From an uncultured Granulicella sp. (GTDB lineage Bacteria; Acidobacteriota; Terriglobia; Terriglobales; Acidobacteriaceae), in assembly GCA_937873145.1 (NCBI GenBank), contig CALMVK010000257.1, positions 5,086 through 43,095 on the forward strand: a stretch of 38,010 nucleotides of DNA, given 5' to 3'. Below are positions 1 to 38,010 of the stretch, in pieces (the first letter of the stretch is position 1; every line of letters begins with the position of its first letter). The notes under the pieces were generated by a model. The model was not told the DNA's origin. It searched no databases and was given only the letters and a program-made list of their open reading frames with translations. The translations under genes and the position numbers were made by a program.

Positions 1-174
1 TGCTCCGTGCCTACTGCGCATAATTTATTGCTCGTCCAACGGTATACCTTCCACTCATCGGAGTGAGACTGTGATGCATGAGCCACCCGGTTTTGGTGCA
101 GCTACTAAGCGATCCATGTGGGGCGAGAAGCTGCTGATGAGCGCTCTGCCAGCCAGGCTGACGTTTGCCAAAGC

Positions 175-630
175 TTAGGAACTTGTGCCTGCAGTGAGCA
201 GTACGGATTTTCGATCGAACGCCGTGCGTGCCTGCTCTACTTGCTCCAGGTGCTTCTCTGCCCACATCCAGACCCCGCAAAAGGCAGCGGCAAGGGTGAG
301 CCCCAGCTCGGTGAGCTTGTACTCGACCCGTGGAGGCACAACCGGGTGCACTGTGCGTGCGACAAAGCCTTCGCGCTCCATGCGGCGCAGGGTTTGCGTG
401 AGCATCTTGTAGCTGATGCCGGGAAGCTGCTCGCTAAGTCGCGTAAAGCGCAACTCGCCTCGCTCGACAAGCACCTCCAGAATGATCATGGTCCATTTGT
501 CGGCCACGTGTCCGATCAGTTCATGAACCAACGTCTCAACGCGCGGATCGATCGCTTCTTCCGAACAGGAGCGACTGTATGCCTCAAGCGAAGTAGTCTC
601 TGCTGGCGATAGTTCCGGTTTGATCATCAT
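175..630 (-). CDS. HxlR-family winged-helix transcriptional regulator
   Basis: A 151-residue DNA-binding regulator of the HxlR (DUF24) family. The family hallmark is visible: a helix ending in ADKWTMIILEVL, then the recognition part with LPGISYKMLTQTLRRMEREG and a wing ending in VEYKLTELG. Such proteins usually act as dimers and often respond to reactive electrophiles or oxidants. A Cys lies near the N-terminus (SRSCSEE), where many members carry their sensor Cys. I chose the ATG at 630 because AGAGAG lies upstream; an upstream in-frame start at 660 has no better support. It is divergent from the dehydrogenase at 725 with a 94-base gap, the usual arrangement of an HxlR regulator and its target. 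The family call is secure; the ligand is unknown. Confidence 0.9.
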   Translation of the reverse strand: MMIKPELSPAETTSLEAYSRSCSEEAIDPRVETLVHELIGHVADKWTMIILEVLVERGELRFTRLSEQLPGISYKMLTQTLRRMEREGFVARTVHPVVPPRVEYKLTELGLTLAAAFCGVWMWAEKHLEQVEQARTAFDRKSVLLTAGTSS

Positions 631-660
631 TGTGGACACTCTCTTTCTGGTGCATATCAA

Positions 661-670
661 ACTTTAAAGT
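661..670. promoter_or_regulatory. Palindrome ACTTTAAAGT, candidate HxlR operator
   Basis: A perfect 10-base palindrome in the 94-base gap between the divergent regulator and dehydrogenase genes. Position and symmetry fit an operator for the neighbouring HxlR dimer. A looser CTCT/AGAG inverted repeat follows at about 674-690. The role is inferred from location only. Confidence 0.35.
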
Positions 671-724
671 ACCCTCTTCCCGAACGAGAGTGCTGTGCTT
701 AGAGTGACACACAGAGGAGAGAGT

Positions 725-1489
725 ATGAAACTTGAAGGAAGAACGATCTTGATTACCGGCGGTACGAGCGGCATCGGCTTTGAACTGGCCAAGCAGCTCC
801 TGGCGCGTCGCAACGTTGTCATCATCACAGGCCGCGATGAACGAAAGCTGGCGCAGACGGAGGCGGCCTTGCCTGGCGTTCAGACCCTATCGAGCGACAT
901 CGGTAAGGTCGACGACATCCAGGCTCTTCTACGGCGAATTCAGACGGAGTTCCCAGCTTGCGACACGCTGATCAACAACGCAGGCTTTATGCGGAATCTC
1001 AACATGAACCAGCCGCGGTCGCTGACGGACGTTACGCAAGAGATCAACATTAACCTGAACGGGCCGGTGCAGATGGTGCAGGAGTTTCTACCGCACCTGA
1101 AAAGCAAGCCGAACGCCCTGATTGTGAATGTGTCGTCTGGCCTGGCGTATATTCCGTTTCCGCTTTCTCCGGTCTACAGTGCATCGAAAGCCGGCCTTCA
1201 TGCGTTTACGCGTTGCCTCCGCGTGCAGTTGAAAGGAACAAAGGTTGCGGTGGTCGAGCTGGCGCCTCCCCTGGTCGAGACGAAGCTGAGCACGGATGGG
1301 TTTGAGTCGGAGATGAAGGGACAAAAGGGCATGGCCGCGCACGTTCTGGCGCAAAAGGCGATCGCCGGGATCGAAGCCGGCAAGCTAGAAGTCCGCCCGG
1401 GTCTCAGCAACGTGCTCTACCTGATGAGTCGCCTGATTCCATCGCTGCCTTTTGGGCAGATGGCGAAGCTGGTGCGCCCTGCACACTAA
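725..1489 (+). CDS. Short-chain dehydrogenase/reductase (SDR), DltE-like
   Basis: An NAD(P)-dependent oxidoreductase of 254 residues, the normal size of a classical SDR. The Rossmann motif TGGTSGIG sits at residues 11-18, NNAG in the middle, and the catalytic Tyr151-x-x-x-Lys155 in YSASK, preceded by a Ser pair (NVSSGLAY) that supplies the active-site Ser. The sequence resembles DltE/YoxD-type SDRs, whose substrates are generally unknown. The start is the ATG at 725, preceded by AGAGGAGAGAG; an upstream in-frame start at 695 would lack this site. Its divergent partner is an HxlR regulator, so expression is probably controlled by it, perhaps in response to aldehydes or quinones (inference). 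Confidence 0.92.
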   Translation: MKLEGRTILITGGTSGIGFELAKQLLARRNVVIITGRDERKLAQTEAALPGVQTLSSDIGKVDDIQALLRRIQTEFPACDTLINNAGFMRNLNMNQPRSLTDVTQEININLNGPVQMVQEFLPHLKSKPNALIVNVSSGLAYIPFPLSPVYSASKAGLHAFTRCLRVQLKGTKVAVVELAPPLVETKLSTDGFESEMKGQKGMAAHVLAQKAIAGIEAGKLEVRPGLSNVLYLMSRLIPSLPFGQMAKLVRPAH

Positions 1490-1587
1490 CCCCCTAACTG
1501 GCTGGACTAGCGGTTCATCACGCAGAAGCCATTTTTTTGGGACATGGTCTGTTTGGGGGATGGAAGGTCCTTGCAATCTCCGATAGC

Positions 1588-1626
1588 TTCCAGAGGTGAG
1601 CGCCGTTGAAGACGGCGCGACCTGGA
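1588..1626 (+). other. Long imperfect hairpin just upstream of the NHL protein gene
   Basis: Outer arms TTCCA and TGGAA, middle arms GGT and ACC, and inner arms GCGCCGT and ACGGCGC enclose a TGAAG loop, giving about 15 paired bases with small internal bulges. It ends 10 bases before the ATG at 1637 and next to AGGAG at 1631-1635. It could be a structured 5' UTR that affects translation. No known riboswitch consensus was recognised. The rest of 1490-1636 holds a T-run near 1531-1537 without a stem and nothing else obvious. Confidence 0.4.
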
Positions 1627-1636
1627 ACCGAGGAGT

Positions 1637-4090
1637 ATGCCGAGCACGACTATGCCGACACGTTGGGCCGCCCTGCTGAGTGCGTGGCTGCTCCTGCCTG
1701 CGTGGCTCTGCTTGTTGGTGTGGGCTGTGGACAGAGCCTCAGCCCAAAGCTCGGCCACGCAAGCCACCACGGTTCCGGTGCTGCTGCCGGGCGGGGTGGC
1801 GTATGACGCGAACGGCAATCTGTACCTGGCCGATACAGGAAAGCATGTGCTGCTGAAGGTGACTGCGGCCGGTGCGCTGACCACTGTCGCCGGTACGGGA
1901 ACGCAGGGCTTTGACGGCGATGGCGGCCCGGCGACGGCAGCTCTGCTCGATTCGCCAAGCGGGATAGCGCTGGATGCGAGCGGAAACCTCTATTGCTCCG
2001 ATGCGCACAACCATCGTATCCGGCGAGTGGATGCGGTCTCCGGAGTCATCACAACCTTCGCTGGAACAGGAACGGCGGGATCCGGCCCGGATGGATCGGC
2101 GGCAGCGCAAGCGGCCATCGATCTTCCTACGGCGCTGGCCGTGAGCACCGCGGGCGATGTGTTTTTTGCTGACAGCCGAAGTCACGTAGTCCGGCGCATT
2201 GACCACGCCACCGGCCTGGTGAAGACCGTGGCAGGCAACGGAGTCGAGGACTATGCGGGAGATGGCGGCCCGGCAACGGCGGCCAGTCTCGATGCGCCGG
2301 AGGGTCTGGCGATCGATTTCGCGGGCGACTTATATATCAGCGATACCCATAACCAGCGGATAAGGCGGGTCGATGCCAAGACCGGGCTGATCGCGACCGT
2401 GGCAGGAACGGGAATGGCCGGGTTCTCAGGCGATGCGGGCGCGGGGACGGCTGCGGCGATGCGATTGCCGCGCGGGTTGGCGCTTGATGCCTCGGGAAAC
2501 CTGCTGCTGGTAGATTCGCAAAACCATCGTATCCGGCAGTTGGAGGCGGCGAGCGGACAGATACGTACGATCGCGGGAGATGGAACGCAGACGTACGCGG
2601 GCGATGGCGGGCCGGCGATTGCGGCTTCGTTGAACACGCCGCGTGGCGTCGCGCTCGACTCGGCCGGGCTGCCGACGCTGAGCGATAGCGGCAATGCGCG
2701 TGTGCGGCAGGTCGACGCGACGGCAGTCATCCACACGCTTGCCGGCGTTGGTCCAACCGAGGCCGGAGTCCTGACGCTGACCGGACCTTCGGTGCTTGGA
2801 TACGGCACAGGAGCCGTCACGGCGACTTTGGCGGCGAGTCCGGCGACGGGTGCAATCACGTTCTTCGAAGGAGGCAGCCAGAGCCTGGGAACGACCGCGC
2901 TCAGCGCAAACGCGGCGACGTTTTCTCTGGGAGGGTTGGCGGCGGGACCGCACTCTCTGAGCGCCACCTATGCAGGCGACGCCAGTCATGGAGCGGCGCA
3001 GAGTGGTGTATTTGTCCTGACGATCGCCCCGGCGGCGTTGACGGCGACGCCGGACCCGATCGGCCTCGTGTACGGGCAGGCGATTCCGCCGCTTACCGGC
3101 ACGCTGGCCGGAGAGCTTGCCCGCGACGCGACGGCGAAATCCGTGACGCTGGCGCTGCAGACGACTGCGCATGCGCTCTCGCCGCCCGGGTCGTACCCCA
3201 TTACGGCGTCCATTCAAGGCGCAGCTGCGGCAAACTATACGTTGACCTCGGTTGCAAAGGCGTTGACGATCGCCAAGGCACCCTCCGTGGTAACGATGAC
3301 GAGCGGCCTGGCGGTGCAGGTAGTCTCTTCCACCTCCGGAACGGCGACAGGAAGCGTCTCTTTGATCGAGGCAGGGCAGGTGGTGCAGACGCTTCCTTTG
3401 TCCTCGGCCGGTAGTGCTGTGTTCGTGACGCCGAGTTCGCTTGTCGCGGCGTCGAGCACTCTAGGGGGAGCGCCGACCGTTACGGCGCTCTATAGCGGAG
3501 ATAGCAACCTGCTGGGGTCGAGTTCAGCGGCAGTTACGATTACATTGGGCGCGGGCACGAGCGCGGGCACGGGAACGCCCCCGACGGCGGCGGCGGGCCC
3601 TGATTTCGCACTCGCTGCGACAGGGCCAACGGCCGTGACGGCGAGTGCGGGAGCGGCCGCACTGTTTTCCTTTAGCGCTACCCCGGTGAGCGGCGGCCTG
3701 GCTAGCCCGATTCAGCTGACCGTAGCCGGACTTCCGACGGGAGCCACGGCCTCGTTCAGCCCGGCGTATCTTCCTCCTGGAAGCGGGGCGCAGGCATTTA
3801 CGTTGACCATCCAGACGCCGAAGGTCGCGGGTCTGCGTTGGTGGGATGGGCTAATCTATGCGTTTTTACTTCCCGTCGCGTTCCTGGTCCGGCGACGGCG
3901 GCGCATATGGCTTGCCGTTGCGTTGACGGTGACGGCGGGAGCAGGCGTGGGCTGCGGTGATCGCGTGAACGCAACCTCTGCGCTGGCCAAGGCTGCGCAG
4001 ATCTACACTCTAACCGTCAGCGGCACGGGAACCTCGGCGAGCGGCGCCACCGTGCTGCATACGGTCGCGGTTACGCTGACGGTGGAGTAA
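1637..4090 (+). CDS. Secreted NHL-repeat beta-propeller protein with Ig-like domains
   Basis: An 817-residue exported protein of unknown function. An N-terminal hydrophobic segment (ALLSAWLLLPAWLCLLVWAV) ends at an A-x-A-like site. Residues of about 45-375 contain five or six NHL repeats with recurring GDGGPATAA, LDASGNLY and HNxRIRRVD. About 380-470 is an Ig-like bacterial domain ending in AGDASHGAAQSG. About 470-550 resembles an MBG domain (VYGQAIPPLTGTL). A further Ig-like domain (YSGDSNLLGSSSA) follows. Near 740-790 a Trp-rich hydrophobic stretch with RRRRR and a second hydrophobic run suggest a membrane anchor. The start is uncertain: AGGAG is only one base from the ATG at 1637, so the ATG at 1652 is an alternative. 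Its 3' end overlaps the convergent gene by 20 bases. Such proteins are common on acidobacterial cell surfaces. Confidence 0.85.
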   Translation: MPSTTMPTRWAALLSAWLLLPAWLCLLVWAVDRASAQSSATQATTVPVLLPGGVAYDANGNLYLADTGKHVLLKVTAAGALTTVAGTGTQGFDGDGGPATAALLDSPSGIALDASGNLYCSDAHNHRIRRVDAVSGVITTFAGTGTAGSGPDGSAAAQAAIDLPTALAVSTAGDVFFADSRSHVVRRIDHATGLVKTVAGNGVEDYAGDGGPATAASLDAPEGLAIDFAGDLYISDTHNQRIRRVDAKTGLIATVAGTGMAGFSGDAGAGTAAAMRLPRGLALDASGNLLLVDSQNHRIRQLEAASGQIRTIAGDGTQTYAGDGGPAIAASLNTPRGVALDSAGLPTLSDSGNARVRQVDATAVIHTLAGVGPTEAGVLTLTGPSVLGYGTGAVTATLAASPATGAITFFEGGSQSLGTTALSANAATFSLGGLAAGPHSLSATYAGDASHGAAQSGVFVLTIAPAALTATPDPIGLVYGQAIPPLTGTLAGELARDATAKSVTLALQTTAHALSPPGSYPITASIQGAAAANYTLTSVAKALTIAKAPSVVTMTSGLAVQVVSSTSGTATGSVSLIEAGQVVQTLPLSSAGSAVFVTPSSLVAASSTLGGAPTVTALYSGDSNLLGSSSAAVTITLGAGTSAGTGTPPTAAAGPDFALAATGPTAVTASAGAAALFSFSATPVSGGLASPIQLTVAGLPTGATASFSPAYLPPGSGAQAFTLTIQTPKVAGLRWWDGLIYAFLLPVAFLVRRRRRIWLAVALTVTAGAGVGCGDRVNATSALAKAAQIYTLTVSGTGTSASGATVLHTVAVTLTVE

Positions 4091-4592
4091 GCGGTGCTGG
4101 ATCCGGGGAGGCTTGTTCGCGCGACACCAGGAAGACGACACCGAGGCCAAGCAGCAGGACACCGCCTTCGACGCGCTCAGAACGCCGATGCAGCTTGTCA
4201 AAGTGAACGTGAGCGGGGTTCGACGCGTCTACGAAGGTGATGTCTCCTCCCGCGAGATGACGGTCGATCTCCATGGAGGGCAGGATGTTCCATTGAATGT
4301 AAGCGGTTGCGACAAGCATGACTGCGGCAAGCAGAAACTCCATCTCGTACCGGCCGCGGATACGCAGGGGCGCACGGCTGAACAGGATCGAGGTGGCCAG
4401 AAGGAAGACGGCTCCGCAGCCTACGGCGACCACATCGAAGACGCGCAGGCTGGCTCCAACCACCAGGCCGGCCTCCCGAATGCTCGGCAGCGTACCGAAG
4501 GCCGTTGGCGCCAGGATGAAAGCGAAGAAGATCAGACCACCCACCCAGATCGTCAAGGCAAGCAGCTGCAGAAGGCGCGCGGCGGAGACCAT
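4071..4592 (-). CDS. DUF4149-type integral membrane protein
   Basis: A 173-residue membrane protein with four predicted hydrophobic segments: LLQLLALTIWVGGLIFFAF, VVAVGCGAVFLLATSILF, FLLAAVMLVATAYIQW and GVLLLGLGVVFLV. The N-terminal WVGGLIFFAFILAPTAF and the later His-rich FDKLHRRSE fit the DUF4149 (TMEM205-like) family, whose function is not established. It starts two bases after the stop of the upstream gene at 4595, so the two are almost certainly co-transcribed and perhaps translationally coupled. Its last 20 bases overlap the end of the convergent NHL gene. The family call is good; the role is unknown. Confidence 0.8.
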   Translation of the reverse strand: MVSAARLLQLLALTIWVGGLIFFAFILAPTAFGTLPSIREAGLVVGASLRVFDVVAVGCGAVFLLATSILFSRAPLRIRGRYEMEFLLAAVMLVATAYIQWNILPSMEIDRHLAGGDITFVDASNPAHVHFDKLHRRSERVEGGVLLLGLGVVFLVSREQASPDPAPLTPPSA

Positions 4593-4594
4593 GG

Positions 4595-5902
4595 TCAGAC
4601 AGCCCCGGCGCGATCGAGGGTGCGCTTCAAGACGGTGTCGTAGGCGGTCTTCAGATCGCTGTATTGGCCGTCGCTCAGCTTGCCGGTAACGCGATCCGTC
4701 TCCAGCGAGAACATCTCATCGCGCAAAATCTGCAAGGCTCCTTGAGGACCGGCACCGGTGAGGGCGTGACTGCCGGAGGGATGGATGGCAGCGGCCGTGC
4801 TGCGTACAGGAGCAGGCGTACGCAGCAGGAATCCGGCCCCGGCTGCAAAGGCGAGCGCGACGCCGGCGATGATCCACCAGCGGTACTTAGTCCAGGGGTC
4901 GCGCTGCGCGTCCTTGTCGACCGGGGTGCCGAGCCCTCCGCCGGGGCGGGTGTCGGTATTGGGATCGGCCTGAACGGCACTGACGTTTGAGGCAGAAGTT
5001 GCGCCGCCCGCGCCGGAACCTCCCGCTCCGGAACCTCCCGCTCCGGGAGCTCCATTGTCACGCGGCAACTGTCCCGAGCCTCCGATGGTGAACTCAAGCG
5101 GCTGCGAGGGCTGCACGTTGCGGGCTACATAGGTTTGGGCACCCGGTTCTTCATCGACTGAGGTATAGGGCGTCGAGGGCCCAGGCTTGAAGCTCATGCT
5201 CTTGGGAAGGATCAGCACAAGGTTGTCGATGGGGGTGGTGGGACGCGGATGAAAGGTGAAGGAGTCCTTGTAGTTGAGGTGGTAGGTGACCTGAAATTCG
5301 GTCTGGCCGGGACGAATCGGGAACAGGATCGTGTAGTGGTCGGGATCGCCCATAGGCACCGGAGCTGCCTGGACGGCCATGCCTCCGGGAGCCTTGGAAG
5401 CTGCGCCAAGCACGGTCGCTCCGGCCGGAAGGTAGAACTCGAACGGATGCTCACTCATCAGCGTTTTGGGCGGCGCGGAATCGTTCTTCAAAAAGAAGTG
5501 TTCGACGACTTTGAGGCCATCGCCACCCGATTCACTCTGCAGGCTGAGTACGTCGGCTTCGGTCGTGACTCCCGGCACATCGGTAGCAGCGGAGTAGACG
5601 TCGATATCGACCGACTGGGTGCCGGGCTCGATGGGCTTGAAATAGTTGGCCTTATCGTGGGTTACGCGCAGCAGATGCAGTCCGTCGGCTGGAACGGCAA
5701 TGTTGAAGCGGCCGCGGCTGTCGGTCTTGGTGCGGGCAAGTTCCTGCATGCCCTGGGCGAGCTGCAACAAAACAACATCATCGTTGCCCGAAGGCTTGTT
5801 GGTAGTGCGATTGGTGACAATGCCCGTGACGGACTGGGCAAGAAGGGAGCTACCGAGCATCACCGAAAGCGTCGTAAGAAGGAGTAGAGTGCGTCGAAGC
5901 AT
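4595..5902 (-). CDS. Exported, membrane-anchored carboxypeptidase-regulatory-like domain protein
   Basis: A 435-residue protein beginning with a signal peptide (RRTLLLLTTLSVMLGSSLLAQ). Next comes a carboxypeptidase-D regulatory-like beta-sandwich (GIVTNRTTNKPSG... GRFNIAVP), then a beta-rich middle region with no recognised family. A Gly-rich linker (about residues 285-305) encoded by 15-base tandem repeats follows, then one membrane helix (WWIIAGVALAFAAGAGFLL). A short helical tail (ILRDEMFSLETDRVTGKLSD) resembles SHOCT/CcmH-like C-terminal regions. The ATG at 5902 is preferred over the adjacent GTG at 5905; no strong ribosome site is visible. It is the first gene of a tight pair with the DUF4149 gene. 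It may sense or anchor something in the periplasm; that is inference only. Confidence 0.75.
   Translation of the reverse strand: MLRRTLLLLTTLSVMLGSSLLAQSVTGIVTNRTTNKPSGNDDVVLLQLAQGMQELARTKTDSRGRFNIAVPADGLHLLRVTHDKANYFKPIEPGTQSVDIDVYSAATDVPGVTTEADVLSLQSESGGDGLKVVEHFFLKNDSAPPKTLMSEHPFEFYLPAGATVLGAASKAPGGMAVQAAPVPMGDPDHYTILFPIRPGQTEFQVTYHLNYKDSFTFHPRPTTPIDNLVLILPKSMSFKPGPSTPYTSVDEEPGAQTYVARNVQPSQPLEFTIGGSGQLPRDNGAPGAGGSGAGGSGAGGATSASNVSAVQADPNTDTRPGGGLGTPVDKDAQRDPWTKYRWWIIAGVALAFAAGAGFLLRTPAPVRSTAAAIHPSGSHALTGAGPQGALQILRDEMFSLETDRVTGKLSDGQYSDLKTAYDTVLKRTLDRAGAV
5010..5053. repeat. Three 15-base tandem repeats encoding a Gly-Ala-Ser linker
   Basis: The unit GCTCCGGAACCTCCC occurs about three times; the first copy differs at one base and the last is degenerate. 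On the minus strand it encodes GAGGS-type pentapeptides in the linker before the membrane helix. The in-frame 15-base unit suggests linker length can vary by slippage. Confidence 0.75.
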
Positions 5903-6120
5903 CACTGCTTAAGTCTAAACGACTGGATCGTGGCTGAGCTTTCTCCTGCGACGTCGCAGAGAGTCCGGCTTTTCGTGAGAGGAACATGACGGGTGGCGCT
6001 TGCCTGGTGCGGCAGATCCCAGGAACGTGGATCGATTGGCTAAGTCTGGTCGGCTCGTGTGTAAGGGGGCCATGAAGAAAGCGCGGGCAACGTTGCGGCT
6101 CCTTCTTCGTCTCAACTGGT

Positions 6121-7473
6121 ATGCAGCAAAGGTATGTCTTTCTATTTCTTCTGTGGATCTTGAGTTTTTTCGCTTCGGTTTCCGCACAAACTCCCCTTCA
6201 CAAGCAGCTTCCCGTTCGTAAGCAGCTCCTGGTCGGATATTTCGGCCAGTGGGGGTTATACGACGATCCTCCGTACACCTTGAAAGATCTGGTCCGCACG
6301 CAGAAGGTGGCGATGCTCGATCAATTGAACTATGCGCAGGCCTTTGTAACCGGAGGCCACTGCTCGGTTGCGGACCCGAACGCCGATCTGAATCATTTTT
6401 TTTCTGCAGCCGACTCGGTGAATGGCAAGCCGGACGATCCTGCCACAGTCTTCCACGGTCATCTTCACCAGCTCGCCGAGCTGAAGAGTACGTACCCACG
6501 CCTTAAGGTTCTGATCTCGCTTGAAGGTCGTGCAGCCGATTTTGCTTTCGATGCGCGGCCGGAGAATCGACAGGCGTTTATTGCCTCCTGCGTCGATCTC
6601 TTCCTGAAAGGGAACCTAGCCCCCGGGGTGAGTGTCCCCGGCCTCTTCGACGGCATCGATGTCGACTGGGAGTATCCCCAGGGTGCCGACGCGGTAAACT
6701 TCCTTGGGCTGCTGACCGACCTGCGCCGTGAGATGGCTCGTGTGCGCCCGGGTCTTGTACTCTCTGTCGCCGTCGGGCCAAGCCCGCGCATGTATGCCAA
6801 TGTCGACTTCAACGCAGTCGCGGCGACCGTGGATGAAATTGGCTTGATGACCTACGATTTCGCCGGTCCCTGGATGCAGACGACCGGCTTCATCGCTCCG
6901 CTCTACGGTGTTTCTGCTCCGGACCAAGTCGACTCCGTCGGCGTCCTTCCCGCCGTTGCTGCCCGTACGCCTGCTCCCACGGGGGCTAATCCTACGGCCA
7001 GTACCACCCCGTCCGCCCAGGCTGCCGTTCCGGCCGGCAGCGTTCCCGCAAGCGCTCCGGCACCTGCCCCGCCGCCCAGTGGAGGGGTTGCGGGTGCGGT
7101 CCAGGCGTTTCTCGCTGCAGGGGTTCCGTCCGCCAAGCTCTTGATCGGCGTACCGTTCTACGGGTATGGCTGGACACAGGTTCCTGAAGTGGCAAGCGGC
7201 GTCTTCCAGGAAGGAACGGCCGTTCGCGGCGACCGGCCCTACCATTCCATTCAATCCCTGACCGCCGGCTCTACGATCTACCGCGATGCTCGGTCGCAGA
7301 CGCCCTGGTTGTTTGATGGAGACGCCTTCTGGACCTTCGACGATCCGATTAGCATCGCAGCCAAAGCCGACTACGCGCGAGAACATGAGCTAGGCGGACT
7401 GATGATCTGGGAGCTCTCCGGTGATACACCCCAGGGAGCCCTGCTGACCGCCGCGCACGAGGGCAGCCGATAG
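6121..7473 (+). CDS. Secreted GH18 chitinase-like glycoside hydrolase
   Basis: A 450-residue exported enzyme of glycoside hydrolase family 18, which cleaves chitin or related N-acetylglucosamine polymers. A signal peptide occupies residues 1-22. The catalytic DxxDxDxE motif is complete: Asp177, Asp180, Asp182 and the proton donor Glu184 in DGIDVDWE. Other barrel landmarks are GLMTYDFAGPW (241-251), KLLIGVPFYGYGW (339-351) and the conserved Trp430 in LMIWELSGD. A Pro/Ala/Thr-rich insert of about 45 residues (277-322) interrupts the barrel between these landmarks, which is unusual. The ATG at 6121 has only a weak ribosome site, but an in-frame stop at 6073 leaves no earlier choice. A strong hairpin follows the gene. 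The activity is well supported; the exact substrate is not. Confidence 0.92.
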   Translation: MQQRYVFLFLLWILSFFASVSAQTPLHKQLPVRKQLLVGYFGQWGLYDDPPYTLKDLVRTQKVAMLDQLNYAQAFVTGGHCSVADPNADLNHFFSAADSVNGKPDDPATVFHGHLHQLAELKSTYPRLKVLISLEGRAADFAFDARPENRQAFIASCVDLFLKGNLAPGVSVPGLFDGIDVDWEYPQGADAVNFLGLLTDLRREMARVRPGLVLSVAVGPSPRMYANVDFNAVAATVDEIGLMTYDFAGPWMQTTGFIAPLYGVSAPDQVDSVGVLPAVAARTPAPTGANPTASTTPSAQAAVPAGSVPASAPAPAPPPSGGVAGAVQAFLAAGVPSAKLLIGVPFYGYGWTQVPEVASGVFQEGTAVRGDRPYHSIQSLTAGSTIYRDARSQTPWLFDGDAFWTFDDPISIAAKADYAREHELGGLMIWELSGDTPQGALLTAAHEGSR

Positions 7474-7490
7474 TCATCACAGCGAGGCAT

Positions 7491-7521
7491 GACAAACGCT
7501 CTTTCCCAAAGAGCGTTTGTC
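7491..7521. terminator. Perfect 14-bp hairpin after the GH18 gene
   Basis: Arms GACAAACGCTCTTT and AAAGAGCGTTTGTC enclose a CCC loop, 17 bases after the GH18 stop codon. No U-run follows on either strand, so it may be a factor-dependent terminator or an mRNA 3'-end stabiliser rather than a classical intrinsic terminator. Confidence 0.6.
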
Positions 7522-7685
7522 TCAAGAGTTATAGATCTGCTTTCTTCGTTTATGACTACGGCCGAGCCGCTGTAAGCTGTAGCTTACGTCGCGTATCGAA
7601 ACCTTTTCTCTGGTGACCTTGGATGACGATGCAACATCTTTCTAGAAAGAGCGCAACAAAACAGAAGCATTCCGAGGAGGACAAC

Positions 7686-8153
7686 GTGCGTATGCAGAAG
7701 TACAGGGTGACTGCAGAGTCCAATGCGAATCCATCGCTTGTGTATGAGTTACTAATTGACGGGCAGACATGGCCTGCCTGGATGGGCGTTGATTCTGTCG
7801 AGACTCAGCTTGAAGATCTGGATGGGCGTTCCCCTCACGATGTCAATCGAGTTGGAGACGTTCGTAGAATTCAAACAGGCAAGTACGTGAACCATGAAAA
7901 AATCGTTCAACTTGTTCCAGATACGCAATTTAGCTACATCATCCTGGATGGCATGCTGGATGACTATAAAGGCAACGTGACGCTCACTGCTTTGGCCGAG
8001 GATAGAACGAAGATCGAGTGGACGGGAACGTTCCATATGTCCATTCCTGGAGCAGGCTGGTTCATGAAGCTATACCTAACCCGCTTTATGCAACGCGCGG
8101 TCAACAATCTGGCCCGGCAAGCGGCGAAGCCTGGGAGTATCTCTGAACGATAG
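7686..8153 (+). CDS. SRPBCC (START-like) family protein
   Basis: A 155-residue cytosolic protein with the helix-grip pattern of SRPBCC/polyketide-cyclase-like proteins: an N-terminal strand (KYRVTAESNANPSLVYELL), DGQTWPAWMGVDSV, central strands (FSYIILDGMLDDYKGNVTL and TKIEWTGTFHM) and a long C-terminal helix (FMKLYLTRFMQRAVNNLARQA). These bind hydrophobic ligands or act in stress responses; no ligand can be named. I place the start at the GTG at 7686, five bases after GAGGAGG. The ATG at 7692 is possible, and the ATG at 7623 has no ribosome site. The gene is noticeably less GC-rich than its neighbours and stands alone, compatible with acquisition. Confidence 0.8.
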   Translation: MRMQKYRVTAESNANPSLVYELLIDGQTWPAWMGVDSVETQLEDLDGRSPHDVNRVGDVRRIQTGKYVNHEKIVQLVPDTQFSYIILDGMLDDYKGNVTLTALAEDRTKIEWTGTFHMSIPGAGWFMKLYLTRFMQRAVNNLARQAAKPGSISER

Positions 8154-8324
8154 GCAACCGGCACTACTTGATCGATGCAGGCAAACAAGGACTGAGAAAC
8201 AACGCGAGGCGGAGAAGATGGACTGGCGAGACTTTCTAAGAAAGCATTTACCGCGGCAGGCGCGTGCAGCTTTGCCGTAAGTGGCGTCGAATTGATAGAC
8301 CTTCACTTATAAGTGAGTTAGAGA

Positions 8325-8680
8325 TGGTGGAGGCGGTGGGAGTCGAACCCACGTCCGAAACTACCTTCAACAGAGAGCTTTCATGCTTTTCCCGATTCAT
8401 CTTTGTCTCGTCAGTGAGCCTTAGAACGGGCGAAGACGGAACACCGACCAGCCTGATTGATCTCGTCCTCAGCCCGCTCAGACGGAGCAGGGAAGACCAG
8501 CCTACTGTGCGACGATCGGTACCGGCCCGTAGGCGAAGCTGGAGCGATCGGCTACTTAACTAATTAAGCAGCAAGCGCGAATTGAGGTTCGGCACTTATA
8601 GTTTTGGGCGCGATTACGGGTGTACCCACCCCGGCATGCCTCTCTGCCGCAAGCAATCCCGTCGAAGCCGTGACGCCCCC
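8325..8680 (-). ncRNA. ssrA: Transfer-messenger RNA (tmRNA, ssrA)
   Basis: A 356-base tmRNA that rescues stalled ribosomes and tags their products for degradation with SmpB. The minus-strand 5' end GGGGGCG pairs with CGCCTCC at the 3' end (one G-U), followed by the discriminator A and an encoded CCA at 8327-8325. The T-arm GTGGGTTCGACTCCCAC precedes it, and the 5' half carries GGCTTCGACGGGAT. The reading frame begins at GCC (8593) and encodes AEPQFALAA followed by TAA, with the usual ALAA end. A minus-strand TATACT at 8735-8730 is a possible -10 element. A palindrome TCACTTATAAGTGA at 8303-8316 lies just past the 3' end. 8154-8302 shows nothing else. Confidence 0.97.
8564..8593 (-). other. 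tmRNA proteolysis-tag reading frame (AEPQFALAA)
   Basis: Within ssrA, nine codons GCC GAA CCT CAA TTC GCG CTT and GCT GCT are followed by TAA. The peptide ends in ALAA, the ClpXP-recognised tail known from other bacteria. The exact resume codon (GCC at 8593) is inferred from spacing to the upstream AUAAGU, so the N-terminal residue is the uncertain part. Confidence 0.85.
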
Positions 8681-8777
8681 ATCTGGAGCTGGCTAAAACA
8701 TTGCATTGGGCACTCAAAGAACTAACCTAAGTATACCGCTGAGCGACTGTTTTCGGACGCCTTCCCATTGTCCGTTG

Positions 8778-9218
8778 TTACAGGGTCGCCGTCTGCAGGT
8801 CTACGCTCATCCATTCACCGTGCTCGATGCCGGCCCGGATCTGTGCCGGAGTTTTGCCCTTCTTCGTCTGCTGGTAGCTGTACACCGCCTCCTTCATACA
8901 GGTAGAGCACTGTGCGCCATGGGTTCCTTCAAAGCAGGAGTGCAGGCTGTTGTGGCCCATCTCCCGGTCGCAACGGCAGTAGCATGGTTGCTGGTGAAGC
9001 ACCTCCGGAATGCGCGCGGCCATCTTGTACGCGGTAACCTGGTAGCTATGCGCAAAGTACGGACCGGTCAGTTGGTCCCCCTTCAGGATCGGCGGCAGCG
9101 GACGGGTAGGCCGTTCAGCGTTGTAGGCTGGCAGATCGTCCGCAGGGTTGGAGTATTGCGCCGACGCAGCCAAAGCCACCAATCCAAGTACCGCACATCC
9201 GAGCAGCTTCTTTCTCAT
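8778..9218 (-). CDS. Secreted PCYCGC-type cysteine-rich protein
   Basis: A 146-residue exported protein with a signal peptide (RKKLLGCAVLGLVALAASA, residues 2-20). The core PCYCRC at 78-83, the following MGHNSLHSCF and a C-x-x-C pair at 104/107 match the PCYCGC-motif family, whose Cys/His cluster probably binds metal; its function is not established. The end IRAGIEHGEW is also typical. The true start is the ATG at 9218; an upstream in-frame extension to 9353 would place the signal peptide internally. Its start overlaps the stop of the preceding membrane protein gene in an ATGA arrangement, so translation is probably coupled. The pairing suggests action at the outer face of the membrane (inference). 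Confidence 0.85.
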   Translation of the reverse strand: MRKKLLGCAVLGLVALAASAQYSNPADDLPAYNAERPTRPLPPILKGDQLTGPYFAHSYQVTAYKMAARIPEVLHQQPCYCRCDREMGHNSLHSCFEGTHGAQCSTCMKEAVYSYQQTKKGKTPAQIRAGIEHGEWMSVDLQTATL

Positions 9219-10804
9219 GGGCTTATCATACCGCTGCCGCAAGTAGACAGGACGCGTAATTCGCGGGTCTCGGCATGACCCACCGGGGTAAATACGCCCC
9301 CTAGTTCGTCCCACATACTCTCCGCAGATGAATGCACGGGAACCAGCTTGCATCCGGCTACTGCCAAGTCATGCGCGAGCCAGCCGTCCGGCCGGGCGAT
9401 GACCAGATCGGAGGGCTGCAGCGTGCGCAGGGCGGAGATGGAGACAACCGGAAAATGAAAAACTTCCTGTCCGCCGGCCCAAAGGTTTTCTTCGCCGGAG
9501 TCGTCAGCTTCATAGCGGTGAATGGCCGGGAAGTCGATCGGAAACACAATGCGTTGCTGGACCCCTTTGGCGGAGTAATGGAACAAAGGAAGGGCAAACG
9601 CCGAGTCGGCGACCAGGATGCGGCCGTTCGTGTGATGTTGAATATCGTCGCGAAGCAGCAGAAAGGCATGGCGCTGGTCGAGTAAAAGCCACGTGCATAC
9701 AGCCTCCCGGGCTGTGACCCAGGCGAGAAGGAAGAGGAGGATGAGAGGACCGGCTCCCGTCACTTTGCCGAAGACGCGCTGCGCGAGCACACCCGCAGCC
9801 AGACCGACGCCACAGCAGACAGGGAGGATGCAACGCGGTGAAATCATGGCTGAGCCGGCCTTTGAAACACCGTAGCCGAGCACAGGATAAATCAGCAAAA
9901 CGCCTACCGCGATGAACTCCGGACGCGGTACGACAAAGCATAGGCGACGCTTGTGCAGCGCGTACCCGAGCAGAAGCAGAACCGGCCAGAAGACGGCCTC
10001 AACCAACTCAAGGTAGCTGGATGCCACCATTCTGACGCTTGGCGGATTCCAGGCATGAGGGCCAAACTCCAATAAATTGTGCCGGATCAGGGGAAGATAC
10101 CAGAGCAGAGGAAGCAGCCCGAGCAGAAGGGCAAACCAGACCTCAAGGCGAAACTTCTTCAATCGTCGGCTGCGGGCTAACTCGCCTACGGCAATTGGAA
10201 AGATGGCGAGAACACCATAGTAGTTGGAGGAAACTGCGCCTCCGAGCGCGGCCGCGAGTGCTGCAGAGAGCAGGATGCTGTGTCGTACGAAGGTGTTGGG
10301 TAGCCACATCCAGAGAGTCAGCGCGGCTATCGTAAAGGCTAGCAGCGGAGCGTAGGAGCGAGCGTCGTAGGCATAGTCAAACCCGCGCGTTGCTATGAAA
10401 ACCAGGACTCCCGCAGCTGCAAAAGTAGGTCGCACCCAGCGCCGCAGCATCGCCCAAAGAAAAACGAGCGTAAGACAAACGCACACCATCGCGGGAAAAC
10501 GTATCGCCACTGCACCCGAGCCCAAGGCATGTACCGACCCCTGCACCATGAAGGGAAGTAGAGGCGGATTTGGATCTGCACCGGCTGTGAGCGCTTGCCA
10601 AATGCCGGTCATCCCGGGCTGCAGGGCGACCGAGAAGGTAATGAGTTCATCGGCCCAGAGTAGTTTTAGGCGGGCTTGAATGAGCACAAGCACCCAGTAG
10701 TACGCAAGCAGGGTGATTAAGAGGTATCTGGGATTACGATCGATCCAAAGTTCTGTTTGGACACGACTACGCCAAAGATTTCCAAGGTATGGGGAGTACG
10801 TCAT
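9215..10804 (-). CDS. Multi-pass GT-C-like glycosyltransferase (ArnT/PMT superfamily)
   Basis: A 529-residue polytopic membrane protein. After a first helix (YLLITLLAYYWVLVLIQA), residues 49-55 read LWADELI, an acidic pair in the first periplasmic loop as in GT-C enzymes that use polyprenyl-phosphate sugars. Later YDARSYAPLLAF is characteristic of this group, followed by many hydrophobic segments (SILLSAALAAALGGAV, WFALLLGLLPLLWYLPL, LILLFLLAWVTA). The C-terminal third is a soluble, presumably periplasmic, domain. The acceptor is unknown: a lipid, glycan or protein. The start at 10804 was chosen because the longer form overlaps a terminator hairpin. It is preceded by a 309-base structured leader and followed directly by the PCYCGC gene. 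Confidence 0.75.
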   Translation of the reverse strand: MTYSPYLGNLWRSRVQTELWIDRNPRYLLITLLAYYWVLVLIQARLKLLWADELITFSVALQPGMTGIWQALTAGADPNPPLLPFMVQGSVHALGSGAVAIRFPAMVCVCLTLVFLWAMLRRWVRPTFAAAGVLVFIATRGFDYAYDARSYAPLLAFTIAALTLWMWLPNTFVRHSILLSAALAAALGGAVSSNYYGVLAIFPIAVGELARSRRLKKFRLEVWFALLLGLLPLLWYLPLIRHNLLEFGPHAWNPPSVRMVASSYLELVEAVFWPVLLLLGYALHKRRLCFVVPRPEFIAVGVLLIYPVLGYGVSKAGSAMISPRCILPVCCGVGLAAGVLAQRVFGKVTGAGPLILLFLLAWVTAREAVCTWLLLDQRHAFLLLRDDIQHHTNGRILVADSAFALPLFHYSAKGVQQRIVFPIDFPAIHRYEADDSGEENLWAGGQEVFHFPVVSISALRTLQPSDLVIARPDGWLAHDLAVAGCKLVPVHSSAESMWDELGGVFTPVGHAETRELRVLSTCGSGMISP

Positions 10805-10829
10805 CCTGGCTCCGAACCGGCATACGGGC

Positions 10830-10863
10830 AAAAAAAGCGGCATGAACGTTTCAGCTCATGCCG
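10830..10863 (-). terminator. Intrinsic terminator or attenuator upstream of the GT-C-like gene
   Basis: On the minus strand, arms CGGCATGA and TCATGCCG with a 10-base loop are followed by C and seven T. It lies 26 bases before the ATG at 10804. It could end a transcript coming from the HD-GYP gene, or attenuate the membrane protein operon. Confidence 0.75.
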
Positions 10864-11113
10864 GGAGGCCAGTGACGCAACTTGATTCGGCGGTCAGCAA
10901 CCGAAAACCGGTGGGGAACTCTCACCCTGATCACAAACATATCACCGCTACGCCACAAAATCTACCCTCTTTCATATTTTCTTTTAGAACATCTCCCGGT
11001 TTCTGGAGCAAGCGACAAATCATGCTGGGAGCCTCGGCCAAAAGCAATCGTCTTTGGCGTATGCAGGTCAGGGATGAGTACGATCCCGAAGGGAAGATTG
11101 CAGACGTAAAACG
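10864..11113 (-). other. Non-coding leader with structured elements, candidate regulatory RNA
   Basis: This 250-base stretch between the HD-GYP stop codon and the terminator has no convincing gene. On the minus strand it contains a hairpin GGTG...CACC (around 10911-10927), another CGGT...ACCG (around 10891-10903), and then the terminator at 10863-10830. The order of stems followed by a terminator and a start codon resembles an attenuator or riboswitch. No known family matched well enough to name. Confidence 0.35.
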
Positions 11114-12217
11114 TTATGCAACCAGCGTAGGCCGGCACAGGAGGGTGGAAACTTCCGTAACCGGCATGCTATGTACCTTATCTCGCAGTTCACTCCACGT
11201 CTCATGGGGCATATGCAAAAAGACGTCGACGATCGTTGGATCGAACTGCCGTCCCGAGCAAATCTCGATCTCGGCGATGGCTTCTGCGAAGCTTCGTCCA
11301 GCACGGTAAGGACGGTCTGATGTGATCGCATCGAGGGTGTCAGCGATGGCAAAGATACGCGCGCCCAAAGGGATCTCCTTGCCGCTGAGGCCGCGAGGAT
11401 ACCCGGAGCCGTCAAAGCTCTCCTGGTGTGAGTAGACGATCTCACTCGCCTCGCGCAGAAAAGGAATTTTACGGACCATCTCATATCCGCGTTCGCAGTG
11501 TCGGCGCATGAGCTCGGTCTCCTTTGCGTCCAGTTTGCCGGGCTTGAGCAGGATGCTGTCGGGAATCGCAATTTTGCCAAGATCATGCAGGAAGGCGCCA
11601 CGAGCAATGATCCGCAGCTCTTCGGTTCCGAGGCCCATCTCCTGTGCGAGGGCGATGGTGTAGGCGGTCACGCGCTTCGAGTGTCCTTCGGTCTCTGCAT
11701 CGCGCAGATCCAGAGCGTCCCCCATGGCTTCAAGTGTGGTGTCGTAGCTGCGCTCCAAGTCCTGCATCGTGATCCGGAGCCGCTCTGTACGGGCGGCGGC
11801 AATCTCCTCCAGATTCTGCCAATATTGAGCCCTCTGCCGCTCCAGCCGACCATGTTCGAGAGCGCGGTCGACCACGCCCAATAACTGTGTTCGATCAAAT
11901 GGCTTGAGCAGATAGTCGACGGCTCCTCTTCTGAACGCGCTGGTAGCGGCCTGAACGTCATGGACTGCCGTACAAAGGACAACCGGCAGCCCGGGATGGT
12001 CCTCTCCCAGGCGATCGAGCAGCATCAGTCCATCCACTTCGGGCATCATTACGTCTGACAGCACGAGTGAATAGCCTGGGTTTTGGCTAAGCAGCTGCAG
12101 CGCTTCTTCCGCTCCTGCCGCGGCAAATGGAGAGTAGCCGTGCCGATCCAGCACGGCCATCACAATCTCTCGCACCGCGGGTTCATCGTCTACTACAAGG
12201 ATCTGTTCGTCGGCCAT
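11114..12217 (-). CDS. Response regulator with HD-GYP domain (probable c-di-GMP phosphodiesterase)
   Basis: A 367-residue two-domain protein. Residues 5-120 are a receiver: acidic pair Asp10/Asp11, phospho-acceptor Asp55 in LSDVMMPE, Thr83 and Lys105 in LLKPF. A helical, probably coiled-coil linker (121-158) joins it to an HD-GYP domain (about 160-350) with His179, His211-Asp212, Lys215, His240 and HQESFDGSGYP at 264-274. HD-GYP enzymes hydrolyse cyclic di-GMP. The first position of the usual HHE is kept and the second is Gln, a variant I know from other members. The partner kinase is not in the window. It may be co-transcribed with the downstream membrane protein if the terminator at 10830 is read through. 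Confidence 0.9.
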   Translation of the reverse strand: MADEQILVVDDEPAVREIVMAVLDRHGYSPFAAAGAEEALQLLSQNPGYSLVLSDVMMPEVDGLMLLDRLGEDHPGLPVVLCTAVHDVQAATSAFRRGAVDYLLKPFDRTQLLGVVDRALEHGRLERQRAQYWQNLEEIAAARTERLRITMQDLERSYDTTLEAMGDALDLRDAETEGHSKRVTAYTIALAQEMGLGTEELRIIARGAFLHDLGKIAIPDSILLKPGKLDAKETELMRRHCERGYEMVRKIPFLREASEIVYSHQESFDGSGYPRGLSGKEIPLGARIFAIADTLDAITSDRPYRAGRSFAEAIAEIEICSGRQFDPTIVDVFLHMPHETWSELRDKVHSMPVTEVSTLLCRPTLVA

Positions 12218-12291
12218 CCGTGGTTCCTTTTGCGCAACAGCGCCGTCACAAAGTTCTTATCGGCACAATCCAGAAAATCTTTAGTGTTTTT

Positions 12292-13710
12292 TTAAATCCC
12301 TTCGCGTTTTGCCTTGCGTCGGGCGGCCCAGCCTTCCTTGGCCACCTGTCGTGCTCGTCCCAGCGCCAGCGCTCCGGGGGCAACATCTTCGGTGATACTC
12401 GATCCTGCAGCGACGTAGGCCCCGGCACCGATCCTGATCGGAGCGACTAAAGTGCTGTCCGAACCGATGAATGCTCCATCGCCAATCGTGGTGAGGTGCT
12501 TCAAAACACCGTCGTAGTTGCATGTGATGGCGCCGGCACCAATGTTCACGCCGGCGCCAATCTCGGCATCTCCCAGGTAGTTGAGGTGATTGGCCTTCGA
12601 TCCTTTGCCGAGCCGCAACTTCTTTGTTTCGACGAAGTTGCCGACGTGCGCGCCTTCGCCGATGTAACTCTCCGGACGCAGATGCGCATACGGTCCCAAC
12701 ACCGCACCGTCGGCGATCTCCGCGCCTTCGAGCACGCAACCGTTGCGTACCAGTACTCCGCTGCCAAGAGTCGAGTTCTGAATCACGGAGTGGGACCGGA
12801 TGCGGCAGTCGCTGCCGATGTGAGTTGCGCCGAGCAGCTGAACGTAAGGCTCGAGGATGGTGTCCGCGCCGACGGTTACCTCGGCATCGATAACACAGGT
12901 GTCGGGCCGGAAGATGGTTACTCCTTGCGCCATGAGTGAGCGGGCTGCCGCGGCCCGCATGGCCTGGTCGAGATGCATCATCTCGGCGATAGTGTTGGCT
13001 CCCAGCACCTCATCCACGTGTTCGGCCCTTACCGCCACGACTCGTTCTCCGTCTTCCACCAGCATTGCCGCAATGTCGGTGAGATAGTACTCCCCGTGCG
13101 CATTCTCCGTCGATAGAAGATCAAGCCGGGCGAACAGAGCCTCGGTCTGGAAACAATAGATACCGGAGTTGATCTCTGGCGCGCTCCACTGGTCCGGGCG
13201 AAGGGACTTCTGCTCGACGATCCCCGTGACCTCCACTCCTTCCGGCGTCCGGCGCAGCACGCGCCCGTAGCCGGTCGGATCGGGAGGAACGGCGGTCAAA
13301 ATTGTCATCGCTGCCTGCTCGCCAAGATGTGCCTCGCAGACCCTGCGAATTGTCTCCGGAAGAATCAGCGGAACATCCCCGCTCAGCACCAGCAGGTTCC
13401 TGGGCACAGGCTCGCCTTGCCGGGTAAACCACGCCTTTACCATCTGCAATGCATGACCGGTGCCGCGCTGCTCCGGTTGCGCGATGAAGCGTACGCCAGT
13501 GTGGGCGACTGCGGCTGTGACCTGTTCCGCCTGATGGCCCACAATGCAATAGATCTGTTCCGGCGGGACGACTGTCTTGGCGGCGGCGATGACGTGCAGC
13601 AGCAACGCCCGGCCGCCGATCTCATGGAGCACCTTGGGCCGCTTCGACTTGAGCCGCGTTCCTTTGCCAGCGGCCATAATGGCAATTGCAAAATCCTGCA
13701 GAAGTTCCAT
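12292..13710 (-). CDS. glmU: Bifunctional GlmU: GlcN-1-P acetyltransferase / UDP-GlcNAc pyrophosphorylase
   Basis: A 472-residue cytosolic enzyme making UDP-N-acetylglucosamine, the precursor of peptidoglycan and lipid A. The N-terminal uridylyltransferase domain carries MAAGKGTRLKSKRPKVLH, then EQRGTGHALQMV, LVLSGDVPLI and EINSGIYCF. The C-terminal left-handed beta-helix domain shows hexapeptide repeats (IGSDCRIRSHSVIQNSTLGS, LGPYAHLRPESYIGEGAHVG) and the acetyltransferase motif KANHLNYLGDAEIG with the catalytic His. The length is as expected for the family. It stands with its own spacing on the minus strand, downstream in orientation of the divergent Uma2 gene; no operon partner is evident. 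Confidence 0.97.
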   Translation of the reverse strand: MELLQDFAIAIMAAGKGTRLKSKRPKVLHEIGGRALLLHVIAAAKTVVPPEQIYCIVGHQAEQVTAAVAHTGVRFIAQPEQRGTGHALQMVKAWFTRQGEPVPRNLLVLSGDVPLILPETIRRVCEAHLGEQAAMTILTAVPPDPTGYGRVLRRTPEGVEVTGIVEQKSLRPDQWSAPEINSGIYCFQTEALFARLDLLSTENAHGEYYLTDIAAMLVEDGERVVAVRAEHVDEVLGANTIAEMMHLDQAMRAAAARSLMAQGVTIFRPDTCVIDAEVTVGADTILEPYVQLLGATHIGSDCRIRSHSVIQNSTLGSGVLVRNGCVLEGAEIADGAVLGPYAHLRPESYIGEGAHVGNFVETKKLRLGKGSKANHLNYLGDAEIGAGVNIGAGAITCNYDGVLKHLTTIGDGAFIGSDSTLVAPIRIGAGAYVAAGSSITEDVAPGALALGRARQVAKEGWAARRKAKREGI

Positions 13711-13746
13711 ACCCGATCATCGTCTCACGCCAAAGGGATAGGTTCT

Positions 13747-14304
13747 ATGACTCGAAGGGAGCATAATGCGGCAAAGGGGTTACCTTTGGCTACCAAGACA
13801 CTTATCCCGCTCAGCGATTACCTGGGCCATAGCTTCCGGCCCGACTGCGACTATATCGACGGCGAACTGCAGGAGAGAAACCTGGGTGAACTGGACCATA
13901 GCGACCTACAGACACGGCTGATCGAGCTTCTGCTCAGGGCTGGGAACAAGACTCACATCCGCGCCAACTCCGAGCTCCGCATGCAGGTAAAGCCCACGCG
14001 TTTCCGCATCCCGGACGTTTGCGTTCTGCGCCGAGACGCGCCTCGCGAGCAGATCGTACGCACGCCGCCGATCCTATGTATCGAAGTGCTCTCTCCAGAC
14101 GATACGGTCAAGAAGACGCGCGAGCAAGTGCGGGACTTCCTGGAGATGGGCGTCCGCGAAGTATGGATTCTGGATCCAGCCACGCACACCGCTACCCTCT
14201 GTTCAGGCTCAATAGCTACCGAGCAGACCGGGGGTGTTCTGCGTATCCCCGATCTGCCGATTGAGTTTTCACTGGCTGAGATCTTCAGCGTGCTCGACGA
14301 ATAG
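13747..14304 (+). CDS. Uma2-family (DUF820) putative endonuclease
   Basis: A 185-residue protein of the Uma2 family, which has a PD-(D/E)xK nuclease fold. Motifs: DCDYIDGELQERNLG near the N-terminus, the metal-binding PDVCVL, and ILCIEVLSPDDTVKKTREQVRDFLEMGVREVWILDP. The family is widespread in Cyanobacteria and Acidobacteria, often in many copies, and its biological role is not settled. The ATG at 13747 is used. A TTG at 13786, six bases after AAAGGGG, is a credible alternative giving a protein that starts just before ATKTLIPL. The gene is divergent from glmU with a 36-base gap. Confidence 0.88.
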   Translation: MTRREHNAAKGLPLATKTLIPLSDYLGHSFRPDCDYIDGELQERNLGELDHSDLQTRLIELLLRAGNKTHIRANSELRMQVKPTRFRIPDVCVLRRDAPREQIVRTPPILCIEVLSPDDTVKKTREQVRDFLEMGVREVWILDPATHTATLCSGSIATEQTGGVLRIPDLPIEFSLAEIFSVLDE

Positions 14305-14327
14305 CAAAATGGTTGGAGCTTGCATTG

Positions 14328-14978
14328 TCAGCGCTTTCGGCGCACCCGTTCTACCAGCGAAGCCGCGAGCCCGACGATTCCGTACGCAAACTGCACCAGT
14401 ACACCCTCCGCTTTGCCTTCGAGCTTAGGCAGAACGGTGCCGAGAAACATGGCCTGGGTCCACTGGTTCCGCGCCGCGCCGGGGCCATGACGAAAACACT
14501 GCGCCGCTGCCTGTTTCCAGTTGCCCGCCTCCGCCGCTTGAATCAGCTTCGGGAAATTCTTGAGCAAGCCTTCCGGACCCAGGTTGTAGGCCATGTCGAG
14601 CAGCGCCATCTTGGCTTGATCGGGAAAGCCGTCGTATCCCGCGATTTGGGCACGCAACTGCGTTTCAAAACGCAGCACGACGCGCTGCAGCAAGGAATCG
14701 ATCTCGCCCTGCGCGAGTTCCATCCCGCCTTCCTTCTGGTAAAAGTGGGCCGCCCTGCCCATAGGCAGTGTTTGGACGCGGGCGAACTCAGCTGCGATCT
14801 CGGTCTCACTGGCCGGCTGTTTGCCCACGGCAAACGGAAGTGCAACGGCCGCTACAGCATTTGGCAGCATGACGCCGACCCCGACCGTTACTCTGCCGAC
14901 CGTATCCCGGTACATCCACGGGATCGACCCTTCAAACGACTCCAGCTTTGCCAGCAACTGCTCGATATAGCTCTGCAT
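14328..14978 (-). CDS. GH24-type lysozyme-like protein with hydrophobic C-terminal tail
   Basis: A 216-residue protein with the phage-lysozyme catalytic triad in exact T4-type spacing: Glu16, eight residues, Asp25, five residues, Thr31 (FEGSIPWMYRDTVGRVTVGVG region). MALLDMAYNLGP in the middle and WTQAMFLG near the end are also lysozyme-like. It would cleave the glycan strand of peptidoglycan. No signal peptide is visible. A hydrophobic stretch (VLVQFAYGIVGLAASLV) followed by ERVRRKR ends the protein and may be a tail anchor. No phage genes surround it. I use the ATG at 14978; a TTG at 14987 is possible. Toxin delivery, lysis or cell-wall remodelling are all open. Confidence 0.75.
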   Translation of the reverse strand: MQSYIEQLLAKLESFEGSIPWMYRDTVGRVTVGVGVMLPNAVAAVALPFAVGKQPASETEIAAEFARVQTLPMGRAAHFYQKEGGMELAQGEIDSLLQRVVLRFETQLRAQIAGYDGFPDQAKMALLDMAYNLGPEGLLKNFPKLIQAAEAGNWKQAAAQCFRHGPGAARNQWTQAMFLGTVLPKLEGKAEGVLVQFAYGIVGLAASLVERVRRKR

Positions 14979-15097
14979 GTGCAACAAAGCCTATCACCGG
15001 AGATGGGCGTGAGTGTAGACCTGCACCGAGTTGAGTTGCTTGTTTTCTGCTTCGTAAATCGATCGGCACACCGTGCGTCACACCTACACCTTCCAGG

Positions 15098-17311
15098 TCA
15101 TCGTGCAGTAGGCTCGACGCTGGCTGTTTCTGAGGAGGCCAACTGCAAGAAGTACTCTTGCGCATTGAACGGCTCCCCCGTTTGCTTGGCGCGTGCATAA
15201 TCTCCATCCGGCTGCAGCAGGCGAGCCTTGACGTTGTCGCGAAGATAGCTGCCGAGGATCTGCTCAGAGACCCATTGCGCAAGTTTTTGATCCTGGATGG
15301 GGAAAACTACCTCGCACCGTTCATAGAGATTGCGGCTCATCCAGTCTGCACTTCCGCAAAGGACCTCGCGCTGGCCACCATTCTCAAATTGAAAGATACG
15401 GCTGTGTTCCAGGTAGCGTCCGACGATCGACCGGACGCGTATGGTTTCGCTCATGTCCTTGACGCCAGGCCGAAGAGCGCACATGCCTCGCACAATCAAG
15501 TCAATCTCGACGCCTGCCTGCGACGCTTCATACAACGCCTCAATGGTCTTGCGATCGAGAAGTCCGTTGACCTTGGCTACGATGTGCGCCGGCCGGCCGG
15601 CTTTGGCATGGGCTGCTTCACGACCGATCAACTCGAGGACGTGTTTAGCCAACGTGAGTGGAGCCACCTGTAAGGGAAGGTAAGCGTCTTCCTCGGCTTC
15701 CGCCTCCGCGGTCAGATAGTCGAAAACATGCTGGACGGCCTTGGTATAGCGTGGATCTGCCGTCAACAGGCTGATGTCGGTATAGAAGCGCGCCGTCACC
15801 GGGTTGTAGTTTCCCGTGCCAAGGTGGGCGTAGCGCCGCACCACGCCGTCCGGGTCTCGCCGCACCAGCAGGGCAAGCTTACAGTGCGTTTTGAGCCCGA
15901 AGATGCCGTGAAAGACGCCTACTCCAGCGTTCTCCAACTCACGCGCCCAGCGAATGTTCGAGTCTTCGTCGAAGCGCGCCATCAGTTCGACTACTACGGT
16001 CACTTCCTTGGTCTGCGCCGCCTCGATCAGCGAGCGGAAGATCTGCGAATCTTTACTTGTGCGATAGAGCGTTTGCTTCATCGAGACGACAGTGTCGTCC
16101 TTTGCCCCGAGCTCGATGAAGTCCTCGACGGTCCGATAACTATCGAACGGATGATGCAGCAGCAGGTCATGTCGACGGAGCTCCGCGAAGAGATTGTCAC
16201 ACGTCGCACAAAGGCGGTGCAGCCGGCCCGTAAAGGGTGGATATTTGAGCGCAGGCAGCTTGGTTTCGGAGTAAAGGTTCATCAGCCGCGAGAGATTGAC
16301 GGGGCCGTCGGTGCGGAAGACCTGCCACGGCTCGAGCTCGAAGTTGATGCGCAGGCGCTCGACGATCTCTTCAGCCGCCGAGCTCTCAATCTCAAGCCGT
16401 ACCGCATCGCCCTTGCGCCGGTTGTGCAGCTCTTCGCGTACGCTTTCGAGCACGCTGCGCGACTCTTCCTCCTGCATGTACAGATTGCTGTTGCGCGTCA
16501 CGCGGAACGCAGCCTTGTCGAGCACCTCATACCCGCGGTACATCTTCTCTACGCGCGCCTCGATCAACTCATGAAGAAAGATGAAATCGGTTCGGCCATC
16601 CGCGGAAGGCATGGCAATGAGGCGTGGCAGACTGCGCGGTACCGTCACCACGCCGAGTACGCGGTTCGGTCTCTGGCCGGTTGGGCCTCGCCGTTTGTGC
16701 CGCAGCAGCAGGGCAATGCAAAGCGCCTTGTTCAGAACGCGCGGAAACGGGTGTGATGGATCGATCGTCACCGGGGTCAGCAATGGATCGACCTCGTCGG
16801 CGTAGAACGTCTCCGCCTGCTCTCGGGCTTGCTCGGTCAACTCTTTCCAGCGCAGAACACGCACACCCTGCCTGGATAGCTCTGGAAGCAGTTGTTGGTT
16901 CCAGCAGCGATACTGCGCCTCAACGAACACCTGGATGGCTTGACTGAGCCGCTTCAGGCGATCCTCCGCCGTTTGCCCTCCCTCATCCGGTCCGCGAGTC
17001 TCACTTACTCCGTCTTCAATCAACTGCAGCGCCCCAGCAACCTGGATCTCAACGAATTCGTCGAGATTGCTGGCGGTAATGGCCAGAAACTTTACGCGTT
17101 CAAGCAGAGGATTACTCTCGTCCTGAGCTTCCTCGAGAACTCTTTCATTGAACTTCAGCCAGCTGTCGTAACGATGAAAGTAGCGGCCTTCAAATTTGCC
17201 CAAAGCCACATCCAGGGCTTCAGTCAAAAGCGCCTCGGGTTGTACTGCGGCTGCTCTGGTCGCTTTTTTTGCACTTGTCTTGCGCGGAGTTCTTGCTTGT
17301 TTCGTTGTCAT
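15098..17311 (-). CDS. ppk1: Polyphosphate kinase 1
   Basis: A 737-residue enzyme that reversibly transfers the terminal phosphate of ATP to inorganic polyphosphate. Family landmarks: N-terminal YDSWLKFNERVLEEAQD and FLAITASNLDEF; the head region; LLLHHPFDSY; LYRTSKDSQI; VVVELMARFDEDSNIRWA; and LKTHCKLALLVRR, which contains the phospho-accepting His476. AHLGTGNYNPVTARFYTD and the late GSADWMSRNL follow as expected. An N-terminal Lys/Arg/Ala-rich extension of about 25 residues precedes the domain. The gene is monocistronic in appearance, and no exopolyphosphatase lies beside it. Confidence 0.97.
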   Translation of the reverse strand: MTTKQARTPRKTSAKKATRAAAVQPEALLTEALDVALGKFEGRYFHRYDSWLKFNERVLEEAQDESNPLLERVKFLAITASNLDEFVEIQVAGALQLIEDGVSETRGPDEGGQTAEDRLKRLSQAIQVFVEAQYRCWNQQLLPELSRQGVRVLRWKELTEQAREQAETFYADEVDPLLTPVTIDPSHPFPRVLNKALCIALLLRHKRRGPTGQRPNRVLGVVTVPRSLPRLIAMPSADGRTDFIFLHELIEARVEKMYRGYEVLDKAAFRVTRNSNLYMQEEESRSVLESVREELHNRRKGDAVRLEIESSAAEEIVERLRINFELEPWQVFRTDGPVNLSRLMNLYSETKLPALKYPPFTGRLHRLCATCDNLFAELRRHDLLLHHPFDSYRTVEDFIELGAKDDTVVSMKQTLYRTSKDSQIFRSLIEAAQTKEVTVVVELMARFDEDSNIRWARELENAGVGVFHGIFGLKTHCKLALLVRRDPDGVVRRYAHLGTGNYNPVTARFYTDISLLTADPRYTKAVQHVFDYLTAEAEAEEDAYLPLQVAPLTLAKHVLELIGREAAHAKAGRPAHIVAKVNGLLDRKTIEALYEASQAGVEIDLIVRGMCALRPGVKDMSETIRVRSIVGRYLEHSRIFQFENGGQREVLCGSADWMSRNLYERCEVVFPIQDQKLAQWVSEQILGSYLRDNVKARLLQPDGDYARAKQTGEPFNAQEYFLQLASSETASVEPTAR

Positions 17312-17451
17312 AAGACCAGCTATAAGCTTAACTTAGCCTGATCAAAACATCTCCGGTCAGCACAAATATTCACGCAGAGGAATAGAAAGGGGATCAAATC
17401 GGTAAGTCACTGAAGCTCGTTATGTATGGGGAGGATCGATACATACACTTG

Positions 17452-17607
17452 CTAAGCAGCAGCTAGTCCACGATTAATCCACTTCTCTAAGAGCCATAAG
17501 GCTGACGACCCACACTTGGGGCAGCGCTGTTTGCCATTGCTGATCGTGTCGCAGTCGCAACACAAGGCCGCTTCGGTTAATGGAATTGTTTGCACTTTAT
17601 CCGCCAC
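17452..17607 (-). CDS. Small zinc-ribbon protein
   Basis: A 51-residue protein with two Cys pairs, Cys16-x-x-Cys19 and Cys29-x-x-Cys32 (CCDCD and CPKCGS), which together form a likely zinc ribbon. It ends in a hydrophobic helix (ALWLLEKWINRGLA). I place the start at the GTG at 17607 because AGGAG lies seven bases upstream; the longer form from 17658 has no ribosome site. The function is unknown. Comparable mini-zinc-ribbons appear as unnamed genes in Acidobacteria (from memory, not searched). The surrounding 17312-17451 shows nothing recognisable. Confidence 0.65.
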   Translation of the reverse strand: MADKVQTIPLTEAALCCDCDTISNGKQRCPKCGSSALWLLEKWINRGLAAA

Positions 17608-17781
17608 TTTACATCTCCTAGCGGTGACCAGTTCCGCACTTATATCAGATGAAGACATTTCACAGAAAGTTGTTATAGCTTCAGCCCGGCAGTCAGATTC
17701 GGCTTTGCAGAATCAGGCAACCAGCTGCTCGGTCGAAAGCGGGTATGTTACATTGGCTTAAGTTTAGGAGAATTTGTTCTT

Positions 17782-18111
17782 ATGCGTCTCGATACCCGCG
17801 TCACTATCCTCGCTTCACTCCTTACCCTTGGTGCCTTTAGCCCCACCTTCGCGCAGGATTCCGTCAAGGGTGATGTGAATGCAGCCGGAAGAGACACTAA
17901 AGGAGCTGCCGTAGACACCGGTCATGCTACGAAAAAAGTAGCGCGCAAGACGGCCCACGGCACGAAAGTAGTGGCCCATAAAACCAAGGATGGCGCAGTA
18001 ACAGCCGGGCATGATGTGGCGCACGGAACCAAGGTGGTGGCGCATGATACCGCTCATACGACCGAGAAAGTCGGCGATAAGATTGCCGGCAAGCCAGCTC
18101 CACAGAACTAG
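17782..18111 (+). CDS. Small secreted His/Lys-rich repetitive protein
   Basis: A 109-residue protein with a signal peptide (LDTRVTILASLLTLGAFSPTFAQ, cleavage about residue 25). The mature part is built from short degenerate repeats: AHGTKVVAHKT and AHGTKVVAHDT, plus GHATKKVARKT and AHTTEKVGDK. The pattern is LEA- or apolipoprotein-like and predicts amphipathic helices. AGGAG lies about ten bases before the ATG. No family could be named. A role in desiccation or membrane protection would be a guess from composition. The neighbours (zinc ribbon, ctaA) are on the opposite strand. Confidence 0.7.
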   Translation: MRLDTRVTILASLLTLGAFSPTFAQDSVKGDVNAAGRDTKGAAVDTGHATKKVARKTAHGTKVVAHKTKDGAVTAGHDVAHGTKVVAHDTAHTTEKVGDKIAGKPAPQN

Positions 18112-18158
18112 CCAGGAGTCAGGGCCTGACACTCGTTGAGCCCCCAATGCTTTTGCAT

Positions 18159-19142
18159 CTAGGCTGCAGTGTGCTGGATAGGCATTTTAGAAGACACATC
18201 TTCTCTAACGTACTCTGGCCAGAGTACCGCCGCCGAGAGCGTCACCAAAGCTACCCAGTACAAATCTGCACTCAAGAGGTGCAGAAGTTGCATCCAGACC
18301 GGGGCCAAAAGTAAAACGTCGGCGATTCCCAGTACAAACTGCAGACAAAGAAAAGCGAAAAGCACTTTGGCTGGCCGCACCAAGCCATCCCGTCGTGCTC
18401 GCATCAACAACCAGATCACCAAACCTCCCGCCACTAGCGCACTCGCAGGATGGATCCCGCGTAGACGCAAAAGCCACGGGGAAGACGCGTCAAAGTCTTC
18501 AAGAAAAGCAGCTTGCAAGGAGGTTGCGGGGAAGAGTGTGTCGCCTAGTGCAGCCAACGAGCCGCTTACCCCGACGACCAGCGTTGCGATCAGACCTGCG
18601 CTTGCCAGCATCTTCTCCGTCCCACGCGCATGGAGCTCCCTCCAACGCTGCCTTGTGCCGAGTGTCCGTGCCGTCAAAGTAAGCGCCGCCAGCAACAACA
18701 AGGTATTGCTGAGATGGATCGAGAGCACAACGACCCGGCCCAGGGACTGGTTTCCTGTCACATAGCCAAGCTTGACGAGCAGCGCACCCAGGAACGCCTC
18801 ATTCAGTAAAAGCAGCGTCGAGAGCACCGCGAAGACGCGCGCCGCCGCACCCTTCAGTGTTGCGCGCCAGGTAAAGATGAGAAGCGCAATCATCGCAACC
18901 AGAGACCCGGTCACCATCATGCGATGGGTAAATTCAATCACGGTGTGCAGCGTCGGCGAGAGCGGAACCACCTCTCCGTTGCAGAGCGGCCAATGATTGC
19001 CGCAACCGGCGCCGGAGCCTGTGGCTCGCACCAGTGCACCCCATACGATGACGAGAATGTTATAGGCCACCACCGCCCAGGCCAATTGCTCCGTCCGGTG
19101 CGCAGTGTGCGACAGTGCTCGAGTGCTTGCCGTCCTCGCCAT
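18159..19142 (-). CDS. ctaA: Heme A synthase (COX15/CtaA family)
   Basis: A 327-residue polytopic membrane enzyme that oxidises the C8 methyl of heme O to make heme A for cytochrome oxidase. Evidence: the N-terminal helix followed by GALVRATGSGAGCGNHWPLC, the family signature loop with paired Cys; EFTHRMMVT with a heme-ligand His; LSIHLSNTLLL; LRGIHPASAL; and LHLLSADLYW. About eight hydrophobic segments are present. No ctaB (heme O synthase) or oxidase subunit is adjacent, so the rest of the pathway must be elsewhere. It is divergent from the bacilliredoxin gene. Confidence 0.95.
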   Translation of the reverse strand: MARTASTRALSHTAHRTEQLAWAVVAYNILVIVWGALVRATGSGAGCGNHWPLCNGEVVPLSPTLHTVIEFTHRMMVTGSLVAMIALLIFTWRATLKGAAARVFAVLSTLLLLNEAFLGALLVKLGYVTGNQSLGRVVVLSIHLSNTLLLLAALTLTARTLGTRQRWRELHARGTEKMLASAGLIATLVVGVSGSLAALGDTLFPATSLQAAFLEDFDASSPWLLRLRGIHPASALVAGGLVIWLLMRARRDGLVRPAKVLFAFLCLQFVLGIADVLLLAPVWMQLLHLLSADLYWVALVTLSAAVLWPEYVREDVSSKMPIQHTAA

Positions 19143-19238
19143 GGCTTGATTCTATGCCTTTGTGAAACGAGGTCCATCTTCCATCCGGCTTAGCCCGGGG
19201 TACAATTCGATAGGACCGTTGTAGAGGGAGGAACAAGT

Positions 19239-19664
19239 ATGTATCCAGAGATTATGGTAATTCCGATGCGCGAGGAGCTGACGCGCGCAGGAGTAAGTGA
19301 AGCGAGAACCGTTGCGGAAGTGGATGCAGCCGTGGCGCAGTCGGGAACGACCATGTTGATCGTCAACTCTATCTGCGGTTGCGCTGCAGGAAAGATGCGT
19401 CCTGGGGTGCGGCTGGCAATGCAACACACGACCAAGCCGGACCACGCAATCACGGTCTTTGCCGGCCAGGATCGGGAGGCAACGGAGAAGGCGCGCGGCT
19501 ACTTCGGTGGGCATCCGCCGACTTCACCGGCGATCGCCATCCTGCGTGACGGTAAGTTGGTGTACCTCATGCAGCGTTCGGCGATCGAAACCTCGACCGC
19601 TCCGGCGATTGCACAGGAGCTCGCACGGGCGTTCGACGCCTACTGCGCCACGGCGAGTGTCTAG
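19239..19664 (+). CDS. brxB: Bacilliredoxin (BrxA/BrxB, YphP/YqiW family)
   Basis: A 141-residue thioredoxin-fold protein. The N-terminus MYPEIMVIPMREELTRAG and the active site Cys46-Gly-Cys48 in NSICGCAAG are diagnostic for the BrxA/BrxB family. KMRPGV and GHPPTSPAIAI, with the fold's Pro, agree. Bacilliredoxins remove bacillithiol from mixed disulfides on proteins. GGAGG is eight bases upstream of the ATG. The presence of bshB1 at 28556-29293 in the same window supports a working bacillithiol system. The symbol brxB versus brxA cannot be decided here. A strong hairpin terminates the gene. Confidence 0.92.
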   Translation: MYPEIMVIPMREELTRAGVSEARTVAEVDAAVAQSGTTMLIVNSICGCAAGKMRPGVRLAMQHTTKPDHAITVFAGQDREATEKARGYFGGHPPTSPAIAILRDGKLVYLMQRSAIETSTAPAIAQELARAFDAYCATASV

Positions 19665-19686
19665 GCGAATCTTTGGGTGAATGGAG

Positions 19687-19728
19687 ACACAAAAGCGGAT
19701 GCCCCGAATGGGTCATCCGCTTTTGTGT
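19687..19728. terminator. Intrinsic terminator after the bacilliredoxin gene
   Basis: Perfect 15-base arms ACACAAAAGCGGATG and CATCCGCTTTTGTGT surround a 12-base loop. The T-rich part lies within the stem, so it may act on both strands. It ends 59 bases before the next ATG. Confidence 0.8.
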
Positions 19729-19787
19729 TATGTGGGCGAGCTCATCTTTACGCTAGAAGTGCCGATAAGGACTTCAGGTAAATAACG

Positions 19788-20612
19788 ATGAACTCTCCTC
19801 CATTCTCCTCTGAGCCCTTTGCCGATCACGTTCTGCTGGGCGAGAGTCAGGCTGTCCGCCGCTTGCGGCTGCAGATCGCTCGCATTGCCCCACACTTTCG
19901 CCTGGCTTTGATCACGGGCGAGTCCGGCACGGGCAAGCTGACGGTCGCACACGAGATGCACCGTCTTAGTCCAGCGGCGGCGCGACCTTTCTGCGTTCTT
20001 TCTATCGCAACGTTTGTCCAGCGGTATACGCCGGAGTCTGAGCTGGCGCGAGCGGGAATGCTGGTTCTTCGTGGACTCGGATCGATGGAACTGCCTTTGC
20101 AGCAGGCACTGCTCTTGCAATTGCAGCAGTTGCCGCGCGAGATGCGGGTTGTCTTCACCTGCGGAGCGACGCTGCAGGGGTTGATGGCTGCCGGCCGTCT
20201 TGAAGACGATCTTGCACAGAGGCTGGGAACGATTGAGATCCGTGTTCCTGCGCTGCGAGAGCGAGCTGAAGATGTCGGTGTTCTAGCGACGCAGATGCTG
20301 GGAGCTGGAGAGGCAAGCTTTTCCTTGGAGACGGTCGCGTGTCTGCGCGAGCGCAACTTGCGAGGCAACCTGGCCGAGTTGTGGCAGCTTTGCCGGCAAC
20401 TCACCGGTCAGCCGCTGCCGATTGAGCCAGCAAATCTTCCCGCACTCGATCAAGGTGCATCGCGGGAGAGGACGGCACTGCGGCTGGAAGATGTGATTCA
20501 ACGGCATGTCAAAGATGTCCTGGCACGCTGCAGTGGCAACAAGCACAAAGCTGCGGAGTTGCTCGGAATTAGCCGGTCAACGCTTTACCGCATGCTGGGA
20601 GCGGAGGCTTAG
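19788..20612 (+). CDS. Degenerate NtrC-type AAA+ protein with Fis DNA-binding domain
   Basis: A 274-residue protein derived from sigma-54 enhancer-binding proteins. Residues 44-50 are an intact Walker A (GESGTGK). The segment that should carry GAFTGA is deleted. Walker B, normally GTLFLDEIGDM, reads GMLVLRGLGSM (90-100), without the Asp-Glu pair. VPALRERAEDVG (153-164) and RGNLAELWQLCRQL match the later AAA+ landmarks, and 240-270 is a Fis-type helix-turn-helix (KAAELLGISRSTLYRML). It should therefore bind DNA and perhaps ATP, but not hydrolyse it or contact sigma-54. No sensor domain precedes it. It might be a repressor, a co-regulator in mixed hexamers, or a decaying gene; the uninterrupted frame argues against decay. 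Confidence 0.85.
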   Translation: MNSPPFSSEPFADHVLLGESQAVRRLRLQIARIAPHFRLALITGESGTGKLTVAHEMHRLSPAAARPFCVLSIATFVQRYTPESELARAGMLVLRGLGSMELPLQQALLLQLQQLPREMRVVFTCGATLQGLMAAGRLEDDLAQRLGTIEIRVPALRERAEDVGVLATQMLGAGEASFSLETVACLRERNLRGNLAELWQLCRQLTGQPLPIEPANLPALDQGASRERTALRLEDVIQRHVKDVLARCSGNKHKAAELLGISRSTLYRMLGAEA

Positions 20613-20684
20613 GCTATGGACAAACGCTCCGCTCAAGGCGCTCCACCGCCGATTTTGGCAGAGGGAGCGTTATAGACTTTGACC

Positions 20685-22487
20685 ATGCGGATCTTTTGTA
20701 GGATTGTCGCCCATCTCCGCCCCGGAGCGTGCCTCGGTGTCTTTTTATGCGGCCTGCTTGCGGGCGCGAACCCGGTTGTCGCTCAGCCCAGCGAGAGCGT
20801 CAGCGCACGGTCCGCCGCGCTCAGCGCGCTCTTCCGGGAGATCTGGGAGGATCAGCTGAAGACGCACCCCGAGTTCGCGTCTTCGCTTGGGGACCGCCGC
20901 TATAACGATCAACTGGCGGACCTCTCACCGGCTGCTGCCAATCGTGAGCTCGGCCGCCGGCGAGTGTTCCTGACCCGTCTTGTGGCCATCGATACCAGCG
21001 GGCTCAGCGACCAGGAAAAGCTCTCCTCCGAGCTTATGCAGCGGGAGCTGATCCAGGATGAACAAGGCGCCAAGTTCAAGGAGTGGGAGTTGCCGGTCAA
21101 TCAGTTTCATGGCATTCACACCGACCTCCCCAGCGAAATCGTGGACTGGCCGTTCCAAACGGTAAAGGACTACGAGGACTACGTCGCACGGTTGAAGGTT
21201 ATGCCGGTGCAGCTGCGGCAGGCGACCGAAAACCTGCTTGCCGGCATCGACGACCACCGCGTCCAACCCGCATATCTGATGGAGAAGGTGCTGAAGCAGA
21301 CCGAGGAGATTGCCGGTCAAACCCCGGAGACGAGTGCCTTCGCGACTCCGCTCAAGAGCTTCCCCGCGTCCATCGATGCGACGGCGCGGAAGCAGATTTC
21401 AGCCGATGTGCTGGACGCGATCAGCTCTTCGGTGCTTCCGGCGTATGTGCGTTTTGCAAACTTCCTGCGCGCGCAGGAGATCCCCGCCGGGCGTGCGGAG
21501 CCGGGCGTCTGGGCCATGGCCGACGGCGATGCCTATTACGCTTTTTGCATCCGCCGCTCCACTACGCTCGACAAGACACCGAAGGAGATTCACCAGATCG
21601 GGTTGGATGAGGTGAAGCGCGATGAAGCGGAGATGCTGGCGATTGTAAAGAAGCTGGGCTACCCCGATATCAAGAGCTTCGGTCTCGCCATGGCCAAGGA
21701 TCCAAAGCAGCATCCCACCTCCAAGGAAGACCTGCTGGGGCGATATCGACACTATGAAGACCAGATGAGGCCGAAGCTGCCAGAGCTGTTTGGCCGGCTG
21801 CCGAAGGCCCCGTTCGAAGTGGTGGAGATGCCGGAGTATCTGGGCAAGGATCAGGCTGCGGCCTGGTATGCGCAGGGGACGCCTGATGGCTCACGGCCGG
21901 GCCGCGTGAACGTCAATGAGTACCACTTCGCGGAGCGTTCCCTCGCGCCGATAGAAGCAGTGGCGTACCACGAGGGCATCCCCGGCCATCATCTACAGAT
22001 CTCCATTGCGCAGGAGCTGACCACCCTGCCGGAGTTTCGCAGATACCTGGACTACACAGCCTATATCGAGGGTTGGGCGCTGTATAGCGAGCGGCTCGGC
22101 AAGGAGATCGGCTTCTATCAGAATCCGGTGAGCGACTACGGACGCCTGGAGGCAGACATGTGGCGAGCGATCCGGCTGGTGGTCGATACCGGTGTACATA
22201 ATGAACATTGGACGCGGCAGCAGATGGTCGACTACTTCCACGAGCACTCGTCCATTGACGAAACCAACGTACAGGCCGAGGTGGACCGCTACATCGCATG
22301 GCCCGGCCAGGCGCTCGGCTACAAGATGGGCCAACTCAAGATTCTTGAGCTAAGGGCTCGAGCGAAGGATGCGCTGGGAACGAAGTTCAGCTTGAAGGCC
22401 TACCACGATTTCATCATCGACTCTGGGGCGTTACCGCTGGATGTGCTGGAACAAAGGGTAGATGCGTGGATTGCAGCTCAAAAATAA
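20685..22487 (+). CDS. DUF885-family secreted metallopeptidase-like protein
   Basis: A 600-residue exported protein with a signal peptide ending near AGANPVVAQ. The DUF885 hallmark HEGIPGHHLQ, a modified zinc-peptidase helix, lies around residue 428. WALYSERLGKEIGFY and WPGQALGYKMGQLKI downstream supply further conserved residues. The N-terminal EFASSLGDRRYND is typical. Members are thought to be zinc-dependent hydrolases of the envelope; activity is shown for few. A GAGGGAG lies at 20661-20667, so the TTG at 20679 is a possible start in place of the ATG at 20685. It is followed closely by proC (19 bases), which may be co-transcribed. Confidence 0.88.
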   Translation: MRIFCRIVAHLRPGACLGVFLCGLLAGANPVVAQPSESVSARSAALSALFREIWEDQLKTHPEFASSLGDRRYNDQLADLSPAAANRELGRRRVFLTRLVAIDTSGLSDQEKLSSELMQRELIQDEQGAKFKEWELPVNQFHGIHTDLPSEIVDWPFQTVKDYEDYVARLKVMPVQLRQATENLLAGIDDHRVQPAYLMEKVLKQTEEIAGQTPETSAFATPLKSFPASIDATARKQISADVLDAISSSVLPAYVRFANFLRAQEIPAGRAEPGVWAMADGDAYYAFCIRRSTTLDKTPKEIHQIGLDEVKRDEAEMLAIVKKLGYPDIKSFGLAMAKDPKQHPTSKEDLLGRYRHYEDQMRPKLPELFGRLPKAPFEVVEMPEYLGKDQAAAWYAQGTPDGSRPGRVNVNEYHFAERSLAPIEAVAYHEGIPGHHLQISIAQELTTLPEFRRYLDYTAYIEGWALYSERLGKEIGFYQNPVSDYGRLEADMWRAIRLVVDTGVHNEHWTRQQMVDYFHEHSSIDETNVQAEVDRYIAWPGQALGYKMGQLKILELRARAKDALGTKFSLKAYHDFIIDSGALPLDVLEQRVDAWIAAQK

Positions 22488-22506
22488 TTGCCAGCGAGGC
22501 AACACG

Positions 22507-23373
22507 ATGAACGAGTTGGAAGAGGCAGTGAATCCTGTAAAGCCACCGCCGCTGATGCCGGGCTTGAAGGTTGCCGTGCTGGGCGCGGGCAAGATGGGCG
22601 GTATCCTGCTGCAGGGCTTTCTAAAAAACCATCTGCTCTCAGCCGATCAGGTGGTGGCCACAGTACAGCATGCGGATCGCGCCATGGCTTTATCCGCACA
22701 GTTCGGAATGACCGTGACCACCGGCAATCTGGAAGCCGCGGGTTGGGCGGATGTGGTCCTGCTGGGAGTCAAGCCGGTCCAGGTGCCTGCGCTCATTGCG
22801 GAGATCCAGCCAGCGCTCACGCCTGCCAAGGTGGTTCTTTCCTTTGCCGCCTCCGTTACCACGGCGTCCATTGAGCAGGCGGCGGGATGCGACCTGGCGG
22901 TCATCCGCGCCATGCCGAACACGCCGGCGATGATCTCGGCGGGGGTGACGGCGTTGTGTGCGGGGCGCTTCGCTTCCGCGCAGCAGATGGCAGTGGCTCA
23001 GCGCATCTTCTCGACGGTAGGACGCACGGTCGTGGTCGATGAAAAGCACATGGACGCGGTCACGGGCCTGAGCGGCTCTGGACCGGCGTTTCTTTACATC
23101 GTGATTGAGGCGCTTGCTGAAGCCGGCGTGAACGTCGGGCTGCCGCGCGATGTGGCCACGCTGCTGGCGGCGCAAACGACGCTCGGCTCGGCACGCATGG
23201 TGCTCGAAACCGGCTACCATCCGGCTTTGTTGAAAGACCAGGTGACCACGCCGGCGGGATGCACGGTAGATGGCATCCTGGAGCTCGAAGAGGGAGGACT
23301 GCGTGTGACGTTGATCAAGGCGGTGAAGCGCGCGACGGCTCGGGCCAAAGAGCTTGCTGGAGAAAAGAAGTAG
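22507..23373 (+). CDS. proC: Pyrroline-5-carboxylate reductase
   Basis: A 288-residue NAD(P)H-dependent enzyme making proline from pyrroline-5-carboxylate. The N-terminal Rossmann motif VLGAGKMGGILLQGF, the middle VIRAMPNTPAMISAGVTAL, and the C-terminal signature GLSGSGPAFLYIVIEALAEAGVNVGLPRDVA are all present. It ends in TVDGILELEEGGLRVTLIKAV. The start at 22507 follows GCGAGG; an earlier in-frame start at 22462 would overlap the DUF885 gene. An extension of about 16 residues precedes the Rossmann strand. Confidence 0.96.
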   Translation: MNELEEAVNPVKPPPLMPGLKVAVLGAGKMGGILLQGFLKNHLLSADQVVATVQHADRAMALSAQFGMTVTTGNLEAAGWADVVLLGVKPVQVPALIAEIQPALTPAKVVLSFAASVTTASIEQAAGCDLAVIRAMPNTPAMISAGVTALCAGRFASAQQMAVAQRIFSTVGRTVVVDEKHMDAVTGLSGSGPAFLYIVIEALAEAGVNVGLPRDVATLLAAQTTLGSARMVLETGYHPALLKDQVTTPAGCTVDGILELEEGGLRVTLIKAVKRATARAKELAGEKK

Positions 23374-23435
23374 GTGGTTTTGCGCTGCCTGTACTTGACG
23401 TGCCGACGAAGGTTGAGGGTGAGTCAGCGGGTACA

Positions 23436-23491
23436 GTGCAGCGGGATAGGAGAACGAATACGGGGATTCTGGCTGCGCCAGAATGACGGCT
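23436..23491. repeat. REP-like palindromic element, copy 1
   Basis: Contains the hairpin ATTCTGGC-TGC-GCCAGAAT followed by GACGGCT, preceded by TAGGAGAACGAATACGGG. The same core recurs 67 bases later, and the extended form recurs at 28403-28456. It sits between proC and murB. Confidence 0.85.
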
Positions 23492-23530
23492 AAAAAGAAG
23501 TGAAAGCTTCGATTGATGAATTAAGCAGCA

Positions 23531-23558
23531 GGATTCTGGCTGCGCCAGAATGACGGCT
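23531..23558. repeat. REP-like palindromic element, copy 2 (core only)
   Basis: Matches the 28-base core of copy 1 exactly (ATTCTGGC arm, TGC loop, GCCAGAAT arm, then GACGGCT) but lacks the upstream TAGGAGAAC flank. The remaining bases of 23374-23623 show nothing else besides the murB ribosome site. Confidence 0.85.
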
Positions 23559-23623
23559 TAGAGGAAATAGATAGACGGAGATGAGATTGGCTCGGAGCCG
23601 AGGGCCGGACGGAGGGAGCGAAG

Positions 23624-24694
23624 GTGTCTTACTCTGGAAGAGTGAATCTTCAGGAACAGGTGGCGCTTGCGCCGTTGACCACCTTCAGGATTGGCGGAGC
23701 GGCCCGCTACTTCATCCGCGCGACCACCGAGCCGGAGTTGCTGGAGGCGGTTCACTTCGCCCGGGAGCGCCAGATTCCACTGTTTGCGCTCGGTGGCGGC
23801 TCCAATCTGCTCGTCTCAGATGCCGGTTTTCCGGGCCTGGTTCTGCAGATGGCTCTTGCTGGAGAGCCGCGCCTTGAGCCGAATGGCGACTCGGTTCTCT
23901 ATCGTGTTCCTGCGGGCTTCGATTGGGATGCGTTTGTCCTGAGCACCTGCGACCAAGGCTTGAGCGGTGTCGAGTGCCTGGCCGGGATTCCTGGCATGGT
24001 GGGTGGCAGCCCGATTCAGAACATCGGCGCGTATGGCCAGGAGGTTGCGCAGACGATCGAAGAAGTCCGTGTACTCGATCTCGAGACGCTCCGCTTTCAG
24101 GCTCTCTCTGCGGCGGAGTGCGGCTTCAGCTACCGCCAGAGTCTCTTCAACTCGACCCTGCGAGGCCGATACCTGGTCACGGAGGTTACCTTCCGTTTCG
24201 ATCGCCGCAACAGGCCAAACCTGACCTATGCCGAGCTGAAGCAGGCGTTTGCGGGCCCAACCGACCCGACGCCGCGGGAGGTCTACGAAGCCGTCCGCCG
24301 CATCCGTTCGCGGAAAGGCATGGTGATCGACCCGTGCGCTCCCCATCCAGATACCCGCAGTGCCGGGTCCTTCTTTAAGAATCCCGTGGTCGCTCCCGAG
24401 CTATTTGCCCGCGTTGCTGCGGAGGCAGGGATAGAGCCAGCCGCCATTCCTCACTGGCCCGCACCTTCCGGTCAGATCAAGCTGGCCGCGGCCTGGATCA
24501 TCGAACGTGCCGGCTTCCCCCGCGGCTTTGCGCTCGGCCCGGTTGGCATCTCTTCCCGCCACACCCTCGCGTTAGTGAATCGCACCGGCGAGGCCACGTG
24601 TGCCGATCTGCTTCGGCTACGGGACCGGATCGTTGCCGAGACGACCCGTCGCTTCGGCATTCCGCTTGAGCAGGAGCCCGTCTTCCTGGGTTGA
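23624..24694 (+). CDS. murB: UDP-N-acetylenolpyruvoylglucosamine reductase (MurB)
   Basis: A 356-residue flavoenzyme making UDP-N-acetylmuramic acid for peptidoglycan. FAD-binding and catalytic landmarks: TTFRIGGAARYF, LGGGSNLLVSDAGF, GIPGMVGGSPIQNIGAYGQEV, FSYRQSLFNS, and RSAGSFFKNPVV with the catalytic Ser region. The extended middle and length place it with type I (E. coli-like) MurB. It starts with GTG at 23624 after GGAGGGAG. It stands apart from other mur genes, so it is not part of a dcw cluster here. Confidence 0.96.
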   Translation: MSYSGRVNLQEQVALAPLTTFRIGGAARYFIRATTEPELLEAVHFARERQIPLFALGGGSNLLVSDAGFPGLVLQMALAGEPRLEPNGDSVLYRVPAGFDWDAFVLSTCDQGLSGVECLAGIPGMVGGSPIQNIGAYGQEVAQTIEEVRVLDLETLRFQALSAAECGFSYRQSLFNSTLRGRYLVTEVTFRFDRRNRPNLTYAELKQAFAGPTDPTPREVYEAVRRIRSRKGMVIDPCAPHPDTRSAGSFFKNPVVAPELFARVAAEAGIEPAAIPHWPAPSGQIKLAAAWIIERAGFPRGFALGPVGISSRHTLALVNRTGEATCADLLRLRDRIVAETTRRFGIPLEQEPVFLG

Positions 24695-24696
24695 AC

Positions 24697-25428
24697 TCAG
24701 CGTTGCAGCCGTGCGAGCAGAGCCTGCCGCTCCTGCGCCAGCACCACCTTTGCCGATCCCTGCGCCACGATGCGACCGGCCTCCATCCGCAGTACCTCGG
24801 CCTCAGCGGAGAAGATTTCGCTTACGTCATGCGTTACCTGCAAGACCGGGATGGCGCGGCTGATCAGGTAGGACCGCAGCTCGCCAAGAATCTTCTCCCG
24901 CAGCTCGGCTTCGAGCCCGGTGAAGGGCTCATCGAGCAGCAGCAGATCGCCCCCGGACGCCAAGCTACGCGCGAGCGCCACACGCTGGGCCTCGCCACCG
25001 GAGAGCTGCGCGGGCATCTTGTCCCGGAGATGAGCGATGCGGCACAGCGCAAAGATCTCCTCGAGGAACCGGTCGCGTTCCTGCCGCTTTGGCTCCACCC
25101 GATACTGCACATTGCCAACGACGGACAGGTGCGGGAAGAGTGCCGGCCGCTGGGCTACCAGGCGGATCCCGCGGCGATGCGCAGGCACGAAGATACGGCG
25201 ATCCGTATCGGTGAGCACGGTCGGGGAGCTCTCCGGCAGTCCGTCCGGACGCACAATGCGGCCTTTGGCTGGGCGTTCCAGACCGGCAATCATCCGCAGC
25301 ACGGTCGTCTTTCCCGCTCCGGAGGGTGCAAACAGCACGGTCCACGGCGCGCGCAACGAAAATTGGACATCGAGCCAAACCTGGCCAAGACTATGCTGCA
25401 GCCGCACTACGAGGCACTCAGCCGGCAT
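24697..25428 (-). CDS. modC: Molybdate ABC transporter ATP-binding protein, short form
   Basis: A 243-residue ATPase. Walker A reads APSGAGKTT (residues 34-42, first Gly replaced by Ala), signature LSGGEAQRVALARSL, Walker B LLLLDEPFTGLE, and H-loop THD. E. coli ModC is longer because of a C-terminal MOP-type molybdate-binding domain, which is absent here. The neighbours modB and modA make the molybdate/tungstate assignment likely. The coding region overlaps modB by 11 bases, indicating translational coupling. The stop lies two bases from the convergent murB stop. Confidence 0.88.
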   Translation of the reverse strand: MPAECLVVRLQHSLGQVWLDVQFSLRAPWTVLFAPSGAGKTTVLRMIAGLERPAKGRIVRPDGLPESSPTVLTDTDRRIFVPAHRRGIRLVAQRPALFPHLSVVGNVQYRVEPKRQERDRFLEEIFALCRIAHLRDKMPAQLSGGEAQRVALARSLASGGDLLLLDEPFTGLEAELREKILGELRSYLISRAIPVLQVTHDVSEIFSAEAEVLRMEAGRIVAQGSAKVVLAQERQALLARLQR

Positions 25429-26101
25429 AGGGAAGCGGCCTTCCGCGGCGGGTCGAAGGCTGCAGGGTGTAGATCGCCAGCAAGCCCACAGCCGAGAGGC
25501 AGAGCAGCACTAACGAGGTGCGATTGGCCGCGCCATAGGCTCCATCCTGCACCTGGTCGAAGATGGCGATCGAGAGTGTCCGGGTCACGCCAGGGATGTT
25601 TCCTCCCAGCATGAGCACGACGCCAAACTCGCCTACCGTATGCAGGAACGTGAGTACGGTTGCGCTCAGCAGGGCGGCCCGCGCCATGGGCAGGGTCACG
25701 TCGAAAAAGCAGCGCAGGGGGCTGGCGCCGAGTACGCGCGCCGCCTCACTATACTCCGCACCGATGGCCTTAAACCCTGCAACCAGCGGCTGCACCGCGA
25801 AAGGAAAGCTGTAAAGGATGGAACCGGCGAGAAGTCCGGAGAAGCTGAACGCCAACGGATGGCCAAGCGTGCGGGTGATGAGCCGGCCAGCCCAGGTGAG
25901 GGGGCCGAAGCCGATCAGGAGATAGAAGCCGATCACCGTGGGAGGAAGGACCAGCGGCAAACTGACGAGCGCCTGTACCAATCCGCGTGCCAAGCTGGCC
26001 CGCAGCGTGATCCACCATGCTAACGGCAGAGCCACCAGCAGCAGGAGTGCAGTGGTGGTGCCGGCCAGCCGCAGCGTCAGCCAAAGCGCCTGCCTGTCCA
26101 T
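25418..26101 (-). CDS. modB: Molybdate ABC transporter permease
   Basis: A 227-residue inner-membrane permease with about five or six hydrophobic segments. The EAA-like cytoplasmic loop reads YSEAARVLGASPLRCFFDVTLPMARAAL. LVLPPTVIGFYLL and FLHTVGEFGVVLMLGGNIPG are characteristic of ModB/CysT-type permeases. It sits between modA and modC in the usual order on the minus strand, 26 bases after modA. Confidence 0.93.
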   Translation of the reverse strand: MDRQALWLTLRLAGTTTALLLLVALPLAWWITLRASLARGLVQALVSLPLVLPPTVIGFYLLIGFGPLTWAGRLITRTLGHPLAFSFSGLLAGSILYSFPFAVQPLVAGFKAIGAEYSEAARVLGASPLRCFFDVTLPMARAALLSATVLTFLHTVGEFGVVLMLGGNIPGVTRTLSIAIFDQVQDGAYGAANRTSLVLLCLSAVGLLAIYTLQPSTRRGRPLPYAG

Positions 26102-26127
26102 GCTGCGATTCTATACAGAGGCTGGGC

Positions 26128-26949
26128 TTAGCTTGCGGCATCCAGTCCAAAGCGGGTAAAGCTATCCTGCACCTTGGGCGAGATCAGCCACTGCATAAAC
26201 TTCTGCGCCTCCGGCAGATGGTGCGAGCTCTTCACAACGACGCCGCATTGACGAATCTTGGGGTAGACGAACGGCACCAGAACGTATGTCCCCACCTGCT
26301 GCATGTGCTCCGATTTAGCCAGCGTGAGTGAGATGAAGCCAAGCTGCGCGTTGCCCGACTCGACGAACTGGGCTGCCTGGGCAACGTTTTCAGCGGTCAC
26401 CAGCTTTGGCTTGGTCTGGTCGGCAAGCTTGAGGTGGAGCAAAGCCTGCGACGCCGCGAACCCGTACGGAGCGTGCTCCGGATCGGCGACAGCGATCCGC
26501 GTCACTCGCGGATTGGTCAACTGCTCCAGAGAAAGCGGCTGGATGGGCGAGTCCTTGCGTGCCCAAAGGACCAGTTTGCCTGTGGCATAGGCGACCGGCA
26601 ACTTGCCATCGGCGAGTCCCGCAGCTACGACCTTCTCGGGGAACGAGAAATCCGCGCCTAGAAATACGTCTACAGGCGCGCCGTTGAGAACCTGGGTCGC
26701 CAACGTGCTTGAAGAACCGAAGGAAACCTCAAGCTTTACGCCGGTCTGCTGCTCATATTCGCGGGCCAGCACCGGCATCACGGGCTGAAGATCTGCCGCG
26801 GCTGCAATACGCAAAGTGGACCCGGAGGAGGATTTTTGGTTTGGGGGTGTCTGGGCCTGAACCAGCATCGGGCTTTCCATCAGCATCGAGCCTCCCGTAA
26901 GAAGACCAAGGAACACCACGGCAGATCGGCAGAGTTGCACGCACTTCAT
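26128..26949 (-). CDS. modA: Periplasmic molybdate-binding protein
   Basis: A 273-residue solute-binding protein. A signal peptide (CVQLCRSAVVFLGLLTGGSML...VQAQ) is followed by LRIAAAADLQPVMPVLAREYEQQTG, the standard ModA start with oxyanion-binding Ser/Ala. SFGSSSTLATQVLNGAPVDVFLGADFSF and RIAVADPEHAPYGFAASQAL are also diagnostic. The true start is the ATG at 26949; an extension to 27126 would run into the divergent thrC. First gene of modABC. The 17-base gap to thrC must hold divergent promoters or 5' ends within the coding regions. Confidence 0.95.
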   Translation of the reverse strand: MKCVQLCRSAVVFLGLLTGGSMLMESPMLVQAQTPPNQKSSSGSTLRIAAAADLQPVMPVLAREYEQQTGVKLEVSFGSSSTLATQVLNGAPVDVFLGADFSFPEKVVAAGLADGKLPVAYATGKLVLWARKDSPIQPLSLEQLTNPRVTRIAVADPEHAPYGFAASQALLHLKLADQTKPKLVTAENVAQAAQFVESGNAQLGFISLTLAKSEHMQQVGTYVLVPFVYPKIRQCGVVVKSSHHLPEAQKFMQWLISPKVQDSFTRFGLDAAS

Positions 26950-26966
26950 ATACCCTAAGCTCAAGG

Positions 26967-28391
26967 ATGATCTCCAATCACCAGCTTCGATGCATCGGCT
27001 GCTCTTCGCGCATACCCGGCGACCAGGTTGCGTCCGATTTCCGCTGCACGGCCTGCGGGTCGCTCTTTGAGGTGGTGTATCCGTGGAGCGAGACGCAGAG
27101 TGAGCTGCGCGACGGACAGGCTCCACCCTCTCCCGTGACGCGCTCGGCCAGCGTGCCCAATCCGTCGGCGCTTCGCTGGCTGTGGCAGGAGCGCCGTACG
27201 TCCTCGCTGGCGATCGACCAGTCCGGCGTCTGGCGCTTCCGTGACGTGCTGCCGATCGTCCGCGACTTCGACCAGGTCGTCACTCTGCGCGAAGGCAATA
27301 CACCGCTTTATGAGCTTCCCCGCGCAGCTAAAGCGCTGGGCATCCCCTGGATCCTGGCCAAGCACCAGGGCATGAATCCTACCGGCTCCTTCAAAGATAC
27401 GGGCATGACTGCTGCACTGTCGGTCGCCGCCGAGCGTGGCTTCCAGTGGGTTGCTTGCGCTTCGACCGGCAACACCTCGGCGGCCATGGCTGCCTATGCC
27501 GCGCGCGCCGGCCTGCGCTCCATCGTCTTCATCCCCGAGGGTAAGATCGCCTGGGGCAAGCTCTCGCAATCGATGGACTACGGCGCGCTGACGCTGCAGT
27601 TGCGCACAGACTTCGACGGCTGTGTGCGGCTGGTCAACGAGCTCGTCCGCCGGCAGCCGATCTACCTGCTCAACTCGGTCAACCCCTATCGCCTGGAGGG
27701 CCAGAAGACCCCGGCCTTCGAGATGCTGGAGCAGATGGATTGGCTGGTGCCGGAGCATGTGATCGTTCCGGGTGGCAATCTGGCTAACTCCTCAGCCCTG
27801 GCCAAGGGCTTCGCCGAGATGCGCCAGCTTGGATTTATCTCGCGGGTTCCGCGCATCTCGATCGTGCAGGCCGAGGGTGCCAACCCGCTCTTTACCTCCA
27901 TGCGCGAGAACGGAGGACGCGACCTTACGCCGGTGGTTGCGGACACACGCGCCTCCGCGATCCGCATTGGTAATCCTGCCTCCTGGCACAAGGCCGTGCA
28001 TGCCCTGCAATCGACCGGCGGCTGGTGCGAGCAGGTGACCGAGGCTGAGATTGCGCTCGCCAAAGCGCAGATCGGCGCCGAGGGCATCGGTTGCGAACCT
28101 GCTTCCGCCGTGACGCTTGCCGGGCTCAAGAAGCTGGTCGCGGATGGCCGGGTTGGCAGCGAAGAACGTGCCGTGCTGATCCTGACCGGGCACATCCTCA
28201 AAGACTCCGACTACACCATCGCCTTTCATCAGCATCAATTGCTGAGAGCAGAGGAAGAGGCTGGCTTGACCTATAGCGAGCGCGAGCAGGCGACACAGTT
28301 GCGCAAGCCTCCCATCGTGCTCGAGCCGAATGCGGATGCGATTTTGCGCACGCTCGACGAGCAGATGGCCCAGGTGTCTCAAGCTATTTGA
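26967..28391 (+). CDS. thrC: Threonine synthase with N-terminal zinc ribbon
   Basis: A 474-residue PLP enzyme converting O-phosphohomoserine to threonine. An N-terminal CIGCSSRIPG...CTACGSLFEV zinc-ribbon-like region precedes the fold-type II domain. The PLP Lys lies in NPTGSFKDTG, followed by ACASTGNTSAAMAAYAARAGL, which binds the PLP phosphate, and VIVPGGNLANSSALAKG. The long C-terminal tail (EEEAGLTYSEREQ...) goes beyond the usual core. AGGATGATCTCC around the start leaves a weak ribosome site, perhaps because the start is close to the divergent modA. Confidence 0.93.
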   Translation: MISNHQLRCIGCSSRIPGDQVASDFRCTACGSLFEVVYPWSETQSELRDGQAPPSPVTRSASVPNPSALRWLWQERRTSSLAIDQSGVWRFRDVLPIVRDFDQVVTLREGNTPLYELPRAAKALGIPWILAKHQGMNPTGSFKDTGMTAALSVAAERGFQWVACASTGNTSAAMAAYAARAGLRSIVFIPEGKIAWGKLSQSMDYGALTLQLRTDFDGCVRLVNELVRRQPIYLLNSVNPYRLEGQKTPAFEMLEQMDWLVPEHVIVPGGNLANSSALAKGFAEMRQLGFISRVPRISIVQAEGANPLFTSMRENGGRDLTPVVADTRASAIRIGNPASWHKAVHALQSTGGWCEQVTEAEIALAKAQIGAEGIGCEPASAVTLAGLKKLVADGRVGSEERAVLILTGHILKDSDYTIAFHQHQLLRAEEEAGLTYSEREQATQLRKPPIVLEPNADAILRTLDEQMAQVSQAI

Positions 28392-28402
28392 GAATGCTGG
28401 AT

Positions 28403-28456
28403 GTGGCAGCGGTAGGAGAACCAATACGGGGATTCTGGCTGCGCCAGAAGGACGGC
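28403..28456. repeat. REP-like palindromic element, copy 3 (extended form)
   Basis: Carries TAGGAGAACCAATACGGG, then the hairpin TTCTGGC-TGC-GCCAGAA followed by GGACGGC. It matches copy 1 with two or three substitutions, one of which breaks the outermost A-T pair of the stem. It lies 12 bases after the thrC stop. The rest of 28457-28555 shows nothing firm. Confidence 0.85.
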
Positions 28457-28555
28457 GATTCAGGTGTGTAGCTATGGACTTATGCTGGTTCATCCCCCAA
28501 GGGGTATTTTCTTGCTGGCTTGTGTCCCTGGTTTCTGAGACGGCCGGCCATCGAT

Positions 28556-29293
28556 TTAGATGGAAGCTACGGGAAGATGCAGCAGATCGCTGACCAGCGA
28601 GACTTCTTTCTGAATGAAAGGCTCGGCGTAGCGCACGCCGGCGAGCATGCCGAAGTGTCGCGCGGAGGCCAAGGTTCGCTCACGGATCTCTTCGTGAGGG
28701 ACAAAGAGTCCGCTTCCTACCGGCTGGTCGCCGTACTGGGAGCGATAGGCGAGCAGGGACGCCAGGCGCGTCTCGATGTGCGGCGTTATGTCGACGACGA
28801 AGGTGGGGCGCACATCGGCATAGAGCGACGCGTAGAGGATCTTGTACGGGCGATGAGGCGCGCCGTCCAGGTCGGCCTTGGCGAGACCGGCGACAAAGCA
28901 GGCCTCATAGCCCAGCGTGGCGGAGGTGTAGTGGTCAGGGTGGCGGCCTTGCCAGTAGGGCAGCAGCACGACGCGGGGACGCAGGCGGCGCAGGACAGAG
29001 GCTACTTTGAGGCGGTTCTCGAGCGTGTTCTGGACGTTGCCGTCAGGGAGATCGAGCGCCTCGCGATGAGTCACTTTGAGGATGCGCGCGGCTTCAAGCG
29101 ATTCCGCCTCGCGCTCGGCGGCAGAGCCACGGGTGCCACCCTCGCCGCGGGTGAGGTCGAGGATGCCGGTGCTCCAGCCGAGTGCCTGCTGGACCAGCAG
29201 CGTGCCACCGCAGGTCTGCTCTACGTCGTCCCGGTGCGCGGCGATGGCAAGAATGTCGATAGTGGCGGCCTGCTTAGAGTTCGAGACGTGCAT
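28556..29293 (-). CDS. bshB1: Bacillithiol biosynthesis deacetylase BshB1 (PIG-L family)
   Basis: A 245-residue zinc-dependent deacetylase that converts GlcNAc-malate to GlcN-malate. Metal motif AHRDDVEQTCGGT (residues 19-31) corresponds to the canonical AHPDDVE with Arg in place of Pro. The partner HPDH lies at 118-121. DLTRGEGGTRGSAAERE and LRPRVVLLPYW are family hallmarks. The start is the ATG at 29293; an extension to 29497 would cross a terminator hairpin. bshA and bshC are not in the window. The bacilliredoxin at 19239 supports the pathway. Confidence 0.92.
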   Translation of the reverse strand: MHVSNSKQAATIDILAIAAHRDDVEQTCGGTLLVQQALGWSTGILDLTRGEGGTRGSAAEREAESLEAARILKVTHREALDLPDGNVQNTLENRLKVASVLRRLRPRVVLLPYWQGRHPDHYTSATLGYEACFVAGLAKADLDGAPHRPYKILYASLYADVRPTFVVDITPHIETRLASLLAYRSQYGDQPVGSGLFVPHEEIRERTLASARHFGMLAGVRYAEPFIQKEVSLVSDLLHLPVASI

Positions 29294-29317
29294 CGGAAGG
29301 GAAGGATGGACCTTCTC

Positions 29318-29352
29318 CCCCACCTCACGCGATGAAGCCGCGTGAGGTGGGG
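29318..29352. terminator. Strong GC hairpin between lipoprotein and bshB1 genes
   Basis: Perfect 14-base arms CCCCACCTCACGCG and CGCGTGAGGTGGGG enclose ATGAAGC. It lies just after the stop of the lipoprotein gene (29376, minus strand) and 25 bases before the bshB1 start. No U-run follows. Its outer frame (CCCA...TGGGGCA) resembles the palindrome inside metG at 37779-37804. Confidence 0.65.
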
Positions 29353-29375
29353 CAGCCAGGCTGTGGCTCTTAAGA

Positions 29376-30929
29376 TTAGTTGGCCTGGTTGGTGAGTGCG
29401 TCCATGTAGGCCACGTCGAGCGCAGTGCCTTGCACGGTGATGTTGGTGTTGTTGATCTCCGTTCCGGAGGCGGTGTTGAAGGCGTGGACCTGGCCACCGT
29501 AAGCGGTGTACACCTTGTGGAAGTTTTGCACCCAGCAGATGCCGGTGAGCGACCCGTAGTACTGGAGGTTGTTGTCCCCGTTCGGGTACGGCACGGTGGG
29601 AGCGGCCGCGGTCAGCGCGGGGATGACGGCGGCGGTGCCGGCTCCAAGATCGTAGCGGGTGAGGCAGTTGTAGTTTAGGCCGCGCTTGGCACGCTCACCG
29701 GTGGCGCAAAACTGCGAGCCGATCCATAGCGTATTGTCGTCGGCAAAAAGCATACGGGTGTGCGTGCCGTCGGAGATGGAGATGGGTGCGTTCGGCACCA
29801 TGGTAGCCAGGGGAACGATGGTTAGATTGCCGGCGAAGAGGCCGTCCGGCTGCAAGGATTGGCCGGAGGTGTAGAGATTGGTGCCGTCGAGGATAGCGTC
29901 CGTGACGCCTCCAGGGATGGAGACTGTGTTGGTGGTGACGTTAGGGTAGGGCAGGGAAGTGGGGATGGAGTTGATGTAGAGAGCGCCCTGGGGCAGGACG
30001 CTAACGCCGGCTCCGCCGTTTGTTCCTCCGCCGCACTCGGTGCCGCAGTTCTCAACATAAACACTAGAGCCGTCGAGCGAAAAGGTGGCGCCGACCGGGC
30101 GATCGAAGGTTCCCGGGACCGGGACGACGCAGTAGACGGGAAGGATCTGCGGCTCGCAGTCGATGGCTCCGGGAGGATTGACGGAGTTGGCCGGCAGCTT
30201 GACGACGCGGTAGAGTGCGTTCGAGTTCTTTACCATGGCAAGCGCGACGGTGTCTCCAGTGTTGACGGCGACGCGGTAGACGTTCGGCAGATTGAGCGGG
30301 TAGGTGCCTCCGGTCGAGTTGTCGACGACGACCAGCTGTCCATTGGCAAGTACGGCGGAGAAGACGTGCACGAAGTCGGGCGCGATGGCGAGCGAGGTGG
30401 AGGCGCCGCTAAAGTTGGCGGCACTGCCGATCGAGGCCTCGGTGGAGTAGTTGATGCTGGTGACCGTGTAGGGCGAGGTGTTCGAGTACACGTAGCCGCG
30501 CAACTGCTCAGGGAAGTTGAGGATCAGGGTCGGAAAGCCGCTGTAGCCTGAGATGGAGTAGCCGGCGATGGTGTTTTGAATGTTGCTGCGCAGATCGTGC
30601 TGACCGTCGAGGATGATGAGCGAACCGGTACTAGCGCCATTGGAGCTGACGCCGACCAGGACGCGCTGGGCTAGCTGGCTGGGCGGGATGGGACGGCCGG
30701 CGAAGTTGTACGCAGGGAAGGCATAGTAGTTGTGCGCGCAGGCGGTAAGCCCAAGAACGGTGCAGGCGGTCAGCATCGCAACTACGATCGCAAGCCAGCG
30801 ACGCCGGCCAGGCTGATTCGCGGGAAAGCTGCCGTCGTTCGCGGATGATTCCAATGCATTGCTGGACGTATCGTTCCGCTCGATGCGGGAGAGAAAGAGG
30901 CTGCGGATATTCAACGTAAGCGGCTCCAA
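29376..30929 (-). CDS. Probable lipoprotein with beta-propeller-like repeats
   Basis: A 517-residue protein of unknown function. After a 42-residue polar N-terminus comes RRRWLAIVVAMLTACTVLGLTAC, a lipoprotein-type signal with lipobox LTAC. The rest is beta-rich, with blade-like recurring segments (LVVVDNSTGGTYPLNL, FDRPVGATFSLDGSSVYVEN, MLFADDNTLWIGSQFC, KVYTAYGGQVHAFNTASGTEI), suggesting a beta-propeller. The start is uncertain: the longest frame begins with TTG at 30929 and has no ribosome site; the first ATG at 30776 would leave a minimal signal of 13 residues before the lipobox. A strong hairpin follows the stop. Confidence 0.7.
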   Translation of the reverse strand: MEPLTLNIRSLFLSRIERNDTSSNALESSANDGSFPANQPGRRRWLAIVVAMLTACTVLGLTACAHNYYAFPAYNFAGRPIPPSQLAQRVLVGVSSNGASTGSLIILDGQHDLRSNIQNTIAGYSISGYSGFPTLILNFPEQLRGYVYSNTSPYTVTSINYSTEASIGSAANFSGASTSLAIAPDFVHVFSAVLANGQLVVVDNSTGGTYPLNLPNVYRVAVNTGDTVALAMVKNSNALYRVVKLPANSVNPPGAIDCEPQILPVYCVVPVPGTFDRPVGATFSLDGSSVYVENCGTECGGGTNGGAGVSVLPQGALYINSIPTSLPYPNVTTNTVSIPGGVTDAILDGTNLYTSGQSLQPDGLFAGNLTIVPLATMVPNAPISISDGTHTRMLFADDNTLWIGSQFCATGERAKRGLNYNCLTRYDLGAGTAAVIPALTAAAPTVPYPNGDNNLQYYGSLTGICWVQNFHKVYTAYGGQVHAFNTASGTEINNTNITVQGTALDVAYMDALTNQAN

Positions 30930-31064
30930 ACTTGGATGCAGCGGCTAGTTTTGTCGGCCGTGGATGTATCGCAAGTATACCAAAACGGTGTAGAGATAAG
31001 ACGCAGGCGGGGCTGCTTCGCGAGCCGTTTGGGAGGAAGAAGGAAGCTGCCGTAGGATGGAGGG

Positions 31065-32954
31065 ATGGCGCGGCTGGATCCGGTAGCAAAGCTGTTCGAG
31101 GGTGGGACGGTGCTTTGCGACGGGGCGATGGGATCGATGCTCTACGGGCGCGGCATCTTCATCCATCGCTGCTACGACGAGCTGAACGTCTCGCAGCCGG
31201 AGCTGGTGAGCGAGGTGCATCTGGAGTATCTGCACGCGGGTGCGCGGGTGATTGAAAGCAATACCTTTGGCGCAAATGCAGTGCGGCTGGAGCGCTTCGG
31301 CCTGGAGGGCCGGGTGTGGGAGTTGAACGTCGCCGGGGTTCGCCTGGCACGCGAGACGGTGACCTGGATGCGCGACAAACAGGCGAGCGAGGCGTTTGTG
31401 GCCGGAGCGATTGGACCGCTGGGCGCGAAGATCGGCAAGGAAGCCAAGGTCACCGAGCAGGAGGCGTACGCGGCCTTTGTCCAGCAGGTCAAGGCGCTGG
31501 CCGAAGGCGGCCCGGGCGTGGGCGCGGACCTGCTGGTGGTCGAGACGATGATGTCCGTGACCGAGGCTACGCTGGCCGTGCGTGCCGCCAAGCGTGAGAG
31601 CGCCGGACTGCGCGTGATCGTGATGGTGACGGTGGATGAACGCGGGCAGTGCCTGGACGGCAGTACGCCGGAGCAGGCCGCAAAGGCGCTAGAGCAGGCC
31701 GGGGCGGACGCGGTAGGATGCAACTGCAGTGAAGGTCCACCGGTGGTGCTGCGCGCGATTGAGCGTATGCGTACAGCGACCAGACTGCCGCTGGCTGCTA
31801 TGCCGAATGCGGGGACGCCGAAGCAGGTCGAAGGCCGCAGCTTGTACCTGAGCTCTCCGGAGTATATGGCCAGCTTCGCGCGCAAGCTGGCCAAGGCGGG
31901 CGCGACGTTCATCGGTGGATGCTGCGGCACCACGCCCAAGGATATCCGCGCCATGCGGGGTGCGCTGCGGGCGCTGGAAGCGCAGGAGACGGGCGTTGAG
32001 GTCGTCGAGTCGGAGCCGGCCGGCACGCAGCCGAAGGCAAGCACGATCGAGCCGCCGCCCTTGAACGAGCGGTCGAAGATCGGCGCGAAGATTGCCTCAG
32101 GACAGTTCTGCACGATGGTTGAGATCGTGCCGCCGAAGGGCTTCGATTGCAGCCGTGAGCTTGAGGGCGCGGAGGAGTTGCATCTGCTCGGGGTAGATGC
32201 AATCAACGTGCCGGACAGTCCGCGGGCGAGCGCCCGGATGAGCGCGCAAAGCCTGTGTGTGCAAATACAGCAGCGCATCGGAATCGAGACGGTGCTGCAC
32301 TATACCTGTAGAGACCGCAACCTGCTCAGCATTCAAAGCGATCTGCTGGGCGCGGCGTCGATTGGGTTAAAGAACATTCTGTGTTTGACGGGCGATCCGC
32401 CGAAGATGGGCTCCTACCCGGATGCGACCGCGGTGTTCGATGTGGATGCGATTGGGTTGACCAGGATTGTGCGGGACCTGAATCATGGGTTGGACCTGGG
32501 CGGCAACTCGGTGGGAGGGTCGGCTGGTTTCACCATCTCGGTGGCGGCGAATCCAGGCGTGCCGGACCTCGACAACGAGGTGCGGCGGTTTGCGGCGAAG
32601 GTGGAGGCTGGCGGCGAGTTCGGCATTACGCAGCCAGTGTTCGATCTGCGGCTGCTGGAGCAGTTTCTGAGGCGGATCGAGGCCTTCCGCATTCCGATCG
32701 TTGCGGGTATCTGGCCGCTGACCAGCGTGAAGAATGCGGAGTTCATGAAGAAGGATTTGAAGGTGAGCATGCCGCAGGAGATCCTGGACCGCATGGCACG
32801 GGCCGAGACGCCGGAAGCGGCACGCGCGGAGGGTGTGGCGATTGCGCGAGAGATGCTGGCCGAGGTGCGCGGCAGTGTGCAGGGTGTGCAGGTGAGCGCG
32901 CCGTTCGGCAAGTACAAGGCAGCGGCGCAGGTGCTGGGATTTGGACGAGAATAA
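31065..32954 (+). CDS. Bifunctional homocysteine S-methyltransferase / methylenetetrahydrofolate reductase
   Basis: A 629-residue fusion. Residues 1 to about 300 are a homocysteine methyltransferase domain (CDGAMGSMLYGRG, NTFGANAVRL, GCNCSEGPP, and the zinc-binding GGCCGTTPKDIRAM near residue 285). About 330-629 are an MTHFR domain (TMVEIVPPKGFDCSRELEGAEEL, ILCLTGDPPKMG, GEFGITQPVFDL, IPIVAGIWPL). It resembles B. subtilis YitJ. It could make methionine from homocysteine using folate methyl groups without the cobalamin domain of full MetH. It may run into xseB (19-base gap) as an operon. Confidence 0.93.
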   Translation: MARLDPVAKLFEGGTVLCDGAMGSMLYGRGIFIHRCYDELNVSQPELVSEVHLEYLHAGARVIESNTFGANAVRLERFGLEGRVWELNVAGVRLARETVTWMRDKQASEAFVAGAIGPLGAKIGKEAKVTEQEAYAAFVQQVKALAEGGPGVGADLLVVETMMSVTEATLAVRAAKRESAGLRVIVMVTVDERGQCLDGSTPEQAAKALEQAGADAVGCNCSEGPPVVLRAIERMRTATRLPLAAMPNAGTPKQVEGRSLYLSSPEYMASFARKLAKAGATFIGGCCGTTPKDIRAMRGALRALEAQETGVEVVESEPAGTQPKASTIEPPPLNERSKIGAKIASGQFCTMVEIVPPKGFDCSRELEGAEELHLLGVDAINVPDSPRASARMSAQSLCVQIQQRIGIETVLHYTCRDRNLLSIQSDLLGAASIGLKNILCLTGDPPKMGSYPDATAVFDVDAIGLTRIVRDLNHGLDLGGNSVGGSAGFTISVAANPGVPDLDNEVRRFAAKVEAGGEFGITQPVFDLRLLEQFLRRIEAFRIPIVAGIWPLTSVKNAEFMKKDLKVSMPQEILDRMARAETPEAARAEGVAIAREMLAEVRGSVQGVQVSAPFGKYKAAAQVLGFGRE

Positions 32955-32973
32955 GGCGAAGTGAGGGGCAGCG

Positions 32974-33225
32974 ATGGCAGGATTTGAGGATCGATTGACG
33001 GCGCTTGAGGCCGTGGTGGAACGGCTGGAGCGGGGAGATCTGACGCTCGAAGAGTCGGTGCGGCTGTTTGAGGAGGGTGTGCATTTGTCTGAGGCGTGCA
33101 AGCTGGAGCTTGGCAAGGCCGAGGGACGCATCCAGGTGCTGGTGGAGACGCGCGGGGGAGGGGTGCAGGTGGCGGAGATGGATTTGGAAGAGGAGGAGAC
33201 GGGGAAGGAGGACAACAAAGAATGA
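32974..33225 (+). CDS. xseB: Exodeoxyribonuclease VII small subunit
   Basis: An 83-residue protein with the family core FEDRLTALEAVVERLERGDLTLEESVRLFEEGVHL, followed by CKLELGKAEGRIQVLVE. XseB binds XseA to form the single-strand-specific exonuclease VII. An acidic tail (MDLEEEETGKEDNKE) is typical. xseA is not adjacent here. GGGGCAGCG precedes the ATG. Confidence 0.95.
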   Translation: MAGFEDRLTALEAVVERLERGDLTLEESVRLFEEGVHLSEACKLELGKAEGRIQVLVETRGGGVQVAEMDLEEEETGKEDNKE

Positions 33226-33305
33226 GAGAAGTTGGATAGCCGGAGCCGATCGCGACCGTCATCCGGTCAGCGAAAAGCGTTGTGTTGTTCTCTTTACCGG
33301 CATAG

Positions 33306-33317
33306 CATATGCATATG
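33306..33317. promoter_or_regulatory. Palindrome CATATGCATATG over the small-ORF start codon
   Basis: A perfect 12-base palindrome covering both candidate start codons of the small gene at 33309/33315. TTGTGT at 33280-33285 and TAGCAT at 33303-33308, 17 bases apart, form a weak -35/-10 pair. An autoregulatory operator is plausible for a toxin-antitoxin cassette but rests on position only. Confidence 0.35.
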
Positions 33318-33458
33318 GTTCGAGACATTCACAAGCTGGCTGACTGGTTGATGAAGGTGACTCGCGAAGGAATCGCAATTGAAAACAAGATTCTGGAGTG
33401 GAAGCAGTCTGAGGATAAGGCAAGCCGGGTAGTGGAGCACCATACGAAGGCAAGTTAG
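33309..33458 (+). CDS. 49-codon helical protein, candidate antitoxin of the zeta-like kinase
   Basis: A small, previously overlooked frame of 49 residues (47 if the second ATG at 33315 is used): MHMVRDIHKLADWLMKVTRE is the first part, followed by GIAIENKILEWKQSEDKASR and an end in VVEHHTKAS. It is charged, predicted helical throughout, and has no signal peptide. Its stop TAG overlaps the GTG start of the kinase by one base (TAGTG), implying coupled translation. Neither start has a ribosome site, so leaderless or very weak initiation is possible. Position and size suit an antitoxin or partner of the kinase. No family was recognised. Confidence 0.65.
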   Translation: MHMVRDIHKLADWLMKVTREGIAIENKILEWKQSEDKASRVVEHHTKAS

Positions 33459-34027
33459 TGCCGACGTTTACTGTGGTAGCGGGCCCAAATGGCTCAGGCA
33501 AGAGCACGTTGACTCGGTTGGGTCGCGAGACATTTCAGGATACGGTGGCGCTTGATCCGGATGCTGTCGCGAAGTCTATGCAAGCCGTGGGAACGGAGAG
33601 CGGATCGGCTATGGATGCTGGCCGAGCGGTTCTTCTTAGGGCGGAAGAGCTACTCTCAAACAAACAGAGCTTTCTGGTCGAAACGACGCTTTCAGGAAAT
33701 ACCTATCTGCGCATGATGAAGCGCGCCAGAGAACAGGGGTACACCGTCGTTCTGCTCTTTGTTGGCACCTCCGACGTATCCATCAATCTCCGAAGAGTTC
33801 GAGGCCGTGTAAGAAAAGGTGGCCATAACGTTCCTGAAGCAGATCAACTTCGACGGTACCCGCGCAGCATGGAGAATCTAGGGCGAGCGTTCGAGTTAGC
33901 AGACGAAGCCGTTGTCTTTGACAACTCAAGCGAATCACACGTAAAGCTCGCGGTAAAAGACAAGGAGAAGACAACGCTGTACGAACCTCTGCCGGGATGG
34001 GCGACTTTTCTCCGAAAAGAGACGTAA
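33458..34027 (+). CDS. Zeta-toxin-like P-loop kinase (COG4185 type)
   Basis: A 189-residue single-domain P-loop protein. Walker A GPNGSGKST is at residues 9-17, ALDPDAVAK (31-39) supplies the substrate-site Asp, ETTLSG (75-80) follows, and GGHNVPEADQLRRYPRS (121-137) is the hallmark lid region of the chromosomal zeta-like group. Zeta toxins phosphorylate UDP-N-acetylglucosamine and block cell-wall synthesis; whether this branch does the same is not established. GTG at 33458 overlaps the preceding small gene. The DNA is visibly less GC-rich than the flanking xseB and synthase genes, which suggests acquisition. Confidence 0.88.
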   Translation: MPTFTVVAGPNGSGKSTLTRLGRETFQDTVALDPDAVAKSMQAVGTESGSAMDAGRAVLLRAEELLSNKQSFLVETTLSGNTYLRMMKRAREQGYTVVLLFVGTSDVSINLRRVRGRVRKGGHNVPEADQLRRYPRSMENLGRAFELADEAVVFDNSSESHVKLAVKDKEKTTLYEPLPGWATFLRKET

Positions 34028-34101
34028 CTGCAATAGCTGCACTGTTAATTACGCCAGTGATGCGTATGTCGTCCTATGCAGCCTGGGTAAGTTCAGTGTG
34101 G

Positions 34102-35109
34102 CTAGCGGTCGCGCGAGGTAACAAAGCCCGGCACCCAGAGCAGGGCGCGCTTGGCCTCGGAGTTCGGAATGTCGGCGATCGAGAGGCGGGCGGCTTCGGC
34201 GTAGGCGCAGGCGGTATCCATGGCGTACTCGATTGAGCCATGACGGTGGAGTACGTCAAGAATGCTGGCGTGCGAGACATGCTCGAAGCTACGGTCCGCG
34301 AGGACGGTGCGGATGGCTTCACGCTCGGCACCGGTGCCGCGCTCGAGCGCGTGGATGACCGCCAGGGTGGCTTTGCCTTCGCGGAGATCGGAGGCGACGG
34401 GTTTGCCGAGGACATCTTCGGAGGCGGTCAGGTCGAGCACATCATCCACGATCTGGAAGGCCAGGCCAAGATTGCGTCCGTACTCGCCCAGCGGCTCGTC
34501 GAAGGCCGGGATTCCGTTCGTCTGCGGGGATAGGTTGGCGACGGCTGCGCCGAGTTGCATGGACACTTTGAAGAGGCAGGCGGTCTTGCGATAGATGAGG
34601 TCGAAGTACTCTTCCTCGTTGATCAGGTGGCCGAGCTTCTGGATCTGCAGGAGCTCGCCCTCGACCATCTGCTGGGTGAGCGAGATAAGCAGGTCGAGCA
34701 CGCGGAAGTTGCGCTCCTCGAGCGCCCAGCGGAAGGACTGCATGTAAAGCCAGTCGCCGGCGAGGACGCACTTTGCGTTGCCCCAGGCGGTGTTAGAGGA
34801 CGGGCGGCCGCGGCGGGTGTCCGCCTCATCGATGATGTCGTCGTGGACGAGGGTAGCGGTGTGGAGCATCTCCACGACGGCACCGAGCCGGATGCGTGAG
34901 TGCGAGGTGCAGCCCAGGGCTTTTGAGCTGAGCAGTAACAGCAAAGGCCGAATGCGTTTACCGCCGCCGGCGATGAGATACGTGGCGATGTCGGTGACGA
35001 CCTGGACGGGCGACTCGGCCTGCGATGCAAACTCGGTTTCAATAGCGGCGAGATCGTCACGGAGAAGCTCGATGACTTCGGCCGCGGTCGCGATGGAAAT
35101 CGTACTCAC
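34102..35109 (-). CDS. Trans polyprenyl diphosphate synthase (IspB/HepT-like)
   Basis: A 335-residue prenyltransferase that elongates allylic diphosphates with IPP, here probably making the side chain of menaquinone. The first Asp-rich motif is DDIIDEADTRRGRP (Asp90, Asp91, Asp94), and the second lies in AFQIVDDVLDLT. GGGKRIRPLLLLL and GKPVASDLREGKATLAVIHAL are standard. Chain length cannot be read reliably; the bulky residues ahead of the first motif (VVEMLHTATLVHDD) fit a long-chain product. Confidence 0.93.
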   Translation of the reverse strand: MSTISIATAAEVIELLRDDLAAIETEFASQAESPVQVVTDIATYLIAGGGKRIRPLLLLLSSKALGCTSHSRIRLGAVVEMLHTATLVHDDIIDEADTRRGRPSSNTAWGNAKCVLAGDWLYMQSFRWALEERNFRVLDLLISLTQQMVEGELLQIQKLGHLINEEEYFDLIYRKTACLFKVSMQLGAAVANLSPQTNGIPAFDEPLGEYGRNLGLAFQIVDDVLDLTASEDVLGKPVASDLREGKATLAVIHALERGTGAEREAIRTVLADRSFEHVSHASILDVLHRHGSIEYAMDTACAYAEAARLSIADIPNSEAKRALLWVPGFVTSRDR

Positions 35110-35175
35110 TCTTGGTTAGAGTAGCAGGGCGGGCGCGGATCTGTGGTGGAGGTGACTACCACTTTCACGGGATCG

Positions 35176-35676
35176 CTAATTCGACCGGAAGTTGGTGAAC
35201 TGAAGCTCAACGCCGAAGTCGCCTCCGCGCAGCTTGCCCATGATTTGCTGCAGGACGTCGCGGTCTTTTGAAACGACGCGAACGGTATCGCCCTGGATGC
35301 TGGCCTGCGCCTTGAGCTTGGAATCCTTGACGACGGCGACGATCTTCTTCGCATTCTCGCTGGCGATGCCTTGTTTCAGGGTGATCTTCTGGCGAACGCT
35401 TTGTCCTGCTGCTTGCTCGAGCTTCTCGAACTCGAGATTCTTGAGCGAAATGCCGCGCTTGACCAGCTTTTGCGAGAGGATCTCGATGACCGCGTTGAGC
35501 GAATACTCGTCCTGCGAGGCGAGCTGGATGGTTTCGGTGCCTTCAAGCTCGATCTTCGATTTGGAGTTCTTGAGATCGAAGCGGGCGGTGACCTCTTTGG
35601 TGGCCTGGTCGATTGCGTTTTTGACTTCTTGAAGCTCTACCTTACTGACTACGTCGAAGCTATTGTCGGCTGCCAT
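35176..35676 (-). CDS. yajQ: YajQ-family nucleotide-binding protein (DUF520)
   Basis: A 166-residue cytosolic protein with two half-domains. N-terminal NSFDVVSKVELQEVKNAIDQ, then ITLKQGIASENAKKIVAVVKDSKLK and the C-terminal GDTVRVVSKDRDVLQQIMGKLR, FGVELQFTNFR are family-wide. YajQ proteins in Xanthomonas and Pseudomonas bind cyclic di-GMP and influence transcription and virulence; in other organisms the role is less clear. The HD-GYP regulator at 11114 is a possible link to the same second messenger. Confidence 0.95.
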   Translation of the reverse strand: MAADNSFDVVSKVELQEVKNAIDQATKEVTARFDLKNSKSKIELEGTETIQLASQDEYSLNAVIEILSQKLVKRGISLKNLEFEKLEQAAGQSVRQKITLKQGIASENAKKIVAVVKDSKLKAQASIQGDTVRVVSKDRDVLQQIMGKLRGGDFGVELQFTNFRSN

Positions 35677-35703
35677 AGAAAGACAGTATAGGGCAGACGG
35701 GGT

Positions 35704-36183
35704 CTATCCTAGAATCGGAGTGGACGGGACGCCGATGGCGATGACGAAGTAGTTGGCCGTGGTGGTGCCGATGTTCTTCAGGCCGTGGCGGAGATTGGAG
35801 GCGTTGAAGAGGATGCCTCCGGGGCCGACGGTCTGGGTTGGACCGTCGCTGACGTACTCGATCTGGCCTTCGCGGATGAAGATGAACTCGCTGTGCGTGT
35901 GTTGGTGTGGCGGGTGCGGCATTTGGCCGGCGGGCAGGCTGGTCTCGTGCACCTCGACGAACTCGCCCGTGGGCAGGAAGCCGGAGAGGACGGCGCGGGT
36001 GGAGCCGCCGTTGGCGCTTTGGCTGACCGGCAGCTGATCGTACTGGAAGACGACGGACTTGGACAGCATACCGTCCGAGCCGGTGGCCGGCCCGACCTTG
36101 CCTTGTGCCTCTGCGAGGACGGTTCCAAGGGCGGCAAAGGAAGCCAGGCCTGCTGCAAAGTCTCTGCGAGTGAGTTCGCTCAT
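35704..36183 (-). CDS. Tat-exported cupin-domain protein
   Basis: A 159-residue protein with a twin-arginine signal (ELTRRDFAAGLASFAALGTVLAEAQG). A single cupin barrel follows: metal-binding motif 1 in HPPHQHTHSEFIFIREGQIEY and motif 2 in NLRHGLKNIG with its His. The metal and substrate are unknown; Tat export implies folding, perhaps with metal, before transport. I use the ATG at 36183 rather than an upstream start at 36210, because the Arg pair then falls at residues 6-7. It is divergent from tatD (45-base gap). Confidence 0.85.
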   Translation of the reverse strand: MSELTRRDFAAGLASFAALGTVLAEAQGKVGPATGSDGMLSKSVVFQYDQLPVSQSANGGSTRAVLSGFLPTGEFVEVHETSLPAGQMPHPPHQHTHSEFIFIREGQIEYVSDGPTQTVGPGGILFNASNLRHGLKNIGTTTANYFVIAIGVPSTPILG

Positions 36184-36228
36184 GGACTTCGATTCTAGCG
36201 CGGGTTGCACCTGTTACGGTTGGAATCT

Positions 36229-37062
36229 ATGCTGATCGATTCGCATGCGCATCTGGACTTTTACGAAGAGCCGGCGCCGGTGCTGACGGCGGCCCGGGAG
36301 GCCGGGGTGTCGGGCATCCTGGCGATCGGAATTGGCGATGGGCCGGCGACGATGCATCGGGCGCTCGAGCTGGCGCGGATGCACTCGACCGCGGAGCTGA
36401 GGCTGTGGGCGACGGCGGGGATTCACCCCCAGGAGGCGCACCAGGCGGATGCGGCGGCGCTGGCCCGGTTGCGGGAATTGGCGGCCGATCCGCTGTGCCT
36501 AGCGGTGGGCGAGATCGGGCTGGACTACTACCACCTCGACAACCCGGAGATTGCGGTGCAGCAGGCGGCGTTCCGGGCGCAGATGCGGATTGCGGTCGAG
36601 GCGGGCAAGCCGATCACGCTGCACTGCCGGACGAGCGAGCTGGCGACTCCGCAGGCGAAGGCTCGGTACGGGGCGGCGGACGCGGCGGATGATTTGTTGA
36701 CGATGCTCGAGCAGGAGTGGGCGCCTGCGGGGCTGCCGGGGATTCTGCACTGTTTTTCGGGTACGGTGGCGCAGGCGCGGCGGGCGCTGGCGATCGGGTT
36801 TTCTCTTTCCTTTGCCGGGAACCTGACGTATCCGCGTTCGGTGGGGATTCGGGAGGCGGCGGCGATGGCTCCTGCGGACCGGATTCTGGTCGAGACGGAT
36901 GCGCCGTTTTTGGCTCCGGTGCCGCTGCGCGGGCAGCAGAACCAACCGGCGAACGTGGTGCATACAGCGGCGTTCCTGGCGGAGTTGCGTGGGGTCTCTG
37001 CCGAAGAGCTGGCAGGGCAGACTACCCGGAACTTTCGTGCCCTGTTCCCGCTTTCCCGGTAG
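36229..37062 (+). CDS. tatD: TatD-family metal-dependent hydrolase (DNase)
   Basis: A 277-residue TIM-barrel hydrolase with the metal site conserved: DSHAHLD (His6, His8), GEIGLDYY with the bridging Glu, ITLHCR, ILHCFSGT and VETDAPFLAPVPLRG. TatD proteins act as 3'-5' exonucleases or deoxyribonucleases in DNA repair and turnover; TatD has no role in Tat transport despite the name, and the nearby Tat-exported cupin is coincidental. The start is the ATG at 36229 (MLIDSHAH). A C/T-rich tract at 37069-37087 follows the gene. Confidence 0.94.
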   Translation: MLIDSHAHLDFYEEPAPVLTAAREAGVSGILAIGIGDGPATMHRALELARMHSTAELRLWATAGIHPQEAHQADAAALARLRELAADPLCLAVGEIGLDYYHLDNPEIAVQQAAFRAQMRIAVEAGKPITLHCRTSELATPQAKARYGAADAADDLLTMLEQEWAPAGLPGILHCFSGTVAQARRALAIGFSLSFAGNLTYPRSVGIREAAAMAPADRILVETDAPFLAPVPLRGQQNQPANVVHTAAFLAELRGVSAEELAGQTTRNFRALFPLSR

Positions 37063-37383
37063 GGTACTCCCCCCTTCCCCCCTTTTTTGCCTAAAGTCTT
37101 GATTCGCTTGGACTTGTGCTTGGGGGTGGAAGGTAAAGTCCTCAAAGCAAAAGGGTTATTGGTAAAGTCGTCAAACGAAACGAGTTAGCGGCGACGGGTG
37201 AAGAACGAACAACCGCAAAAGCAACCGCAGATTCCCTTCGGGAATGACAACCAGATCAGAGATCTTTGGAGACCGGAGGTCTGTTTAATGCCTACTTCCA
37301 GTATGGCAGGTTGGCAGAGGTGTTTGTGCCAGATGGATGTGTCATGGAATGAGGGAGTTAGGCCCTTTCAGGGGTTGACAGCG
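37063..37383. repeat. Non-coding region with acidobacterial-type intergenic repeats
   Basis: No gene is seen in this 321-base stretch. It contains a C/T-rich tract (37069-37087), three TAAAGTC elements (37092-37098, 37134-37140, 37163-37169) each followed by a degenerate tail, a hairpin TTCCC-TTC-GGGAA followed by TGACAA (around 37232-37250), and a short palindrome AGACC-GGA-GGTCT (37270-37282) followed by GTTTAA. From memory, such blocks recur between genes in Acidobacteriaceae genomes. The region separates tatD and metG, which are transcribed toward each other. Confidence 0.6.
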
Positions 37384-38010
37384 TTATTTGAGGCGGGAGC
37401 CGAGAGGGAGGTCGTCGGAGTCGGGGAAGGTGGCGAGAGAGGGTTTGCCTCCTTCAGGGGCGCTGGCGGCGAGCAGCATGCCGTGCGATTCGAGGCCGCG
37501 CATCTTGCGGGGGGCGAGGTTGGTGATGACGACGATGCGGCGGCCGAGGAGGTCCTCGGGGGTGTACCACTCGGCGATGCCGGAGAGGATTTGGCGGCGT
37601 TCGTAGCCGAGATCGACTTCGAGGCGGAGGAGCTTGTCGGCTTTGGGGATGCGCTCGGCGACGAGGACTTTGGCGACGCGGAGTTCGACTTTGGCGAAGT
37701 CGTCGATGGTGATTTGGGGGGAGGCGTCGGTGGGCGTGGGGTCCTGGGCGGAATCTGACGCCTGTGCGGGCTTTGGAACCCAGGTCTCAGAAGCGAGACC
37801 TGGGGCACCCGGCTCTGAGGCACCCGCTTCTGAGGCGAGGGAGGTGATGGGGAACTCGGTGGTGGTTGGGGTGGCGGCGTCTGCCTGAGAGGTGACGTTG
37901 GCGAGGGGCTTGGCTTGGGAGGCTTCGATGTCGGCCATGGTTTGAGCGAGTCCTTTGTCGGCGCGGGGAAAGATGGGGGAGATGGGGCCGAGTTTGGTGC
38001 CGGGTTGGAG
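37384..38010 (-). CDS. metG: Methionyl-tRNA synthetase, C-terminal part (runs off the window)
   Basis: The last 208 residues of MetRS; the 5' part lies beyond 38010. The fragment begins at the end of the catalytic and anticodon region (LQPGTKLGPISPIFPRADKG), then a Pro/Ala/Thr/Glu-rich linker, then the Trbp111-type tRNA-binding domain: ITIDDFAKVELRVAKVLVAE, ADKLLRLEVDLG, ERRQILSGIAEWY and NLAPRKMRGLESHGMLLAA. Trbp111 fused at the C-terminus is the common bacterial form. The linker is unusually repetitive and contains a perfect palindrome (37779-37804). An in-frame ATG at 37938 is internal. Confidence 0.93.
   Translation of the reverse strand, partial: LQPGTKLGPISPIFPRADKGLAQTMADIEASQAKPLANVTSQADAATPTTTEFPITSLASEAGASEPGAPGLASETWVPKPAQASDSAQDPTPTDASPQITIDDFAKVELRVAKVLVAERIPKADKLLRLEVDLGYERRQILSGIAEWYTPEDLLGRRIVVITNLAPRKMRGLESHGMLLAASAPEGGKPSLATFPDSDDLPLGSRLK
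37779..37804. repeat. Palindromic element in frame inside the metG linker
   Basis: Perfect 10-base arms CCCAGGTCTC and GAGACCTGGG enclose AGAAGC, followed by GCACCC. On the minus strand it encodes about residues 69-78 of the MetRS fragment (within GAPGLASETWVP). A near-duplicate GGCACCCG...CTGAG pair adjoins it (37804-37836). The form matches palindromic repeats usually found between genes. Confidence 0.75.

What the first reader, a model, noticed from the sequence alone, without database searches (positions are those of the whole stretch)
33309..34027. Overlooked small gene coupled to a zeta-like kinase: candidate toxin-antitoxin cassette
A 49-codon helical frame ends in TAG, overlapping the GTG start of a zeta-type P-loop kinase by one base. 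The DNA is AT-richer than its flanks (xseB and the polyprenyl synthase gene), and the pair sits alone between housekeeping genes. Chromosomal zeta-like proteins of the COG4185 type often lack an identified antitoxin; the small protein looks nothing like the classical epsilon antitoxin as I know it.
Basis: partly seen in the sequence, partly recalled or inferred. Interest (0 to 1): 0.65.

Follow-up and report, generated by a model that had tools for sequence, protein, structure and literature searches.

The report
Tiny antitoxin-like gene beside zeta kinase
A soil bacterium carries a real, conserved gene of about 47 codons that overlaps the gene of a toxin-like kinase, and the pair looks like a toxin-antitoxin module whose antitoxin has shrunk to a single short helix.

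Summary
A small frame (33309-33458) overlaps the GTG start of a 189-aa zeta-family kinase (33458-34027) by one base. It is a real gene: it accompanies every full-length kinase match of 47% identity or more (13 of 13 with the window's own), is the only frame open in 14 of 14 loci, and evolves under constraint. Close orthologues start at the second ATG (33315), so 47 aa is likelier than 49. No Pfam or NCBIfam family fits it; it is predicted to be one amphipathic helix. The kinase has the zeta/PezT/AvrRxo1 fold and conserved catalytic residues but no GTxR motif. At 12 of 28 loci the kinase is broken or gone while the small frame is open; the reverse was not seen. The kinase clade (100/98) groups with cyanobacterial kinases (99/94), whose 70-84-aa partners begin with a similar helix (hhalign P 3.4e-4; suggestive only). 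Best reading: a type II-like toxin-antitoxin module with a new, minimal antitoxin family. Toxicity, neutralisation and substrate are untested. New variant of a known kind.

The parts
33309..33458 (+). small gene, putative antitoxin (49 codons from the first ATG; likely start 33315, 47 codons; TAG stop 33456-33458)
   Evidence: found with the kinase or its remains at 28 loci; dN/dS well under 1; only frame open in 14 of 14 loci; predicted single helix
33456..33460 (+). TAGTG: stop of the small gene overlapping the GTG start of the kinase
   Evidence: overlap of 4 or 1 nt, or abutment, in the 14 loci read, with a TTG or GTG kinase start in 13 and ATG in 1
33458..34027 (+). zeta-family P-loop kinase, putative toxin, 189 aa
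   Evidence: Pfam Zeta_toxin 44.6 bits, cut-off 22.3; model pLDDT 94.7; zeta toxin 1gvn_B Z 15.4 over 176 residues
32974..33225 (+). upstream neighbour xseB, same strand; 83 nt from the small gene here, about 9-13 nt in L003-L006 and L018
34102..35109 (-). downstream neighbour, convergent polyprenyl synthase gene; follows xseB directly in some genomes without the pair

Best explanation
A two-gene toxin-antitoxin module of the zeta superfamily. Shown here: two co-directional overlapping genes, constraint on both, a zeta-fold kinase with conserved catalytic residues, and a strictly linked small protein. Inferred: the small protein is made first and in excess because the kinase starts at a poor codon (GTG/TTG) at the small gene's stop. 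Its single amphipathic helix, with a conserved core D-I-x-K-L-A-x-x-L-x-K-x-x-R-E-G-V-x-x-E, docks on the kinase and blocks its active site, as epsilon does to zeta. When the small protein is not replenished, the freed kinase phosphorylates a small metabolite and stops growth. The substrate is probably not bound the way zeta binds UNAG, since the GTxR motif is missing. The helix may be what remains of a longer partner (helix plus C-terminal segment) of the kind found with the nearest kinases, in cyanobacteria and on their plasmids.
For: Linkage: 13 of 13 full-length kinase matches at 47% identity or more have the small frame; the next best, 38%, has another partner. 28 loci in all. dN/dS 0.02-0.21 in 12 of 31 pairs; frame control. 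Kinase: Pfam; 35 invariant columns in 13 kinases, including Walker A, D33, D35, E75, R113, R117, GGH 121-123, R132, R133, R136, N156; 13 of these stay invariant in 54 kinases, K15, D35, R113, R117, GGH and R133 among them; fold. Kinase broken or absent with the small frame open at 12 of 28 loci. In G041 and G061 about a dozen kinase codons remain after the small gene's stop, so the kinase was lost there. No kinase without the small gene at 61 xseB sites in 59 genomes of the genus. Kinase relatives on 464 of 72,556 plasmid records, with a small hypothetical gene upstream in 5 of 6 regions opened, overlapping the kinase in 4. Kinase tree: type I partner = one side of a branch, 100/98. Helix similarity to the partner of cyanobacterial kinases: hhalign P 3.4e-4; L055 10.2 bits, L253 8.3 bits.
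Against: No toxicity or neutralisation data. The loss asymmetry is weaker than it looks: the kinase gene is about four times longer, so ten lesions (G041, G061 and G024 counted once) all in the kinase have probability about 0.1 under a length-proportional null (hand calculation; the 50:50 figures use the wrong null). The site is a stable chromosomal one in several genera, no evident mobile element. The small family itself has no match on plasmids. No DNA-binding domain was found. The helix similarity spans 23 columns, has hhalign probability 38%, was tested after I had seen it by eye, and is one of three profile comparisons of this family, the other two negative; L054 and L056 score no better than shuffles, and one of 5000 shuffles of L055 beat it. 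The conservation moment of the helix is not significant (p 0.19). The single-helix model comes from two sequences. No complex could be modelled.
Confidence: 0.72

Rival explanations
1. The small protein is an accessory subunit or chaperone of a metabolic zeta-fold kinase that is not a toxin; the pair is an ordinary small-molecule kinase operon.
For: Same site between xseB and the polyprenyl synthase in several genera; constraint on both genes; polynucleotide kinases match the fold at nearly the same Z as zeta (15.2 against 15.4).
Against: An accessory subunit should not outlive its enzyme, yet at 12 of 28 loci the small frame is open without a whole kinase. Presence is patchy: 17 of 61 xseB sites in the genus. 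Plasmid relatives opened lie beside transfer and maintenance genes.
Confidence: 0.15
2. The small frame is a translational coupling leader that sets kinase expression, its peptide having no binding role.
For: Tight overlaps and weak kinase start codons in the 14 loci read.
Against: Amino-acid-level constraint, an amphipathic pattern (hydrophobic moment, permutation p 0.0055), and open frames after kinase loss.
Confidence: 0.08
3. A defence (abortive infection) module in which the small protein senses a phage factor and releases the kinase.
For: General precedent for toxin-antitoxin modules in defence (abstract in the listing); patchy distribution in the genus.
Against: PADLOC: no match for the small protein, only partial ATPase matches for the kinase (best 4.1e-6). 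Neighbours are housekeeping genes. 4 of 50,697 phage records hold a kinase relative, which decides nothing.
Confidence: 0.1

Closest known systems
epsilon/zeta and PezAT (1gvn, 3q8x, 2p5t)
   Same: P-loop kinase fold (Z 15.4, 15.3 and 14.8); antitoxin gene upstream (gene order recalled)
   Different: kinase 189 aa against a 272-residue 1gvn chain; no GTxR motif; partner is a predicted single helix with no Pfam match, not an epsilon or PezA protein
Rv0366c-Rv0367c, non-canonical PezAT-like pair (PMC6362051; passages read; sequences not fetched)
   Same: short chromosomal zeta-like kinase without the GTXR UNAG motif, small upstream partner
   Different: partner there is 129 residues with a predicted ribbon-helix-helix domain; here about 47 aa with no DNA-binding domain found. 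TASmania (PMC6504116; passages read) notes zeta-type toxins paired with ParD-like antitoxins
AvrRxo1-Arc1 (4z8q, 4z8t, 4z8u, 4z8v; PMC4938570, passages read)
   Same: zeta-fold kinase, 183 residues aligned, Z 14.5-14.6; small helical partner
   Different: partner gene is downstream there and most are 81-98 aa; AvrRxo1 is a secreted effector that phosphorylates NAD (title in listing)
EzeT of E. coli (PMC4803016, passages read)
   Same: zeta toxin held by a non-epsilon antitoxin element
   Different: EzeT is one polypeptide with a cis antitoxin domain; here two overlapping genes

Membership tests
zeta/PezT toxin superfamily (kinase) | match to the curated Zeta_toxin profile | tested here: met
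   PF06414 44.6 bits, cut-off 22.3
zeta/PezT toxin superfamily (kinase) | zeta fold | tested here: met
   1gvn_B Z 15.4, rmsd 3.3, 176 aligned; bacterial polynucleotide kinases tie at Z 15.2, so the fold alone does not single out zeta
zeta/PezT toxin superfamily (kinase) | Walker A lysine, catalytic acidic residues, arginines | tested here: met
   K15, D35, R113, R117 and R133 invariant in 54 kinases, E75 nearly so; equivalence to zeta K46, D67, E116, R158 and R171 (named in PMC6356619) is inferred from order, not from a residue-level superposition
zeta/PezT toxin superfamily (kinase) | GTXR UNAG-binding motif (definition from PMC6362051) | tested here: not met
   no GTxR in the 189-aa sequence (read by eye); ETTLSG stands at the conserved E75
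zeta/PezT toxin superfamily (kinase) | phosphorylates UNAG or another UDP-sugar and is toxic | not testable with these tools
   needs expression and assay
epsilon antitoxin family | sequence family membership of the small protein | tested here: not met
   no antitoxin family in Pfam for the window protein or 13 homologues at E up to 1
epsilon antitoxin family | three-helix bundle | tested here: inconclusive
   one continuous helix predicted, pLDDT 85, from only two sequences
type II toxin-antitoxin module | two-gene operon, small antitoxin gene upstream and overlapping or abutting | tested here: met
   window and the other 13 loci read (chosen for having the small frame); operon inferred from the overlap
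type II toxin-antitoxin module | toxin is toxic alone and neutralised by the antitoxin protein | not testable with these tools
   bench test proposed
type II toxin-antitoxin module | antitoxin DNA-binding domain and autoregulation | tested here: inconclusive
   no DNA-binding domain in Pfam scans; epsilon also lacks this role (PMC4803016)

The most novel reading that the evidence does not exclude
Short zeta-like kinases often come with unnamed families of small upstream partners that track kinase clades, and in one acidobacterial clade the partner has been reduced to one helix of 40-57 residues by shedding its C-terminal domain. It would be among the smallest protein antitoxins (by recall), and the 23-residue shared segment would be the kinase-inhibiting element.
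Probability: 0.4. Interest if true: 0.65.

Novelty: new variant of a known kind. Interest (0 to 1): 0.5.

Why it matters
Short zeta-like kinases are common (464 of 72,556 plasmid records hold a relative of this one), and the partners looked at here carry no family name. A defined partner family makes them testable as toxin-antitoxin pairs, and a single-helix antitoxin would show how little protein suffices to silence a zeta kinase. The loci with the kinase broken and the small frame open are a natural record of toxin loss.

Tried and rejected
Type I (window) against the type III partner set (A4) and the type II set (A5) by hhalign: no relation. Type II against type III: not convincing (P 0.031). 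Only A9 (four partners of cyanobacterial kinases and one from a Paenibacillus plasmid), picked after I saw the likeness by eye, matched. A chance explanation for the small frame was rejected on conservation, not on length. The reverse-strand 49-aa frame at 33294-33443 was rejected: minus-strand frames over the small gene are open in only 8, 4 and 7 of 14 loci and its Pfam match is below cut-off (DUF7694, E 0.014). Weak matches of the small protein (NDUS4 E 0.053; Trm10 E 0.017) are far below cut-offs and taken as chance. In the class-wide search two of 22 matching genomes (G143, G246) had matches inside long frames and were dropped; in the phylum-wide search so was one of 7 (G513). Ten paper searches listed no title or abstract start that describes a partner of this kind; I saw listings, and passages of six papers; most subscription journals are not held.

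Full report
What is there. The small frame 33309-33458 and the kinase frame 33458-34027 are as described, in DNA of 0.51-0.56 GC between richer flanks; other genes of the same stretch are as AT-rich. The kinase matches Pfam Zeta_toxin (44.6 bits, cut-off 22.3) and AAA_33. The small protein reaches no Pfam or NCBIfam cut-off and has no PADLOC match.

Is the small frame real? The kinase was sought in 150 related genomes: 32 had a match. All 13 matches that are full length at 47% identity or more, the window's own included, have the small frame before them; the next best, 38%, has another partner. I took 14 loci with the frame (those 13 and L018, whose kinase is split): overlap is 4 or 1 nt or abutment, and the kinase starts with TTG or GTG in 13 and ATG in one. 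dN/dS of the small gene is 0.02-0.21 in the 12 of 31 pairs where dS could be computed, with dS above 1 in all but one. The small frame is open in 14 of 14, the two other forward frames in 0 of 14. The other loci opened among L002-L031 are more distant kinases with different or no visible partners, or fragments.

How widespread is it? With the small profile, 22 of 399 genomes of the class match (two dropped as chance) and 7 of 297 of the phylum (one dropped). The kinase profile matches 96 of the same 399 class genomes at E up to 1e-10, many of them remote relatives. I assembled 28 loci with the small frame. In 16 the kinase is full length. In 12 it is broken or absent: a stop (G010); frameshifts (G035, and L058, a metagenome assembly where error is possible); a contig break beside transposase-like sequence (G008; DNA read by eye); truncation or fragments (G363, G291, G231); no kinase found (G020, G024, G041, G061, G198). 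The small frame is open in all 28, by which they were found, but G020 lacks an ATG start and G024 has an altered, shorter C-terminus. In G041 and G061 about a dozen kinase codons still follow the small gene's stop. Counting G041, G061 and G024 once gives ten lesions. As the kinase is four times longer, ten of ten in the kinase is only suggestive (about 0.1 under a length-proportional null, hand calculation); the open frame after the kinase has gone is the stronger point.

The site. xseB was found in 59 of 62 genomes of the genus. Of 61 places read with up to 2.5 kb downstream, the window included, 17 have the small gene (10 with full kinase, 3 broken, 4 without), 44 have neither, and none has the kinase alone. 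In ten places without the pair the polyprenyl synthase lies within about 350 nt of the start of xseB, so the empty site exists. G048 keeps the pair next to the synthase, away from the xseB found. The order MTHFR-like gene, xseB, small gene, kinase or its pieces, synthase also holds in G356, G418, G291 and L058 (Edaphobacter aggregans record), so the insertion is older than the genus. For G075, G363, G437, G337 and G231 none of these neighbours was found in the flanks read.

Relatives of the kinase. A scan of genome contigs gave 80 loci, the best of more; I examined 79 (L111 left out). In 16 of 79 the script printed no upstream frame, and several others have only frames that look like chance. 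By eye two partner families stand out: type II (EPTDE-like motif, 28 or 29 loci) and type III (AG-P-I-Y and PDG motifs, 6 loci there, L055, more in acidobacterial genomes and on plasmids). Ten partner proteins scanned, eight of them of types II and III, reach no Pfam or NCBIfam cut-off. On plasmids 464 of 72,556 records hold a kinase relative. Of six regions opened, five have a small hypothetical gene upstream of the kinase, overlapping it in four and 136 nt away in one; the sixth has none annotated. One lies between kleE and genes of TrfB-related and ParA-type proteins. On a Chondrocystis plasmid the partner is whole and the kinase frame ends at 104 aa, with a transposase gene next.

Tree. 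85 kinases (window, 53 of the 80 scan loci, 31 others; split kinases left out; partner labels by eye, 34 labelled other; two pairs of near-copies; rooted at the midpoint). Type I is one side of a branch, 100/98; it groups with the cyanobacterial kinases, 99/94, the order within that group not being resolved; type II needs two changes, type III six. The partner profile A9 (four partners of cyanobacterial kinases and one of a Paenibacillus plasmid) aligns to the type I profile over 23 columns, VRDIHKLADWLMKVTREGIAIEN with NSEFSEWGKKLERLAQAGVQKEI (hhalign P 3.4e-4, probability 38%); the broader sets do not. Single partners score 10.2 bits (L055, beaten by one of 5000 shuffles), 3.0 (L056) and 2.8 (L054, both within shuffles), and 8.3 for L253 (no shuffle control). 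I read this as suggestive of descent with loss of the C-terminal part, not as proof.

Structure. Kinase model pLDDT 94.7; VIA-align matches 1gvn_B (Z 15.4), 3q8x_B (15.3), bacterial polynucleotide kinase (15.2), PezT (14.8), AvrRxo1 (14.6). The small protein is modelled as one helix, residues 2-48, with a significant hydrophobic moment (p 0.0055) but not a significant conservation moment (p 0.19).

Mechanism and limits. Catalytic residues are conserved; the GTxR motif is absent, as PMC6362051 reports for another short zeta-like kinase thought to use a different substrate (passages). The inhibition model is by analogy with epsilon/zeta (PMC4803016, PMC5923241; passages). Toxicity, neutralisation, binding and substrate remain to be tested.

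Noticed in passing
L066, L071, L075, L079, L081, L101, L116 and others: A recurring small family (52-69 aa in the rows aligned) with an EPTDE-like motif lies just upstream of zeta-like kinases in Bacteroidota, Pseudomonadota, Campylobacterota and others; three members scanned reach no Pfam or NCBIfam cut-off.
   Followed up: partly
L054, L056, L059, L062, L070, L074; L142, L145-L148, L150-L153, L155, L156; L253, L255-L258: A second partner family (about 65-86 aa, AG-P-I-Y and PDG motifs) accompanies related kinases on chromosomes and plasmids; five members scanned reach no Pfam or NCBIfam cut-off.
   Followed up: partly
L260 (Chondrocystis plasmid) 874-1421: Partner gene whole, kinase frame ends at 104 aa, transposase gene next to it: the same toxin-lost, partner-kept state in a cyanobacterium.
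   Followed up: partly
L259 (Nostoc plasmid) 862-1110: A partner homologue, annotated MmgE/PrpD family protein, stands before XisH/XisI genes with no kinase annotated in the stretch read.
   Followed up: no
window 33226-33308: 83-nt spacer between xseB and the small gene with no clear ribosome-binding site; in L003-L006 and L018 the spacer is about 9-13 nt.
   Followed up: no
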